Origin: Leptotrichia sp. HSP-342
GTDB taxonomy: Bacteria; Fusobacteriota; Fusobacteriia; Fusobacteriales; Leptotrichiaceae
Direction of reading: 5' to 3'
NCBI RefSeq assembly: GCF_041199995.1
Contig: NZ_CP165646.1
Location: forward strand, 248,001-312,000
Length of the DNA: 64,000 nucleotides
The notes beneath the pieces were generated by a model. The model was not told where the DNA came from. It ran no database searches and saw only the letters and a program-made list of their open reading frames with translations. This document shows positions 1 through 64,000 of the stretch, piece after piece (the first letter of the stretch is position 1; each line of letters begins with the position of its first letter). Made by a program: the position numbers and the translations under genes.

Positions 1-791
1 ATGAAACATATAACTGGGACACAGTTGTTGAAAATAAAGGAAAAAAGGAATATCAGACAAAACTTTCAGTAGAAGTTGACAAAATCTCACTTGACACATT
101 AAAAAACTTTATGAATGTACTTGCAAATGAAAAAGTTTATTCTCTAAACAGAAGCAAAAACGGCACATATATTTTCACTATCGAATCTCAAAATGCAACA
201 AGCAAGCAGGCTTACCAAAATGCAATGTCAAAATTTAACGACATTCAGCAAAAATTAAATAGAGTTGGAATTTCAGCAAGCACAGTAAAAATCGCAGGAT
301 ACGACAACAAAGAAGTGAGCCTTGAAAAAAACACAAACAACAAAAAAAATATTCAAGTTGTTTCACACCAAATAGAAGTTGAAACAAGAGATTTGAAAAA
401 TCTAGGAAATATCATAAATGTAGCAAGTGCATTGGGAATCGGGGCAACTGGACAAATTAAATACGACATTGACAATAAACAGCAATTAGAAAATGAACTT
501 TACGAAAATGCTTATAAAGAAGCCTTGAAAAAAGCACAAGTTATTCTTGGAAAAACAGATTTAAACTTAAAAAATCCTGTAACAATAACGGATAAATCAA
601 ACGAAGTTATCCAGCCTTACTACGATTACAACTATAATTACTATAACAAAGCAAATTACGCAACAAATGTAGTGCAATTAAGAAAAAGTGATAGAGAACT
701 AATTGACGAGTCTACAAGAAGAAATATCGTAATTTCTCCAAAAAAATTAAATATTTCAAAAACTGTCTACATTGAATTTGAAATGGACTAG
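1..791 (+). CDS. SIMPL-domain (DUF541) periplasmic protein, 5' end outside window
   Basis: The frame is open from base 3 to the stop at 791, giving 262 residues, so the gene begins before the window. The first in-window ATG at 111 is internal, because the codons before it read ETYNWDTVVENKGKKEYQT, typical of the SIMPL/DUF541 fold. Members are usually exported proteins with an N-terminal signal or anchor, which here would lie off the edge. The C-terminal part has a Tyr/Asn-rich stretch (about residues 200-220 of the visible part) before a short conserved beta segment. No biochemical role is established for the family. Homology call is by pattern recognition. Confidence 0.75.
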   Translation, partial: ETYNWDTVVENKGKKEYQTKLSVEVDKISLDTLKNFMNVLANEKVYSLNRSKNGTYIFTIESQNATSKQAYQNAMSKFNDIQQKLNRVGISASTVKIAGYDNKEVSLEKNTNNKKNIQVVSHQIEVETRDLKNLGNIINVASALGIGATGQIKYDIDNKQQLENELYENAYKEALKKAQVILGKTDLNLKNPVTITDKSNEVIQPYYDYNYNYYNKANYATNVVQLRKSDRELIDESTRRNIVISPKKLNISKTVYIEFEMD

Positions 792-842
792 TAAGTTTAA
801 AAGTTAATCTGGCAATAAGTAAATTCTTTATAATTGAGGATT

Positions 843-881
843 ACTGCATCTTGAATATAAGATTGGAGGTGCAGTTTTTTA
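843..881 (+). terminator. Rho-independent terminator after the SIMPL gene
   Basis: ACTGCA at 843-848 pairs with TGCAGT at 870-875 and runs into a T6 tract. The rest of the gap up to 1133 is very AT-rich; I see no gene or convincing riboswitch in it. Confidence 0.6.
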
Positions 882-1133
882 TTTATTTAAGAGAAAAAAT
901 TATTCTTGATGTTTGATAATATCTGATTTTTACTAATTTTTCATCTATCTCTATTTGTACATAAACATTTCCTAAAATAGTTTTATAATAAAAATACTTG
1001 AAAATCAAAATAAATAGTGTTAAAATATACTAATATTATTTTAAAGTTAAACTTAAAAATTATAATAATTCTATTCTAAAGTTTGATTTTGAATAGTTTT
1101 AAATAAATAATTAAAAATTGAGAGGTGTGCTGT

Positions 1134-1910
1134 ATGACAAAAAATAAGATCAGGCTTTTTAGTCTTACACAGATATTTGCAGTAATATTTTGGCTTATTG
1201 TGTGGTTTGTGACTTCAAGGATAATTAATCAGGAACTTATACTTTCTTCTCCTTTGGAAGTTTTACGAAAAATTGAGGAATATATAAAAGAAGCGGATTT
1301 TTGGAAAACTGTGCTCTATTCCTTTACGAAAATATCGTCAGGATTTTTACTGGCTATACTGCTTGGAACTGTGCTTGCTGTGTTGTCATATCGATATGAA
1401 ATAGTAAAAATTCTGTTAAATCCTTTAATAACTGTTATAAAGTCAGTTACGGTAGCATCTCTGATTATACTTTTTCTTGTCTGGTTCCAGCCCGAAAGAC
1501 TGTCTATTATAATTTCAATATTTATGGCGTTTCCCATAATATATACAAATGTCTTGAAAGGACTGCAGGAAGTGGATAAAAATTTATTGGAAATGGCTAA
1601 AATATTTCGCATTACAATTTTAAAAAAGATTGTGTATATTTATGTTTCGCAAGTTATGCCTTACTTTGAATCGGCTGGAACATCTGCTCTGGGACTTGCA
1701 TGGAAAGCTGGAATTGCGGCTGAAGTTATTGGGCTGCCGAAAGGTTCGATTGGAGAAAGCCTTTATGAATCAAAGATTTATCTGAATACTGAAAATTTGT
1801 TTTCGTGGACAATCGTTATAATAATTTTGGGATATATTAGCGAAAAAATATTTTTGTACATTATCAGGTACTGTATAGCAAAAATAATGGGAGATACCTA
1901 TGAATATTAA
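1134..1910 (+). CDS. ABC transporter permease, nitrate/sulfonate/taurine (SsuC/TauC) type
   Basis: A 258-residue integral inner-membrane protein with about six hydrophobic spans. The cytoplasmic coupling (EAA-like) loop lies around LLEMAKIFRITILKK, and the following GLAWKAGIAAEVIG is characteristic of SsuC/TauC-type permeases. A GTG at 1125 is in frame, but it overlaps the AGAGGTG ribosome-binding site; ATG 1134 sits about 6 nt after that site and is preferred. The gene overlaps the ATPase gene by 11 bases, indicating translational coupling. With the ATPase and the lipoprotein downstream it forms a complete three-part importer. The substrate cannot be told from sequence; thiamine precursors, sulfonates or similar small organics are the family range. 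Confidence 0.85.
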   Translation: MTKNKIRLFSLTQIFAVIFWLIVWFVTSRIINQELILSSPLEVLRKIEEYIKEADFWKTVLYSFTKISSGFLLAILLGTVLAVLSYRYEIVKILLNPLITVIKSVTVASLIILFLVWFQPERLSIIISIFMAFPIIYTNVLKGLQEVDKNLLEMAKIFRITILKKIVYIYVSQVMPYFESAGTSALGLAWKAGIAAEVIGLPKGSIGESLYESKIYLNTENLFSWTIVIIILGYISEKIFLYIIRYCIAKIMGDTYEY

Positions 1911-2484
1911 TATAAATAATCTTACTAAGAAATATGGAAAAAAGAAAATTTTTAAAAATTTTTCTTTGGAAATAGAAGTAGGAAAAGTAACGGCTCTTAT
2001 GGGGAAATCAGGATTTGGAAAGACGACTCTTATTAGAATACTGATGGGGCTGGAAAAGTACGACGAAGGTAAAATCACAGGACTTGAAAACCAAAAAATT
2101 AGCACCGTTTTTCAGGAGGATAGATTATGTGAAAATCTATCAGCGATTACAAACATTTCGATAGTTTGTGGAAAAGAAACTTCTATCAGGGAAATATCTG
2201 CCGAACTTGAAAAAATAGGATTAAAAGAAAGCCAAAACAAACCTGTAAAAACTCTTAGCGGAGGAATGAAAAGACGTGTGGCAATTATAAGATGCATAAT
2301 GGCAAAATCTGATATTATAATATTTGACGAGCCGCTTAAGGGGCTGGATGAGACAACCAAAAAAAATGTCATTAGATATCTAAAGGAAAAAATCAGAGGA
2401 AAGACTGTTATTATAGTCACTCACGATATAGAAGAGGCGAGACAGCTTGACAGTACGATTGTAAATTTGGAAAAATTTAATTAG
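1900..2484 (+). CDS. ABC transporter ATP-binding protein (compact)
   Basis: Nucleotide-binding subunit, 194 residues. Visible motifs in order: Walker A GKSGFGKTT (about 35-43), signature LSGGMKRR (about 118-125), Walker B IIIFDEP (about 139-145) and the switch histidine in VTHD (about 173-176). All catalytic elements are present, but the protein is some 50 residues shorter than typical SsuB/TauB ATPases and lacks the C-terminal extension. The start overlaps the permease stop region, so the two are co-translated. It should energise uptake through the permease at 1134-1910. Confidence 0.9.
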   Translation: MNININNLTKKYGKKKIFKNFSLEIEVGKVTALMGKSGFGKTTLIRILMGLEKYDEGKITGLENQKISTVFQEDRLCENLSAITNISIVCGKETSIREISAELEKIGLKESQNKPVKTLSGGMKRRVAIIRCIMAKSDIIIFDEPLKGLDETTKKNVIRYLKEKIRGKTVIIVTHDIEEARQLDSTIVNLEKFN

Positions 2485-2547
2485 TTTGTTAAAAGGATTG
2501 TGCGTTATCCTAAAATAACATAAAATTTATATTTAGAGGTGGTAGAA

Positions 2548-3546
2548 ATGAAAAAACGACTTTTAGTGATTTTAATTTCAATTTTAATGTTGATTATTCT
2601 TATTGGATGTGGAAACAAAAAGGAGAATGAAGTCAAAGAAAAGGCTGAACAGGGGAAAATCAAGGTAAAAGCCTTAAAAGGGCCTCCAGCTGTAAGCATG
2701 GTAAAATTATTTGCAGACAATGAAGCAGGAAAAACTTCAAACAAATATGAAACTTCTATTATAAATTCAGTAGATGAAGTTGTTGCAATAGTTGCAAAAA
2801 AAGATTATGACATAATCACTATACCATCAAACCTGGCTTCTGTTATGTACAACAAAACTAATGGAGATGTAAAAATTGCCTCCATACTGGCATTAGGCAT
2901 TAATTATATAGTCGGAAACAATGATACTGTAAAATCTATTCAAGATTTGAAGGGAAAAACAATATATACCTTTGGAAAAGGAGCAACTTCTGAAATTGTC
3001 TTAAATTATGTACTAAAAGGAAATGGACTAGAGCCAGGAAAAGATGTGAAAATAGAATTTAAGTCTGAAGCTACAGAAGTTGCTGCAGTTTTAGCAAGTG
3101 AGAAAGATGCTATCGCAATGCTGCCTGAACCTTTCCTGTCATCAGCGCAAGTTAAAAATCCCAAATTAAAGGTACTTATTTCTATGGGCGATGAATGGGA
3201 CAAAGTAAAAGGAACTCTGCCAAAATCCCAAATTTCAGGAGTAGTTATTGTAAGAAAAGAATTTGCAGAAAAAAATCCTGAAGCAGTAAAAAACTTCTTA
3301 AAAGAATATCAGGAATCAATACAATTTCTAAGTGCCAATCCTAATGAAGCTGCAAAACTGACTGGAAAATATGGAATCGTTCCTGAACCTGTCGCAAAAA
3401 GAGCCATCCCAAGAGCGAATATCACATTTATTGCAGGAAACGAAATGAAGGAAAAAATGACAGAATACTTAAAAATACTATATAAAGCTAATCCAAAATC
3501 TGTTGGAGGTAAATTGCCAAAAGACGATTTTTATATCATAAATTAA
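2548..3546 (+). CDS. ABC transporter substrate-binding lipoprotein (SsuA/NMT1-like)
   Basis: A 332-residue binding protein. The N terminus is basic then hydrophobic and ends in a lipobox with Cys in LIGCGNKK, so it is probably anchored by lipid in the periplasm. The mature part has the type II binding-protein pattern (DIITIPSNLASVMYN, DLKGKTIYTFGKGATSE, AIAMLPEPF) seen in NMT1/SsuA-like proteins. An in-frame GTG at 2539 overlaps the AGAGGTGG ribosome-binding site; ATG 2548 is the better start. It is the last gene of the importer operon and captures the ligand for the permease. Ligand unknown. Confidence 0.85.
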   Translation: MKKRLLVILISILMLIILIGCGNKKENEVKEKAEQGKIKVKALKGPPAVSMVKLFADNEAGKTSNKYETSIINSVDEVVAIVAKKDYDIITIPSNLASVMYNKTNGDVKIASILALGINYIVGNNDTVKSIQDLKGKTIYTFGKGATSEIVLNYVLKGNGLEPGKDVKIEFKSEATEVAAVLASEKDAIAMLPEPFLSSAQVKNPKLKVLISMGDEWDKVKGTLPKSQISGVVIVRKEFAEKNPEAVKNFLKEYQESIQFLSANPNEAAKLTGKYGIVPEPVAKRAIPRANITFIAGNEMKEKMTEYLKILYKANPKSVGGKLPKDDFYIIN

Positions 3547-3553
3547 TTTTTTT

Positions 3554-3580
3554 GGTTGCTTTTACAAGGCAGTCTTTTTT
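3554..3580 (+). terminator. Terminator of the ABC importer operon
   Basis: GGTTGCTT (3554-3561) pairs with AGGCAGTC (3567-3574), including G-U pairs, followed by T6. The remaining gap to 3767 is AT-rich with no gene seen. Confidence 0.55.
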
Positions 3581-3767
3581 CAATAAAAAATTTTAGAAAT
3601 AAAACTTTTTATAAATTTAATTCTAAAACATCAAAATTATTAAAATGTTTCTCTTGATATATGATTTGTAATAATTAATGATTTTATATTTTTTAATCTT
3701 ATTTTTAGAATAATATTAATATATTATTGTAATTTAAGCAAATTTATAGCTTTTTTCTAAAATAGTA

Positions 3768-3795
3768 TTGACTTTTAAAAAAAATAAGGTATAAT
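3768..3795 (+). promoter_or_regulatory. Promoter for the PTS permease gene
   Basis: TTGACT at 3768-3773 and TATAAT at 3790-3795 with a 16-base spacer, close to the sigma-70 consensus. The start codon follows about 36 bases later, so the leader is short and leaves no room for a RAT/antiterminator element. Confidence 0.75.
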
Positions 3796-3831
3796 TAATG
3801 TTATTGTTAAAAAATTGTAAAGGAGATGAAA

Positions 3832-5241
3832 ATGGCAAAAAGTTATGAAGAGATAGCTAAAGAAGTGATAGAAGCTATTGGAGGAAAAGAAAATATAAGT
3901 TCATTTGCACATTGTGCAACAAGACTTAGAATTATGGTAGTTGACAAGGATAAAATTGACAAGGACAAGGTAGATAATATTGAAAAAGTAAAAGGAACAA
4001 TGTTTAATTCAGGACAGTTTCAAATAATCTTTGGAACAGGGACTGTAAATAAAGTTTATGAAGCTGTTCAAGGACTTGGAGGAGTAAGTGAATCTTCAGT
4101 ATCCGATATGAAAAAAGAAGCAGCTAAACAAGGTAATGTTATTCAAAGAATTTCAAGAACATTTGGAGATATTTTTGTTCCAATTATACCAGTATTGGTA
4201 GCAACAGGATTATTAATGGGACTTCGTAATGTAATAACTAACCCAGATTTTTTAAAATTATTTGGAGCAACACCAAAAGGAATAAACGAAAATTTCTTGT
4301 TATATACTAGAATATTGACGGATACAGCATTTGTTATTTTACCAGTATTAGTTGCATGGTCTTCATTTAAAGTCTTTGGTGGCTCGCCAGTATTAGGAAT
4401 TGTTTTAGGAGCAATGTTAATTAGTGGTGAATTACCGAATGCTTACGTAGTAGCTGCTGGTGGAGCAAAACCATTAACATTCTTTGGTTTTTTACCAGTA
4501 GTTGGATATCAAGGTTCAGTATTGCCTGCATTATTTGTAGGTTTGATTGGTGCAAAATTAGAACAAAGATTAAGAAAAATTGTACCAGATGTACTAGATT
4601 TATTAGTAACGCCGTTTTTAGTATTTGTAGTAATGAGTGTGTTGGGACTATTTGTAATTGGTCCAGTATTCCATTCAGTAGAAACTATTATATTGGGTGT
4701 AACTAGATGGATTTTAGGATTACCATTTGGAATAGCGGGAATTGTTATTGGTGGAGTTCATCAAATAATAGTTGTAACAGGAGTTCACCACATATTTAAT
4801 TTCTTAGAATCACAACTTTTAAATACTCCAGATCCAATTACTGGAGAAAAATTAAATGCTTTTAATCCATTAATTACAGCAGCAATGTCAGGACAATTAG
4901 GAGCAACTTTAGCAGTAGGATTAAAAACAAAGGATCTTAAATTAAAAGCATTAGCATTCCCTTCAGCTTTATCAGCAGCATTGGGAATTACTGAGCCAGC
5001 AATTTACGGAGTAAATCTAGTAAAAGGTAAAGGTAAACCTTTTGTTATGGGGCTTATTGGTGGAGCAATAGGAGGTTTCTTTGCTTCAGTATTTAAACTT
5101 AAAGCAACAGGAATGGCTGTAACAATTGTACCAGGAATGTTATTATTCTTAAATAGCTTGCCACTTTATATTTTAATGGTAGCAATTTCAATTGGAGCAG
5201 GATTTGCATTAACATATACAATGGTAAAACTTGATAAATAA
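3832..5241 (+). CDS. PTS transporter EIIBC component, Glc superfamily (sucrose/trehalose-like)
   Basis: Membrane sugar phosphotransferase subunit of 469 residues. The N-terminal EIIB domain (about 1-90) carries the phosphorylated cysteine in HCATRLR (Cys28). The EIIC domain (about 110-469) is a series of membrane spans with the conserved GITEPAIYG segment near 387-395. It takes up a sugar and phosphorylates it using phosphate relayed from HPr through an EIIA that is not encoded here. ATG 3826 overlaps the AGGAG ribosome-binding site; ATG 3832 is chosen. It stands alone between its own promoter and terminator. The sucrose/trehalose subgroup is my best reading; glucoside or maltose analogues are possible. 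Confidence 0.85.
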   Translation: MAKSYEEIAKEVIEAIGGKENISSFAHCATRLRIMVVDKDKIDKDKVDNIEKVKGTMFNSGQFQIIFGTGTVNKVYEAVQGLGGVSESSVSDMKKEAAKQGNVIQRISRTFGDIFVPIIPVLVATGLLMGLRNVITNPDFLKLFGATPKGINENFLLYTRILTDTAFVILPVLVAWSSFKVFGGSPVLGIVLGAMLISGELPNAYVVAAGGAKPLTFFGFLPVVGYQGSVLPALFVGLIGAKLEQRLRKIVPDVLDLLVTPFLVFVVMSVLGLFVIGPVFHSVETIILGVTRWILGLPFGIAGIVIGGVHQIIVVTGVHHIFNFLESQLLNTPDPITGEKLNAFNPLITAAMSGQLGATLAVGLKTKDLKLKALAFPSALSAALGITEPAIYGVNLVKGKGKPFVMGLIGGAIGGFFASVFKLKATGMAVTIVPGMLLFLNSLPLYILMVAISIGAGFALTYTMVKLDK

Positions 5242-5250
5242 CAAAATTTT

Positions 5251-5279
5251 AGCGGGAGTCTTTAACTCCTGCTTTTTTT
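5251..5279 (+). terminator. Terminator after the PTS gene
   Basis: AGCGGGAGT (5251-5259) pairs with ACTCCTGCT and is followed by T7. Confidence 0.85.
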
Positions 5280-5312
5280 GAAAAATACCAAAAATAAGGA
5301 GAGTGGCTGTTT

Positions 5313-6911
5313 ATGAAAAAAGATCTAGTAATAATTTTATTTATTATGCTAATTGCTGGAGTAATTGGAAATGGGGCGACACGTGGTAATAGAAAGAGAG
5401 TTAGCAGGAAAAAAATTCGAAATGTGAAAGTGAGTGAAAAAACTGTGGATTTATCCAATTATGACGGGATAAAGAAAATTAACATTTTTGTACAAGGTTT
5501 TGAGAGCGGGCCTGCTGTGAGCAAAGTTATTTTTGAAATGGCTGATTATAGAATTACGAATCTTGATAAAAATGATTGGAAAATAAAAACAAATGGATTT
5601 GAGCGAAAAGTAATGAATGTGTATGTTTCGGATAAGAAAGGAGAGAAAGCCTTTGATACTGGGATTGTTACACTTGAATTAGAAAATAAGTTTAGTCCAG
5701 ATACATTGAAGTACGAAGGAACACCGTTTGAATACAATACAGAGAAATTTTTTAATGAATGGGTAAAAGGATATGTTGTGGAAATCAATGGGAAAATTAC
5801 AGTTAATGGAAAAGATTATTTGGTCAGTAAAAAAGAGGATGTAATTAATAATAGAGTTTCGACTGATACAGAATTGTTTAATTATAGAAGTTCATTTAGT
5901 GGAGATTATAAAAACCCAATTACTAAAAAAATAGAAAATCTAAAACTGGAAATGGCGGCTTATGAGCCTGAAAATTTTAAATTGGGAGCAAAAAAGCCTT
6001 TAATCATTTGGCTTCACGGACAAGGGGAAGGTGGAACAGATCCTGATATTGATATTCTGGGTACAGAAACTTCGGCATTTGCGAAAGAGGAAATTCAGAA
6101 ATATTTTACTGCAGGAGGAACTGATACAAAAGGAGCATTTGTTCTGGCTGTACAGTCGCCAACTTACTGGATGGATGAAGGCGATGGGACTAATGGAAAT
6201 GGAAGTGGAAATTCGAGATACACTCAAATTTTGATCGATACAATCAAGGAATATGTAAAGCATAATCCGTATGTCGATGCAGGCAGAATTTACCTTGCTG
6301 GAGATTCAAATGGTGGATACATGACTGTAAATATGATAATCACTTATCCAGACTATTTTGCAGCGGCAGTACCGATTTGCGAGGCGTATGCTTATCACGA
6401 ATATGTGAGAAATAGCGATGGAACTTATAAAACAAACAATATTAAAGTTTTGGCAGGCGTAAAAAACAGTGCAGTCTCAAGATTTGTAGAAACTAAAAAA
6501 CTATGGGTAACGAATGAAAAAATTCAAAAGATGAAAAAAACGCCAGTGTGGTTTATTGCCGCAGCAGATGATGCGATTGTTACACCGAAAAAATTCTCAC
6601 TTCCAACGTATAGAGATTTATTAAAGGCTGGAGCGGATAATGCATGGTATTCGTATTATGAAAATGTAATTGGGACAGATGTGCCAGATTCAAGATTTCC
6701 TGGACATTTTTCGTGGATATATTTTTTGAATAATCAAGTGGAAGGTGTGCAGAACAGGGATAAAATAAAAAATTCCAAAGATACCGAAACTTTCGGATTT
6801 GAGCCAAGTAATGCTGGAAAAGGTGGGAATGAAAAGGCTAAAGTTAATGGGAAAACATTTGGAAATATATTTGAATGGATGAATTTTCAGAAAAAAAGTA
6901 ATAGAAAATAA
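5313..6911 (+). CDS. Secreted alpha/beta-hydrolase esterase with N-terminal Ig-like domain
   Basis: A 532-residue exported hydrolase. Residues 1-20 form a signal peptide. About 45-190 is a beta-rich domain like the Ig-fold found before polyhydroxybutyrate-depolymerase-type esterases. The catalytic domain starts near 225 with the oxyanion-region motif IIWLHGQGEGG. The nucleophile is Ser332 in GDSNGG, the acid is probably Asp419 or Asp420 in AADDA, and the base is His465 in GHFSW. It should cleave ester (or peptide) bonds outside the cytoplasmic membrane; feruloyl or acetyl esters of plant or host glycans are plausible substrates, but that is inference. A GGAG ribosome-binding site lies about 10 bases upstream. 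Single gene. Confidence 0.8.
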   Translation: MKKDLVIILFIMLIAGVIGNGATRGNRKRVSRKKIRNVKVSEKTVDLSNYDGIKKINIFVQGFESGPAVSKVIFEMADYRITNLDKNDWKIKTNGFERKVMNVYVSDKKGEKAFDTGIVTLELENKFSPDTLKYEGTPFEYNTEKFFNEWVKGYVVEINGKITVNGKDYLVSKKEDVINNRVSTDTELFNYRSSFSGDYKNPITKKIENLKLEMAAYEPENFKLGAKKPLIIWLHGQGEGGTDPDIDILGTETSAFAKEEIQKYFTAGGTDTKGAFVLAVQSPTYWMDEGDGTNGNGSGNSRYTQILIDTIKEYVKHNPYVDAGRIYLAGDSNGGYMTVNMIITYPDYFAAAVPICEAYAYHEYVRNSDGTYKTNNIKVLAGVKNSAVSRFVETKKLWVTNEKIQKMKKTPVWFIAAADDAIVTPKKFSLPTYRDLLKAGADNAWYSYYENVIGTDVPDSRFPGHFSWIYFLNNQVEGVQNRDKIKNSKDTETFGFEPSNAGKGGNEKAKVNGKTFGNIFEWMNFQKKSNRK

Positions 6912-7000
6912 AATTTTTTGAAGTATTTATTTTGTACGATAAAATATATAATTGTAAAACCTCAAAATGTTAAAAATAACACTTGTTGTGCAAAAAATAC

Positions 7001-7030
7001 TTGCAATTTTGTGTAAAATTGTAGTATGAT
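7001..7030 (+). promoter_or_regulatory. Promoter for glutamate dehydrogenase
   Basis: TTGCAA at 7001-7006 and TATGAT at 7025-7030, spacer 18 bases. Likely start of transcription near 7037. Confidence 0.55.
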
Positions 7031-7097
7031 GTAACAGTAGAGAAGATTTTTAATGGATAAAAATCGAGATAGACTAGAGAAAAGTGAGGTAGAAACG

Positions 7098-8351
7098 ATG
7101 GCAAAAGAAACATTAAATCCGTTTGAGATTGCTCAAAAACAAATCAAATCAGCTTGTGATAAATTGAATGCAGATCCAGCTGTTTATGAAATTCTAAAAA
7201 ATCCTATGAGAGTGTTAGAAGTATCGTTCCCAGTAAAACTAGACGACGGAACAGTTAAAACATTTGTAGGATACAGATCTCAACATAACAATGCGGTAGG
7301 GCCTTTCAAAGGTGGACTTAGATTCCATCCAGATGTAACAAAAGATGAAGTAAAAGCGCTGTCTACTTGGATGACATTCAAATGTTCAGTAGCAGGAATC
7401 CCTTACGGTGGGGGAAAAGGTGGAATGGCAATTAACCCTAAAGAATATTCTAAAGCTGAGTTAGAAAGAATTTCTAAAGGTTTTGCAAAAGCAATTTCAC
7501 CAATCATTGGAGAAAAAGTTGACATACCAGCTCCAGACGTTAACACAAATGGACAAATCATGTCATGGATGGTTGACGCTTATGAAGAAGTTGCAGGAAA
7601 ATCAACAAAAGGTGTATTCACAGGAAAACCTTTAGAATTTGGAGGATCTCTTGCAAGAACAGAAGCTACAGGATACGGAGTTCATTTAACAGCTAAAAAA
7701 GCATTAGAAAAATTAAACATTGATGTTAAAGGAGCAACATACGCTGTACAAGGATTTGGAAATGTTGGGTTCTATACAGCTTACTACGCACACAAAGATG
7801 GTGCAAAAATTGTAGCATTCTCAAATACAGATGTTGCAATTTACAATGAGAATGGAATTGACATGGAAGCTGTAATTAAAGACTTTGAAGAAAATGGACG
7901 TATTACAGCAAACAAAGGTTACGGAAAAGATATTACAAATGCTGAATTGTTAGAATTGGAAGTTGATGTTTTAGCACCATGTGCTTTAGAAAATCAAATT
8001 ACTTCTGAAAACGCTGACAGAATTAAAGCAAAAGTAATAACAGAAGGAGCAAATGGACCAACTACTCCAGAAGCTGATGAAATCTTATTCAAAAAAGGAA
8101 TTATAGTTATTCCTGACATTCTAGCAAATTCAGGTGGAGTTGTAGTTTCATACTTTGAATGGGTACAAAATTTACAAAGTTACTACTGGCCATTTGAAGA
8201 AGTTCAACAAAAAGAAGATGCATTATTGTCAACAGCATTTGAAGATGTATGGAACTTAGCGAATGAATACAAAGTAGATTTAAGAAATGCTGCTTATATG
8301 AAGAGTATCGAAAGAATTTCAAAAGCAATGAAATTAAGAGGATGGTATTAA
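7098..8351 (+). CDS. gdhA: NAD(P)-dependent glutamate dehydrogenase
   Basis: A 417-residue cytoplasmic enzyme interconverting glutamate and 2-oxoglutarate plus ammonia. The substrate-binding lysine lies in PFKGGLRFHP, and the catalytic loop is PYGGGKGGMAINP. The C-terminal half has the Rossmann signature VQGFGNVGF. The frame is open from ATG 7053, which adds 15 residues, but that start has no good ribosome-binding site. ATG 7098 is preceded by GTGAGG at suitable distance and gives the conserved family length. In fusobacteria the enzyme feeds glutamate into fermentation. It is monocistronic, with promoter and terminator visible. Confidence 0.93.
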   Translation: MAKETLNPFEIAQKQIKSACDKLNADPAVYEILKNPMRVLEVSFPVKLDDGTVKTFVGYRSQHNNAVGPFKGGLRFHPDVTKDEVKALSTWMTFKCSVAGIPYGGGKGGMAINPKEYSKAELERISKGFAKAISPIIGEKVDIPAPDVNTNGQIMSWMVDAYEEVAGKSTKGVFTGKPLEFGGSLARTEATGYGVHLTAKKALEKLNIDVKGATYAVQGFGNVGFYTAYYAHKDGAKIVAFSNTDVAIYNENGIDMEAVIKDFEENGRITANKGYGKDITNAELLELEVDVLAPCALENQITSENADRIKAKVITEGANGPTTPEADEILFKKGIIVIPDILANSGGVVVSYFEWVQNLQSYYWPFEEVQQKEDALLSTAFEDVWNLANEYKVDLRNAAYMKSIERISKAMKLRGWY

Positions 8352-8387
8352 TTTTTTAAATTCTTGATTTAAGTTAAATACAAAAAT

Positions 8388-8436
8388 AAAGAACCTATTT
8401 CTATTTTATTTGATTATAGAGTAGGTTCTTTTTTTT
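8388..8436 (+). terminator. Terminator after gdhA
   Basis: AAAGAACCTA pairs with TAGGTTCTTT across an AT-rich loop, followed by a T tract to 8436. Confidence 0.85.
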
Positions 8437-8488
8437 AATTAAGGTGTTAGATAATTTAAATTCTATGATTGATAATCTAAATTAATAA

Positions 8489-8788
8489 TTATTTTTCTTG
8501 TAATTTTTTTAAATCTTCATCAAATAGTGCAGGTGTAAATTCAGTTATTAGAGTTTCTATCAAATTATTCTTGTAATACGGATCTTCTTTTAATATTTCC
8601 TCAAGTTCTGATTTTGTTACATTATATGCTAAAATAAGTCCGCCAGTTGGTGGATTTTGTCTCCCTCCAGCCATAAATTTTCCAGCATCAATATTTTTTT
8701 GAATAAAATTAAAATGTTCCTGTCTAAATTTTCCTACTTCTTCAAGCGATTTTGTATAAGTTGTAGATATAACAAAAATTGGTTTCAT
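8489..8788 (-). CDS. YciI-family small protein
   Basis: A 99-residue cytoplasmic protein with the ferredoxin-like YCII fold. It opens with MKPIFVISTTYTKSLEEV, then has FNFIQKNIDAGKFMAGG and the conserved acidic DPYYKNNL region. Family members are compact dimers with a His/Asp pair of uncertain catalytic use; a histidine is visible in RQEHFNF. Read toward the gdhA terminator, alone. The span from 8789 to 8959 is AT-rich and holds only its upstream region. Confidence 0.75.
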   Translation of the reverse strand: MKPIFVISTTYTKSLEEVGKFRQEHFNFIQKNIDAGKFMAGGRQNPPTGGLILAYNVTKSELEEILKEDPYYKNNLIETLITEFTPALFDEDLKKLQEK

Positions 8789-8959
8789 AGTTTATTTTCC
8801 TTTCTTAAATTATTTTTTTCACGCTATTATAATTATATTTTACAGTATATTTCAAAATAATCAATAAAAATATTTAATTTGTTAATAAAACTATAGTAAA
8901 AATGGCTTCCAAAATTATATTTTAGGAACAAAATTTTTTATATACAAAGTAATGTGAAA

Positions 8960-8988
8960 TTGAATTTTATTTATGATTATGGTATACT
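8960..8988 (+). promoter_or_regulatory. Promoter for the acyl-activating fusion gene
   Basis: TTGAAT (8960-8965), 17-base spacer, TATACT (8983-8988). The predicted start at about 8995 lies after the TTG at 8992, which argues for ATG 9031 as the true start. Confidence 0.75.
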
Positions 8989-9030
8989 AAATTGAATTTT
9001 GGATATGCCAATAAAAAGAGGAGGCAAATT

Positions 9031-11511
9031 ATGTTTTTAGAGAGAACGGAGCGACTGGCATTAGTTGACTTTGACAATAAACATATTAATTATATTGATT
9101 TGATAAATAATATAAAGTATTTTTCTGAATATGTAGTTGAACTGGAAAAAGAAAAATTTGGGCTGATTGTTATGGAAAATCGTCCAGAATGGATTTACAG
9201 CTTTTTTGCAGTATGGGATAAAAAATCAGCTGGAATAGCCCTTGATGCTAATAGTAATTCAGATGAAATTTTATATGTACTGGAAGATTCACACCCAAAT
9301 GTAATTTTTTGTTCAAATGAAACAGAAGGAACTATTTTTGAAGCAGTTGAAAAATATAGTTCAAAAAATACTGTAAAAGTAATAAATGTGGATAAAATTA
9401 CAGTTGAACAGGAAAAAATGAATGTTATAAAAAATATGCAGTTTGAGCTTGAAAATCCAACTGGAGATGAAACAGCGGCTATGCTTTATACTTCAGGGAC
9501 AACTGGAAGTCCAAAAGGTGTAATGCTGTCTTTTAATAATTTAAATACTGAAATGGAAGGACTTTATGAAAAGGGAATATTTGATCATAGAGATCAGATC
9601 TTAGCAATATTGCCGTTTCACCATGTTCTGCCATTGACAGCAACTGTACTTTTGATGTTAAAATATCAAACTTCAATTGTATTTGTAGAAAAAATTGCAA
9701 GCAAGGAAATATTTGATGCGCTTGAAAAAAATAGAGTAACTGCAATAATAGGTGTTCCGAGAGTATTCAAGCTATTTTATGATGGAATAAAGCAGCAAAT
9801 TGATGCAAAATTTATTACACGATTTATTTACAAAATGATGAGCAATGTTAAATCATTGAAGATAAAAAGAAAAGTCTTTGCAAAAGTCCATAAAAAATTC
9901 GGTGGACATCTTGACTTCATTGTTGTCGGTGGAGCAAAAATGGATCCTGAAATTTCAAAGTTTTATGAAACATTGGGATTTTATGCCCTTGAAGGTTATG
10001 GACTTACAGAGACCTCACCAGTTATTGCTGTAAATTCAAAAAAAGAAAGAAAAATTGGAACAGTTGGAAAAAAATTATGCAATGTGGATGTAAAAATTGT
10101 AGATGAAGAATTGTGGGTTAAAGGACCAATTGTTATGAAAGGTTACTATAACAAACCTGATAAGACGGCAGAAGTTATTACTGAAGACGGATGGTTCAAG
10201 ACAGGAGATTTAGCAACAATTGACGAAGAAGGATATGTTACAATTCGTGGAAGAAAAAATACAATGATTGTCCTTTCAAATGGTAAGAATATTGACCCTG
10301 AAACGCTTGAAAATAGAGTAATTGCACAAAGTAATGGATTAATCAAGGAAATTGGTATTTTTAATTACAAGAACAAGTTAGCTGCAATAATTGTTCCAGA
10401 TTTATTAGAGCTTAGAAAACGTGGAATTACAAATACAAAAGCCTACATCAAAAATATTGTAGAGGACTATAATTTAAAGGCACATAACTATGAGAAAGTA
10501 CTTGATTACAAACTGTTTGAAGAAGAACTGCCAAAAACACGTGTTGGAAAGACACGTAGATTTATGTTGCCAGATTTATACGAAAAAAATGAAATCGTAA
10601 AAAAAGAAAAAACACCTGAACCTACAGACGAAGCATATAAGATTTTAAAAGAATATGTCAAGAAAAATAAAGGGATTGAACCACAGCCCGAAGAAAATTT
10701 GGAACTTGAAATCGGAATGGATTCACTTGACATTGTAGAATTTTTTGCATTTATAGAAAATAGTTTTGGAATTCAGCTAGATGAAGAAAAATTTGCTGAA
10801 ATGCCAAATCTGAAACTATTATCAGAGTACATTAATCAAAAAGCAACAAAATTTGAAGATAGTGATGTAGACTGGAAACAGATTATAAATGAAACAAAAC
10901 CTATACAAGATGATAAAAACCGATGGGTAACAAAACTGTTGAAAGTATTTCAGCCAATAGTTGACTTATATTTCAGAGTAAAAAAAGTTGACAGAAAAAA
11001 ATTAACAGACAATCCACAAATCTTTGTATCAAACCATCAAAGTTTTATAGATCCATTGATTTTAGGATCACTTTTTCCAAATAAAATTGTTTTTAATACA
11101 TTGTTTTTAGCAATTGACTGGTATTTTAAAAAAGGTGTAATGAAACTTCTTGTTTCAAATGGAAATGTCGTTTTAATTGATATTAATAAAAATATTAGAA
11201 AAAGTGTAGAAGAAATAGTTGGATATCTAAAAAGTGGTAAAAGCATCGTAATTTTCCCAGAAGGAGCAAGGACAAAAGATGGAAAAGTTGCTCAATTTAA
11301 AAAAGTATTTGCTATAATTGCAAAGGAACTAAATGTGGATGTTCAATGTCTTGGAATAAAAGGAGCATTTGAAGCATATTCAAGATACATGAAGTTCCCA
11401 AAACCAAAAAAAATCGAAGTAGCAGTGCTGGAAAAATTCTCGCCAGAAGGAAGCTATGATGAAATTACACAAAAAGCAGAAAAAATTATAAGAGAGTATG
11501 TTGAGAACTAA
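9031..11511 (+). CDS. Acyl-AMP ligase - acyl carrier - PlsC acyltransferase fusion
   Basis: An 826-residue three-domain enzyme. (1) About 1-490, an acyl-CoA-synthetase-like AMP-binding domain with P-loop YTSGTTGSPKG (153-163) and GYGLTETSP. (2) About 530-600, a carrier domain with the phosphopantetheine serine in IGMDSLD (Ser565). (3) About 630-826, a 1-acylglycerol-phosphate-type acyltransferase with NHQSFID (HX4D, His669/Asp674) and FPEGAR (742-747). The layout suggests that a free fatty acid is adenylated, loaded on the built-in carrier and transferred to a lysophospholipid at the membrane, much like E. coli Aas, which has the reverse domain order and uses external ACP. A perfect AGAGGAGG precedes ATG 9031. 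Confidence 0.88.
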   Translation: MFLERTERLALVDFDNKHINYIDLINNIKYFSEYVVELEKEKFGLIVMENRPEWIYSFFAVWDKKSAGIALDANSNSDEILYVLEDSHPNVIFCSNETEGTIFEAVEKYSSKNTVKVINVDKITVEQEKMNVIKNMQFELENPTGDETAAMLYTSGTTGSPKGVMLSFNNLNTEMEGLYEKGIFDHRDQILAILPFHHVLPLTATVLLMLKYQTSIVFVEKIASKEIFDALEKNRVTAIIGVPRVFKLFYDGIKQQIDAKFITRFIYKMMSNVKSLKIKRKVFAKVHKKFGGHLDFIVVGGAKMDPEISKFYETLGFYALEGYGLTETSPVIAVNSKKERKIGTVGKKLCNVDVKIVDEELWVKGPIVMKGYYNKPDKTAEVITEDGWFKTGDLATIDEEGYVTIRGRKNTMIVLSNGKNIDPETLENRVIAQSNGLIKEIGIFNYKNKLAAIIVPDLLELRKRGITNTKAYIKNIVEDYNLKAHNYEKVLDYKLFEEELPKTRVGKTRRFMLPDLYEKNEIVKKEKTPEPTDEAYKILKEYVKKNKGIEPQPEENLELEIGMDSLDIVEFFAFIENSFGIQLDEEKFAEMPNLKLLSEYINQKATKFEDSDVDWKQIINETKPIQDDKNRWVTKLLKVFQPIVDLYFRVKKVDRKKLTDNPQIFVSNHQSFIDPLILGSLFPNKIVFNTLFLAIDWYFKKGVMKLLVSNGNVVLIDINKNIRKSVEEIVGYLKSGKSIVIFPEGARTKDGKVAQFKKVFAIIAKELNVDVQCLGIKGAFEAYSRYMKFPKPKKIEVAVLEKFSPEGSYDEITQKAEKIIREYVEN

Positions 11512-11788
11512 TAAAAGTTAGTACAAGAGAATGTCTTGCAAGATAGAAGAATCCAATTGTAAATTTTATATATCTGCTGTTTTATAAAATCAGTAAAAAT
11601 AATATTTTTTAATTTTTATAAAATATATGATATTTAGTCAGTAAAATTATTTCTAGGTGTGAGACATTCTTTTATTGCAAAAACAAGAGAAAGAACGGCA
11701 AGCCTTAGTTTTTGTTATATATTTTAGCGTTGTATTTGAGTATGCGGTAAACCCAAATGAGAAAATAAGAAAAATTTTAAAAAAGGTG

Positions 11789-11817
11789 TTGACAATAAAA
11801 ATTAATTATGATATACT
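11789..11817 (+). promoter_or_regulatory. Promoter of the eight-gene tRNA cluster
   Basis: TTGACA (11789-11794), 17-base spacer, TATACT (11812-11817); about 45 bases before the first tRNA. The upstream gap 11512-11788 has no gene; AGAATGTCT near 11530 and AGACATTCT near 11664 could pair over a long distance. Confidence 0.9.
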
Positions 11818-11861
11818 AATTGAGTACTTGTGAGTTGAAAAAACAACAAACATCTATAAAT

Positions 11862-11949
11862 GCCTTGGTGGCGAAATCGGTAGACGCACAGGACTTAAAA
11901 TCCTGTGGGAATTTATCCCGTGCCGGTTCAAGTCCGGCCCGAGGCACCA
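11862..11949 (+). tRNA. tRNA-Leu (UAA)
   Basis: Class II tRNA with a long variable arm. Acceptor GCCTTGG pairs with CCGAGGC, discriminator A, encoded CCA. Anticodon loop CTTAAAA reads TAA. Confidence 0.97.
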
Positions 11950-11961
11950 TAATCATATTAT

Positions 11962-12037
11962 GCGGGAGTAGCTCAGTTGGTAGAGCGTCAGCCTTCCAAG
12001 CTGAATGTCGCGAGTTCGACCCTCGTCTCCCGCTCCA
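11962..12037 (+). tRNA. tRNA-Gly (UCC)
   Basis: Complete 76-nt cloverleaf beginning GCGGGAG and ending CTCCCGCTCCA with encoded CCA. Anticodon loop CTTCCAA gives TCC. Confidence 0.97.
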
Positions 12038-12043
12038 AAATAT

Positions 12044-12119
12044 GAGCCATTAGCTCAGTCGGTAGAGCACTTGACTTTTAATCAAGGTGTCACTGGTTCG
12101 ATCCCAGTATGGCTCACCA
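12044..12119 (+). tRNA. tRNA-Lys (UUU)
   Basis: Acceptor GAGCCAT pairs with ATGGCTC, encoded CCA. Anticodon loop CTTTTAA gives TTT. Confidence 0.97.
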
Positions 12120-12136
12120 TTTAAATTTAACCATAT

Positions 12137-12213
12137 GTGCCTGTAGCTCAGTTGGATAGAGCAACGGCCTTCTAAGCCGTGGGCCAGGAGTTCGAATCTC
12201 TTCAGGCACGCCA
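12137..12213 (+). tRNA. tRNA-Arg (UCU)
   Basis: Acceptor GTGCCTG pairs with CAGGCAC, encoded CCA. Anticodon loop CTTCTAA gives TCT. Confidence 0.97.
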
Positions 12214-12216
12214 TAT

Positions 12217-12293
12217 GGATCCATAGCTCAGCTGGTTAGAGCACTCGGCTCATAACCGAGCGGTCGCTGGTTCAAGTCCAGCTGGATCCACCA
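12217..12293 (+). tRNA. tRNA-Met (CAU), elongator type
   Basis: Acceptor GGATCCA pairs with TGGATCC, encoded CCA. Anticodon CAT. It has a paired first position and lacks the three G-C pairs of initiator tRNA next to the loop, so an elongator; a lysidine-modified tRNA-Ile cannot be fully excluded. Confidence 0.9.
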
Positions 12294-12306
12294 TTGAAAA
12301 GCTTGT

Positions 12307-12381
12307 GCGGCCTTCGTCTAGTGGTTAGGACCTCGGGTTTTCATCCCGGTAACAGGGGTTCGATCCCCCTAGGCCGTACCA
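12307..12381 (+). tRNA. tRNA-Glu (UUC)
   Basis: Acceptor GCGGCCT pairs with AGGCCGT (G-U at the first pair), encoded CCA. Anticodon loop TTTTCAT gives TTC. Confidence 0.96.
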
Positions 12382-12396
12382 TTTATTTTTTTTAGA

Positions 12397-12426
12397 ACCA
12401 TGATTTAAAATTATGGTATTTTTTTT
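12397..12426 (+). terminator. Hairpin with T8 inside the tRNA cluster
   Basis: ACCATGATT pairs imperfectly with AATTATGGT and runs into T8. It separates six tRNAs from the last two, so the cluster may be partly attenuated here. Confidence 0.6.
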
Positions 12427-12464
12427 AGAAAATTTATAACATTCAATTATCTAATTAAAGTTGT

Positions 12465-12551
12465 GGGTGGATGTCCGAACGGCTAAGGGACCGGTCTTGA
12501 AAACCGGCGAAATCGCAAGATGTCTGGGTTCGAATCCCAGTTCACCCGCCA
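12465..12551 (+). tRNA. tRNA-Ser (UGA)
   Basis: Class II tRNA of 87 nt with long variable arm. Acceptor GGGTGGA pairs with TTCACCC, encoded CCA. Anticodon loop CTTGAAA gives TGA. Confidence 0.96.
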
Positions 12552-12555
12552 TTAT

Positions 12556-12631
12556 GCCCAGATAGCTCAGTCGGTAGAGCAAGGGACTGAAAATCCCTGT
12601 GTCCGTGGTTCGATTCCGCGTCTGGGCACCA
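12556..12631 (+). tRNA. tRNA-Phe (GAA)
   Basis: Acceptor GCCCAGA pairs with TCTGGGC, encoded CCA. Anticodon loop CTGAAAA gives GAA. Last gene of the cluster; an integrase relic lies just downstream, so its 3' end is a candidate former attachment site. Confidence 0.97.
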
Positions 12632-12657
12632 TTAGAATAGCTAGAAATGTGATATAT

Positions 12658-12696
12658 AGTGCAAGTCAGTGTTTATGCTGAATTGCACTTTTTTCT
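12658..12696 (+). terminator. Terminator of the tRNA cluster
   Basis: AGTGCAAGTCAG pairs with CTGAATTGCACT (one mismatch) and is followed by T6. Confidence 0.85.
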
Positions 12697-12768
12697 TTTA
12701 TTTATGGTACTTTGCGGTTTTATCCTGTCTTAATCTGTTTCTATTTATTTCAATACATTAAAAATTTA

Positions 12769-12801
12769 TTGGCAACTTACTGGCAACTTATTGGCAACTA
12801 T
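12769..12801. repeat. Three tandem 11-bp direct repeats, TTGGCAACTTA-like
   Basis: TTGGCAACTTA, CTGGCAACTTA and TTGGCAACTAT follow each other without gaps at 12769, 12780 and 12791. They sit directly against the 3' end of a tyrosine-integrase relic. Arm-type or accessory sites of such recombinases are often short direct repeats like these, so they may be integrase-binding sites of a lost element. Confidence 0.85.
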
Positions 12802-12802
12802 T

Positions 12803-12990
12803 CTAATAGACTAATTTATTTATGACATCTCTTAATTCTTTAATAGTCCAATGAGTATATACGCCGTCTGTAATGTCTTTTTCCCTATGTCCAACAATTT
12901 TTTTTATTTTTGAAGCTGATTCATTTTTTAAACGTCGCATTTTAGTTATAAATGTGTGCCTAATTGAATGTAAATTACCCGAAGTATTGT
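12803..12990 (-). pseudogene. Tyrosine recombinase/integrase, C-terminal remnant
   Basis: Reading the minus strand to the stop at 12803 gives about 60 codons with the C-terminal catalytic signature. HSIRHTF supplies the second catalytic arginine, KKIVGHREKDI the histidine box, and GVYTHWT the nucleophile tyrosine. The N-terminal two thirds are missing: at about 12990 the frame runs into sequence homologous to an insertion-sequence transposase (ENIL-like then KEFSL). The remnant ends next to tandem 11-bp repeats and about 170 bases from tRNA-Phe, the usual place for an integrated island or prophage. It is not functional. Confidence 0.8.
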
Positions 12991-13312
12991 ATAAGGAAAA
13001 TTCCTTGCTCTTTGCCAGTATGTTCTCTAGTCACAGATGGTACTTTTTGCAATATCGTATTCAAAGTCAATATTTTTGATAATTCTATAGTCACCGTAAT
13101 ATGAAAGCATAATTACAAGTCTGCTAAAGACGGACAGTTTCGGCGGGTATCTGCCTCTTAAAATATACTTCATTTAGAAGTTTTAACATTTTATCAAAGG
13201 TCTTTTTTTATACTAAAAATTTTCTGATAGAGTTTTTTTATTCTTTCAACATTATTTACTATTTTTATTATCAGTTATTATACCTTGATATTATTCTTTA
13301 AGGTTATCGAAC
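12991..13312 (-). mobile_element. IS5-like insertion sequence, decayed 5' fragment
   Basis: The minus strand matches the first third of the element seen at 54727-56702 and 38633-39517. Recognisable stretches are NNVERIKKL, LSVFSRLVIMLSYYGDYRI and FEYDIAKSTICD, with stops and frameshifts. Its outer end keeps a diverged terminal repeat, GGTTATCGAACAG, near 13300. It joins the integrase remnant at about 12990, so the 3' part was lost by recombination or deletion. Confidence 0.75.
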
Positions 13313-13380
13313 AGTTTTATTATAGAAATATTGGAAAAATACAAGATATTAAATGAAGATATAGAAATAGATGGGATTAA

Positions 13381-13684
13381 ATGAAATGTAAAAAAAATAA
13401 AATACAGATAATATTATCAGTAACTACAACAAGTTGTGAAAAACCTGAATCCAAAAAAAACTATACAGTAGTATTAAATAAAGAAGAATGCAAAAAAAGA
13501 GTTACTGAAATAATTAATAATAAAAATTTTTTTCTAAAGTTGAAAAGAAAAGAGTAAAATATTCTCAAGATGGATTAGTAAATCAAGCAGAATTCTATAG
13601 TTTGTTTCAAGATAAATCTATTGAAAAGGATTAAAAAATTATACTTTAGAGTATAAAAAATTTGCACATGGATATAAAGAATAA
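13381..13684 (+). pseudogene. Small lipoprotein-like gene, frameshifted
   Basis: From ATG 13381 there is a lysine-rich, hydrophobic N terminus ending in SVTTTSCEKPES, which resembles a lipobox followed by a lipoprotein linker. The first frame stops after 58 codons. The next frame continues with VEKKRVKYSQDGLVNQAEF to a stop at 13634, and a third piece follows (NYTLEYKKFAHGYKE). The simplest reading is one gene of roughly 95-100 residues broken by two indels. No family is recognised with confidence. The interval 13685-13932 holds no gene I can support. Confidence 0.45.
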
Positions 13685-13932
13685 ATAAATTTTTTGTAAC
13701 AATTAAGAATGTCTAAAAGGTATATTTTATGTATAAAATAGGCATAAACAAAGGGTTCTGTCAAAGGTAAAACTAAAGATAGATACACTAACTTATAAGT
13801 TGTATGGGGTATAATACTGTTGACAGTTGGGGAGGATGTATAATCTTCAATTGTTAAATATAGCAATTTGATTTAGAAATTTTAGAAACAAGATTGTAAA
13901 GGAGATTTTTTAGAAAAGAAAGGTGATTAATT

Positions 13933-14529
13933 ATGAAAAAGACATTAATTGGTTTATTTTTAATTTTAGGAGCAGCTTCTTTTGCAGATGCTGGGAAAAT
14001 TGAAGCTAAAGGAGCTTTAGATTTAGGTGGAAAATACCACTATGGAGATAATTTTAAGAGTCAAAAAAGTAAAAATAGTTCAGGAGAGGTAGGAGTTGAA
14101 TATAGAAACGAAGTAGCTCCTGGATTAGAAGTAGGTGGAGGGACAGCATTCCAATTCCATAAAGATTTAAAAGATAAAGTTAATGGACAAAATGAAAAAA
14201 ACTTTAACTCTATTCCAGTTTATGGAACTGCAAAATATAAATTTGATACACAAACTGCTGTAAAACCTTACGTTAAAGGTGATTTAGGATATTCATTCAA
14301 TAGTGGAGACCATGACTATGGAAGATTAGGAAAATTCAAAGCTAAAAACGGATTATACTATGGAGTTGGTGGAGGAGTAAACTACAATAACTTCAATGTA
14401 GAGCTTATGTATAAAGAAAACCAAGGAGAATACGAATATGAAGGACGATTAGGTTCAAGATCTAAATATGATGCTAATTATAAAAGAGTATCTCTTGGTG
14501 TAGGTTATGACTTTAACTTGTCACAATAA
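13933..14529 (+). CDS. Outer-membrane beta-barrel protein (small, OmpA/OmpW-like)
   Basis: A 198-residue exported protein. The signal peptide is about 1-20 (MKKTLIGLFLILGAASFADA). The mature part alternates polar and hydrophobic residues in strands separated by Gly/Asn/Asp turns, and ends in an aromatic-containing strand (VSLGVGYDFNLSQ), as expected for an eight-stranded barrel. The last residue is Gln rather than the usual Phe/Tyr, but a Phe is four residues from the end. A ribosome-binding site AAGGTGA precedes the ATG. Function unknown; it could be an adhesin-like or porin-like surface protein. Confidence 0.75.
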   Translation: MKKTLIGLFLILGAASFADAGKIEAKGALDLGGKYHYGDNFKSQKSKNSSGEVGVEYRNEVAPGLEVGGGTAFQFHKDLKDKVNGQNEKNFNSIPVYGTAKYKFDTQTAVKPYVKGDLGYSFNSGDHDYGRLGKFKAKNGLYYGVGGGVNYNNFNVELMYKENQGEYEYEGRLGSRSKYDANYKRVSLGVGYDFNLSQ

Positions 14530-14597
14530 TCTATAATAAGAGAAGTTATACATTAAAAATCTAAAAATTTAAAAAATTGAATATTTGCAATCGAAGA

Positions 14598-14627
14598 AAC
14601 TATCACGTTTATGTGATAGTTTTTTTT
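14598..14627 (+). terminator. Terminator after the barrel gene
   Basis: AACTATCAC (14598-14606) pairs with GTGATAGTT, followed by T8. Confidence 0.9.
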
Positions 14628-14858
14628 AAATATTTAGTAAAATAAGTTATTTTAAAACCAAATAAAATTAATATTTTTATGAATAAACCATATTTTGTTT
14701 AAAATAAGGAATATTGATTATTTACTAATTAGTATGTAACTTAAAATTTATAAAGAATTTGATATTTAAATGGAAAATAGTACAAATACTGAATTTATTT
14801 AAATTTTTACAGTATGATTCAAAAGGGAACTAGATATATAATAAATTTTTAAAAATAA

Positions 14859-14888
14859 TTTCATTTCTTTATCCTTTTGTGATATAAT
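14859..14888 (+). promoter_or_regulatory. Possible promoter of the liv operon
   Basis: TATAAT at 14883-14888 is a perfect -10; the -35 (TTTCAT, 14859-14864) is weak. The resulting leader is about 120 bases and contains CTTTG/CAAAG pairing near 14975-14990. No known riboswitch is recognised. 14628-14858 is AT-rich with nothing supportable. Confidence 0.4.
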
Positions 14889-15017
14889 ATTAGACATAAG
14901 CAAGTGAAAGTTTGTTTTAGATTAATAGTAATAGTATTTTATTTGATATTTATTATATGTTTTTCTAACAATGCTTTGACGATGCAAAGAATTTAAGAGA
15001 GAAAGGATGATGAGAGT

Positions 15018-16130
15018 ATGAAAAAAATATTTCTGATGATGTTATTAGTCACGGCATTTATCGTTGGCTGTGGGAAAAAATCGGCTGATGGAAATGTTAT
15101 AAAAATAGGAGTTATTGCACCGCTTACTGGAAATTATGCACAATACGGAACTGCAGTAAAAGAAGGTGTTGAACTTAAAGTAGATGCTATTAATAATGCA
15201 GGTGGAATTAATGGTAAAAAAATTGAGCTTGTCATTGCAGATAGCAAAGGAGACGTTCAGGAATCAGTGAATGCATTTAAAAAAATGGTTTCACAGGATA
15301 AAGTGAGTGTTGTAATTGGAGAAGTTGTATCGGCTACATCACAAGCTATTTCAGGACTTGCACAGCAAGCAAAAGTACCTTTGATTTCAGCAACTGCTAC
15401 AAGTCTTGATGTTACAAAAGGAAAAGATTTTGTATTTAGAACTACATTTACAGATCCTTATCAAGGAACTGCTACTGCAAAATATGCAAAAGCTAAAGGT
15501 GTAAAATCAATTGCAATTTTAACAAATTCTTCAAATGATTATTCTGTAGGAATTGCGAACGCATTTAAAGAACAAGCTAAAAAAGACGGAATAACTATTA
15601 CTGAAGAAAAATATACAAATGATGATAAAGATTTTAAAGCGATTTTAACAAAAGTAAAAGGACAAAATCCGCAAGCTATCTTCATACCTGATTATTACAA
15701 TACAATTGGGTTAATTATTTCTCAAGCAAAAGATTTGGGAATAACAGCTCAATATTTTGGTGGAGATGGATGGGACGGAATTCAGACTAACTTTGGAGCA
15801 GTTGCAGAAGGAGCAATTTTTGCAAGCCAATTTTCTCCAGAAGATAAAGCTGAAAATGTTCAGAAATTTATGAAAGAGTACCAAGCTAAGTTTCATAAAG
15901 AACCAATAATGTTTGCTGCACTTGGATATGACACAGTGGAAATTGTGGAAGCTGCATTGAAATCAGCAAAAGATTTGACAGGGCCATCTATAAGAGAAGC
16001 TATGAATGGAGTTAGTGGAATTGATCTTATAACTGGAAAATTAAAATTTGATGCAGATAGAAATCCTGAAAAAGCAGTTACATTTATTGAAGTAAAAGGT
16101 GGAAAACTTACATTAAAAGAAAAATTTTAA
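15018..16130 (+). CDS. livJ: Branched-chain amino-acid ABC transporter, binding lipoprotein 1
   Basis: A 370-residue periplasmic-binding-protein-fold lipoprotein with signal peptide and lipobox Cys in AFIVGCGKKS. The mature N terminus IGVIAPLTGNYAQYG and the repeated GGINGKKIELV are hallmarks of the LivJ/LivK family (Peripla_BP_6), which captures Leu/Ile/Val and related amino acids. First of two tandem paralogs; the second starts 47 bases later. Together with the permeases and ATPases at 17533-21120 it makes a full importer. Actual ligand preference cannot be read from sequence. Confidence 0.9.
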   Translation: MKKIFLMMLLVTAFIVGCGKKSADGNVIKIGVIAPLTGNYAQYGTAVKEGVELKVDAINNAGGINGKKIELVIADSKGDVQESVNAFKKMVSQDKVSVVIGEVVSATSQAISGLAQQAKVPLISATATSLDVTKGKDFVFRTTFTDPYQGTATAKYAKAKGVKSIAILTNSSNDYSVGIANAFKEQAKKDGITITEEKYTNDDKDFKAILTKVKGQNPQAIFIPDYYNTIGLIISQAKDLGITAQYFGGDGWDGIQTNFGAVAEGAIFASQFSPEDKAENVQKFMKEYQAKFHKEPIMFAALGYDTVEIVEAALKSAKDLTGPSIREAMNGVSGIDLITGKLKFDADRNPEKAVTFIEVKGGKLTLKEKF

Positions 16131-16177
16131 TTTAAAAAAATAAATTAATTATAAAAATATAGCAGAGGAGAACAACA

Positions 16178-17293
16178 ATGAAAAAAATATTATTTTTAGT
16201 TTCATTATTGGCATTATTTGTACTAAGCTGTGGAGCAAAAGCATCTAAGGACAAGAATGTTATAAAAGTTGGTGTTATAGGAGCATTAACTGGAAACGTG
16301 GCACAATATGGAACAAGTACAATAAATGGATTTAAATTGAAAGTAAAAGAAATAAACGCTGCTGGCGGAATTAATGGTAAAAAAATTGAAATTGTAGAAG
16401 CAGATAGTAAAGGTGATGTACAGGAAGCAATTAATGCATTTAAAAAAATGGTTTCACAAGACAAAATTGACATATTTGTAGGAGAAGTTACATCTGGACC
16501 ATCTCTTGCAATTGCACCGCTTGCACAACAAGCTAAAATTCCTATGATTACAGCAACTGGAACTGCATTTGATATAACAAAAGGAAAAGATTATGTATTT
16601 AGAACTACATTTACAGATCCTTATCAAGGTGTTGTTGTTGCAAAATATGCAAAATCAAAAGGGCGTAAAAATGTTACAGTTTTAACAAATACAGGAAGTG
16701 ATTATTCTGTTGGGCTTGCAAACGCATTTAAGGAACAAGCTAAAAAAGAAGGAATTCAAGTAAAAGAAGAACAATATACTGCTGATGACAAAGACTTTAG
16801 AGCATTACTTACAAAAGTAAAAGGATATAATCCTGAAGTAATTTTTGTACCTGATTACTACAATACAATTGGATTAATCTTGACACAAGCAAAAGAACTT
16901 GGAATAAACGCTCAATTTATGGGTGGAGATGGATGGGACGGAATTCAGACTAACTTTGGAAAAGTTGCTAATGGAGCAGTTTTCGCAAGTCAGTTTGCAC
17001 CAGATGATCCTGATCAAAATGTACAAAAATTCATCGCTGCATACAAAAATGAATATAAAATAGATCCAATTATTTTCGCTGCTTTAGGATATGATACAGG
17101 AACTATTTTAGAAACAGCATTAAAAAATGTTTCTGACTTGTCTTCAAAAGATGCGATAAGAGAAGCAATCAAAAAATTTGACGGTACTTTAGTTACTGGT
17201 TCATTAAAATTTGATGCAGAAAGAAATCCTGAGAAAAAAGTTACATTTATTGAAGTGAAAGACGGAAAACTTACATTGAAGGAAAAATTCTAG
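16178..17293 (+). CDS. livK: Branched-chain amino-acid ABC transporter, binding lipoprotein 2
   Basis: A 371-residue lipoprotein (lipobox Cys in FVLSCGAKAS), a close paralog of the preceding gene. Long blocks such as GGDGWDGIQTNFG and the C-terminal FIEVK-GKLTLKEKF are shared. Differences concentrate in pocket-facing segments, e.g. GEVTSGPSLAIAPL here against GEVVSATSQAISGL in the first copy, so the two may bind different amino acids and dock on the same permease. A terminator-like hairpin follows before the permease genes, which would make binding proteins more abundant than the membrane parts. Confidence 0.9.
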   Translation: MKKILFLVSLLALFVLSCGAKASKDKNVIKVGVIGALTGNVAQYGTSTINGFKLKVKEINAAGGINGKKIEIVEADSKGDVQEAINAFKKMVSQDKIDIFVGEVTSGPSLAIAPLAQQAKIPMITATGTAFDITKGKDYVFRTTFTDPYQGVVVAKYAKSKGRKNVTVLTNTGSDYSVGLANAFKEQAKKEGIQVKEEQYTADDKDFRALLTKVKGYNPEVIFVPDYYNTIGLILTQAKELGINAQFMGGDGWDGIQTNFGKVANGAVFASQFAPDDPDQNVQKFIAAYKNEYKIDPIIFAALGYDTGTILETALKNVSDLSSKDAIREAIKKFDGTLVTGSLKFDAERNPEKKVTFIEVKDGKLTLKEKF

Positions 17294-17321
17294 AAATAAT
17301 ATAGAAAATAATAATTATTAT

Positions 17322-17377
17322 AAAGTTCGGTTGTTAGGAGAAGTTTTCTTTCTTCTAACACTCTGGAACTTTTTTTA
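17322..17377 (+). terminator. Attenuating terminator between the binding proteins and LivHMGF
   Basis: Nested hairpin: AAAGTTC pairs with GGAACTTT, and GTTAGGAGAAG pairs with CTTCTAAC inside it, followed by T7. The downstream gap 17378-17532 has no obvious strong promoter, so read-through probably supplies the permease genes. Confidence 0.8.
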
Positions 17378-17532
17378 TCTAAAAAGAAGAAATTAATTTG
17401 GGTAAATATACGTAAGCAGCTTTAAGATTATACTAATTTTTTGAATACAAACAAGGAGTATAGTTTTAAGGTTGCCTAAGTATATGAGTAGAAAATAAAC
17501 GTATGAGTAAAAAGTATGAGGAGTTTTTAAAT

Positions 17533-18429
17533 ATGTTAAAGAGCTTTATTGAACAGACTATTAACGGACTGCAGACTGGAAGTATTTATGCCCTTATTGC
17601 GTTGGGATATACAATGGTTTATGGTATCGTTAAACTTATAAATTTTGCACATGGAGATATACTTATGGTGGGAGCTTATGCTACGCTTATCGCTGTGTCA
17701 AATGGAATGCCATTAATACTGGCTATTGTTTTGTCAATTATTTTATGTGCTATTATGGGAGTTGTAATTGATTTTTTTGCATATCGTCCAATTAGAAATG
17801 CGCCTAAAATTTCGGCACTTATTACAGCAATTGGAATGAGTTTTTTGCTAGAAAGTTTGGCACTTATAATATTTGGAGCAAATCCAAAAGTTATTGATCA
17901 GAAATATATACCAGCATTTTTATCAAACAACAACAAGATTAATTTAGGATTTTTAAGCATCAGCATGCTTACAATATTTGTAATTGTAGTTACTTCAGTT
18001 TGTATGATTGCCTTAAATTTATTTATTAAAAATACAAAATTAGGAAAAGCAACGAGAGCAGTTTCACAGGATACAGGAGCTGCACAGCTTATGGGAATTA
18101 ATGTAAATAAGACTATTGCCATAACATTCGCAATTGGATCAGGGCTTGGTGCGTTGGGTGGAGCATTGTATGCGATTGTTTATCCGCAAATTGAGCCATA
18201 TATGGGAATGCTGCCAGGATTGAAGGCATTTATTGCAGCTGTATTTGGAGGAATAGGAAGTATTCCAGGGGCGATGGTTGGTGGATATGTCTTAGGGCTT
18301 ATTGAAGCATATGTAAAAGGTTCATCGCTTACAACTTGGGCAAATCCTATTGTATTTGGTGTACTGATATTAATACTAATTTTTAGGCCAAATGGACTAT
18401 TTGGAAAGAATATGAAGGAAAAAGTATAA
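17533..18429 (+). CDS. livH: Branched-chain amino-acid ABC permease LivH
   Basis: A 298-residue inner-membrane permease, the first of the heterodimeric pair. The N-terminal QTINGLQTGSIYALIALGY and GIVKLINFAHGDILMVGAY are diagnostic for LivH. About eight hydrophobic spans. The frame opens at ATG 17503, but that start has no ribosome-binding site, whereas ATG 17533 follows GAGGAG at 8 nt. The next gene starts 16 bases after the stop. Confidence 0.93.
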   Translation: MLKSFIEQTINGLQTGSIYALIALGYTMVYGIVKLINFAHGDILMVGAYATLIAVSNGMPLILAIVLSIILCAIMGVVIDFFAYRPIRNAPKISALITAIGMSFLLESLALIIFGANPKVIDQKYIPAFLSNNNKINLGFLSISMLTIFVIVVTSVCMIALNLFIKNTKLGKATRAVSQDTGAAQLMGINVNKTIAITFAIGSGLGALGGALYAIVYPQIEPYMGMLPGLKAFIAAVFGGIGSIPGAMVGGYVLGLIEAYVKGSSLTTWANPIVFGVLILILIFRPNGLFGKNMKEKV

Positions 18430-18444
18430 TTTGAAAGGAGGAAA

Positions 18445-19539
18445 ATGGGAAATATGGAAAAAACTAATAAAGATGTAAAAGCAAAAAATATAGATAGTAC
18501 AGAAAAAAAGCATAAAGAAATAAAAGAATATAAATGGAAAAATTTGAACTATTTTAACAAATTAAAAGTAAAAAATTATGTTGTTACATTTATTTCAATA
18601 ATTGCACTTTATATCGTCCTAAGTTTTACTTTTGATCCAAATGATGCTTTCAGTTATACAAAAGGAATATATATAAACATATTAATTTTTGTTTTATTTG
18701 CAGTAAGCTTAAACATAACAGTTGGGCTTATGGGACAGCTTAATTTGGGGCAAGCTGGATTTATTGCAATTGGTGGATATTCAGCGGCATTTATTTCAAA
18801 AATACTTGTAAATTATAACTTACCGACATTTTTACAGTTAATACTGGTATCATTGTTTGGAGGACTGGTTGCGGCTGTATTTGGATTTTTTGTTGGTGGA
18901 AGTACGCTAAGGTTAAGAGGGGATTATCTTGCGATTATTACTTTAGCATTTGGAGAAATTGTAAAATATATTATTCAAAATCTGGACTTTTTAGGTGGAG
19001 CAACTGGACTTAACAATATTCCAACAATTCTAGATTTTTCAAATACATATTTCATTGTAGTTATCTCGATTATTATAATCGCAATGGCAATGACTTCTCG
19101 AAAAGGGAAAGAGATTCTGTCAATTAGAGAAGATGAAATTGCGGCAGAAAATATAGGAATTGGACTAAATCGTGTAAAACTTTATGGATTTGCTTTTTCA
19201 GCGTTTTTTGCTGGAGTTGGAGGATCGTTATTTGCTCATAATATTGGAATTTTGACACCAGATAAATTTGGATTTTTATTCTCGATAGAAATTCTTGTTA
19301 TGGTAGTGCTAGGCGGACTTGGAAGTATTACGGGAGCGATTATCGCTGCAACGATTTTGACACTTCTAAATGAAAGATTGAGAGATGTTTCGCAGTTTAG
19401 ATACTTAGTTTATGCAATTATATTGATTTCATTAATGATTTTCCGTCCAAAAGGAATTTTTGGTACGAAGGAATTTACATTTGCAGGAACAAAGAGAAGA
19501 ATTAATAAACTTAGAAATTATAGAAATAACAAGAATTAA
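18445..19539 (+). CDS. livM: Branched-chain amino-acid ABC permease LivM
   Basis: A 364-residue second permease subunit. After a Lys-rich cytoplasmic N terminus of about 45 residues come the membrane spans. The LivM signatures are SLNITVGLMGQLNLGQAGF, GDYLAIITLAFGEI and VVLGGLGSITGA. AAGGAGG lies only 3 nt before ATG 18445, so ATG 18454 (three codons later) is an alternative start. Pairs with LivH to form the amino-acid channel. Confidence 0.93.
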   Translation: MGNMEKTNKDVKAKNIDSTEKKHKEIKEYKWKNLNYFNKLKVKNYVVTFISIIALYIVLSFTFDPNDAFSYTKGIYINILIFVLFAVSLNITVGLMGQLNLGQAGFIAIGGYSAAFISKILVNYNLPTFLQLILVSLFGGLVAAVFGFFVGGSTLRLRGDYLAIITLAFGEIVKYIIQNLDFLGGATGLNNIPTILDFSNTYFIVVISIIIIAMAMTSRKGKEILSIREDEIAAENIGIGLNRVKLYGFAFSAFFAGVGGSLFAHNIGILTPDKFGFLFSIEILVMVVLGGLGSITGAIIAATILTLLNERLRDVSQFRYLVYAIILISLMIFRPKGIFGTKEFTFAGTKRRINKLRNYRNNKN

Positions 19540-19605
19540 AAAAGTGAAAGTTAGAATTAAATATTTTTGATAAATATAAAAATGAAGTAAAATAGGAGAT
19601 AAAAT

Positions 19606-20364
19606 ATGTCATTATTAAAAACGACAGATTTGGGAATATCTTTTGGTGGGCTAAGAGCTGTTGATGAGGTAAATATTGAGATTAAAGAAGGGGAACTGGT
19701 TGGATTGATTGGTCCAAACGGAGCTGGGAAAACGACAATATTTAACTTGCTGACAGGCGTTTACAAGCCTACTGATGGGGATATTTCTATAAATCAGATT
19801 AGTATAAATAAAAAAACTACTCCACAGATAGTTGCTTTGGGAGTTGCCAGAACATTTCAAAATATAAGGCTGTTTAAGGAATTAACAGTGCTTGACAATG
19901 TAAAGCTGGCACTTAACAGCAGTATGAAATATAATACTTTTGAAGCGATTTTCAGGCTTCCTAGATTTTGGAAGGAAGAAAAGGAAATAACAGATAAGGC
20001 GCTTGATTTACTGGATATTTTTGATATGGCTGAAATGGCAAATATTACAGCAGGAAACTTGTCTTATGGACAGCAAAGAAAACTGGAGATAGCAAGAGCT
20101 TTGGCAACAAATCCAAAATTATTGCTACTGGATGAGCCTGCAGCAGGAATGAATCCAAACGAAACAAAAGAGCTGATGAACACTATCAGCTTTATAAGAA
20201 ATAAATTTAAAATTGCAATCCTGCTAATCGAGCATGATATGGACTTGGTAATGGGAATTTGTGAAAGACTTTATGTGCTAAATTTTGGGAGAATTATTGC
20301 TTCAGGTCTTCCTGATGAGATTCAAAATAATAAGGAAGTTATTGCAGCTTATTTAGGAGAATAA
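19606..20364 (+). CDS. livG: Branched-chain amino-acid ABC ATPase LivG
   Basis: A 252-residue ATP-binding subunit with Walker A GPNGAGKTT (about 36-44), signature LSYGQQRKLEIARAL, Walker B LLLLDEPAAGMNP and the switch histidine in IEHDMDLVM. The C-terminal segment (GLPDEIQNNKEVIAAYLGE) is the normal LivG ending. It acts with LivF as the motor heterodimer on LivHM. Confidence 0.95.
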   Translation: MSLLKTTDLGISFGGLRAVDEVNIEIKEGELVGLIGPNGAGKTTIFNLLTGVYKPTDGDISINQISINKKTTPQIVALGVARTFQNIRLFKELTVLDNVKLALNSSMKYNTFEAIFRLPRFWKEEKEITDKALDLLDIFDMAEMANITAGNLSYGQQRKLEIARALATNPKLLLLDEPAAGMNPNETKELMNTISFIRNKFKIAILLIEHDMDLVMGICERLYVLNFGRIIASGLPDEIQNNKEVIAAYLGE

Positions 20365-20406
20365 AATTTAAGACGAAAATTAATAAATTAGCAAAAAGGA
20401 GGAAAA

Positions 20407-21120
20407 GTGAATATTTTAAATGTAAATGATTTAAATGTATATTATGGCGGAATTCACGCTATAAAAAACATTTCATTTCAGATAAAAAAAGGTGAAATCG
20501 TTTCTCTAATTGGTGCAAATGGTGCTGGAAAAACCTCCACACTTCACGCTATTTCAGGGCTTGTACCAATAAAATCAGGAGAAATTTCGCTAAGCGGAGA
20601 AAATGTAACTAACATTGATGCTTACAAGCTTGTCAGCCGTGGAATGGCACATGTTCCAGAAGGACGTAGAATCTTTACAGAATTAACTGTACTGGAAAAT
20701 TTGGAAATAGGAGCATTTACAAGAAATGATACAGATCAAATAAAAAAAGATATGGAGCATATGTTCTCACTGTTTCCACGACTTGCTGAACGTAAAAAAC
20801 AGCTGGCAGGAACAATGAGTGGGGGAGAACAGCAAATGCTAGCAATGGCAAGAGCCTTAATGTCAAATCCTTCACTACTATTGCTAGATGAGCCGTCAAT
20901 GGGACTAGCACCATTATTAGTGCAGGAAATTTTTAACATAATTGTAAGAATTAATAAAGAAGAAAACGTAACTGTACTGTTAGTAGAACAAAATGCCAAT
21001 ATGGCACTATCGATTGCAGACAGAGGCTACGTTCTGGAAACTGGAAAAATAATTCTGGAAGGAACAGGAAAGGAACTGCTTACAAATCCAGAGATTAAAA
21101 AGGCTTATCTTGGAGGGTAA
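20407..21120 (+). CDS. livF: Branched-chain amino-acid ABC ATPase LivF
   Basis: A 237-residue ATP-binding subunit. Start codon is GTG, 5 nt after AAAAGGAGG. Walker A GANGAGKTS, signature MSGGEQQMLAMARAL, Walker B LLLLDEPSMGLAP, and the LivF ending NPEIKKAYLGG. Completes the operon. Its last 59 codons plus the following terminator are repeated with about 93 percent identity at 28646-28911, on the far side of an unrelated minus-strand gene block. Confidence 0.95.
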   Translation: MNILNVNDLNVYYGGIHAIKNISFQIKKGEIVSLIGANGAGKTSTLHAISGLVPIKSGEISLSGENVTNIDAYKLVSRGMAHVPEGRRIFTELTVLENLEIGAFTRNDTDQIKKDMEHMFSLFPRLAERKKQLAGTMSGGEQQMLAMARALMSNPSLLLLDEPSMGLAPLLVQEIFNIIVRINKEENVTVLLVEQNANMALSIADRGYVLETGKIILEGTGKELLTNPEIKKAYLGG

Positions 21121-21148
21121 AAATAGAAAATTAGAATATTTGTTTTGG

Positions 21149-21193
21149 AAAACTGTCTTGAAAAGTTTTTTGACTTTTTGGGATGGTTTTTTT
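21149..21193 (+). terminator. Terminator of the liv operon
   Basis: AAAACTGTC (21149-21157) pairs with GATGGTTTT (21182-21190, with G-U pairs), T-rich 3' side. An almost identical copy lies at 28853-28897. Confidence 0.6.
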
Positions 21194-21215
21194 GTTTTGG
21201 AGAAATTTTGAGAGA

Positions 21216-21242
21216 AGAAAAAAACTGGGAGGAATCCCAGTT
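21216..21242 (-). terminator. Terminator of the minus-strand membrane-protein gene
   Basis: On the minus strand AACTGGGA, a 4-base loop and TCCCAGTT are followed by T7. The same hairpin recurs at 25430 and 27772, each time just downstream of a minus-strand gene. Confidence 0.85.
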
Positions 21243-21278
21243 GAAAAGATTACTATTTTTTATAAATTTTTTATTTTT

Positions 21279-23270
21279 CTAATTTAATAAATTGTATCCT
21301 TGCGAACTCATTGTAGCCTGTACTTCTCCTGTATTATTATATGTTTCTGAAGAAAAAGAGTTGGATTTTATTTCTTCATAAGAAATAATGTTATTTTTTT
21401 TATCTAAAACTATTTTTCCAATTTCTACAGGTTCGAAAGATTCTGTATTGCCAAAAAATCCAGTAAATACTTTTTGGATGAAATATTTAACTGATAAATT
21501 ACCATTTTCATCCTGTTTATAATAAATTCCACCTAAGTTAAGATTGGAAGAAGAATCTTGATCCTTTTGCAATTCAATTTTTCGCTGTGCTACTTTTGTA
21601 ATATAATTTTTAAGGTCTTTTATTTCATTGACATTTTTGGCATATTCAAGAAGTCCATTGACTTTTATTTTAAATTTGCTATTTTTAGGACGGATTTTTA
21701 ATCTATTGGCTATTTCTTTGTTATAAGAAACATTAACGTCTATTGTATCTCCATTTTGTATTCCTTCAGTTTTAGAAAAAGTAAATGAAATTTCTGCATC
21801 TTTTGCAAATTCTTCTTCTTTTGTCATTTTTTCTGTATTTCCATGCATAGTTTCTAACGGGAAATTAGGATTTTGATAGTTTTGGATAGTTGCACTTCCA
21901 GAGGCTCCATCAATTCTAACTGTATAATATTTATTAAAATCAAAATTTTTCAAAAAAATAAAATTTGTACAGATATAATATAAAGCAAGAACTCCTATTA
22001 CAGCAATTCCAATTACTTTATATTTTTTCTTTTTTTCAGGATTCATTGCATTTATTTTTTGGACACCATTATTCCATTCTGATTTTATATCTTCAATTTC
22101 TATATTTTTTCCTCTAAAAATAACAAAATAATTAGTTATCGCTGAACCTAATGAAACTAATAAAGTTGTTATTATCGCAAATTGTGTAAATCCTATATTA
22201 GGTGTTGCTCCTGTCGCTGCTCCCCACATACCTGATAATGAGCCAAATGCTTTTATAAGACTATTGACTGAATACATTTCAAGAAGTCCTAGTATTCCAA
22301 ATCCACCAATAAAATAATAGTTTAAATTTTTTAATTTTTCTATTTTATTTTCTTTTTTCGCTTTTAAATAAATTAATACAGAAATTACAATTACCGTTAT
22401 TATTATTAAATTTAATAAACTTTGCAACATTTTTGCTGTTGAAATAAATCCAATTCCTTCTCCTAACGTATTCATTCCACTATTTAAAAGATTGTCGAAA
22501 GAACTGGAACTGCTAGCTTCTGAAGTCAATTTTTTTACATTAGAATATAAACTTAAAGCCTTTATTCCAGCATAAAGAAGTATTGCCGATGAAATTGTAC
22601 TTAACCAAAATATTATTTTTAAGAAAAGTTTATTATTTTCGTTATCTTTTTGTAAAATATTATCTAAAAATTCTGATTGTGAAGGGTTATTAGAATTATT
22701 ATTTTCTGAAATTATATTATTATTGCTGTTGTTTCCTATATTATTTTTTGAAAAAACAATAGGATAATTTTTTAATAATGTAAGTGTAGAAAACACAAGA
22801 CATCCAATTAGAGTAATTAAACCCGTAATTACAGATAATTTAAAAAGAAATTCAGGTATCAATCCTGCAATAGACAATATAAGTATTACTAGAACTACCA
22901 TTCCTGCTATTGCTAATCTAAAAGGATTTGCATAATTAGGTATTTTCATTTTTTCAGCGTTATTTGAATTTAATGCTTTGGAACGAATACTAAATATTAC
23001 AATTATATTTATTAAACTTGCAATTCCAAAAATTATAAAAAGAATAAATAATAAATGCATTGAATTATAGCTGTCAACAGCCCCTCCAATCATTCCACCA
23101 AATCCATTCATAAATTGTCCTAATATACCAATTATTTTTATGAAAATAAATCCCAATGTTACAAATATTATAGCACTTAACCAAAATAACAATTTTATTT
23201 CTCCAAGTTCTATTAAGTTATTGATATTTTGGTTATTTACATTATTTTCTATATTTTTGTTATTATTCAT
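21279..23270 (-). CDS. Large multi-pass membrane protein with C-terminal extracytoplasmic domain, unknown function
   Basis: 663 residues. After an Asn-rich cytoplasmic tail come four or so hydrophobic spans (about 28-165), a second Asn/Ser-rich linker (about 175-205), and a second similar set of spans (about 215-390). One more span (about 425-445) leads into a soluble C-terminal domain. Both halves open with a similar LLFWLSAI / KIIFWLSTI segment, suggesting internal duplication. The C-terminal domain (IDGASGSATI, INV-type strands, KIRPKNSKFKIKVNGL) resembles the extracellular part of Gram-positive zinc-ribbon membrane proteins that co-occur with YARHG domains, but no zinc ribbon is present. 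The gene lies downstream of a YARHG lipoprotein gene and probably shares its transcript. Confidence 0.65.
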   Translation of the reverse strand: MNNNKNIENNVNNQNINNLIELGEIKLLFWLSAIIFVTLGFIFIKIIGILGQFMNGFGGMIGGAVDSYNSMHLLFILFIIFGIASLINIIVIFSIRSKALNSNNAEKMKIPNYANPFRLAIAGMVVLVILILSIAGLIPEFLFKLSVITGLITLIGCLVFSTLTLLKNYPIVFSKNNIGNNSNNNIISENNNSNNPSQSEFLDNILQKDNENNKLFLKIIFWLSTISSAILLYAGIKALSLYSNVKKLTSEASSSSSFDNLLNSGMNTLGEGIGFISTAKMLQSLLNLIIITVIVISVLIYLKAKKENKIEKLKNLNYYFIGGFGILGLLEMYSVNSLIKAFGSLSGMWGAATGATPNIGFTQFAIITTLLVSLGSAITNYFVIFRGKNIEIEDIKSEWNNGVQKINAMNPEKKKKYKVIGIAVIGVLALYYICTNFIFLKNFDFNKYYTVRIDGASGSATIQNYQNPNFPLETMHGNTEKMTKEEEFAKDAEISFTFSKTEGIQNGDTIDVNVSYNKEIANRLKIRPKNSKFKIKVNGLLEYAKNVNEIKDLKNYITKVAQRKIELQKDQDSSSNLNLGGIYYKQDENGNLSVKYFIQKVFTGFFGNTESFEPVEIGKIVLDKKNNIISYEEIKSNSFSSETYNNTGEVQATMSSQGYNLLN

Positions 23271-23373
23271 ATTTCCTCCTAATTTTTATTTATTAAGCTA
23301 TTACTATTAGACTGAAAATTAATTGAATTATATAGCTTAAATTTTTTGAATATGAAATAATTTATAATAAATA

Positions 23374-24498
23374 TTAATTTTCATATCGTCTGAATATATC
23401 AATAAATCTCTTTTCTTCTTCGTTTAATAAAGTATCTTGATTAGTTTGTGTTCCACGATACCAGCTTTTTTGAGAAAAGTAATTTGAATATTCAGGTTTT
23501 GTAAATATATATCCTTTTTTGGCAAATAATGTATTTCTTATATATGCCAATTGTCGTTTTGAAAAAGTTTTTAATATATCTGGATTGTTTTTGTGCATAA
23601 CTTCATCATAAACTCTATCTAATAATGCTAAATCATCTTCATTCTGATTAGTTTGCGTTGGAGTTGGATTTGATATATTTTCTCCATTTGGTTGTGCTGA
23701 TGATTGTTCTGGAGTTGCACTTTCACCAGAAGAACTTAATATTCTTCTAAATAAAGTTAATCCATTTTCAAGTACTGTATTTATATCGTTTAATTTTCTT
23801 ATTTCAGACAATGTTTCACTTTTCTGATTTTTAGAATCCAATTTATATTTTATTTCAGAAATCGCTCCATCTCGAGTAAAATTATAATAAGTTTTATAAA
23901 CACCACCATTTTCCTCGAATACAGCACCTACGTATTTTTCATCACCATTTTTATTTTCTTCCACATTTAAATCTTTTATGAATTTCCCATTTTTCTGAAT
24001 ACTTCCTATCATAGATTGTAAATCCATTGAATAAGAATTTTTATCGTATTTTGTAGTAATTTGCACAATTTTTCGATTACTGATAGAATTAGGATCATCA
24101 GAATAAATGACTTCCGTTATTATATTATTTTCAGTTTGAGTAAGTTTAACAAGTTTTCCTTGCTCATAAACTTGTACTTTTTTTGTACCACTTAATTTAT
24201 AATTTATTTCAGTTTCTCCTTCCAGTTTTCCATTACTTACAAAAAAATACCCGCTTTTGTGAGGTAAATTAAAAGTAACTTTCCCTGTAAAAATGTTTCC
24301 TTGATAATAAATAAATTCATTTTCAATCTTAAAGTCTGTTAAGTTAAGTGCAACAGTAGGTCCTTGTGGATTTTGAAGCTTCATATAGGCAGCTGTTTGA
24401 TTTGAAGTATTATTTCTATTTTTTGTGTTACCATTTTCTTTATTTGAACAAGATGCCATAAATGCCAAGATAAGAATTGCTATTGATAACTTTTTCAT
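23374..24498 (-). CDS. YARHG-domain lipoprotein
   Basis: A 374-residue exported lipoprotein with signal peptide and lipobox Cys in LAFMASCSNKENG. The middle (about 60-240) is beta-rich with repeated short strands like MORN/WG-type antitoxin-like repeats. A Pro/Gln/Asn-rich linker (about 268-290) follows. The C-terminal 85 residues form a YARHG domain, recognised by RNTLFAKKGYIFTKPEYSNY, the SWYRG turn and LLNEEEKRF. YARHG domains occur in extracellular proteins of bacteria and are thought to bind cell-wall or envelope components; their ligand is not known. Middle gene of a three-gene unit. Confidence 0.75.
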   Translation of the reverse strand: MKKLSIAILILAFMASCSNKENGNTKNRNNTSNQTAAYMKLQNPQGPTVALNLTDFKIENEFIYYQGNIFTGKVTFNLPHKSGYFFVSNGKLEGETEINYKLSGTKKVQVYEQGKLVKLTQTENNIITEVIYSDDPNSISNRKIVQITTKYDKNSYSMDLQSMIGSIQKNGKFIKDLNVEENKNGDEKYVGAVFEENGGVYKTYYNFTRDGAISEIKYKLDSKNQKSETLSEIRKLNDINTVLENGLTLFRRILSSSGESATPEQSSAQPNGENISNPTPTQTNQNEDDLALLDRVYDEVMHKNNPDILKTFSKRQLAYIRNTLFAKKGYIFTKPEYSNYFSQKSWYRGTQTNQDTLLNEEEKRFIDIFRRYEN

Positions 24499-24544
24499 AT
24501 TTTTTTATATTTCCTTTCTTTAAAATTTTTTATTGAAAAACAAT

Positions 24545-25075
24545 TTAATTATTGTTATGGAATAACCAGTCTAAATATAATTTTGTATTTTTTTCTGTAG
24601 TTGAATCAAGTCTTTTTGCATTTTTAGACTTTAACAGAGCATTTAATTCACTTTCTGAAAGGACTTGATAACGATCTCTCTCATATTTTTTTCCATTTTT
24701 TATTTCAGTTCCAGGAAACATTCCCATATATGAAATAAGAGTTATACCGTAAGAATTAGTTGTTGGTATCTTTTTATTTTTTTGAGATTTATAAACCAAA
24801 TTAGGATAGCCTTCTTTATCATAATTTCCTGTTATTTCAATAGGCGTATATGAAATTTTGTATTTTTTTCCTACTTTCAAAATATTAATAAAAAAATTTT
24901 GTTTTTCCCACACACCATCATCTCCTTCCGGAGTTTCTTGATAGAACCAGTCTTTCTGATTAGAAATATAAATTTGTGTTTCAGGTGAGAAAAAACTATT
25001 TCTTTCCTGCTCCGTTATTTCTGCAAAAGCAAAAGTTCCTAAAATAAGCATTAACATTAAAATAAGTTTTTTCAT
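24545..25075 (-). CDS. Secreted protein of unknown function
   Basis: 176 residues with a clear signal peptide (MKKLILMLMLILGTFAFAEI, cleavage after AFA). The mature part is Tyr/Lys-rich and predicted beta-rich, without cysteines or recognisable catalytic motifs. First gene of a minus-strand unit continuing with the YARHG lipoprotein (46-base gap). An AAGGAG ribosome-binding site precedes the start. I do not recognise a family. The upstream interval 25076-25422 is AT-rich without a supportable gene. Confidence 0.65.
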   Translation of the reverse strand: MKKLILMLMLILGTFAFAEITEQERNSFFSPETQIYISNQKDWFYQETPEGDDGVWEKQNFFINILKVGKKYKISYTPIEITGNYDKEGYPNLVYKSQKNKKIPTTNSYGITLISYMGMFPGTEIKNGKKYERDRYQVLSESELNALLKSKNAKRLDSTTEKNTKLYLDWLFHNNN

Positions 25076-25422
25076 GATTTAGTTCTCCTTTATTTTCTAA
25101 TTTTTTAAATAACTTTGTCCTAGTATTAAGTTTTTTTGTTATTTAATTAATAATTTTATATTATAAAGTACAAGGAATTAGGTTATTTTCTTTTTATATT
25201 ATACTTAAAACTCTTTATTTTATAACTCTTCCTTGAATTATAAAATTTTTTATATTATATCACATAAAATATTAATATTGCTTATTATTTTGTTATAAAT
25301 ATAAAATTATAGTTAAACAAAAATGATTAAATAGGATAAAATAAGGGTTTGAAATAATTGCTTATAAAGATGAATTTTTATTAAAATCCTTGAAATCAAA
25401 GATATTTATAAAGATACAGTAT

Positions 25423-25450
25423 AGAAAGAAACTGGGATTTCTCCCAGCTT
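25423..25450 (-). terminator. Terminator of the 27.7-25.5 kb unit
   Basis: On the minus strand AAGCTGGGA, loop GAAA, TCCCAGTTT then TCTTTC. Second copy of the recurring AACTGGGA hairpin; the T run is imperfect. Confidence 0.6.
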
Positions 25451-25495
25451 ATTATTTAATTTTTCAGGTTATTTATTATGTTAAATTCAAAACTT

Positions 25496-25975
25496 TTAAT
25501 ATGTCCACTTAACATCGCCTTGTAATATATGGGCTACATTAGAATATGGATAAATTAAGTAGCCTTTTAAATCTTGAATATTTTCTTTTGAAATAAGTTT
25601 TGTAATTTCATTATATGTCTTGACTGTTTCTTTTTCAAACTGATCTGGCTTCATATTTTCTAGTTCTTTTAGCGTTTGGTTATATTCTTCTAGATGGTCT
25701 ACAGTTGCATATATTGATTTATATGTAAGCAATAATTTATAGTTTTTTAGTACCAAAAGAGGATATATTGCTTTATCATTTATTAGCAAGTTTTTTTTTC
25801 TGGATTCTTCAATGAAAAAAATAATAACAGAATAAATACCAACCATTATCATCAGTTCATTCATTGCTTTTCCAAAAAACATACTCAGAATGAATGCCCT
25901 TATGACAAAAATAGCAATAAAGACATATTTTACTAAATAACATAGTTTTATGTAACTGTATTCGTTAGATTTCAT
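25496..25975 (-). CDS. Membrane protein of unknown function (two spans)
   Basis: 159 residues with two adjacent hydrophobic segments (about 12-30 and 36-55) separated by a short loop, then a soluble C-terminal region rich in Tyr, Lys and Glu with coiled-coil character around LEEYNQTLKELENMKPDQF. It lies downstream of a decayed J-domain gene and ends at a hairpin terminator. No family recognised. Confidence 0.6.
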   Translation of the reverse strand: MKSNEYSYIKLCYLVKYVFIAIFVIRAFILSMFFGKAMNELMIMVGIYSVIIFFIEESRKKNLLINDKAIYPLLVLKNYKLLLTYKSIYATVDHLEEYNQTLKELENMKPDQFEKETVKTYNEITKLISKENIQDLKGYLIYPYSNVAHILQGDVKWTY

Positions 25976-26000
25976 ATTAATCTTCTTTATTATTGATCTT

Positions 26001-26190
26001 TTAGTTTTTGGATGTTTTAGATAAATAGTATTCTAGATTGGCATCTAAGTATTCTTTTGCGGCATTTATACGCAGTGGTATCCTTTCCAGGGTTTTTGTC
26101 TGGATAGAATTCCTTTGCTTTTGCTCTGTGTGTCTTTTTTATAGTTTGAAGAGTCAGTTCGCCACTTGGATTTTCAGATTTTCTTCAAAT
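26001..26190 (-). pseudogene. DnaJ (J-domain) gene remnant, frameshifted
   Basis: The minus strand encodes SGELTLQTIKKTHRAKAKEF followed by YPDKNPGKDTTA. This matches helix II, the HPD loop and helix III start of a J domain, with His of HPD replaced by Tyr. A frameshift follows, and the next frame gives INAAKEYLDANLEYYLSKTS to a stop at 26001. Without the HPD histidine it could not stimulate Hsp70, and the frame is broken, so it is a relic. J-domain genes often sit beside small membrane-protein genes like those on either side. Confidence 0.7.
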
Positions 26191-26210
26191 TTTTTGCTAT
26201 AAATTTATCC

Positions 26211-26669
26211 TTATTTTATTTCATCAGTAAACGGAAGTTTTTTATAGTTTATATTTTCAAATTCAAAATAATTTTTTACAGTTTTATTATTGTATCCAGT
26301 ATTCTCAAACTCAAAATCAGCTCTTTTGGAGACTCCCCATCCTCTTAAGTCTAGTTCCCGATTTTTATAAAATTCTAGTTTTGCACCTTGATTAATGTAT
26401 GTTTTATGAGATGATTTCAACTTTTTGTTAAAAAATTTAGATGCATCCAAATTGTAGCCTCTTACCCAATTATACGCCAAAGCAACGTCTTTGTATTCTG
26501 TTCCGTTAATATTGCAAGTATCGTAAAATCTAAAATAATCTCCTGTACCATTTCCAAAATCTCCACCTATACTAGAAAATCCAGTACAGTAGCTCCCTTT
26601 TTTCACAGTAATTTGTTGTCCGAATGCAAAACTTCCAATTAACAGTCCTGCTAATAGTAATTTTTTCAT
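26211..26669 (-). CDS. Small secreted protein of unknown function
   Basis: 152 residues from ATG 26669 (GTG at 26678 lies within the ribosome-binding region AGGGAGTG). The signal peptide MKKLLLAGLLIGSFAFG is cleaved near the first 18 residues. The mature part has two cysteines (GSYCTGF and YDTCNIN) spaced to form a disulfide, and many aromatic residues. Similar Cys-paired small exported proteins are common in fusobacterial accessory blocks, but no named family is recognised. Confidence 0.65.
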   Translation of the reverse strand: MKKLLLAGLLIGSFAFGQQITVKKGSYCTGFSSIGGDFGNGTGDYFRFYDTCNINGTEYKDVALAYNWVRGYNLDASKFFNKKLKSSHKTYINQGAKLEFYKNRELDLRGWGVSKRADFEFENTGYNNKTVKNYFEFENINYKKLPFTDEIK

Positions 26670-26690
26670 TATTTTCACTCCCTTTTTTAT

Positions 26691-27341
26691 CTAAAATTTT
26701 TCATTTCTTTTTTTAATTCTTTCCTTAATTTCTTCTGCTTCATAATCTGTAATAATTCGTTCATGTGGCTGAACATTTCCACTATATCGTTGTCTTTCGT
26801 AAGTATGGATATCGATATCATCGTGTACTTCTCTAACTCTGTTTACTGCGGCATTTCCAATAAAGTTCCCAATTCCCAGCACTTTAAATACTAAATAGCC
26901 TGCTATAAATAGAGCAATTAATGGTATTGCAAATAATACAAGTATTCCTATTCCGATTAGTTTTAAAATTAGTAAGATGTATTGCTTTGTAGTAGTATTT
27001 TCTTCTCTAGCAATATTATCTTTGGAAGTTAGATATTTTTTGTTCAATACAGCAAAAGTAATTGCTCCAGTTATAAATTGTACAGCTGTTGCAATTCTAG
27101 AAATCGTAATTTCAGTTGGATGACTATAATTAAACAGGCTAAGAATGTAAAATATACCTTTTAGTATAAGGAATAAAGCAGCTCCTGCAATTGTTCCTGC
27201 CACAGATCCTAATAACCAGTATGATACAAGATATGTAATCCATACTTTTCCTTTTGTTACTCCTTCGAGAGGCTTACGTCTTATAGATAGGACTATAATG
27301 AGAATATTCAGTATAACAGAAGCCAAAAATATGAGTTTCAA
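26691..27341 (-). CDS. Membrane protein of unknown function (about five spans)
   Basis: 216 residues with hydrophobic segments at about 3-20, 35-70, 85-100 and 120-155, then a basic/acidic cytoplasmic tail (REVHDDIDIHTYERQRY onward). The tail is highly charged and could contact a J-domain or other cytosolic partner; that is inference from context only. Sits between two secreted-protein genes on the same strand. No family recognised. Confidence 0.6.
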   Translation of the reverse strand: MKLIFLASVILNILIIVLSIRRKPLEGVTKGKVWITYLVSYWLLGSVAGTIAGAALFLILKGIFYILSLFNYSHPTEITISRIATAVQFITGAITFAVLNKKYLTSKDNIAREENTTTKQYILLILKLIGIGILVLFAIPLIALFIAGYLVFKVLGIGNFIGNAAVNRVREVHDDIDIHTYERQRYSGNVQPHERIITDYEAEEIKERIKKRNEKF

Positions 27342-27423
27342 TGTTAATGATGAAGAATCGTTAAAAATTTGAATAATTTATGACATTGACTTTTCTTCCT
27401 TTCTTTAAATATTCTGTTTTATC

Positions 27424-27711
27424 TTATTTCGCATACTGATCTCTCATACTTGGAGGAATTTTGTCAGGATTTTTTCTAAAATATTCCTCTCGAACTTTTT
27501 TATAATTGGTAGGTGCAGGGCGGTTGGGATAGTTTGCTAAATCGTGAAAGCTAAATCTTTCCATATTCATTGCATCTTTCTTTTTTCCGCTTTTTTTAGA
27601 TGTTGATGTGGTTCTTGCTTTTTTAATTCTTCTGTTCTTTTTAGAAGTTTTGTTTGCTGAAAAAGTAAATAGAGATGTTGCCAGCATAAATAATAATATA
27701 GTCTTTTTCAT
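27424..27711 (-). CDS. Small basic secreted protein
   Basis: 95 residues. A signal peptide (about 1-18, MKKTILLFMLATSLFTFS) is followed by a Lys/Arg/Ser/Thr-rich segment (about 20-47) and a conserved-looking C terminus with RFSFHDLANYPNRPAP and KIPPSMRDQY. The basic stretch suggests contact with anionic envelope polymers. First gene of the 27.7-25.5 kb unit. Function unknown. Confidence 0.6.
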   Translation of the reverse strand: MKKTILLFMLATSLFTFSANKTSKKNRRIKKARTTSTSKKSGKKKDAMNMERFSFHDLANYPNRPAPTNYKKVREEYFRKNPDKIPPSMRDQYAK

Positions 27712-27766
27712 AAATTTTTCCTTCTTTCCTTTTTTATAAATTTATTTTTTTATTAATAACTATTTT

Positions 27767-27793
27767 CAAGAAAACTGGGATTTCTCCCAGTTT
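27767..27793 (-). terminator. Terminator of the gene at 27846-28472
   Basis: On the minus strand AAACTGGGA, loop GAAA, TCCCAGTTT then TCTTG. Third copy of the recurring hairpin. Confidence 0.65.
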
Positions 27794-27845
27794 CTGTTGT
27801 TCCAAAATAATCAGACAATCTAAAATTCTGATAAATTTTTACAAA

Positions 27846-28472
27846 TTAATTAAACTTTTTCCCATTAATATAAATCTCAGCTTCAGGATTTGTTGAATCA
27901 AACCAAGGAATATAGCCATTTTCAGCTTTACCGTTTTTCATTGCCAAAGTAGTTACTGTTAATTGATTGTCCCAAATATACATTGCTAAATTATGATCCA
28001 AATATAAATCATCATTAATTTCCTTTTCTTTACCTGATTTATCTCTTGAAAAACATCCTGAAATAGGTACTTTACCTATTATTTTGTATACTGGAAATTT
28101 AACATATCCATAATATGATTCCTTTCCTACCCATTCTAAAAATCCTCCTGGTTTTAGTCTGCATTCTATGTAATTTACTTTAGTTGCTGTTCCTTTTAAA
28201 TCTTTATGTCTATATATAGACGTTCTTTCATCTGAATATATACTGTCTTCTGCTCTAAAGTCATTTTTATCAAAAGGATTTACGATTTCTTTATTTCCTC
28301 GATTGTCTGTTCTTATATACCCCCTAGTTCCGCCAGTTTTCCCAGAACTGTTTGATGAAGATGATGAACTGTCTGTTCCAGTTACTGCATTTTTCAGTTT
28401 TTTCCAGAAGTCTGCCTTTGCTGGAATTGTGAATGTTAGGCATAGCATTGCAATTAAAAATAGTTTTTTCAT
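27846..28472 (-). CDS. Secreted protein of unknown function
   Basis: 208 residues with signal peptide (MKKLFLIAMLCLTFTIPAKA), then a short WKKLKN amphipathic piece and a Ser-rich linker (about 35-48). The globular part contains a YFGYV-like beta region (ESYYGYVKFPVYK) and two cysteines (ECRLK, SGCFS). It ends EIYINGKKFN. Own terminator downstream at 27767. No family recognised. The upstream interval to 28607 is non-coding and AT-rich. Confidence 0.65.
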   Translation of the reverse strand: MKKLFLIAMLCLTFTIPAKADFWKKLKNAVTGTDSSSSSSNSSGKTGGTRGYIRTDNRGNKEIVNPFDKNDFRAEDSIYSDERTSIYRHKDLKGTATKVNYIECRLKPGGFLEWVGKESYYGYVKFPVYKIIGKVPISGCFSRDKSGKEKEINDDLYLDHNLAMYIWDNQLTVTTLAMKNGKAENGYIPWFDSTNPEAEIYINGKKFN

Positions 28473-28607
28473 GTTTTTCTCCTTATTTTTTGAAATTTAA
28501 TTTATTGAGTCAATTTAGTTATATTATACCTTAAAACCCTTAGTTTTTTTTTTTTGCTTAGAAAATATTCTTAGGCAGATTAATATTTAATAAAAAAGGT
28601 TATTAAG

Positions 28608-28636
28608 TGGACTTTTATCCTTATTTACTGTATAAT
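28608..28636 (+). promoter_or_regulatory. Promoter-like sequence before the livF fragment
   Basis: TGGACT (28608-28613), 17-base spacer, TATAAT (28631-28636). About 38 bases ending TGTATAATATCAATAT are closely matched at 31087-31124, where they precede another stranded 3' gene fragment. Confidence 0.5.
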
Positions 28637-28645
28637 ATCAATATG

Positions 28646-28824
28646 TTGTAAGAATCAATAAAGAAGAAAACGTAACTGTACTGTTAGTAGAACAAAATGC
28701 CAATATGGCACTATCAATTGCAGACAGAGGCGACGTTCTGAAAACTGGAAAAATAATTTTGGAAGGAACAGGGAAGGAATTGCTTACAAACCCTGAAATT
28801 AAGAAGGCTTATCTTGGAGGATAA
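28646..28824 (+). pseudogene. livF 3'-end fragment (duplicate)
   Basis: 59 codons, VRINKEENVTVLLVEQNANM through NPEIKKAYLGG, in an intact frame to TAA 28824 but without the first three quarters of the gene. Compared with livF at 20407-21120, most differences are synonymous; I see only Tyr-to-Asp and Glu-to-Lys changes. The match continues about 85 bases past the stop through the terminator. The fragment cannot make an ATPase. The pattern implies that it diverged while part of a working livF, then was stranded here. Confidence 0.9.
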
Positions 28825-28911
28825 AATTAAGAAATTAGAATATTTGTTTTTGAAAACTGTCTTGAAAAGTTTTTTGGCTTTTTGGGATGGTTTTTTTGTT
28901 TTGGGGAAGTT
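28646..28911 (+). repeat. Direct repeat of livF 3' end and terminator (copy 2)
   Basis: Repeats 20942-21206 at about 93 percent identity by eye, same orientation. The two copies bracket 7.4 kb holding only minus-strand genes. Includes a second terminator hairpin at 28853-28897. Confidence 0.9.
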
Positions 28912-29015
28912 TTTTTTAAAGATAGAGTGTATAGTAAAATACAATAAATTTAAAACAAAAAAATATAAAATCATGTAAAAAAATGATAAAAAAATGTATT
29001 TTTATCAAATTTTTA

Positions 29016-29043
29016 TTGAAAAAATTAAAAAATATAGTATAAT
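29016..29043 (+). promoter_or_regulatory. Promoter for the ATPase/TOPRIM pair
   Basis: TTGAAA (29016-29021), 16-base spacer, TATAAT (29038-29043); AAGGAG ribosome-binding site follows at 29069. Confidence 0.65.
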
Positions 29044-29081
29044 ATAGTTAATAAAATATATTTTAGTAAAGGAGATTAGTT

Positions 29082-30428
29082 TTGAAATTAAAATCTATAA
29101 AATTAGAGAATTTTAAAAATATAAAAAATTCAAAAATTGAATTTAAAAGCAATAATTTATCAGCAATTTACGGACCTAATGGAAGTGGAAAAACGGCTGT
29201 AATAGAGGCAATTGAAGTTGTAAGAGAATATTTTTTGATTGATAAACCTGATTTTATGGAAAAGGAATTGGATGAAAAGTTAAAAAATTTTATAAAAATA
29301 GGAGAAACTACTACTTCTATTGAGTTTGAAATAGAAGGTGAAACAAAAAAATATAAGATCATTTTAATTTTTTCAAAAGACAAGTTTAATAATATTTTGC
29401 CTATGGAAGAAAAAATTTTATATAAAAATGTAGATAAAAAAAGAGAAACTTATAAAAAATTAATTTCTTTTAAAAGTTATGAAGTACAGCAAATTAAGTT
29501 AAAAAAATCTGAAAGTATCAATATAATAGAAAAAATATTGAAACAGCAGGAAACAAGTAAATTAAGTATAAATTTAGAAAATGTAAATTTAAATAGTTAC
29601 TTAGGGATTATTTTTAGTCAAATTATTGAGAATCAGAAAAGTGAAAATAAAATAAAACTGAATGATGAACTTGAAAATGTATTGACAAATTTTTTAGAAA
29701 TTGAAAACTATTTAACTAAAATTTTTGTTATAACCTTAGAAAATCAAGCAATGACAAATTTGAAAATTTTCTTAAATATGAATATCCACTTGGAAAATTC
29801 ACAAGGAACAATTCCAATTACACTTAACCAAAATAATAACTTTTATTCTGAAAATATAGCAGAAGCAATTATAAATACTATAAAACAAATAAACGGAATT
29901 TTTAAAGCAATTATACCTGATTCTGAATTAGTATGCGAAGTAGAGGGAGAAAGAATAACTGAAAAAGAAAAGGAAAAAGGAATAAACTTATATGTAATAA
30001 AAAAAGGAGATAAAATTTCTATAAAAAATGAATCTGTAGGAATACAAAAGATAGTTTCAATATTATCAGCCTTGATTTACTGTATTCAAGACGAAAATGC
30101 GCTTGTAGTAATAGATGAATTAGATGCCCATATTTTTGAATATTTGCTCGCAGTAATCTTGGAACAAATCTCAAAAATAGCAAAAGGACAACTAATTTTT
30201 ACCGCCCATAATCTTTCTCCAATGGAAAGATTAAAAGGAGAAAATATAATAGTTACTTCTCTTGATGAAGATGAAATAAATTACAGCTATTTTAAAAGAA
30301 TTTCTAAAACAACAAACTTAAGACAAAAGTACATAAGATCACAAGCAATATGGAGTGAAGATAATATAAATCCATTAAATATAAGTGAAACAGAAATAGC
30401 ATTGTATATGAGGAAGTTGGTGAAATAA
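29082..30428 (+). CDS. AAA/ABC-type ATPase (AAA_15/OLD-like)
   Basis: A 448-residue ATPase of the SMC/RecF-like class. It starts at TTG 29082 after AAGGAG. The N terminus MKLKSIKLENFKNIKNSKIE is the usual opening, with Walker A GPNGSGKTAV (about 31-40). A long helical middle follows, then the signature-like region NESVGIQKIVSI, Walker B ALVVIDELDAHI (about 341-352) and a switch histidine in FTAHNLS. The next gene starts on the base after its stop, so the two proteins are probably made together. In known pairs of this kind (PARIS AriA/AriB, AbiL-like, RloA/B-like) the ATPase senses or restrains a nuclease partner. That role is inference. Confidence 0.8.
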   Translation: MKLKSIKLENFKNIKNSKIEFKSNNLSAIYGPNGSGKTAVIEAIEVVREYFLIDKPDFMEKELDEKLKNFIKIGETTTSIEFEIEGETKKYKIILIFSKDKFNNILPMEEKILYKNVDKKRETYKKLISFKSYEVQQIKLKKSESINIIEKILKQQETSKLSINLENVNLNSYLGIIFSQIIENQKSENKIKLNDELENVLTNFLEIENYLTKIFVITLENQAMTNLKIFLNMNIHLENSQGTIPITLNQNNNFYSENIAEAIINTIKQINGIFKAIIPDSELVCEVEGERITEKEKEKGINLYVIKKGDKISIKNESVGIQKIVSILSALIYCIQDENALVVIDELDAHIFEYLLAVILEQISKIAKGQLIFTAHNLSPMERLKGENIIVTSLDEDEINYSYFKRISKTTNLRQKYIRSQAIWSEDNINPLNISETEIALYMRKLVK

Positions 30429-31084
30429 ATGAAGGGGAGTGTTATATTAATAATAGTTGAGGGAATTAGTGACGAAGAAAATGGATAAACAGAACTATAA
30501 ATAAATTGAAAAAAAGAGTTACACCAATTGTGATACATGGTGATATGTTGACAAGATATAAAAAATATTCCAAAGAATTTGAAATTACATCTTCAAATGT
30601 AACAAAAGAATTACAAAAAGTTGTAAATAGTTTTTTAAAAAAGCCATCAAATGTTATAAAATGGGCAGATATTATAAAAGTTTATTATGTAACTGATACA
30701 GATAATTGTTTCAAAATAGAAAAAGAAAATTTAATAAATAAAAGGAAATGTCTAAATAAATTGTTTAAATTGAAGAAAATTGGAAAATCTAAAGATTCGA
30801 GACAACAACCATTTGAAGTAATTTTTTTTGGAAATAATTTAGAACATGTTTTATATGGTATAGAAAATAAATTATCTGATAAGGAAAAAACAAAATTATC
30901 TACAGAATTTGCAATAGATGTGTCAAATGGAAAAAAAGATTTTAAAAGCTCATTTTCACAAAGTGAAATAAAAACCTGGAACATTTATGAAGAAAGTTAT
31001 AAAGAAATTCAAAATTATAAGGGCAGAGCAACAAATATTACTGCGTTGATAGAAGAAATAGAAAATGAATTTAAACTTTTATAG
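30429..31084 (+). pseudogene. TOPRIM-like partner gene of the ATPase, one-base frameshift
   Basis: ATG 30429 opens MKGSVILIIVEGISDEENG, then a stop. The next frame, open from 30473, continues WINRTINKLKKRVTPIVIHG to a stop at 31084. Adding one A to the run at 30478-30481 restores a single protein of about 218 residues. The Glu of VEGISDE and the acidic pair in YYVTDTDN match the metal-binding residues of TOPRIM-fold nucleases (DUF4435, OLD, RloB-like). FFGNNLEHVLYGIEN is a further conserved-looking block. As it stands only an N-terminally truncated 192-residue product (TTG 30506) could be made, lacking the catalytic Glu. This may be real decay or a sequencing error. Confidence 0.6.
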
Positions 31085-31086
31085 GT

Positions 31087-31115
31087 TAGACTTTTATTTT
31101 AATTTCTTGTATAAT
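31087..31115 (+). promoter_or_regulatory. Promoter-like sequence before the aldolase fragment
   Basis: TAGACT (31087-31092), 17-base spacer, TATAAT (31110-31115). Shares about 31 of 38 bases with 28607-28644. It could now serve the Cof phosphatase gene downstream. Confidence 0.5.
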
Positions 31116-31140
31116 ATCAATATAAAGCAGTAATTTTTTG

Positions 31141-31236
31141 GCATTTTATGAGGATGAAAATCACACAGTGATAAGACTGGCAACAAGCTGGTCAACTACG
31201 AAAAAAGATTTGAATGAATTAGTAAAATTATTATAA
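31141..31236 (+). pseudogene. L-threonine aldolase, C-terminal fragment
   Basis: 31 codons reading AFYEDENHTVIRLATSWSTT and KKDLNELVKLL to TAA 31236. This is the typical C terminus of PLP-dependent L-threonine aldolases (H-x-[VI]-RL-x-TSW). Everything upstream of it, including the catalytic lysine region, is absent. It is a stranded 3' end, like the livF fragment at 28646. Confidence 0.75.
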
Positions 31237-31258
31237 ATAAAGAAAGTGAGAGGATTTT

Positions 31259-32077
31259 ATGAATTATAAATTGATTGCGACTGATATGGATGGAACATTG
31301 CTTGATGAGGAGCATGGGATAACAAAGGAAAATGTTGAGGCGATTATTAAAGTTCAGAGAGAAAAAGGTGTTAAATTTGTACTTGCGAGTGGAAGACCAA
31401 GTTATGCGATGCTTGAATATGCAAAAGAGCTTGAAATGGATAAATACGAAGGATATGTGCTGGCATTTAACGGTGGCGAATTAATTGATATGAAGACAAA
31501 CGAAGTGATTTTTCACGAAGGGCTTGAAAAAAAGGATATTGAAAATGTTTATAAAGTTTCAAAGGAAATAAATGTTCCGATGATTTTATACGTTGGAGAT
31601 ACAATTTATGGAACTGAAGCGACAGATGGAGTAATGTATGAAGCCGATCAATGCAAGATGAAATTTCAAAAATTCGATACACTTGAAGACTTGGAGAAAA
31701 AAGGAATTGATAAAACTACAAAATGTATGATTATTGGAAAGCCTGAAGAAGTATTGATTGCTCAGGAACACATGAATAAAGTTCACGGAAACGATTATTT
31801 TATCGCCATCTCAAAACCAATCTTCCTAGAAATTGCCAACAAAAATGTGGATAAAGGAAAAACATTGAAAAAATTGGGAGAAATTGAAAATATAAAGCCT
31901 GAAGAAATGATTGCGGTTGGTGATAGTGCGAACGATAAGCCGTTGCTGGAGTACGTGGGAATGCCTGTGGCTGTAGAAAATGCAATTCCTGAAATTAAGG
32001 AAATAGCTAAATTTATTTCAACATCAAATGTGGAGCATGGATTGAAAACTACAATTGAGGAATTTTTTGAATTTTAA
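31259..32077 (+). CDS. Cof-type HAD-superfamily phosphatase
   Basis: A 272-residue cytoplasmic sugar-phosphate or phosphoester hydrolase. Motif I DMDGTLLD carries the nucleophilic and acid/base aspartates (near 8-15), motif II is VLASGRPS, motif III lies around KGKTLKKL, and motif IV is AVGDSANDKPLL. The C2 cap between is typical of the Cof/YidA subfamily, which dephosphorylates a range of sugar phosphates and cofactors. GTGAGAGG precedes the ATG. Precise substrate cannot be assigned. Confidence 0.9.
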   Translation: MNYKLIATDMDGTLLDEEHGITKENVEAIIKVQREKGVKFVLASGRPSYAMLEYAKELEMDKYEGYVLAFNGGELIDMKTNEVIFHEGLEKKDIENVYKVSKEINVPMILYVGDTIYGTEATDGVMYEADQCKMKFQKFDTLEDLEKKGIDKTTKCMIIGKPEEVLIAQEHMNKVHGNDYFIAISKPIFLEIANKNVDKGKTLKKLGEIENIKPEEMIAVGDSANDKPLLEYVGMPVAVENAIPEIKEIAKFISTSNVEHGLKTTIEEFFEF

Positions 32078-32225
32078 AACTATAAAATTTGTACAGGAAT
32101 TATCGAGAAAAAAGTCGAAAAATCATATACATCTTTTCTTTTAATTTTGAAGTTTATGGTGAAAGGGATATGTATAGTCCTGACTATGAAATGGAACTTT
32201 TGGTTCTGATTGTCCTTAACAGTTT

Positions 32226-32363
32226 CTATTTTTTAACAGGATTTAATATTAGATTATTTTGTTTAATAATAGTTTTACTATTTTGATTATCAGGAGAAAC
32301 CTTTACTGTAAGATAAGGATTTGCGGCAATGAGCAATCCTACGAAAATAAAAAGAAAAAACAT
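32226..32363 (-). CDS. Possible small exported/membrane peptide (45 aa), perhaps a broken gene
   Basis: ATG 32363 gives a 45-residue product with a hydrophobic N terminus (MFFLFIFVGLLIAA) and polar tail (NPYLTVKVSPDNQNSK). No good ribosome-binding site is seen. The +1 frame after the stop stays open for another 40 or so codons (KIETVKDNQNQKFHFIVR), so this may be a longer exported protein gene broken by a frameshift. Low confidence; nothing else in 32078-32436 is convincing. Confidence 0.25.
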   Translation of the reverse strand: MFFLFIFVGLLIAANPYLTVKVSPDNQNSKTIIKQNNLILNPVKK

Positions 32364-32436
32364 AATAATATGAAAAATATTTATTAATCAAAATATCTAA
32401 AAAATAATTTAATTGAATGATTATAAATTAGTTATT

Positions 32437-32484
32437 AAATATCCCCATTATAAAAATATATTCCTATTTTTAAACGGGGATTTA
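32437..32484 (-). terminator. Hairpin after holB
   Basis: On the minus strand AAATCCCC pairs with GGGGATATTT across an AT-rich arm; it lies 30 bases past the holB stop. Works weakly in both directions. Confidence 0.5.
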
Positions 32485-32513
32485 GTATTATTATTAATTT
32501 TATTCAATTAGTT

Positions 32514-33467
32514 CTAAAAATTTTGTAAAATATCAAAAAAGTTAAAAATCACACTTTTCACATTTACATTGCTTCTAATGCTGTTTTTCAAATTTATCAG
32601 TTTTTTCAATTTGTCTGCTTCCACAGAATGTTTTACGTTTATAATAATTTTTGAAAGGAAATTTATCAGAAATTCCTTTTCCTTTTTTAGTTCACTTTCG
32701 ATTTCGTTTATAAAAAAATATACATTTTCGATATCCCAGAAACGTATTCGCTGTGATAACAATTCAATACTTTTATTATATTTTATCGTCAAATATAGAT
32801 TATTTTTTATAGCCAGTTCTCCAGTTGTGTAATTTTTCATTTCAAAAATAATTTGTAAAATATCTTCCACTGTATTAATTTTAAATTGAATATCCTCAAG
32901 TGAGAGATTTTGCCTTTTAAATTCTAAAATATCGTTTTCATTTCCATCAAAGAAATAGTAGATTTCCTTGCTGACTCTCAGTTCATCGTTATTCATTCCA
33001 GATAGATGAAATTTGATTGTACGGGATTTTATTGTAGAAATGATGTTTAATGTTCTTGATAGAAGTATGAAATATACGTTTTGTGGCGGCTCTTCCAAAA
33101 TTTTTAAAAGTGCGTTTGAAGATTCTTTTCGCAAATTTTCGATTCCGCACAGGATAAATATTTTTTTGGGTGAATTGAATGAAGATTCTATTGATGAATA
33201 GATGATTTCTCGCACTTCATCAATTTTTATATTTTCATTGTTTTTATTTATTATTTCAATGTCAGGATGCTGGAAATTGTCAATAAGCCGTTTTATTTTC
33301 TCTTTTTCAGAGTCATTCTGCACATCCTTTGTCATAATCATTTTTGAAAACATTAGTGCATAAGAAAGCAAGTCAACTCTCTTATCGCCGTAAAAGAGGT
33401 AACTTGCACTTATTTTATCTTGATTTATTTCATTTTTAAATTTTTCAGTTATTTCCTGTAATTTCAT
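32514..33467 (-). CDS. holB: DNA polymerase III subunit delta-prime
   Basis: 317 residues, clamp-loader subunit. The key stretch is SSNALLKILEEPPQNVYFIL followed by STIKSRT, the SRC-like arginine-finger region of delta-prime/gamma proteins. The P-loop position reads LFYGDKRVDL and lacks the Lys-Ser/Thr of a working Walker A, and no zinc-binding cysteines are present; both fit a non-ATPase delta-prime. The C-terminal half is a divergent helical collar. Downstream of mreB by 41 bases, probably co-transcribed. Confidence 0.8.
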   Translation of the reverse strand: MKLQEITEKFKNEINQDKISASYLFYGDKRVDLLSYALMFSKMIMTKDVQNDSEKEKIKRLIDNFQHPDIEIINKNNENIKIDEVREIIYSSIESSFNSPKKIFILCGIENLRKESSNALLKILEEPPQNVYFILLSRTLNIISTIKSRTIKFHLSGMNNDELRVSKEIYYFFDGNENDILEFKRQNLSLEDIQFKINTVEDILQIIFEMKNYTTGELAIKNNLYLTIKYNKSIELLSQRIRFWDIENVYFFINEIESELKKEKEFLINFLSKIIINVKHSVEADKLKKLINLKNSIRSNVNVKSVIFNFFDILQNF

Positions 33468-33508
33468 TTTTTCTCATTTTCTCTTTTTTAGATTAACAAC
33501 AGATATTA

Positions 33509-34540
33509 TTAATTTTCTTTCATTTGAAGAGTTCTTAATAATTTTTTGTTGTCAAATGCGGCTCCTCCACCTAAAACTACTGAATCTAATGGATTTGGAG
33601 ATAAGAACACTTTAATTCCAACTTCTTTTTCCATCATATCAATAAAGTTTTTGATTAATGAACCTCCACCAGTCATTACAATTCCATTATCCAAAATGTC
33701 TGCCGCCAGTTCAGGAGGACATTTTTCAAGAACTTCTTTTGTAGAGTTTACAATTTGGAATAAAGAATCTTCAATTGCTTCATAAATTTCGTTTGCATTA
33801 ATTTCCACAGTGTTAGGAATACCAGATTCCAAATCTCTACCTTTTATCTCCATAACTTCAGGTGATTGAACTTTTATTGCTGTAGCCATTTCTTTTTTTA
33901 TTTTTTCAGCAGTTCTATCTCCGATTAGCAAGTTATATTTTCTTTTTACGTATCTTACAATATCTTCATCAAATCTATTTCCAGCAATTCTGATTGATTT
34001 GCTTGCGATAATCTCATCAAGTGAAAGAATTGCAATATCAGTAGAACCTCCACCTATATCGATTACCATACTTCCTTCAGGTTGTGAAATATTTACACCT
34101 GAACCGATAATAGCAGCTCTTCCTTCTTCAATAATGTATGTTTTTTTAGCACCTTTTACTGCATCAAATAAGGCTTTTCTTTCCACACTTGTAACTTCAA
34201 TTGGTACGCAGATCATTACTTCGGGTTTGAATAATGAATTTCCATAAATTTTATGAATGAAGTATGTAATCATTTCCTTTGTTGAGTCAATATCTGCAAT
34301 AACTCCGTCTTGTAAAGGCTTGATAGCTTGGATACTTTCAGGAGTTTTTCCTAACATTTCTCTAGCTTCTCTTCCAACTGCAATTAATTTTCCAGTTTTT
34401 CTATCTCTTGCAACTACAGATGGTTCATTTAACACTATTTTTTTTCTTTGCTTATCATAAATTAATATGTTCGCAGTTCCCAAATCTATTGAGATACTTT
34501 TATTTACTCTAAATATTTTTACAAAATCAAATGCTCCCAT
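33509..34540 (-). CDS. mreB: Rod-shape-determining actin homologue MreB
   Basis: 343 residues. Phosphate-1 loop SIDLGTANILIYD (about 17-29), phosphate-2 loop VIDIGGGSTDIAI and adenosine motif VMTGGGSLI are all present. MreB polymerises under the inner membrane and directs lateral wall synthesis, fitting the long rods of Leptotrichia. A GGAGGAA ribosome-binding site precedes the start. No mreC/mreD follow; holB does, an unusual neighbour. Confidence 0.95.
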   Translation of the reverse strand: MGAFDFVKIFRVNKSISIDLGTANILIYDKQRKKIVLNEPSVVARDRKTGKLIAVGREAREMLGKTPESIQAIKPLQDGVIADIDSTKEMITYFIHKIYGNSLFKPEVMICVPIEVTSVERKALFDAVKGAKKTYIIEEGRAAIIGSGVNISQPEGSMVIDIGGGSTDIAILSLDEIIASKSIRIAGNRFDEDIVRYVKRKYNLLIGDRTAEKIKKEMATAIKVQSPEVMEIKGRDLESGIPNTVEINANEIYEAIEDSLFQIVNSTKEVLEKCPPELAADILDNGIVMTGGGSLIKNFIDMMEKEVGIKVFLSPNPLDSVVLGGGAAFDNKKLLRTLQMKEN

Positions 34541-34635
34541 TTTTCCTCCTATTAAAATTAACTTTCTTAATTATATCATATTTTTCGATAAAAATTTATT
34601 ATTTTTTGCAAATTTTTTAAATTTTTTGTTATAAA

Positions 34636-35526
34636 TTAAAAATCTTTTGCATTTAACCACTTCAAAATTTCATCATAAATTTCATGTTTATTTGTTTCAT
34701 TGAGCGATTCATGCCGTCCGTTTTTATTTTCAAGAATATTTATTCTTCTTTTTTTCTTTCTTAATATATTAAAAATTTTACTGATATATGGAATGTCAAT
34801 TACTTTGTCATTAGTTCCATAAACAGCCAATATTTTTGCATGTTCATCTAATTTTTTATAATTTTTGTTAATAAATGACATTGTAGAAAAAATTCCAGAA
34901 AAAAACTTTGGTGTAACAGGATAGCCGCAAAGTTCGTCATCTTCATATTTTTTATTTTCAGCCTCATCTCTTGTTAACCAGTCAAATTTAGTTGTATTTG
35001 GCTCAAATGCTGAATTCCATTTTTCAAAAATTTTGTTAAATGCAGAAACTTTTCTGAAAATAATTCTTTCCAAAAGAGTAGCAAGTTTTCCACCGATGAC
35101 TTCTAATTGGCTTTTTAAAGGGAAAGCTGACAAAATAAAGTATTTGTATTTATTTTTTATTCCCCATTGTATTCCAATAAGAGCTCCCATACTATGTCCG
35201 AGAATAGTTGTATTGCTTGGAGTCGCTCCAACTTTACTCAGAATTTTTGTGAAAAAGTTGTCAATATCTTTAAAGGCAGATTTTATACCACCTTTTCCAA
35301 AATCTCCAATTTCACCGTCCTTCAGCTCGCCATGGCCACGAATTTCCATAACAAACACATTATATCCATTAGAAGCCAAAAATTCTGCAAATTCAGCATA
35401 TCTGTCAATAGGCTCTATCATTCCATGAAATATAACAACATTATTTTTATATTTTTCTCTTTTTGATTCAAAAAATAAATAAGGAATTTTTTTATTATCA
35501 AAACTTTCAAAATATTGTTTTTCCAT
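34636..35526 (-). CDS. Alpha/beta hydrolase, monoacylglycerol-lipase/lysophospholipase type
   Basis: A 296-residue hydrolase. The oxyanion region is VVIFHGMIEP, the nucleophile Ser sits in GHSMGALIG, the acid Asp is probably in YGTNDKVID, and the base His is in NGRHESLNE. The lid region (about 150-215) is hydrophobic and basic. The family (Hydrolase_4) cleaves fatty acids from lysophospholipids or monoglycerides. No signal peptide is visible, so it is cytoplasmic. It could feed fatty acids to the acyl-ligase fusion at 9031, but that link is speculation. Confidence 0.8.
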   Translation of the reverse strand: MEKQYFESFDNKKIPYLFFESKREKYKNNVVIFHGMIEPIDRYAEFAEFLASNGYNVFVMEIRGHGELKDGEIGDFGKGGIKSAFKDIDNFFTKILSKVGATPSNTTILGHSMGALIGIQWGIKNKYKYFILSAFPLKSQLEVIGGKLATLLERIIFRKVSAFNKIFEKWNSAFEPNTTKFDWLTRDEAENKKYEDDELCGYPVTPKFFSGIFSTMSFINKNYKKLDEHAKILAVYGTNDKVIDIPYISKIFNILRKKKRRINILENKNGRHESLNETNKHEIYDEILKWLNAKDF

Positions 35527-35684
35527 TATTTTCCTTTCTGAAAAAATATTATCAAATACTCAATCTTTCAATAATTTTAAACAAGTACTTATAATCATTA
35601 TAATATAATATTATTTTTTTTGCAATTACAAATTTTTTTCTTACAGATAAGCAGAAAGTGAAAACATCTTTAGGTGTCAATAAG

Positions 35685-35714
35685 TAAAAACCCACAGATT
35701 ACTATATCTGTGGG
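35685..35714 (-). terminator. Terminator of the 22-codon peptide transcript
   Basis: On the minus strand CCCACAGATATAGTAATCTG then TGGG forms a 9-bp CCCACAGAT/ATCTGTGGG hairpin followed by T5. It ends the peptide mRNA about 27 bases after its stop. Confidence 0.85.
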
Positions 35715-35740
35715 CAAACGGAGATTGGAGGCTAAAATTA

Positions 35741-35809
35741 TTATTTGCTAAAATAGAAATAGAAAATTATGGCTATAATAACAACAAAGATGAAATCTCC
35801 GCTTATCAC
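35741..35809 (-). CDS. 22-residue hydrophobic peptide, candidate type I toxin (locus 1)
   Basis: GTG 35809 opens a 22-codon frame: M-ISGD, then a span of some 16 hydrophobic residues (FIFVVIIAIIFYFYF), then SK. AAGGTGAG lies 5 nt before the start, and a strong terminator follows the stop. In the transcript CGGAGATT inside the first codons can pair perfectly with AATCTCCG just beyond the stop (35719-35726 against 35794-35801). A second short frame, MKVRL then TGA, overlaps the GTG by four bases and could couple translation. Length, span, mRNA folding and the D-x-x-F...Y-x-x-x-S-[KR] pattern match the second locus at 46065. Type I toxins of many bacteria look like this. Confidence 0.6.
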   Translation of the reverse strand: MISGDFIFVVIIAIIFYFYFSK

Positions 35810-35870
35810 AATCTCACCTTCATCCTGTGTCAACTGGACGGTGAAGCTCAAAGTACTATAACATAAAAAA

Positions 35871-35901
35871 AAATACTCTAATCAATTATGAGTAGAGCAT
35901 T
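35871..35901. terminator. Bidirectional hairpin beside peptide locus 1
   Basis: AAATACTCTA pairs with TAGAGCATTT (one mismatch) with T runs on both strands. On the plus strand it could end an RNA antisense to the peptide mRNA 5' region; on the minus strand it isolates the peptide gene from upstream transcription. Confidence 0.5.
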
Positions 35902-36110
35902 TTTTCCACCTTTTTGTTAATACAGAATATTTTTCTCCATTTTTTATATATGTTTATTATATTACATACTATTTTATCAGTCAATCAAATTTCTATTACT
36001 TTTTCAGAAAATGGAAAATATGAAAAATATATGAAAAAAACTATATTAATTATGAAAAATATATGCTAAAATATAAAATATAGAAAAACAAAAATAAGGA
36101 GGAATTTTTA

Positions 36111-37529
36111 ATGAATTATAAAAATTTAGTAAATGGAGAATGGAAAGACTCTAAAAATACAATAACTATTTATTCGCCAATAAATGGGGAAGAACTTGGA
36201 ACTGTACCAGCTATGTCAAGAGAAGAAGTTGATTATGCTATGGAATCTGCTAGAAAGGCTCTACCTGCTTGGAGAGCATTGTCAGCTGTAGAAAGAGCGG
36301 CTTATTTGAATAAGGCTGCAGATATTCTTGAAAGAGATAAAGATAAAATTGGGGAAAACTTGGCAAAAGAAGTGGCAAAAGGAATTAAGGCTGCTATTTC
36401 AGAAGTAGTAAGAACGGCGGATTTGATTAGATATGCTGCAGAAGAAGGACTTAGAATCACAGGTGAATTTGTAAATGGTGGTGGATTTGAAGCTGGAAGC
36501 AAGAGAAAATATGGAGCAGTAAAAAGAGAGCCAGTTGGGGTTGTACTTGCAATCGCACCATTTAACTATCCAGTAAACTTATCAGCGTCTAAAATTGCAC
36601 CAGCATTAATTGGAGGAAATGTAGTAATTTTTAAACCGCCTACACAAGGTTCAATTAGCGGATTGTTATTAACTCAAGTATTTGCAGAAGCTGGAATTCC
36701 AGCGGGAGTATTTAACTCTGTAACTGGAAAAGGTTCTGAAATAGGAGATTATCTGATTGAACATAAAGAAGTTAATTTTATAAACTTTACAGGAAGTACA
36801 CCGATTGGGGAAAAAATTGGAAAACTTGCAGGAATGCGACCAATTATGCTTGAATTAGGTGGAAAAGACGCTGGAATCGTATTGGAAGACGCTGATTTAG
36901 AAAAAGCTGCAAAAGATATCGTAGCAGGAGCATTCAGCTATTCTGGACAAAGATGTACTGCTATCAAAAGAGTGCTTGTAATGGACTCTGTCGCTGATAA
37001 ATTGGCTAGCTTGATAAAAGCAGAAGTTGAAAAACTAACTGTGGGAGATCCTTTTGACAATGCTGACATTACAACAGTAATTGATACTCCATCAGCAGAC
37101 TTTATCGAAGGATTGATAAAAGATGCACAAGAAAAAGGTGCAAAAGCATTGACAACAGTAAAAAGAGAAAAAAACTTAATATGGCCAGTAGTTTTTGACA
37201 ATGTAACAACTGATATGAGAATTGCTTGGGAAGAGCCATTTGGACCAGTATTGCCAATTATCAGAATAAAATCTATAGATGAAGCAGTAGAAATTGCAAA
37301 CAAATCAGAATATGGACTTCAATCAGCAGTATTCACAAAAAATTTCCCATTGGCATTTGAAATTGCTGAAAAACTAGAAGTAGGAACAGTTCACATAAAT
37401 AACAAGACTCAAAGAGGGCCTGACAGCTTCCCATTCTTAGGAATCAAAGGTTCAGGAGCAGGAGTTCAAGGAATAAAATATAGCATAGAAAGCATGACAA
37501 GAGTTAAATCTATTGTATTTGATATATAG
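36111..37529 (+). CDS. gapN: NADP-dependent non-phosphorylating glyceraldehyde-3-phosphate dehydrogenase
   Basis: A 472-residue aldehyde-dehydrogenase-fold enzyme that oxidises glyceraldehyde 3-phosphate directly to 3-phosphoglycerate, yielding NADPH. The cofactor-side motif is IAPFNYPVNL, the general base Glu lies in LELGGKDAGI and the catalytic Cys in YSGQRCTAIKRVLV. The C-terminal part, TVHINNKTQRGPDSFPFLG, and the length are those of streptococcal GapN. AAGGAGG lies 8 nt before ATG. In a fermenter lacking the oxidative pentose-phosphate branch, this is a main NADPH source. Confidence 0.93.
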   Translation: MNYKNLVNGEWKDSKNTITIYSPINGEELGTVPAMSREEVDYAMESARKALPAWRALSAVERAAYLNKAADILERDKDKIGENLAKEVAKGIKAAISEVVRTADLIRYAAEEGLRITGEFVNGGGFEAGSKRKYGAVKREPVGVVLAIAPFNYPVNLSASKIAPALIGGNVVIFKPPTQGSISGLLLTQVFAEAGIPAGVFNSVTGKGSEIGDYLIEHKEVNFINFTGSTPIGEKIGKLAGMRPIMLELGGKDAGIVLEDADLEKAAKDIVAGAFSYSGQRCTAIKRVLVMDSVADKLASLIKAEVEKLTVGDPFDNADITTVIDTPSADFIEGLIKDAQEKGAKALTTVKREKNLIWPVVFDNVTTDMRIAWEEPFGPVLPIIRIKSIDEAVEIANKSEYGLQSAVFTKNFPLAFEIAEKLEVGTVHINNKTQRGPDSFPFLGIKGSGAGVQGIKYSIESMTRVKSIVFDI

Positions 37530-37538
37530 GAATTTGAG

Positions 37539-37569
37539 AGATGTTTTCTTTTGGGAGAACATCTTTTTT
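37539..37569 (+). terminator. Terminator after gapN
   Basis: AGATGTTTTC pairs with GAGAACATCT, followed by T6. Confidence 0.85.
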
Positions 37570-37619
37570 GAATTTTTATTTTTAATCTTAAATAAAAAGC
37601 TATTTTACGGAGGTTTCCT

Positions 37620-37778
37620 ATGAAAAAAATAACGATGTACACAGTATTAGCTTTGTCGGCACTGTCATCTGCAAGTTGTTCATATTTTAAAGTTGACAAA
37701 AACGCAGGGGAAAAATCAGGAAATATATGTACTTATTCAGCAAAGGGAGAATTTATAGGTTGTAAGCCTATAAAATAG
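37620..37778 (+). CDS. Small lipoprotein (52 aa), unknown function
   Basis: ATG 37620 follows ACGGAGG. The product opens MKKITMYTVLALSALSSAS with lipobox LSSASC, so acylation at Cys21 is likely. The mature 32 residues include two more cysteines (NICTYS, FIGCKP) that could form a disulfide and a KVDKNAGEKSG stretch. It is 41 bases upstream of the acid phosphatase gene and likely shares its transcript. No family recognised; too short for most gene finders. Confidence 0.6.
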   Translation: MKKITMYTVLALSALSSASCSYFKVDKNAGEKSGNICTYSAKGEFIGCKPIK

Positions 37779-37819
37779 CAAAATTTTGTTAGCCGAAAAA
37801 ATATATAGGAGGAAATGTT

Positions 37820-38542
37820 ATGAAAAAAGCATTATTATTTTTATTTGCTGCATCTGTAGTATTTGCAGCAGGACCAAAGGTTCCTTATACTCATGAGGGA
37901 TTTTATTCAACAGATAAAGTTCAAAAGGCTGTTCATTTTGTATCTGTTGATGATATTAAGAAGAGTCTAGAGGGAAAAGGACCAATTAATGTAAGTTTTG
38001 ACATTGATGACACATTGCTTCATTCAAGCGGATACTTTATCTATGGGCAACATTATTTCCAAATTCCAGGAGATAAAAGAGGAGCTGTAAGTTACCTTTA
38101 CAACCAAAAATTCTGGGATTATGTAGCTGAAAATGGAGATGAACATTCAATTCCAAAACAATCTGCAAAAGACTTGATAAAAATGCACTTGGAAAGAGGG
38201 GATAACGTATTTTTCATCACAGGAAGAACAAAACATTCAAAAGACAAAAACTATACTTCTACAAAACTTTCCAAAACATTGCAAAGATACTTTGAACTGC
38301 CAAAAGAAGTTTATGTAGAATACACAGCTGACACACCAACAAGTGGCTACAAATATGACAAATCATTCTACATCAAAAAACACAACGTTTCAATCCACTA
38401 CGGTGACAGTGACGATGATATCCTAGCCGCAAGAGAATTAGGAATAAGAGGAATAAGAGTTCAAAGAGCTTACAACTCTACAAATCCACAAAAAATGAAC
38501 GGTGGCTATGGAGAAGAAGTTCTAATAAACTCTGCGTGGTAA
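37820..38542 (+). CDS. aphA: Class B acid phosphatase (AphA type)
   Basis: A 240-residue exported HAD-family phosphatase. The signal peptide is MKKALLFLFAASVVFAAG. Motif I VSFDIDDTLLHSSGYF holds the nucleophile Asp and the acid/base Asp. FFITGRTKHSKD is motif II, Lys at PTSGYKYDKSFYIKK is motif III, and HYGDSDDDILAARE is motif IV. The LHSSGYF extension is specific to class B. These periplasmic enzymes strip phosphate from nucleotides and other monoesters. A GGAGGAAA ribosome-binding site precedes the start. Confidence 0.92.
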   Translation: MKKALLFLFAASVVFAAGPKVPYTHEGFYSTDKVQKAVHFVSVDDIKKSLEGKGPINVSFDIDDTLLHSSGYFIYGQHYFQIPGDKRGAVSYLYNQKFWDYVAENGDEHSIPKQSAKDLIKMHLERGDNVFFITGRTKHSKDKNYTSTKLSKTLQRYFELPKEVYVEYTADTPTSGYKYDKSFYIKKHNVSIHYGDSDDDILAARELGIRGIRVQRAYNSTNPQKMNGGYGEEVLINSAW

Positions 38543-38632
38543 AAATAAAAAAAGTTTATAACAAACATTTGAGGGTGTTTCATAAGTCAAAAATAATTTT
38601 ATTAACATGCAATATTATATATTTTTAAAAAT

Positions 38633-39517
38633 AGATCTATTCGACAACCTTGTATAAAGAACAATACTAGTGATGAAAATGATAAATGATAAATGATGTT
38701 GAAAGAATAAAAAAACTTAAGGAAGAAAACTATCAGGAAATTTTTGGTATTAAAAAGAATACTTTTGATAAAATACTGAAACTTTTGAATGAAGCATATA
38801 GAATTGAACACTTAAGAGGCGGACATCCGTCAAAACTGTCTGTTCTTGACGGGTTTATAATTATGATTTCGTATTAAGAACTATCGAAAATATTGCCTTT
38901 GAATATGGCGTTACAAAAAGTACCATCTGTAAGTGTGTTAAATAAACTGAGAACATACTGATAAAAAGCGGGGAGTTTTCTTTGTCTAAAAAGAGGGAGC
39001 TTGCCAGGGACACTGAGATAGAGGTTGTACTGGTTGACGCTACAGAATGCGAGATTGAGCACCCTAAAAAAATAGCGGAAATATTACTCAAGAAAAAAGA
39101 AAAAGCACATGATAAAAGCTCAGATAGTGGCAGACAAAAAAGATCTAGGGATACTTAATGTCTCATTTTCACATGGAAGCGTTCATGACTTTAAGCTGTT
39201 CTGTAAAAGCCGCGTGCAATTTTTAAAAGATGTCCTTTTAATTGTCGACAAAGGATACATAGGCATAAATAAGATACACAGTAACAGCTTGATACTTAAA
39301 AAATCGACAAAAAGGAACAAATTAACTAAAGAGGATAGAAAATACAATTCAACTATTTCAAAACAGAGAATCTACATGGAGCATGTGAACAGGCATATCA
39401 AGAAATTCAGGATAGTGTCTAAACGTTACAGAAAAAAGAGAAGAAAATTTTCCATGAGATAGATTCTCGTTGATTTGTGCAATTTATAATTTTGAACTAT
39501 AGGTTTCAATCAGGTCT
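38633..39517 (+). mobile_element. IS5-like insertion sequence, decayed full-length copy
   Basis: About 885 bp from AGATCTATTCGACAACC at the left to GGTTTCAATCAGGTCT at the right, diverged versions of the terminal repeats of the copy at 54727-56702. Transposase pieces are an N-terminal block from 38686 (VERIKKLKEENYQEIFGIKK, LRGGHPSKLSVLDG) and a C-terminal block from 39109 (LGILNVSFSHGSVHDFKLF, IVDKGYIGINKIH), separated by stops and a deletion. Inactive. No target duplication is visible. Confidence 0.8.
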
Positions 39518-39756
39518 ACTAAACTCCATCTAATTAACAGAATGAGTCTATTGATGAAGAGTTATGCTTTTTAGCAGTTCATCTGTAAAATGGAATTATA
39601 GTATCACAAACTCGTCAACTACAGCATTTAGTGTCTTGAATATCCTGTTGTTAGATCTGCTTTTTTTAGTTCAGATTTGTGGTGTAAATATGCTATTATA
39701 ATGTTTCTAAGCATCTTTAAATCTTTTGATTTATGTTATGTCTAATTGGTTCAATA

Positions 39757-40058
39757 TTATACCTCTTTTATTTCATTTGTGCTTAGTAATTCACCTTTTC
39801 CTTCTCTTTCCTTGAACCGTTTCAGAAACTCCTCTTCCTCTTCAAATGTCATATTTTTATGATTTTCACTCTTTGGTCTGTTCACAAACTCCTTGTATTC
39901 TTTGCTCTGAAAAATATGATTATCCATTTGCTCACAACTTTATGATGAACATCTAAAATTTTAGCTATTTCCTTGTTCTTTTTGTCCATATCTCTTATAT
40001 TTTCATTTTTGTTTTTTATTATTTTTCTAATTATTCTTATTTCGTATGTTTTTATCAT
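39757..40058 (-). pseudogene. IS630-type transposase N-terminal (helix-turn-helix) remnant
   Basis: ATG 40058 on the minus strand gives MIKTYEIRIIRKIIKNKNEN, then DVHHKVVSKWI, a helix-turn-helix. A frameshift leads to KSENHKNMTFEEEEEFLKRF and GELLSTNEIKEV. This order matches the first ORF of IS630-group elements. The DDE part is absent: 39518-39756 holds only stop-rich sequence. Different from the IS630 copies at 54.4 and 63.3 kb. Confidence 0.6.
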
Positions 40059-40173
40059 TTTCAGTACTCTATTTATTATATCTCATTATTTTCAGTTAGT
40101 TTAATGGGTTTTAGTATTATTATTTTTTCCATAATATATGGTATCTCAAATTAGAATTTTATCTTAAATTTTT

Positions 40174-40207
40174 ATAAAAAAAGACTGTCTCATAATTATG
40201 AAACAGC
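40174..40207 (-). terminator. Terminator of the DUF333 protein gene
   Basis: On the minus strand CTGTTTCATAATTATGAGAC then AG folds (CTGTTTCAT/ATGAGACAG, one G-U) and runs into T7. Confidence 0.85.
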
Positions 40208-40241
40208 CTTGTCTTTGTTAATAATAAAAAGTTTAAGATTA

Positions 40242-40685
40242 TTAGTTATTTTGTCTGTAATAATCCCATTCATCAATTTGTGTACCATTTCTAAATTTAC
40301 ATACACCTTTTTCGTTACCATTACTGTCTTTAACAGTAATAGACTTTCCACCTTTATCTACACAGAATTTTGCAGCAGGATTTGGTGTTCCTATAACTTG
40401 TTTTTCGAAGTCTCTAGTAGTGTTATTTTGTCTGTAGTATTCCCATTCTTCTACGGCTGTTCCGTCTTTTAGCTTGCAGACTCCATATTCACCTTTTTTA
40501 CCTTTAACATTGATAGATTGTCCACCTTGTTTTTGGCAAAATTCTGAAGCAGGATTTGGTGTACTTACTACAGGCGGTGTAGAATTATTGTTATTGTGAT
40601 TTCTATTTTTTCTCACAGTTCTTGCCATACCAATAACAGATAACATAACCATTATTACAGTTATAACAATTTTTAAATTTTTCAT
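40242..40685 (-). CDS. Exported protein with two DUF333 repeats
   Basis: 147 residues. A signal peptide or anchor (about 1-22) is followed by an Asn-rich linker and two copies of the DUF333 module. Copy 1 is NPASEFCQKQGGQSINVKG ... GVCKLKDGTAVEEWEYYRQ. Copy 2 is NPAAKFCVDKGGKSITVKD ... GVCKFRNGTQIDEWDYYRQ. Each has a conserved Cys pair, likely a disulfide. DUF333 proteins are periplasmic or surface exposed, often called putative hemolysins without evidence. Function unknown. Confidence 0.8.
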   Translation of the reverse strand: MKNLKIVITVIMVMLSVIGMARTVRKNRNHNNNNSTPPVVSTPNPASEFCQKQGGQSINVKGKKGEYGVCKLKDGTAVEEWEYYRQNNTTRDFEKQVIGTPNPAAKFCVDKGGKSITVKDSNGNEKGVCKFRNGTQIDEWDYYRQNN

Positions 40686-40789
40686 TTCTAATTCTCCTTT
40701 TTATTTTAGTATATCAATTGTTTATATCATAAAAAAATTTGTTACTTTTATGATTATTATTATTTTTTACTTAAAAAGTATTTGTTAAA

Positions 40790-42334
40790 TTACTCCCACT
40801 CAATTGTTCCTGGTGGCTTAGAAGAAATATCATACACAATTCTGTTAATCCCGTTCACTTTGTTTATAATCTTATTTGACACTTCTTCTAGGAATTCGTA
40901 AGGCAGTTTTGACCATGTAGCAGTCATGAAGTCGATGGTATTTACTGAACGAATAGCTGCTACGTATTCATAAGTTCTTTGATCGCCCATAACTCCGACA
41001 GTTTTTACAGGTAGTAATGTTACGAATGCCTGATCTACTTTGTCGTAAAGTCCTTGTGCCATTAGTTCTGTGATGAAGATGTCGTCAGCTTCTTGAAGGA
41101 TTTTTACTTTGTCAGGAGTTACTTCTCCGATAACTCTGATTCCAAGTCCTGGGCCTGGGAATGGGTGTCTTTTTATAATTGTGTCAGGTAGTCCAAGTTC
41201 ATGTCCTACTTTTCGTACTTCGTCTTTAAATAGCTCTTTTAAAGGTTCAAGTAATTCAAATTGCAAGTCTTCTGGCAATCCTCCTACGTTATGGTGAGAT
41301 TTTATTGTATGGGAAGGGCCTTTTATAGACTGAGATTCAATTACATCTGGGTAAATTGTTCCTTGTGCTAGGAATTTCGCTCCTTCTTGTCCTTTAAGTT
41401 TTCTAATTTCTTCGTTAAATACTTCGATAAATTCGTTTCCAATGATTTTTCTCTTGGCTTCAGGCTCGTCTACGCCTTTTAATTTATTTAAAAATCTGTC
41501 TTTTGCATCAACGAAAACAATGTTTAAGTCAAAGTGTTTTTTGTAATATTCAAGAACTTTTTTTCCTTCATCTTTTCTTAGAAGACCAGTATCTACAAAC
41601 ATACAAGTAAGCTGGTGCCCGATTGCATTGTTAATCAGAACTGCGGCAACTGATGAATCTACTCCACCAGAAAGGGCAAGCAGTACGTGTTCATCTCCGA
41701 CAGTTTCCTTGATGGATTTTGTTTTTTCAGTAATAAAACTTGAAATTTTCCAGTTTTTTTCGCATTTACAGATGTTAAATACAAAATTTTCCAAAATTTG
41801 TGTTCCACATTCAGAATGGACTACTTCTGGATGGAATTGAAGTGCATAAATTCCATTGTTGTTTGTAATTGCGGCGATTGATGAATCTGTTTTTGCGATA
41901 ATTTCAAATCCTGTTGGCAATTCTGTGATGTGATCGTTGTGGCTCATCCAGATGTTAGAAGATTTTTTTACTCCTGTAAACAAAGGATTATCATTATTTT
42001 CTACTTCTAATACAGCTTTTCCGAACTCTCTTGAATCTGCCTTTTCAACTTTTCCACCGTTTAAGTGTGTGATTAGTTGCATTCCATAGCAAATACCCAA
42101 AATAGGAAGATTTAAGTTAAATACTTCAGGATTTACAGTTGGAGCACCTTTTTCGTAAACTGAAGCAGGACCTCCTGAAAAGATGATACCTTTTACCTTT
42201 TCTTCTCCATTTTTTATTTTTTCAATATCAATTAAAGGTACAATTTCACAATAAACTTCCATTTCCCTAATTCTTCTGGCAATTAATTGGCTGTATTGTG
42301 AACCAAAATCGATGATAATAATTTTTTCTTTCAC
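40790..42334 (-). CDS. guaA: GMP synthase (glutamine-hydrolysing)
   Basis: A 514-residue cytoplasmic enzyme making GMP from XMP, ATP and glutamine. The N-terminal class I amidotransferase has nucleophile Cys in [11 protein letters not shown] and the His/Glu of [11 protein letters not shown]. The ATP-pyrophosphatase domain has the P-loop [12 protein letters not shown], and the C-terminal dimerisation domain ends [13 protein letters not shown], the invariant GuaA terminus. Complete. No purine riboswitch is visible upstream; a perfect 18-bp palindrome lies at 42470. Confidence 0.97.
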
Positions 42335-42469
42335 TTTTCACCTCTATTTATTAAAATTTTTTTATAAAACATAATTTTATGTAAATATTTTAGCATTATT
42401 TTTAAGTTTTTTCTATATATTTTTATAAAATTTAATTTTTAATTTTTTAGTTAAATTATTTTTAGAATG

Positions 42470-42487
42470 TGTCTAAAATTTTAGACA
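42470..42487. promoter_or_regulatory. Perfect 18-bp palindrome upstream of guaA
   Basis: TGTCTAAAATTTTAGACA is fully self-complementary and lies 136 bases before the guaA start and 135 bases after the glycyl radical enzyme stop. It could be a repressor operator or a weak bidirectional hairpin. Confidence 0.4.
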
Positions 42488-42541
42488 AATATTTTTGAGA
42501 TTTAATTTTTTTTCTTTTATTTGCTTATCTTAAAAGATTAT

Positions 42542-42578
42542 AAAAAATACAAGAAGCTAGCAATTTTAGGCTTCTTGT
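42542..42578 (-). terminator. Terminator of the glycyl radical enzyme operon
   Basis: On the minus strand ACAAGAAGC pairs perfectly with GCTTCTTGT, followed by ATTTTTT. Confidence 0.9.
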
Positions 42579-42621
42579 ATAGAGAAAACTTATATATAAA
42601 AATTATCTAAAAGATAAATGT

Positions 42622-45024
42622 TTATATTCTTTGTTCAGTTCTTGAAATAATATCATTTTGTGTAGTTCTGTCAAGTGTAACAAATTGAGCGCAGTATCCA
42701 GCAACTCTTACTATTATATCTCTATGTTTTTCAGGTTCAACTTGCGCTTGCTTTAATGTTTTTCCTGAAATAATGTTAAATTGAATATGCCATCCTTTTG
42801 AACTTATAAATGATTTTATTACATTTACAAATTTTTCAAACTGTTCTGGAGTATTTACTAATTCTGGCGGATATTTTTGATTCAATAACTGTCCACCTGT
42901 AATCATTAGAGTTGGCAATTTGTTTACAGAATTTAGTACTGCTGTTGGACCATTTGTGTCAGTTCCTTGAGTTGGTGAACCACCTTCAGCTGCTGGTGTG
43001 TAGGCATATCTTCCGTCTGGAGTTGCACCGCTCACCGTTCCCATTGGTACATTTGATGAGATTCCAGATGTAGAAACTCCGTAACCACAATTAATAGGGC
43101 CTCTTCCATATCTTGTATTATGATATTTTTGAATTTCGTCAATATATGTCCAGTAAATATTTGTAGCAAATACATCCACTTCATCAATATCATTTCCATA
43201 TTTAGGTACTTCTAACAATATTTTTCTGATTCGTTGTCCATTTTCTCCAGCATAATTTGTCTGAAGGGCATTGTAAACTTCTTCTTTTGTTAATATTTTA
43301 TTATCAAAAACAATAGTTTTTAGAGCGTATAGTGAATTTGCAGCATTTGCAATTCCCACTTGAAGACCTGAAATGATGTCATAAACAGCTCCACCTTCTT
43401 TTGCGGAAAGTCCTCTGCCAATACAGTCATCAATAAGGCTTGATAATAAAATATCAGGGAATTCTTCCAAATGTGTATCAGACAATGCGTCAAGTGCTAC
43501 TGATAATTTTGTATAGTGTTTCATGTATTTTTTCCATGCTTCCCACAAATCATCGTAAGTTTCATAGTCAGTAAGTTTTCCAGCTTTTAGTAATTGAAGT
43601 CCAGTTCTAGCATCATAGCCATCGGTCAACACAAGTTCAGTTGCTTTTACAAAGTTTAAGAAAGTCATACCAGTACATCTATATCCCCATTTTCCAGGAA
43701 CAGCCACTTCTACACATCCAACCATTGAATAATTGTAGGCATCTTCAATTTTTACGCCTTTATTTAACAATGCAGGAACTATTATTTCATCTGTATGCAT
43801 TGCAGGCATTCCATAACCTGTTGCGGCTACTTCGGCACATTTTCTAATAAATTTTTCTGGAGAATTTATGTGAAATCTTGCTGACAGGTTTGGCTGTGTA
43901 AGCTTATTTTCTCCAACACTTTCCAGTATTAAATAGCTTAATTCATTTGTAGAATCTTTTCCAGCTGGAGTCGATCCTCCTATTGTAACATTTTGATAAG
44001 TTGGATAACCTGCACCATAACCAGAATGCGAAGTTGAACGGACTTTTATTACAGAGTAAAGTTTTACCCATAGACATTGCAGCATTTCTTTTGCAAATTC
44101 TCTGTCTAAATCACCTTCCAGTACCTCTTTTTTGTAAAGTGGATATAAATATTGATCCACTCTTCCAAGAGAAGCTGAATGTCCATTGCTTTCAATCTGA
44201 ATTACTAGATGGATAAACCAGATTGCTTGTACTCCTTCCCAAAATGTCTGAGCAGGATTTTCTGGTACGTTTAGACAATTTTTGTGAATTTGAAGTAATT
44301 CTTCTTTTCTTTGGGAATCAGTTTCCTTTTCAGCAAGTCCCTTTGCCAAATTTGCAAATCTATGAGCAAAATCAATAGTTGCCTGTGCTACAATTTGTAC
44401 AGCCTTTAAGAAGTCGATTTTATTGTATCCGCCATAAACTGTAATGTCTACTTTTTCCATAGAAGCCTTAGCTTCTTCAATTACACCTTTTAGCCCTTTT
44501 GTCAAAACCTTTTTAAAATCAGGAACAATGTGTCCGTCACCAGAGGTCATATTTCCTTCTCCGTGAATAATTTTTGCGATTCCAGCTTCTTTTATTTCCT
44601 GAGGCATTTGAGCGTGAGCTTTATCCTTTAATGTTTTTCCACGCCACCATTCGCATATTTCAAGTAATTCTGGAATTTCTTCTTCGGGTATTCTGAATTT
44701 ATCTCCGTCTCTATGGTCAAAGTTACCTTTTGTCTTGATTTCATCAATAATCCAATCTACTGCATATTCTGGGAAAAGGGGAGCAGTTCTCTCGTCTACA
44801 GACTGATTTCCTACGACAAGTTCCCCATCTTTTATATAAATTGTCATATTTTCTAAAATTTCCTTAACTGCGTAAGCACGGACAATATATTTTGATTTTC
44901 CTTCATGTTCCTTGTATGCTTTTGTCAAAAGTCTTCCTCTTTCGACACTGACACCAGGAAATTTTGATAAAGCCGATTCTCTTAATTTTTTTACTCTTTC
45001 GCTTTTCAAAACAAATTCTTTCAT
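42622..45024 (-). CDS. Glycyl radical enzyme, YbiW/PflD type
   Basis: 800 residues. The radical site is RVAGYCAQF with Gly776, 24 residues from the C terminus. The active-site loop is VGCVEVAVPGK with Cys437 and Glu439. Cys-x-Glu is the pattern of dehydratase/lyase members (glycerol, choline, hydroxyproline types) rather than the Cys-Cys of pyruvate formate-lyase, so formate production is not supported. Overall sequence (IESNGHSASLGRVDQYLYP, YQNVTIGG, GWHIQFNI) tracks E. coli YbiW, whose substrate is not established. The activase gene lies 43 bases upstream in the same operon. Oxygen-sensitive chemistry fits an anaerobe. Confidence 0.88.
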   Translation of the reverse strand: MKEFVLKSERVKKLRESALSKFPGVSVERGRLLTKAYKEHEGKSKYIVRAYAVKEILENMTIYIKDGELVVGNQSVDERTAPLFPEYAVDWIIDEIKTKGNFDHRDGDKFRIPEEEIPELLEICEWWRGKTLKDKAHAQMPQEIKEAGIAKIIHGEGNMTSGDGHIVPDFKKVLTKGLKGVIEEAKASMEKVDITVYGGYNKIDFLKAVQIVAQATIDFAHRFANLAKGLAEKETDSQRKEELLQIHKNCLNVPENPAQTFWEGVQAIWFIHLVIQIESNGHSASLGRVDQYLYPLYKKEVLEGDLDREFAKEMLQCLWVKLYSVIKVRSTSHSGYGAGYPTYQNVTIGGSTPAGKDSTNELSYLILESVGENKLTQPNLSARFHINSPEKFIRKCAEVAATGYGMPAMHTDEIIVPALLNKGVKIEDAYNYSMVGCVEVAVPGKWGYRCTGMTFLNFVKATELVLTDGYDARTGLQLLKAGKLTDYETYDDLWEAWKKYMKHYTKLSVALDALSDTHLEEFPDILLSSLIDDCIGRGLSAKEGGAVYDIISGLQVGIANAANSLYALKTIVFDNKILTKEEVYNALQTNYAGENGQRIRKILLEVPKYGNDIDEVDVFATNIYWTYIDEIQKYHNTRYGRGPINCGYGVSTSGISSNVPMGTVSGATPDGRYAYTPAAEGGSPTQGTDTNGPTAVLNSVNKLPTLMITGGQLLNQKYPPELVNTPEQFEKFVNVIKSFISSKGWHIQFNIISGKTLKQAQVEPEKHRDIIVRVAGYCAQFVTLDRTTQNDIISRTEQRI

Positions 45025-45067
45025 TGTTTTTCCTCCATTTTTTTATTATTTTTATCTTTAATTTTCG

Positions 45068-45886
45068 TTATCCATATAATTTTGCTTTCAATCCGTAACT
45101 GTTCATTATGCCTACAGCGTTATCTAGTTCCGCTTGTGTATGTTTTTCCAATGTTTTCATAGGATATTCACGACCTAGTTTTCTATATTTTTCTAATCCC
45201 ATTGTGTGATAGGGGAGAATGTTTACTTCTAGAAGATTCAATTTTTTTAGGAATTCTGCTGTTTGACGAATATTCTTCTCGTCATCATTAATTCCTTTTA
45301 TAAACGGAAATCGCATAATGATTTTTTTGTGCCATTTTGAAAGTTTTGTAAGATTTTCTAAAATAATTTCATTTGAGACAGAAGTGTATTCCTTATGTTT
45401 TTGGCTATTTAAGTACTTTATATCAAATAATACAGTATCTGTTAGTTTTGCTAAATTTTCAAGATCCTTGTAATTCCCATATCCTGTCGTTTCTATGGCC
45501 GTATTAACATATTCTTCTTTTAACTTTTCAAAAAGTTCTATTGCAAAACCTGAATTTACAAGTATTTCTCCGCCACTCAATGTAACACCGCCACCAGAAT
45601 TTCTATAAAAGTTTTCATCTTTCATAACGATTTCAAATACTTCTTCCAGTGTCATGTCTTTTGCAACTTGTTTTAGTGAATTTGCGGCAGGACAGCCAGA
45701 ACATGGATTTTTGTTTCCTTTGTAAAGAGAGCCATCATAATCCCAAAATTCATTTTCCAATTTTTGCGTTTCAGGATTGGAACACCACAGACATCTAAGT
45801 GGACATCCTTTAAAATACACGACTGTTCTAATTCCTGGTCCATCAAATGTAGCTCCTCTTTCAATATCTGTAACTAATGCTCTCAT
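45068..45886 (-). CDS. Glycyl radical enzyme activase (radical SAM)
   Basis: 272 residues. The CX3CX2C cluster motif is in FKGCPLRCLWCSN (Cys28, Cys32, Cys35), with the glycine-rich SAM site SGGEIL. It abstracts a hydrogen from the partner's glycine to switch on the enzyme encoded downstream. Between the motif and the barrel, most dehydratase-type activases carry an eight-Cys insert for two extra clusters. Here the insert is short and keeps only NPCSGCPAAN, so the auxiliary clusters appear lost or reduced. Opens the two-gene operon. Confidence 0.9.
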   Translation of the reverse strand: MRALVTDIERGATFDGPGIRTVVYFKGCPLRCLWCSNPETQKLENEFWDYDGSLYKGNKNPCSGCPAANSLKQVAKDMTLEEVFEIVMKDENFYRNSGGGVTLSGGEILVNSGFAIELFEKLKEEYVNTAIETTGYGNYKDLENLAKLTDTVLFDIKYLNSQKHKEYTSVSNEIILENLTKLSKWHKKIIMRFPFIKGINDDEKNIRQTAEFLKKLNLLEVNILPYHTMGLEKYRKLGREYPMKTLEKHTQAELDNAVGIMNSYGLKAKLYG

Positions 45887-45949
45887 AGATTATCTACCTC
45901 TTTTTCTTTTTAAAAAATCTGTAGTTTCAAATTGTTTCTTTATATTTCG

Positions 45950-45978
45950 ATTTTATCCTATTTTTGAAAATTTGTCAA
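45950..45978 (-). promoter_or_regulatory. Promoter of the activase/glycyl radical enzyme operon
   Basis: On the minus strand TTGACA (45978-45973), 17-base spacer, TAAAAT (45955-45950). The leader to the activase start is about 55 bases. Confidence 0.75.
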
Positions 45979-46055
45979 TAGTTTTATTTAATTTTATAAA
46001 AAATTATAAAAAACCTGCAATATAAATATAATTGCAGGGGAAAATGTTTTTTCGT

Positions 46056-46149
46056 TTTGGGGTGTTATCTTCTGCTTAGGATGTAGTAAATAACCACAAG
46101 TTGAACTAATATAAAAACTATATCCCGTTTCATTGGACATCACCCCAAA
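46056..46149 (-). promoter_or_regulatory. Self-sequestering mRNA arms of peptide locus 2
   Basis: TTTGGGGTG at 46056-46064 is the exact reverse complement of CACCCCAAA at 46141-46149. In the minus-strand transcript these are the ribosome-binding region and the bases directly after the stop codon, so the 22-codon frame is enclosed by a 9-bp clamp. Confidence 0.75.
46065..46133 (-). CDS. 22-residue hydrophobic peptide, candidate type I toxin (locus 2)
   Basis: ATG 46133 opens a 22-codon frame: MKRD, a hydrophobic span VFILVQLVVIYYIL after one Ile, then SRR. The ribosome-binding site GGGGTGA lies 6 nt upstream and sits inside a 9-bp clamp with the sequence immediately after the stop. Upstream on the same strand are a good promoter (46302-46274), a 17-codon leader frame (MKKQRQELAQFGLVFLY), a terminator-like hairpin, and the inverted repeat AATCATAATATGAA (46150-46163 with 46246-46259). 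Length and residue pattern match the peptide at 35741. The organisation is that of type I toxin genes, whose mRNA folds to block translation until processed and whose antitoxin is an antisense RNA. Confidence 0.6.
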   Translation of the reverse strand: MKRDIVFILVQLVVIYYILSRR

Positions 46150-46202
46150 TCATAATATGAATTAGGTAACGAACCTAAAAATGTTATAAAAAATTTAATA
46201 CA

Positions 46203-46228
46203 AAAAAACTAGCCCAAATTGAGCTAGC
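46203..46228 (-). terminator. Leader hairpin of peptide locus 2
   Basis: On the minus strand CTAGCTCAATTTGGGCTAG is followed by T7. Transcripts from the promoter at 46274-46302 would end here after about 65 bases or read through into the peptide frame. Confidence 0.65.
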
Positions 46229-46273
46229 TCTTGTCGTTGTTTTTTCATATTATGATTGTTTTCTTGTATAACA

Positions 46274-46302
46274 ATTATACTATAAAAAAAATAATTATTC
46301 AA
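46274..46302 (-). promoter_or_regulatory. Promoter of peptide locus 2
   Basis: On the minus strand TTGAAT (46302-46297), 17-base spacer, TATAAT (46279-46274). Confidence 0.7.
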
Positions 46303-46438
46303 TCAAAAAATTTTCAAAAAAATTAAAAAAATAGATTGACATTTCTTAAATTATATATTAAAATTGTATCGAAATAAAACGAAACCAATTAAAATATTAA
46401 ACTATTTGATATAAAAAACAAAAGAAAGGATGACAGAA

Positions 46439-47155
46439 ATGCAATATTTTATTGATACGGCAAATTTAGAAAATATAAAAAAAATCAGTGATATTTTTCC
46501 AATAGCAGGTGTAACTACAAATCCTACTATTATTGCAAAGGAAAAAAGAGATTTTAAGGATATTATAAATGATATTTTTGATATTATTGGAAGAGATAAA
46601 ATTGTGCATGTACAGGCTGTGGGAAGTACAGCTGAAATAATGATAAAAGAAGTGAAGCTTCTGCATGATACTTTTGGAGAAAATCTTTATACAAAAATCC
46701 CTGTAACGCCTGAAGGTATAAAAGCTATAAAAAATTTGGCAAAAGATGGATATAAAATTACTGCAACAGGTATTTTGTCACCTCAGCAGATAATTATGGC
46801 AGCTGAAGCAGGAGCAGAATACATGGCTCCATATATCAATCGTTCTGATAACATTGGCGAAAATGGAATTGAAATTGTAAAAGATGCATATAAAATCCTT
46901 GAAATGACTAAAAAAACTGATGAGGAAAAACTGGCACGGTACAAAAGAATTTTTGAGCCAAAAATATTAGGAGCTTCATTTAAGAATGTAAGACAAGTTC
47001 ATGAAGCAATTCTAGCTGGATCAAAATCTGTAACAGTAGCTCCAGACGTTTTTGAAAAATTAATTTATCATCCTTACACAGACTGGAGCATGGATACATT
47101 TAATTCAGACTGGGAAAAAGTTTATGGCCAAAAAACATTGCTTGATTTATTATAA
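46439..47155 (+). CDS. fsa: Fructose-6-phosphate aldolase / transaldolase-like protein
   Basis: A 238-residue class I aldolase of the small transaldolase family. MQYFIDTANLENIK and AGVTTNPTIIAKE are the family opening. The Schiff-base lysine is in NLYTKIPVTPEG, and the catalytic region continues with KITATGILSPQQ and MAPYINRSDN. The frame also opens at ATG 46430, but AAAGGA is 8 nt before ATG 46439. It could cleave fructose 6-phosphate to dihydroxyacetone and glyceraldehyde 3-phosphate, or act as transaldolase. Slightly longer than E. coli FsaA (220). Confidence 0.85.
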   Translation: MQYFIDTANLENIKKISDIFPIAGVTTNPTIIAKEKRDFKDIINDIFDIIGRDKIVHVQAVGSTAEIMIKEVKLLHDTFGENLYTKIPVTPEGIKAIKNLAKDGYKITATGILSPQQIIMAAEAGAEYMAPYINRSDNIGENGIEIVKDAYKILEMTKKTDEEKLARYKRIFEPKILGASFKNVRQVHEAILAGSKSVTVAPDVFEKLIYHPYTDWSMDTFNSDWEKVYGQKTLLDLL

Positions 47156-47211
47156 TTTTTGAAATTTAAAAATAGAGTTTTTCTCAATTTAAAATTAAAA
47201 GTTTTACGTGC

Positions 47212-47240
47212 TTGCAATTATTTTTTAGATATGTTATAAT
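47212..47240 (+). promoter_or_regulatory. Promoter of tuf
   Basis: TTGCAA (47212-47217), 17-base spacer, TATAAT (47235-47240). Confidence 0.8.
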
Positions 47241-47302
47241 CAAAATGATAAAAATAAATTATTAAAAAACAAAAAATCAAAATAAATGGAGGAAAAATTA
47301 AA

Positions 47303-48487
47303 ATGGCAAAAGCTAAATTCGAGAGAAGCAAACCACACGTAAACGTAGGAACAATAGGTCACGTTGACCATGGGAAAACAACAACAACAGCAGCAATTTC
47401 AAAAGTATTGGCTGAAAAAGGGCTAGCTGAAAAAGTTGACTTTGAAAACATTGACCAAGCGCCTGAAGAAAGAGAAAGAGGAATTACAATCAACACAGCT
47501 CACATTGAGTATGAAACAGAAAAAAGACACTATGCTCACGTTGACTGTCCAGGGCATGCGGATTACGTAAAAAACATGATTACAGGAGCAGCTCAAATGG
47601 ATGGTGCTATCTTAGTAGTATCAGCAGCTGACGGTCCTATGCCTCAAACAAGAGAGCATATCCTTCTTGCAAGACAGGTTGGAGTACCTTATATCGTAGT
47701 TTACTTGAACAAAGTTGACATGGTAGACGACGAAGAATTATTAGAACTAGTAGAAATGGAAGTAAGAGAATTACTTACAGAATATGGATTCCCTGGAGAT
47801 GACGTTCCAGTAATCAAAGGATCTTCATTAGGAGCATTAAATGGAGAAGCTCAATGGGTAGAAAGAATTATGGAATTAATGGATGCAGTTGATGAATATA
47901 TCCCAACACCAGAAAGACCAGTAGACCAAGCATTCCTAATGCCAATTGAAGATGTGTTCACAATTACAGGAAGAGGAACAGTTGTAACAGGAAGAGTGGA
48001 AAGAGGAGTAATCAATGTTGGTGAAGAAGTAGAAATCGTAGGAATCAAGCCAACAACAAAAACTACTGTAACAGGAGTAGAAATGTTCAGAAAATTATTG
48101 GATTCAGGACAAGCTGGAGACAACATTGGAGCATTGTTAAGAGGAACTAAGAAAGAAGAAGTTGAAAGAGGACAAGTACTTGCTAAACCAGGAACAATCA
48201 ATCCACATACAGGATTCAAGTCGGAAGTATACGTATTGACAAAAGATGAAGGAGGAAGACATACACCATTCTTCACAGGATACAAACCACAATTTTACTT
48301 CAGAACGACTGACATTACAGGAGAAGTAAACTTACCAGAAGGTGTAGAAATGGTAATGCCTGGAGACAACATTGAAATGACAGTTGAACTAATTCACCCA
48401 ATCGCAATGGAAGAAGGATTAAGATTTGCGATAAGAGAAGGTGGAAGAACAGTAGCTTCAGGAGTAGTAGCAACTATTACTAAATAG
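47303..48487 (+). CDS. tuf: Translation elongation factor Tu
   Basis: A 394-residue GTPase that brings aminoacyl-tRNA to the ribosome. G1 [10 protein letters not shown]3 DCPGHADY, G4 NKVDMVD, and the domain 2/3 signatures [13 protein letters not shown] and [12 protein letters not shown] are all intact. Codon use is biased as expected for a highly expressed gene. Monocistronic here with its own promoter and large terminator, rather than within the usual str operon. Confidence 0.98.
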
Positions 48488-48596
48488 TTTTCTATAAGGA
48501 ACTTTCTTAAATAATTAGTAAATATCTTTTAATTATTTGATGTTATTTTTAATAAATAAAGTTATTTATAATCAAAACATAATAAAAATAGCACTT

Positions 48597-48651
48597 AATT
48601 AAATTAATAAAAAAATTTTTATTAATTTATTCGTAGTGCTATTGTTTTTTT
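48597..48651 (+). terminator. Large terminator after tuf
   Basis: AATAGCACT pairs with AGTGCTATT around an inner TTAATAAAAA/TTTTTATTAA stem, then T7. The remainder of 48488-48861 is AT-rich with no gene seen. Confidence 0.85.
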
Positions 48652-48861
48652 AAAAATATGAGGTATACTTAATATAGGAATTATTAAGTGTTGGATTACA
48701 CTATGTAACAAAAAAATATTAAAATGTCTTATACATCTTACATTCAGAAATAAATAGCTCAATAATAGTACTTGTATCTGAGTTTTAAGACAGTTTACTC
48801 AGATAAACAGAGTATATTTTGTAAAAAACTTTTTAATAAAACATCTTTTTTTTAAAAAAAC

Positions 48862-48890
48862 TTTACAAATCCATATTATTGTGCTAAAAT
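48862..48890 (+). promoter_or_regulatory. Promoter of the outer-membrane protein gene
   Basis: TTTACA (48862-48867), 17-base spacer, TAAAAT (48885-48890), followed by AGGAGGA at 48935. Confidence 0.65.
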
Positions 48891-48946
48891 TAGCTGTGAA
48901 TTGTTAAGATGTATATTTGTTAAAATTATTTTTAGGAGGAAAAACA

Positions 48947-50053
48947 ATGAAAAAATTATTAGGATTATTAGCATTAGCAGTAGTATCTAATTTCGCTTTA
49001 GCGGATAAAAGTCAAGATACTTTAAAAGAATTTCATTTCTCTAGCGAATATAGAGGATCATACACAGATAAGAAAAATAATACTGGAAATGGATTAGGAA
49101 TCGCTGGATTTAGAAAAGACAATCAAGAAAAAATCAGATGGAGAAATGCTTTTGGTGGAGATTTGCAACTAGTAGATGAAGGAAACTTAGGATTAAGATT
49201 TGACTTTCAAAATGACCAAGACAGAGTGAGAAATGATTTTGATTATGTAACTAGAACTAATGACAAAGGAACTTATGATAAATCTCAAACTTGGGAAAAT
49301 AATATTGCATTATACAAAGATGTAACATTAGGTAATTGGACTTCTACTTGGGATCTAGGATGGAAATATAAATCTACAAGTGGAAAAGGTGCTTATGGAG
49401 GACATAGAGGAACATCAAATGAATTTTATGTAGGACCATCGTTTGGACTTAACTTATTAGGATTTAACTTTAAAGGTAAATCTCAATTAGTTTACTTTGA
49501 CCAAGCCGGAGGAAAATCTGCAGATAATGCATGGAGTGGTTCTGCTTTCAGAAAAGAAAAAGTATCTGGATGGGGAGCAAACTTTGATTTAGAAACTGGT
49601 GGTAAATTACTTGATAATGCCGCTGGAAACTTTAAATACTATGTAAACTTAAATAATCATCTAAGAGATGCTAAAGGTAAATTAAAAGAAACTGGAAAAG
49701 ATGCAAAATCTACTGTATATTTAGATTATGTAGTTGGAGCAAACTACAATACACCTTCATTAGCAGGAGTTTACGGATTGGTTAATCTTGAAAATGAATG
49801 GGAAAGACAAACAGCTAGACATGGATTCCAAAACAATTTCTCAGTATGGACTGGATTAGGATACAAAAAAGGGATTGACCTTCCAGTAGGAAAATTAACT
49901 ATAAATCCAGAAGTTAAATATAGAGTTGTTAATAAAGAAACTGTTAAAGGTGTATATAACGATGGACGTTACTACAATAGTAACAGAGAACAATATACAA
50001 GAGAATATAATGAATTAAGAGCTGGAGTAAAAGTTGGTTTAGAAGTTAAATAG
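48947..50053 (+). CDS. Outer-membrane beta-barrel protein (porin-like)
   Basis: 368 residues from ATG 48947, placed 6 nt after AGGAGGA; the frame is open ten codons further upstream, but that extension has no ribosome-binding site and would bury the signal peptide. Signal peptide MKKLLGLLALAVVSNFALA. The mature protein is made of many amphipathic strands with Gly/Asn/Asp turns and abundant Trp/Tyr girdle residues, ending in NELRAGVKVGLEVK. Similar barrels without a named substrate are abundant in fusobacterial envelopes. Its tuf-like codon bias suggests high expression. Confidence 0.78.
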   Translation: MKKLLGLLALAVVSNFALADKSQDTLKEFHFSSEYRGSYTDKKNNTGNGLGIAGFRKDNQEKIRWRNAFGGDLQLVDEGNLGLRFDFQNDQDRVRNDFDYVTRTNDKGTYDKSQTWENNIALYKDVTLGNWTSTWDLGWKYKSTSGKGAYGGHRGTSNEFYVGPSFGLNLLGFNFKGKSQLVYFDQAGGKSADNAWSGSAFRKEKVSGWGANFDLETGGKLLDNAAGNFKYYVNLNNHLRDAKGKLKETGKDAKSTVYLDYVVGANYNTPSLAGVYGLVNLENEWERQTARHGFQNNFSVWTGLGYKKGIDLPVGKLTINPEVKYRVVNKETVKGVYNDGRYYNSNREQYTREYNELRAGVKVGLEVK

Positions 50054-50084
50054 TTACTTAATTATTCAGAATGATTCATAGAAA

Positions 50085-50116
50085 GAGAGATGAGATATTT
50101 TTTCATCTCTTTTTTG
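50085..50116 (+). terminator. Terminator after the porin-like gene
   Basis: AGAGATGA pairs with TCATCTCT, followed by T6. Confidence 0.85.
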
Positions 50117-50146
50117 TTAAAAAATTTGAAAAATTGAAAAAATAAG

Positions 50147-50175
50147 TTGACAAAAATTCAAAAATATATTATACT
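50147..50175 (+). promoter_or_regulatory. Promoter of tRNA-Leu
   Basis: TTGACA (50147-50152), 17-base spacer, TATACT (50170-50175); nearly identical in design to the promoter of the tRNA cluster at 11789. Confidence 0.9.
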
Positions 50176-50199
50176 AATCAAGTAACATTAAATTTATAT

Positions 50200-50285
50200 G
50201 CCCGAGTGGTGAAATTGGTAGACGCAACGGACTCAAAATCCGTCGATTTTATATCGTGCCGGTTCGACTCCGGCCTCGGGCACCA
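50200..50285 (+). tRNA. tRNA-Leu (CAA)
   Basis: Class II tRNA. Acceptor GCCCGAG pairs with CTCGGGC, encoded CCA. Anticodon loop CTCAAAA gives CAA. Confidence 0.97.
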
Positions 50286-50316
50286 ATAATATAATAAATT
50301 TTTTCATAATAAATTG

Positions 50317-50342
50317 CACTCTATACTCCTAGAGTGTTTTTT
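50317..50342 (+). terminator. Terminator after tRNA-Leu
   Basis: CACTCTA pairs with TAGAGTG followed by T6. In 50343-50604 I see a probable -10 (TATAAT near 50445) and an imperfect hairpin near 50513-50543 (AAGGATTGGC with GGCTAATCTT) in the yqeK leader. Confidence 0.8.
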
Positions 50343-50604
50343 ATTTATAAATTAATTTATTTCATTACATTTTATTTAAATCTTTTCAAAATATATCTCA
50401 ATTCCTCTAATCCTTAATTTCTTGTTTTTTTCTTTCTAGTGTAGTATAATAATGTCAATAGATGTTGATTCATAGTTATGTTCAAAATTAGAGTAAAAAT
50501 ATGTAAAAGTAAAGGATTGGCTGTAGAGAAGGCTAATCTTTATTCTTGATTTAAGCTGGAATTACTATATTTGAAAATTGTTGTAAATTAGGGGAAGTGG
50601 TATT

Positions 50605-51180
50605 ATGAATATAGAAGTAATTAAGAAGAATGTAAAAAAATATTTGGATGAAAAAAGATACGATCATGTGGAAAGAGTTGCTAAATGTGCTGTAGAACTT
50701 GCAAAAATTTATAATGTAGATGTGGAAAAAGTTGCAGCTTCAGCTTGGCTTCATGATGTGGCAAAATTTTTTGACTTGTCAGTTATGATTGACTTGACGA
50801 AGGGGAAATATCCTGAAGTAGAGGATAAGATGTCGAAGTCTACAGCTGTGCTTCATGGATTTGCAGGAGCTGAGTTTGTACGGCAAAATTATGACTTGTT
50901 TGGAATTGATGATGAAGAAATTTTGGATGGAATAAAATATCATACGATTGGTAAAGAAAATATGAGTACTCTTGCTAAGATTGTTTATCTTTCAGATGCG
51001 ATTGAGGAAGGGAGAAGCTGGGAAGGTGTAGAAACAGCTAGAGAACTTGCAAAAACTGATTTAGATAAAGCAATAAAATTTGAAATTGAGGAAAAATTGA
51101 AATATTTACTTTCGAAGGATTCAATTATTCATCCCAATATTATAAAATTTAGAAATTCAATAATAGCAAATCAACTCTAA
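50605..51180 (+). CDS. yqeK: HD-domain dinucleoside tetraphosphatase YqeK
   Basis: 191 residues. The HD metal site is seen as YDHVERVAKCA, ASAWLHDVAKFF, LHGFAGAEF and IKYHTIG, in the order and spacing of YqeK. This Firmicute/Fusobacteria enzyme hydrolyses diadenosine tetraphosphate symmetrically to ADP, clearing an alarmone. Neighbouring nadD and rsfS, common partners elsewhere, are not present. GGGGAAGTGG precedes ATG. Confidence 0.9.
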   Translation: MNIEVIKKNVKKYLDEKRYDHVERVAKCAVELAKIYNVDVEKVAASAWLHDVAKFFDLSVMIDLTKGKYPEVEDKMSKSTAVLHGFAGAEFVRQNYDLFGIDDEEILDGIKYHTIGKENMSTLAKIVYLSDAIEEGRSWEGVETARELAKTDLDKAIKFEIEEKLKYLLSKDSIIHPNIIKFRNSIIANQL

Positions 51181-51447
51181 AATTAAAAAAATCAAATTTA
51201 ATCTAAAAAATAAAAATTGATTTAAAATATATCTGAAATTTTATTATTTTCTCAATATATAGGTATATTTTGTTAGAATTTTATAATTTAGACTAATACT
51301 AAATTTCATTAAAAAATACAAATTATATTAATTATAAGAAGTTTCAATACTTGACTTGTTAGAATAATGTAGTTCAAAATTTATGAAGTATCTGATTTAA
51401 ATGAAGAATAGTATAATTTGATGTATTGAATAAGACAGAGGTAAAAT

Positions 51448-53724
51448 ATGGGAAATAAACAAAAGAAAGAAAAACATAAAAATATTGAAAATAACGATAA
51501 AAATTTTCATAAAGGAAAAAAATTTAGTGGAAAAAATTACAATATAAAAAAAGAAAATGAAAAAACTCGGAAAATGGAACTCAAAGAAGAGCGTGAATTA
51601 AAATATTTGCGACAAGTACTAGCAGAGTATGAGTTTACTTTTCAGGAAATATTGCAGTTGCTGGAATGGAGCCAGAAAAAACGGAAAATGTATAAGCAAC
51701 TTTTAAATGCATGGGAAGAAAGTGGCGATATTTATTTGAAAAGGAATGGAAGATATACCTTGCCTGAGAAGGAAGGGTTTGTGAAAGGGGAAATTTCTAT
51801 TTCTAACGGAAATTTCGGATTTCTTGATATTAATGGAGAGGCTAGCGTCTTTATTCCTGGAGCTTATTTGAATACAGCTATGAATGGAGATACTGTTCTA
51901 GTACGTATTTTGAAGGAAAGTTCAGATGGAAAGAAACGTGAAGGGGAAGTTTACAAAGTTGTTAAAAGAAATCGGGATGTTATTGTCGGCGTTTTTGAGC
52001 ATAATTTAAGTTTTGGATTTGTGCGTCCAAGAAATTCTCCAAAAGATATTTATATTCCGAAAAAATTGATAAAAGGTGCAAAAACTGGAGATTTGGTGGC
52101 TGTAAAGGTAGATTTCTGGGGAGATGAGGAAAGAAAGCCTGAAGGAGAGATTGTAAGCGTTCTGGGAAGTCCTAAGGATACAGAGGCACTAATTTCATCA
52201 TTGCTTTTAAATGAGGGGATTGAGGAGAAATTTCCAAATGAAGTCTTGAGGGAACTAGACAAAATTGATGAAGATATTTCAGAAGAACTGAAAGATCGAA
52301 AAGATTTGCGGCACCTTGATATTATTACAATTGACGGCTCTGATGCGAAAGATTTGGATGATGCAGTTTATGTGGAAAAAACAGAAGATGGGTATAAACT
52401 TTTTGTAAGCATTGCCGATGTTTCTTACTATGTACGGGAAAATAGCGAGATTGATACAGAAGCATTGAAGCGTGGAAACTCAATTTATCTTGTAGACAGG
52501 GTAATTCCTATGTTGTCAAGAAAATTGTCAAATAATTTATGTTCGCTTAATCCAAATGAGGATAAACTGACTTTTACTGTACAAATGGATTTGGATAAAA
52601 AAGGTAAAGTTGTAAGAAATGATTTTTATAAATCGGTTATAAAATCGAAATACAGAATGACTTATGAAAATGTAAATACAATTTTGGAAAAAAATGAAGA
52701 ATCTGAAGAATACAAAGGTCTTTATGATAAATATAGAAAAATTGGTGAAATGCTAAAAAATATGCTGGAATTATCTAAAATCATCAGAAACAACAAAAAG
52801 AGACGTGGGAGCATTGATTTTGAATTACCTGAGATAAAGGTAGTCTTAGATGAAAATAAGGCTGTAAAGGACATTGTATTGCGTTCTAGAGGGGAAGCTG
52901 AAAGAATTATTGAAGACTTTATGGTTATTGCAAATGAAACTGTGGCGGAAAAACTTTTCTGGGAAGAAATTCCAGCAATTTACAGAGTCCACGAAGATCC
53001 TGACAAGGCGAAAGTTCAAGCGTTAAATGAAACACTGATAAAATTTGGATATTCCCTAAAAGGATTGGAAGAAATACATCCTGGCAAATTCCAGAACATA
53101 ATAGAAAGAACGACAGGACTGCCAGAAGGGTATTTGATTCACAAACTGATTTTACGGGCAATGCAGCGTGCAAGATATGCCAACAAAAATCTGGGACATT
53201 TTGGTCTTGCTTCTAAATATTATCTGCATTTTACATCACCGATACGTCGTTATTCTGACTTAATTGTTCATAGAATGCTTGGACGTTCGATTGAAGAATT
53301 TATGAACGAAAAAGAAAAGGCTAAATATGGAGCTAATTTTGAAGCAATTGCCTCAAGTATTTCGAGAACTGAAAGAATAGCGGATAAACTGGAAGAAGAC
53401 AGTGTAAAAATCAAGTTGATTGAGTATATGCAAGATAAAATTGGGCAAGTTTATATTGCTAGACTTAGCGGGATGAATAAAAATAAGATATTTATGGAAC
53501 TGGAAAATCACATAGAAGTGGTTTACAATGTTACAACAGCACGTGATAATTTTATTTATGATGAGGAAAACTATAAAATCATAGATAAAAGAAATAATAA
53601 GTCCTACACTATGGGAAGCACAATGAAAGTAAGTGTTGTAAGTGCAAGTTATACAAAAATGGAAATTGAGGTCATACCTTATGTGGAAGAAAGAGCAAAA
53701 ATCGAGGAGACTGAAAAGGAATAA
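51448..53724 (+). CDS. rnr: Ribonuclease R
   Basis: A 758-residue 3'-5' exoribonuclease. A Lys-rich N terminus (1-45) and winged-helix segment precede cold-shock domains (GFLDINGEASVFIPG, FGFVRPRNSPKDIYIP). The RNB catalytic centre is ITIDGSDAKDLDDAVYVEK, whose aspartates bind magnesium, with LHFTSPIRRYSDLIVHRML further on. A C-terminal S1 domain starts near IGQVYIARLSG. It degrades structured RNA and damaged messages during trans-translation; smpB follows 21 bases later, a common operon. 51181-51447 is AT-rich leader with no other gene. Confidence 0.96.
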   Translation: MGNKQKKEKHKNIENNDKNFHKGKKFSGKNYNIKKENEKTRKMELKEERELKYLRQVLAEYEFTFQEILQLLEWSQKKRKMYKQLLNAWEESGDIYLKRNGRYTLPEKEGFVKGEISISNGNFGFLDINGEASVFIPGAYLNTAMNGDTVLVRILKESSDGKKREGEVYKVVKRNRDVIVGVFEHNLSFGFVRPRNSPKDIYIPKKLIKGAKTGDLVAVKVDFWGDEERKPEGEIVSVLGSPKDTEALISSLLLNEGIEEKFPNEVLRELDKIDEDISEELKDRKDLRHLDIITIDGSDAKDLDDAVYVEKTEDGYKLFVSIADVSYYVRENSEIDTEALKRGNSIYLVDRVIPMLSRKLSNNLCSLNPNEDKLTFTVQMDLDKKGKVVRNDFYKSVIKSKYRMTYENVNTILEKNEESEEYKGLYDKYRKIGEMLKNMLELSKIIRNNKKRRGSIDFELPEIKVVLDENKAVKDIVLRSRGEAERIIEDFMVIANETVAEKLFWEEIPAIYRVHEDPDKAKVQALNETLIKFGYSLKGLEEIHPGKFQNIIERTTGLPEGYLIHKLILRAMQRARYANKNLGHFGLASKYYLHFTSPIRRYSDLIVHRMLGRSIEEFMNEKEKAKYGANFEAIASSISRTERIADKLEEDSVKIKLIEYMQDKIGQVYIARLSGMNKNKIFMELENHIEVVYNVTTARDNFIYDEENYKIIDKRNNKSYTMGSTMKVSVVSASYTKMEIEVIPYVEERAKIEETEKE

Positions 53725-53745
53725 AGAATATTGGAAGGAGGGAAA

Positions 53746-54195
53746 ATGCCAGTATTAGCTAGAAATAAAAAGGCTTTTCACGATTATTTCATAGAAGACA
53801 AGCTGGAAGCAGGTATTGAACTTGTAGGAACGGAAGTAAAATCAGTAAAAGCTGGAAAAGTCAGCATAAAAGAAAGTTTTATAAGAATTATACGGGATGA
53901 AGTTTTTGTGATGAATATGCATATTACGCCTTATGAATTTGGGAATATTAATAATGTTGCAGAATCTCGTGTAAGAAAATTGCTTTTGAATAGACGTGAA
54001 ATAAAAAAATGGAGTGAAAAAATCAAAGAACAAGGCTACACTATTGTTCCAATTTCAGTTTATACAAAGCAAAGGCTTGTAAAAATGGAAATAGGGCTGG
54101 CAAAAGGTAAAAAGATGCATGATAAGAGGGAATCATTGAAAAGAAAAGACATTGACAGGGATATGAAGAAAATTCAAAAGAATTTTGGAAGATAA
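53746..54195 (+). CDS. smpB: SsrA-binding protein SmpB
   Basis: 149 residues. MPVLARNKKAFHDYFIEDKL, LVGTEVKSVKAGKVSI and the C-terminal KGKKMHDKRESLKRKDIDRD are the SmpB core and tail that guides tmRNA into stalled ribosomes. The TTG at 53731 is in frame, but GGAAGGAGGG lies between it and ATG 53746, which is the true start. Co-transcribed with rnr. The tmRNA gene itself is not seen in this window. Confidence 0.96.
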   Translation: MPVLARNKKAFHDYFIEDKLEAGIELVGTEVKSVKAGKVSIKESFIRIIRDEVFVMNMHITPYEFGNINNVAESRVRKLLLNRREIKKWSEKIKEQGYTIVPISVYTKQRLVKMEIGLAKGKKMHDKRESLKRKDIDRDMKKIQKNFGR

Positions 54196-54364
54196 ATTTT
54201 TATAAAAGTATTATCTACCAGATTTGTTTAGTAATCTTGTATTTAATGAAAAATAAAGAGGTGTTTGTAATTTGAAAAAATATTTAAGAAATACGTAATA
54301 GATATTCATAGATTGTATAATATATTGCGACAAACTAAAAAAATATAAAAACTCATGATACATT

Positions 54365-54726
54365 ATGGCATATGAAAAAGATTATAGGAAAAGAATTTTA
54401 AATTTTTATTATGAAACTGGAAAAACAAAAACATTATTTCATTTCAACATAAGTTCCAGCACATTGTACGGATGGATAAAACTTAAGAAGGAAACAGGAG
54501 ATCTTTCATCAAGAACACGGAAAAGAAAATTTAAGGTGCTTGATTCTGAAAAACTTGATGAATATATGAAAAATCCAGAGAATGCAGATAAATACATCCG
54601 TGAAATAGTAAAAGATTTTGGCTGTGGAAAGGAGACAGTGAGAGTAGCACTAAAAAAATCAGGATACACAAGAAAAAAAACAGACAAAATATAGGGAGCA
54701 GGATGAGAAAGAAGTAAATAGATATT
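54365..54726 (+). mobile_element. IS630-family element, left part (interrupted)
   Basis: Contains the N-terminal transposase frame 54365-54694 (109 codons): a helix-turn-helix opening MAYEKDYRKRILNFYYETG, the STLYGWIKLKKETG wing and GKETVRVALKKSGYTRKK. Sequence continues after the inserted IS5-like element at 56706. The exact left end of the IS630 element is not clear; it probably lies between 54200 and 54360. Confidence 0.75.
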
Positions 54727-54733
54727 AGACCTA

Positions 54734-55830
54734 CACGACAAACGCATGAAAAAAATCTAAAAAAAAGGTATAATATTACTGAGATATTTTATGAAAGAAG
54801 ATGGTAAAAATGTCGGAAAATAACCAAAATCTAAAAGAATTATTAATATATATTACTCAAATAGAGGACAAGCGACAGGCTTCAAAAATAAAACACAAGT
54901 TAAGTGACATTGTTGTGATTACTCTTTTTGCTATGCTTGCGAATGTTGAATATCGGGAAGAGATTGAGGAATTTGAGAAACTGTATCTTAAAACATTAAA
55001 AAGATACTTGGAGCTGCCAAACGGAGTTCCTTCGCATGATACTATTCAAAGAGTCATGGCTACAATAGAGCCTGAAGTTACAGAAGTTCTTTTGACAAAA
55101 TGGATGGAGCTAAAAATTTCCGGGGAAGATAAAAAAATAAGGAAAATATTGAATATTGATGGGAAATTTTTAAACGGAATGAAGAATAAAAACAACAGCC
55201 CGTTAAACATAGTATCTGCGTATTCCAAAGAAGATGGAATCTGCTATTCACAAGTGGCGCTTGAAGGAAAAGGGAATGAGATAGAAGTGATATTACGTCT
55301 GCTTGATAAAATCTCAGTAAAGGAATGTACAGCAGGAAAACAGAAAAGCAAAGGGGTCAACTGGAAACTAGGGAATATTACTATACAGAAGAAACAGAAT
55401 GGCTTATTAAAAGAAATAAGGAATGGAAGGAAGTAAAAGGGATAGGTGCATCAATTTTAACAACAGAAGAAAATGGAAAAAAGCAGGAACAGAAAAGGTA
55501 TTACATAACGAATATAGCAGGGGGAGTGGAAGAATTTGTAAGAGAAGAGGACATTGGGCAATAGAAAGTTATCATTGGATACTGGATGTGACATTCAGAG
55601 AAGATGCAAATAAAACATTAAACAAAAATGCGGCAAGGAACTTAAATATTCTAAGGAAATTAGCAATCTCAATACTGGAAGAACTGCCGTTCAGAAAGAA
55701 ATTTAGCAGAAGGATAAAGAGATAATATAAGAAGATACTTAAAATTATTTTTTGATATATAGAAATGCTGTTGTTAAAAAAATGGATATGATGTAAAGAA
55801 ATAGTTTAAAATATTCATGCGTTTGTCGTG
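54734..55830 (+). mobile_element. ISAs1-family element inside the IS5-like end
   Basis: 1097 bp with perfect 17-bp terminal repeats CACGACAAACGCATGAA (54734-54750) and its complement (55814-55830). It is flanked by a 9-bp target duplication TTAGACCTA (54725-54733 and 55831-55839), which covers the left tip of the IS5-like element. Perfect ends and duplication show it is the most recent arrival, although its transposase is broken. Confidence 0.9.
54801..55725 (+). pseudogene. ISAs1-family transposase, broken
   Basis: The first frame (54801-55436) carries the N-terminal associated domain (IEDKRQASKIKHKLSDIVVI, GVPSHDTIQRVMATI) and the first catalytic Asp in NIDGKFLNG. The frame then shifts: EYYYTEETEWLIK and YYITNIAGGVEEFV are read at 55325-55564. 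RGHWAIESYHWILDVTFRED, with the catalytic Glu, is read in the third frame to 55725. Sequence between the first and second parts is also shortened relative to full ISAs1 transposases of about 370 residues. Not functional. Confidence 0.85.
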
Positions 55831-55893
55831 TTAGACCTATTCGACAACTTGTATAAAGACCAATATCGGGGTATAATAATACTGGTGATGAAA

Positions 55894-56686
55894 ATGATAA
55901 ATAATGTTGAAAGAATAAAAAAACTTAAAGAAGAAAACTATCAAAAACTTTTTGGTATTAAAAAAATACCTTTGATAAAATGCTGAAACTTTTGAACGAG
56001 GCATACAGAATTGAACATTTAAGAGGCGGACATCCGCCAAAACTTTCTGTTCTTGACAGACTTGTAATTATGCTTTCATACTATCGTGACTATAGAACTA
56101 TGGAAAATATTGCCTTTGAATATGGTGTTGCAAAAAGTACTATCTATGAGTGCGTTAAATGGGTTGAAAACATCTTGATAAAAAGTGAGGAATTTTCTTT
56201 GCCCAAAAAAAGGGAACTTGTCAGGGACACTGAGATAGAAGCCGTAATGGTTGATGCTACGGAATGTGAAATTGAGCGTCCTAAAAAAAACAGCGAAAAT
56301 ATTACTCGGAAAAAAAGAAAAAGCACACGATAAAGGCTCAGATAATAGCAGACGAAAAGGATTTAAGGATACTCAACGTCTCGTTTTCACATGGGAGCGT
56401 TCATGACTTCAGGCTATTCTGTAGAAGTCGTGTGTATTTTTCAAAAGATGTACTTTTATACATAGGCATAGATAAGATACACGGCAACAGCTTGGTACCT
56501 AAAAAATCGACAAAAAAGCATAAATTAACTAAAGAGGACAAGAAATACAATTCAATTATTTACATAGAGCATGTGAACAGTCATATCAAGAAATTCAGGA
56601 TAGTGTCTACACGTTATAGAAACAAGAGAAGAAAATTTGCCCTGAGATTTTCGTTAATTTGTGCAATTTATAATTTTGAACTATAG
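55894..56686 (+). pseudogene. IS5-like (DDE_Tnp_4 group) transposase, broken
   Basis: Pieces in order: VERIKKLKEENYQKLFGIKK, then after a frameshift LRGGHPPKLSVLDRLVIML and DYRTMENIAFEYGVAKSTIY. VMVDATECEIERPKK follows with the first catalytic Asp, another frameshift, LNVSFSHGSVHDFRLF, and finally KFRIVSTRYRNKRRKFALRF to TAG 56686. A deletion near 56450 removes the second catalytic Asp region (present as VDKGYIG in the copy at 38633). Confidence 0.8.
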
Positions 56687-56702
56687 GTTATCGAACAGGT
56701 CT

Positions 56703-57216
56703 ATTTAAAAAAATTATCAGAAGCAGGTTCAGGCAGAGAAATAATCTATATTGATGAAATAGACTTTGACGAATATTACTACCGTGAATACGGCTGGAGT
56801 AAAAGGGGAATATATGTTGAAGGGAAGAAAAGAGGATTAAGATATTCAAGAATAAACCTGGTTGCTGGAAAAATAGGGAATGCACTGATAGGAAGTATGG
56901 TATACAGGGAAACAATGGAAAGTGAATTTTTTTAAGAATGGTTCAGGGAAATACTTTTAAGAGATATTGAAAAATTAGGGAAGAGAGTTCTAATAGTGAT
57001 GGATAATGCCAGATTTCATAGAAGGAATATATTAGAAAAGATAATAAAGGGACGGGACATTGTCTATTATTTCTTCCGCCGTATTCGCCGGATTTAACTC
57101 CAATAGAAAAATTATGGGCTAATATGAAGAAAAAATTAAAAGGCATAGCCCATAATTTTAATACACTAGAAGAAGCAGTTACTTCTGTTTTATTTAATAA
57201 ATTAGTTCAGTTTTAA
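56703..57216 (+). pseudogene. IS630 transposase, DDE part, frameshifted (right part of the element)
   Basis: Continues the element begun at 54365. EIIYIDEIDFDEYYYREYGW carries the first Asp, KLGKRVLIVMDNARFH the second, and the third-box sequence (SPDLTPIEKLWANMKKK) is readable in a shifted frame. The first frame stops after ESEFF at 56934. Ends near 57216; terminal repeats are not clear. Confidence 0.8.
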
Positions 57217-57285
57217 ACAGGTTTTACTATAATATAAAATTAAAGTATTTTTTAAAGGGCAGAGATTTTTCTGCTCTTTAATTTT

Positions 57286-57955
57286 TTATGCTGTAGTGTT
57301 ATCAAAATGATACTCTTCTGCTGAACGATAGTTCAGTATTTTTCTACATCTCTCATTCAAAATTTTTTGTATTTCTGGTATTTTTTTCTCTTTTCCATTC
57401 TTGCCTTTTACGGTATTAATTTCAGAGTATCCTTTTTCTTCACGGCTGTTAATATGTTCAGGTCTCTGCTTAATTCTTGCGCCCAGTATGCTTTTATTCT
57501 TTTTAGTATTGCATTGTCCATCAGTTTTTTTTCTAGGCTTAAGCTTGATCATTCTTGGAAGCATGTATGGCTTTATTCCTTCAATTTGGCCTCTGTGAAT
57601 CATTTTATATACAGTTTTGGTTGAAGGGGCAACTTTATCAGGATTGTCTCTTTTGTAGATATTGCAGAAAGTATCAATGCTGTGAACTCTTTTCTCTCTT
57701 TTAAGTATTTCTTGTTTCAGCTCAACAAAGAATAGAGAGTCATACTGCTTACGGTAGATACACTTCTGTCTTTTTTTGTATAGGATGTGAGCAGTATCAG
57801 CAATATAGATACCTTTAAGGTGTAGGATGAATCCAACTGTATTATAGAGTTTCTTTTGAGTTTTCTTGAAATAGTGGAGGGGCTTTTTCCAAGCATCTTT
57901 GTTATGAAGCGGATAGACTTGCCTTCATTTTTGTAAGTATGTGAGAGATATTAGA
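57286..57955 (-). pseudogene. IS30-family transposase remnant
   Basis: On the minus strand the helix-turn-helix GKSPSTISRKLKRN opens, then a frameshift leads to KGIYIADTAHILYKKRQKC, TKTVYKMIHRGQIEGIKP and INTVKGKNGKEKKI. It jumps straight to the C-terminal LNERCRKILNYRSAEEY. Most of the DDE core is deleted. Ends at 57286. Confidence 0.8.
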
Positions 57956-58054
57956 ATATCATTTTTACTATGTTTTTTTAATATGTTTTAGGTGCTGCAC
58001 TTGATTATACAATACACCTACGAATAAAAATATGAAAAAATTCAAAAAAAGTAG

Positions 58055-58083
58055 TTGACAAAAGGGAGTGATTGTGGTAATAT
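58055..58083 (+). promoter_or_regulatory. rRNA operon promoter
   Basis: TTGACA (58055-58060), 17-base spacer, TAATAT (58078-58083), about 165 bases before 16S. The leader to 58246 has no gene; an A-rich stretch precedes the -35 as an UP-like element. Confidence 0.8.
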
Positions 58084-58246
58084 ATATCTTGTCGATACGA
58101 AAAAGGTATCACAGGACAATAGAAAATAAGAATAGAAGAAGCAATAATGTGTAATAGATAAAATAAAAGTCAAGAGTATATATTTTAGTAGAGTAAGATA
58201 TGAACTTGTCAAAACTAAGGTGAAATAAAATATATTTATGATATAT

Positions 58247-59758
<1,512 letters not shown>

Positions 59759-59796
59759 CTAAGGAGAAATAAACACAGCTTCTTCTTATATCTTAT

Positions 59797-59873
<77 letters not shown>

Positions 59874-59884
59874 TATTATGTCTT

Positions 59885-59960
59885 GGGGATATAGCTCAGT
59901 TGGGAGAGCGCTGCCCTTGCAAGGCAGAGGTCAGCGGTTCGAACCCGCTTATCTCCACCA
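59885..59960 (+). tRNA. tRNA-Ala (UGC)
   Basis: Spacer tRNA. Acceptor GGGGATA pairs with TATCTCC, encoded CCA. Anticodon loop CTTGCAA gives TGC. Confidence 0.97.
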
Positions 59961-60032
59961 ACTCTTATATAGGACAATGAGAAATGAATAGTAGGTAAAA
60001 GATTACAATAAAACTAGAGTAAAAGTTATTCT

Positions 60033-62938
<2,906 letters not shown>

Positions 62939-63000
62939 GTAGTCTTTTACTTCTACTATTTATTTCTCATTGTCTTAGTTCATACAATTTAATCTTACAT

Positions 63001-63116
63001 AGTTTGGTGATCATAGCGGCAGGGATACACCCGGTCACATTTCGAACCCGGCAGTTAAGTCTGCCTGCGCCTACGATACTTGGATTCGTCCCGGGAAAAT
63101 AGGAAGTTGCCAAACT
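63001..63116 (+). rRNA. rrf: 5S ribosomal RNA
   Basis: Starts about GTTTGGTGATCATAGC and ends GTTGCCAAAC, whose ends pair. Contains the loop B/C sequence CATTTCGAACCCGGCAGTTA. Ends approximate. Confidence 0.93.
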
Positions 63117-63128
63117 TTTTTTCTTTGC

Positions 63129-63205
63129 GTCTCCGTAGCTCAGCTGGTTAGAGCATCTGACTGTTAATCAGAGGGTCGTTGGTTCAAGTCCAACCGGGGA
63201 CGCCA
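63129..63205 (+). tRNA. tRNA-Asn (GUU)
   Basis: Acceptor GTCTCCG pairs with CGGGGAC, encoded CCA. Anticodon loop CTGTTAA gives GTT. Distal tRNA of the rRNA operon. Confidence 0.97.
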
Positions 63206-63277
63206 TTTTTTTGTTCAAAAAGGAATTCAGTTTGATTTATGGCTGTTTACTTTTATATCGCTATATTTTATTTATAA

Positions 63278-63334
63278 CTACAACAAACGTATATTTTAAA
63301 CTATTTCTATATATCAAAAAATAATTTTAAATTT
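63278..63334 (-). mobile_element. ISAs1 right-end remnant
   Basis: Matches the reverse complement of the last 95 bases of the ISAs1 element at 54734-55830, with a short gap in the terminal repeat (ACAACAAACG) and an internal deletion between two ATTTCT repeats. Only the element end survives. Confidence 0.75.
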
Positions 63335-63343
63335 TTGTTTCGA

Positions 63344-64000
63344 AAATGGAAAAGAAAATTTAAAATGCTTAATCCTGAAAAACTCGATCAATATATGAAA
63401 AATCTAAAAAATAAAGATAATATATCCGTGAAATAGTAAAGGATTTTTACTGTGTAAAAGAGACGGTGAGGGTAGCACCGAAAAAATTAGGATACACAAG
63501 AAAAAAAGACAAAATACAGTGAATAGGACGATACGAAAGTAAACGAATATTTAAAAGTTATCAGAAGCAGATTTAAGTAGAGAAATAAGCTATATTGATG
63601 AAACGACTTTAACGAATATTACTGCCGTGAATATGGCTGGAATAAAAGAAGAGTATTTATCAAAGAAAAACGGATTAAGATATTCAAGAATAAGGTTGAT
63701 GGAAATTAATAGGGAGTATGATAGACAGGAGAAAAAGTGGAAAGTAAATTTTTTGAAGAATGGTTCAGAGAAATATTTTTAAGGGATATTAAAAAATGAA
63801 AGAAAAGAGTGCTAATAGTGATGGATAATACCAGATTTTTTAGAAAAAGAATATTAGAAAAGGTAATTTAAGAAAACGGGGCATTGCCATTATTCTTTCC
63901 GTTATATTCACCGAATTTAAATCCAATAGAAAAAGTATGAGCCAGCGTCCTCAAGAAGAACATAGGTCGTAATTTTAATATGCTTGAGAAAGCAGTTATT
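63344..64000 (+). mobile_element. IS630-family element remnant, runs off the window
   Basis: Same family as the copy at 54365-57216 but heavily decayed. Recognisable are the wing-helix sequence before AGGATACACAAGAAAAAAAG, ISYIDETTLTNIT-like first catalytic box, the VLIVMDNTRFF second box and the SPNLNPIEKV third box, in several frames with stops. The first helix-turn-helix is replaced by the ISAs1 remnant. 63206-63277 is unassigned AT-rich DNA. Confidence 0.75.

Follow-up and report, generated by a model that had tools for sequence, protein, structure and literature searches.

In a 64,000-nucleotide stretch of the Leptotrichia sp. HSP-342 genome (contig NZ_CP165646.1, positions 248,001 to 312,000; hereafter the window), we identified two loci, each of which is very probably a type I toxin-antitoxin module read wholly from one strand. 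These loci and their relatives are best read as a type I toxin-antitoxin family that is new and, in the literature searched, apparently without precedent in Fusobacteriota; a 2025 paper states that, until its own cyanobacterial case, only Proteobacteria, Firmicutes and Tenericutes were known to have type I systems (PMC12390103). If true, this reading adds Fusobacteriota to the range of type I systems, with an anatomy that is easily searched.

In the proposed module, the antitoxin would be the product of a short RNA gene of roughly 65-90 nt that has its own sigma-70-like promoter and immediately precedes the toxin gene. At locus 1 and in its relatives, the terminator of this small RNA (sRNA) would overlap the toxin promoter, its 3' arm supplying the -35 hexamer and its T-run lying in the spacer. 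The toxin mRNA would begin with a small stem-loop, and the antitoxin would be complementary to the loop and to a stretch of 10-15 nt just before the Shine-Dalgarno (SD) sequence. The full-length mRNA would hide its own SD, at locus 2 through pairing with a post-stop anti-SD, and the product, a hydrophobic peptide of 20-24 residues with Asp near the N terminus and Ser/Asn-Lys/Arg near the C terminus, would presumably insert across the inner membrane and damage it once the antitoxin is exhausted. What the DNA itself displays is open reading frames under amino-acid constraint, promoter- and terminator-like sites, complementarity that is copy-specific and covaries, and patterns of decay; we infer from these that the genes are transcribed, the peptides translated and toxic, and the antitoxin active by RNA pairing.

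Two Predicted Hydrophobic Peptides in Divergent Intergenic Gaps

Both frames encode 22 residues on the minus strand in divergent gaps, as originally predicted, and their coordinates and flanking frames agree with that description (Table 1). Locus 1 lies between a hydrolase-like gene (34636-35526, minus) and an aldehyde dehydrogenase-like gene (36111-37529, plus), and locus 2 between a pflA-like gene (45068-45886, minus) and a transaldolase-like gene (46430-47155, plus), with gene names assigned by eye. Upstream TTG starts would lengthen peptide 1 to 30 or 36 aa; among its three candidate starts, the GTG alone is preceded by the SD-like AAGGTGAG.

The peptides share D-x11-Y-x3-S-[KR] and, when aligned from the Asp, the register D1-x11-Y13-x2-[FL]16-S17-[KR]18. 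The previously noted D-x-x-F signature holds for both window peptides and not for the family as a whole, which keeps D-[FIV] only. Within the window's frames of 15-40 aa, the pattern D[FIV].{8,11}[YT]..[FIL][SN][KR] finds these two peptides alone (peptide 1 from three start codons), and 30 first-order Markov imitations of the window gave a mean of 0.1 and a maximum of 1, the pattern having been picked after the peptides and some relatives were already known. The peptides are hydrophobic (GRAVY 1.05-2.14, six peptides computed), and across lengths of 20-24 aa their 15-residue cores have a mean hydropathy of 2.59-3.52 (six computed).

Table 1. Features of the two loci, in window coordinates; toxins, RNA genes, promoters and terminators are predictions.
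Locus	Feature	Positions	Strand	Remark
1	Predicted promoter of antitoxin sRNA 1, TTGACT-N17-TATAAT	35956..35984	-	11/12 consensus matches, sequence match only
1	Predicted antitoxin sRNA 1, ends approximate	35862..35950	-	Pairing with own leader -23.9 kcal/mol
1	Site-1 antisense stretch of predicted sRNA 1	35916-35928	-	
1	Anti-loop GGTGGA of predicted sRNA 1	35905-35910	-	
1	Hairpin and T-run of predicted sRNA 1	Hairpin 35876-35897	-	
1	Predicted toxin 1 promoter, -35 TTGATT, -10 TATAGT	35855..35885	-	-35 in 3' arm of sRNA terminator, T-run in spacer
1	5' stem-loop of toxin mRNA 1, loop TTCACC (antitoxin contact 2)	35836..35849	-	By eye
1	Site 1 in toxin 1 leader, complementary to sRNA 1	35822..35834	-	
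1	SD-like AAGGTGAG of toxin 1	35813..35820	-	
1	Toxin 1 ORF, 22 codons, GTG start, VISGDFIFVVIIAIIFYFYFSK	35741..35809	-	Subfamily A pN/pS 0.272/0.594
1	Post-stop anti-SD-like element CCTCCAATCTCC	35720..35731	-	By complementarity
1	Intrinsic terminator-like hairpin of toxin mRNA 1	35686..35715	-	
2	Predicted promoter of antitoxin sRNA 2, TTGAAT-N17-TATAAT	46274..46302	-	10/12 consensus matches
2	Predicted antitoxin sRNA 2, ends approximate	46202..46268	-	Pairing with leader -19.0 kcal/mol
2	Site-1 antisense AATCATAATATGAA of predicted sRNA 2	46244-46257	-	
2	Anti-loop AACGA of predicted sRNA 2	46234-46238	-	
2	Terminator of predicted sRNA 2	46202-46232	-	
2	5' stem-loop TTAGGT-TCGTT-ACCTAA of toxin mRNA 2, loop = antitoxin contact 2	46162..46178	-	By eye
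2	Site 1 in toxin 2 leader, TTCATATTATGATT, matching sRNA 2 as a perfect 14-nt complement	46148..46161	-	
2	RF04315 (manA-II)	46007..46154	-	139.4 bits, gathering score 100, full length 1-147
2	SD-like GGGGTGAT of toxin 2, in 5' strand of manA-II helix P1	46139..46146	-	
2	Toxin 2 ORF, 22 codons, ATG start, MKRDIVFILVQLVVIYYILSRR	46065..46133	-	Subfamily B pN/pS 0.109/0.312
2	Post-stop anti-SD CACCCC, 3' strand of P1	46059..46064	-	
2	Intrinsic terminator-like hairpin of toxin mRNA 2	46008..46038	-	
2	Separate pflA promoter-like site, TTGACA-N17-TAAAAT, downstream of toxin terminator	45950..45978	-	11/12 consensus matches

A Dispersed Family Centered on Leptotrichia

A survey of 98 Fusobacteriota genomes returned 34 profile matches at E 1.1e-5 or better in 10 genomes, 33 of them in Leptotrichia and one in another genus. 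With three subfamilies (A, B and C, plus one C-like outlier) and a common gene anatomy, these matches lend good support to the dispersed family with further copies in related genomes that had been anticipated. Its description as a family "of fusobacteria" was too broad, with clear copies in nine of the 13 Leptotrichia genomes and in one genome of another genus, and the matches of the R1 model and of the peptide profiles elsewhere in the phylum, outside Leptotrichia and G023, look like noise. The pN/pS ratio is 0.35-0.46 in the three subfamilies, indicating frames under amino-acid constraint.

The original prediction recognized no named toxin family, and none was matched in Pfam, NCBIfam or PADLOC: eight peptides searched against Pfam and NCBIfam up to E 10 gave no toxin family and sub-cut-off matches to unrelated families only, and three peptides gave no match in PADLOC. 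Pfam includes models for Hok, Ldr, Ibs, TisB and Fst. The copies occupy many neighbourhoods, the next frame being convergent for 8 of 33, and a 4.3 kb stretch, 96% identical, is common to two genera. Spread on phages or plasmids was considered and rejected, with the L140 unit, the only unit searched, finding nothing in plasmid and phage collections and two patterns finding nothing in viral_contigs.

Copy-Specific Pairing of the Predicted Antitoxin RNA

Upstream of each toxin, on the same strand, lies a predicted sRNA gene with promoter- and terminator-like sites, whose product is complementary to the toxin leader twice, in the loop of the stem-loop and in the stretch just before the SD. Pairing with the own leader is stronger than the shuffle mean at locus 1 (-23.9 vs -16.2 kcal/mol; 4 of 200 shuffles equally good) and at locus 2 (-19.0 vs -13.4 kcal/mol; 9 of 200). 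For 20 of the 26 copies tested, at most 4 of 200 dinucleotide shuffles pair equally well; the other six are less convincing, with shuffles as good numbering, of 200, 9 for window locus 2, 18 for L099, 26 for L128, 31 for L082, 41 for L097 and 85 for L159.

The 33 copies fall into 13 leader groups, from which a pairing matrix was computed using automatically cut segments and one representative per group. Cognate (identity) assignment is the optimum for all 13 groups: its diagonal sum is -336.5, whereas permutations average -213.7 (sd 14.7) and none of 100,000 random assignments reaches so low a value. Diagonal entries are the minimum of their row in 10/13 groups and of their column in 11/13. 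A hand-marked matrix of 13 copies agrees within orthologue groups except for L079, where the leader has decayed. Taken singly, RNA complementarity fails for this copy, for L097/L098, from which the sRNA body has disappeared, and for L159 when paired with its own sRNA.

In genome G003, each of two adjacent copies pairs better with the other's partner (-30.2 and -26.5) than with its own (-13.2 and -11.7), at both contact sites; on this predicted pairing, this is a natural swap. Three same-site copy pairs have ORFs 94-100% identical and differ in the pairing parts of the sRNA and in the leaders; their positional identities are blurred by unequal segment lengths (L127, L062/L106), and we relied on the sequences themselves. 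With the 13 diverged antitoxin-leader pairs and the swap, it would be possible to test directly in E. coli how specific RNA-RNA pairing is in type I systems. The type I toxin design of the original prediction is well supported by the family, the anatomy and the cognate complementarity, and toxicity is what we continue to infer.

Promoter-like sites are not clearly commoner in the AT-rich stretches of both loci than in shuffles, and the scan of the locus 1 stretch finds no more sites than shuffles contain. A cis-antisense antitoxin encoded opposite the toxin was set aside on these scans of the two loci, which list one weak plus-strand site (9/12) per locus and no other. The predicted toxin 1 promoter is missing from the output of the scan, which accepts spacers of 16-18; its spacer is 19 in the window copy, and 17 and 16 in orthologues L001 and L002, where the stem of the 5' stem-loop is also stronger than in the window copy. 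The antitoxin RNA is a feature absent from the original prediction.

Predicted Folding of the Proposed Toxin mRNA

The suggested check for complementarity between the ribosome binding site and the bases after the stop codon returned two cases: at locus 2, GGGGTG/CACCCC, which forms helix P1 of RF04315, and at locus 1, a CCTCC element downstream of the stop codon. When the full-length mRNAs are folded, 30 of 33 have an SD accessibility of at most 0.4, a figure that has no shuffled control. Truncation at the 3' end raises it to 0.5 or more in 14/33 folds only and hardly opens the window's two (0.30 to 0.29 at locus 1, where removal of CCTCCAATCTCC leaves the SD closed, and 0.00 to 0.21 at locus 2), and activation by 3' processing is therefore not general.

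Riboswitch, Benign Peptide, or Convergent Toxins

Locus 2 is a member of RF04315 by sequence and structure, above the curated score. As published, manA-II is a "strong riboswitch candidate" that, together with a terminator, precedes manA and a pflA-like gene (Narunsky et al., 2024, PMC11109978), and the words "toxin" and "peptide" are absent from the main text of that paper. We propose instead that RF04315 at locus 2 is the toxin 2 mRNA from inside site 1 to the terminator, its frame conserved and an antitoxin RNA predicted next to it; the RNA of this locus is already catalogued, and the toxin-mRNA reading is what appears new. On the riboswitch reading, a ligand-binding three-stem junction and terminator would attenuate pflA or manA and the peptide frame would be accidental, a reading in keeping with the Rfam match, the reported gene contexts and the motif's position upstream of, and codirectional with, pflA and manA at both sites. 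It is nevertheless very improbable, since RF04315 is no structured element free of coding: its 22-codon frame is under amino-acid constraint (pN 0.109 vs pS 0.312 over 15 pairs, which are not independent), helix P1 joins the SD to bases that follow the stop codon, the adjoining sRNA is complementary to the leader, and modules of the same anatomy precede unrelated or convergent genes. Moreover, in 10/10 genomes in which pflA was found, a separate pflA promoter-like TTGACA-N17-TAAAAT lies beyond the terminator; four of the 10 pflA sites lack the toxin mRNA and keep the sRNA body, and two have a broken toxin frame in an RNA still above the RF04315 cut-off, as judged by reading the sequences and from RF04315 matches. 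The motif with an intact frame precedes manA in only six of the 12 genomes (of 13) in which manA was found, and manA has a promoter-like TTGTAA-N17-TAT[CT]AT in 10/12 and a looser match in the other two. These separate promoter-like sites speak against transcription through the motif and, with the genomes lacking it, led us to reject a leader-peptide attenuator of pflA/manA. Locus 1 scores 19.2 bits against RF04315, a sub-cut-off match out of codon register as read, and was set aside as Rfam evidence. Of the four orphan sRNAs, one alone (G007) retains TATAAT as its -10 hexamer, such that these RNAs may be dying rather than selected. If the toxin-mRNA reading is true, it corrects the Rfam entry of a family now classed as a cis-regulatory riboswitch candidate and spares a fruitless hunt for its ligand.

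The same RNA control could also serve a benign product, a regulatory or stress peptide of the membrane; purifying selection in these sequences fits a toxin and a benign peptide alike, yet dispersed copies, broken toxin frames, sRNA bodies that outlast the toxin and local antitoxin swaps fit toxin-antitoxin better, leaving the benign peptide decidedly unlikely. Somewhat less unlikely, and compatible with a type I reading of both loci, is that two unrelated toxin families arrived independently at the same layout, a hydrophobic core flanked by Asp on one side and Ser-Lys/Arg on the other. Judged from the peptide sequences only, the two window peptides show weak kinship (their pairwise comparison is not significant) and the subfamilies limited kinship: a profile of the locus-1-type subfamily (A) places the window's locus-2 peptide at E 2.5 and the best subfamily B member at E 0.056, a B+C hold-out profile has no A peptide among the ten best matches listed, and the leaders are unrelated in sequence. 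Against convergence, the other two of the three hold-out tests succeed, with A+C recovering each of the 7 B peptides, together with that of the window, at E values from 1.2e-5 to 4e-4 (the next unrelated window frame at E 0.34; 2033 frames) and A+B finding C from E 2.1e-4; the codon-exact register and the one-strand sRNA-toxin anatomy are identical.

Relation to Known Systems

Beyond the individual modules, the chances seem evenly balanced that Fusobacteriota hold a type I superfamily in which matched "key and lock" pairs of antitoxin RNA and leader change hands and the toxin frame itself hardly varies, with many mutually orthogonal allelic pairs per genus, with antitoxin genes swapped between neighbours and outlasting toxin loss, perhaps as anti-addiction antidotes, and with manA-II as one branch.

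AapA/IsoA of Helicobacter and Ibs/Sib of E. coli have very short hydrophobic toxins, several copies per genome, structured mRNAs whose SD is hidden, and loop contacts, with antitoxins encoded opposite the toxin gene. The Leptotrichia peptides are similar in their short, hydrophobic, multicopy design, but their predicted antitoxin lies upstream on the same strand and they match no Pfam toxin family. ShoB/OhsC, Zor/Orz and TimP/TimR-like pairs have divergent genes and an adjacent, non-overlapping sRNA antitoxin of limited complementarity; they resemble the Leptotrichia modules in this sRNA and differ in the divergent layout and the peptides.

In TisB/IstR-1, an E. coli type I system, a separate adjacent sRNA likewise pairs with the leader of the mRNA that encodes a small hydrophobic peptide; there, tisB and istR-1 are transcribed divergently, the complementarity spans 21 nt and the toxin has 29 residues (PMC4147584), whereas the Leptotrichia modules would be read from one strand, with two pairing blocks and a peptide of 20-24 residues. 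The order of antitoxin RNA gene, terminator and toxin gene recalls type III ToxIN, which the same source describes with these three in a row and reports in Fusobacteria (PMC4147584). The ToxIN RNA carries tandem repeats and binds a protein toxin, whereas the Leptotrichia RNA is complementary to the predicted toxin mRNA, and the toxin would be a 22-residue peptide.

Two Peptides and Their Predicted Small RNA Genes

The original prediction had described two 22-residue minus-strand peptides of one pattern in gaps between divergent genes; both frames were found, and counted from the Asp they have in common the register D-x11-Y-x2-[FL]-S-[KR]. These are the only two frames with the shared pattern in the window, against a mean of 0.1 in Markov imitations, the pattern for this count having been chosen post hoc. 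Upstream of each putative toxin frame, on the same strand, lies a predicted small RNA (sRNA) gene, the candidate antitoxin; it has a promoter-like site, a body rich in A and a hairpin that resembles a terminator. Its antisense elements follow the order site 1, anti-loop. The toxin leader carries a 5' stem-loop, complementary in its loop to the anti-loop, followed by site 1 and the Shine-Dalgarno sequence (SD). At locus 1 (toxin 1), CTGTATTAAC would pair with GTTGACACAG with one mismatch, and the anti-loop around GGTGG would make a second contact with the loop around TTCACC; at locus 2 (toxin 2), AATCATAATATGAA would pair with TTCATATTATGATT and AACGA with TCGTT.

Features of the two modules in the window
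Feature	Position	Strand	Basis or setting
Toxin 1 frame, 22 codons, GTG start, VISGDFIFVVIIAIIFYFYFSK	35741-35809	minus	gap between divergent genes
Toxin 2 frame, 22 codons, ATG start, MKRDIVFILVQLVVIYYILSRR	46065-46133	minus	gap between divergent genes
RF04315 (manA-II), full length	46007-46154	minus	Rfam, 139.4 bits
Sigma-70-like sRNA promoter, locus 1, TTGACT-N17-TATAAT		minus	sequence match
Sigma-70-like sRNA promoter, locus 2, TTGAAT-N17-TATAAT		minus	sequence match

In locus 1 and its relatives the toxin -35 lies inside the 3' arm of the sRNA hairpin and a T-run lies inside the promoter spacer, which is 19 long at locus 1, 17 in orthologue L001 and 16 in orthologue L002. The T-run (35862-35875) has 9 T, and 7 and 6 in these orthologues; such length differences could possibly act as a slippage switch in the toxin promoter. 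In the locus 1 leader (35813-35849) the SD is GAAGG (GGAGG in L001, AGAGG in L002), and the 5' stem is weaker than in the orthologues. Two frames at 38686-39462 on the plus strand resemble, by eye, pieces of a single broken transposase.

A Dispersed Family

A peptide profile run across 98 Fusobacteriota genomes, a search of the kind that the original prediction had proposed, gave 34 matches at E 1.1e-5 or better in 10 genomes, with E-values that are not independent, many matched sequences having been in the profile. All but one fall in 9 of the 13 Leptotrichia genomes, the other being in G023, of another genus in the same family; the next match (E 0.0022) is a decayed copy in genome G005. A locus-1-type sequence model found 14 clear copies, with a gap in E from 1.9e-7 to 7.2e-5. 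Twelve of the 98 genomes have RF04315 (E 0.001 or better), and in nine, all Leptotrichia, it exceeds the Rfam cut-off. The peptides form subfamilies A (locus 1), B (locus 2, manA-II) and C (M[AV]DFIAIFILFVI..Y.LNR), with a C-like outlier in copy L155.

The claim of one dispersed family gained its further copies; common descent of the subfamilies is likely but not proven by the peptides, because hold-out profiles gave mixed results. With an A+C profile all seven B peptides score between E 1.2e-5 and 4e-4, the first unrelated frame following at 0.34, and an A+B profile recovers C, from E 2.1e-4; no A peptide is among the ten best of the B+C profile, and profiles of one subfamily alone are weak.

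The toxin frame is most likely translated, with pN/pS of 0.109/0.312 in B (15 pairs), 0.272/0.594 in A (55) and 0.097/0.226 in C (28), the pairs not being independent. A hidden SD is general in the modeled folds, because SD accessibility is 0.4 or lower in 30 of 33 full-length folds, taken without a shuffled control. Release by 3' trimming is supported for fewer than half of the copies: once the RNA is truncated behind the stop codon, SD accessibility reaches at least 0.5 in 14 of 33 folds, and the two window copies hardly open.

Cognate Pairing of sRNAs and Leaders

The family-wide test of cognate pairing gives strong evidence. The segments (-235 to -78 and -54 to -6) were taken by an automatic rule, and the 33 copies fall into 13 leader groups. 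Matching every sRNA with its own leader proves to be the optimal assignment (13 of 13), with a sum of -336.5; random assignments average -213.7 (sd 14.7), and none of 100,000 permutations was as low. The best leader is the cognate one in 10 of 13 rows and the best sRNA in 11 of 13 columns.

Of 26 copies tested singly, 20 are equaled in pairing by at most 4 of 200 dinucleotide shuffles; the others are window locus 2 (9), L099 (18), L128 (26), L082 (31), L097 (41) and L159 (85). For the window loci by themselves the pairing signal is modest (4 of 200 at locus 1). The sRNA body is gone in L097 and L098, and L079 has a decayed leader and an sRNA that still fits L077. L159 pairs poorly with itself because two neighboring C copies in genome G003 each match the other's partner (-30.2 and -26.5) better than their own (-13.2 and -11.7), both contact sites being exchanged, while a third copy pairs with itself (-27.6). 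Three modules of type C are packed into 2.2 kb of this region (C1:580400-584200), and the crossed antitoxins of two of them look as though recombination had swapped the sRNA genes. Different sRNA-leader pairs also accompany near-identical frames at the same chromosomal site (L127 vs L129, L062 vs L106, L100 vs L101); segment-length differences blur the identity comparison for L127 and L062/L106, and the sequences themselves were also compared.

Proposed Reinterpretation of manA-II

The locus 2 RNA is already in Rfam, and "undescribed" does not hold for it; the peptides match no named toxin family in Pfam, NCBIfam or PADLOC. In the passages drawn on here, Narunsky et al. (2024, PMC11109978) present manA-II as a strong riboswitch candidate. 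They give 85 Leptotrichia examples, place it in front of manA and a pflA-like gene, and describe a terminator that might be under ligand control; those passages mention no coding frame, and "toxin" and "peptide" are absent from the main text. A full-text literature search on manA-II returned this paper and otherwise unrelated ones. In our reading, the RF04315 consensus contains a frame of 22 codons from AUG to UAA that opens immediately ahead of helix P2, and its P1 pairs the SD with the bases immediately 3' of the stop codon, the complementarity that the original prediction had proposed to look for.

A riboswitch acting on pflA and manA would account for the positions of the motif, but the observations at both genes speak against it. 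Of the 10 Leptotrichia genomes with pflA (of 13; E 1e-100 or better), four have manA-II with an intact frame upstream (G001, G003, G009, G010), and in two the RNA still scores above the Rfam cut-off although its frame is broken, through loss of start codon and frame (G012) or a short frame-shifting deletion (G004); in the remaining four (G002, G005, G007, G011) the toxin mRNA is gone and the sRNA body kept. Moreover, pflA has its own promoter-like TTGACA-N17-TAAAAT just upstream in all 10. At manA, found in 12 of 13 genomes (E 1e-80 or better), the motif has an intact frame in six, is decayed in two (G004, G005), is a scrap in G003 and is not visible in G006, G009 and G013; TTGTAA-N17-TAT[CT]AT lies close to the gene in 10 and a looser match in the other two. 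Other module copies adjoin unrelated genes, and the next frame (75 aa or more, mechanical ORF calling) is convergent for 8 of 33 (L082, L099, L102, L135, L136, L141, L155, L159).

An antitoxin that outlasts its toxin fits a toxin-antitoxin module and is hard to explain for an aptamer. In the four toxin-less cases (L170, L172, L169, L175) site 1 is unchanged in three, while the promoter is drifting in three, -10 TATAAT persisting in G007 only; this sRNA may be decaying, have another target or serve as an anti-addiction RNA. Of our results, the proposed reinterpretation of manA-II has the greatest consequences.

Relation to Known Systems

The earlier statement that no named family carries this signature stands within Pfam and NCBIfam (eight peptides, which gave nothing beyond sub-cut-off matches to unrelated families) and PADLOC (three peptides); peptide 1 matched no PDB chain. 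According to the portion of PMC12390103 consulted, type I systems were known only from Proteobacteria, Firmicutes and Tenericutes before its cyanobacterial case. Judged by titles, the literature searched describes none in Fusobacterium or Leptotrichia; ToxIN is named in Leptotrichia in a passage of PMC8040213. From the part of PMC4147584 used, TisB/IstR-1 is nearest in pairing mechanism, and type III ToxIN resembles the modules in gene order. We regard RNA pairing and coding as nearly certain, toxicity of the peptides as very probable, and the whole reading, a new type I toxin-antitoxin family, as only slightly less probable.

Mobility and Remnants

Blocks of 4.3 kb are 96% identical in two genera (L132/L097 in G023, L083/L098 in G004); these segments of about 4.3 kb (L149, L150), holding a toxin copy and neighboring genes, probably reflect recent horizontal transfer. 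Genes next to L140 and L141 resemble, by eye, phage or plasmid replication genes; the L140 unit had no match in plasmid and phage collections. C-type modules L137, L140, L141 and L159 carry nearly palindromic stretches similar to CCCTTAGGGG close to each end; these may be left over from an inserting element or represent a terminator. Four remnants (L080, L081, L085, L092) lack a recognizable toxin frame, and their leader precedes a larger membrane-protein-like frame (MNKLIQNFNYK...). In four genomes a threonine synthase-like gene (named by eye) is immediately preceded by a scrap of the module (L086, L088, L090, L091), made up of the sRNA terminator and the toxin promoter that it overlaps, as if this scrap had been reused as the promoter of the gene.
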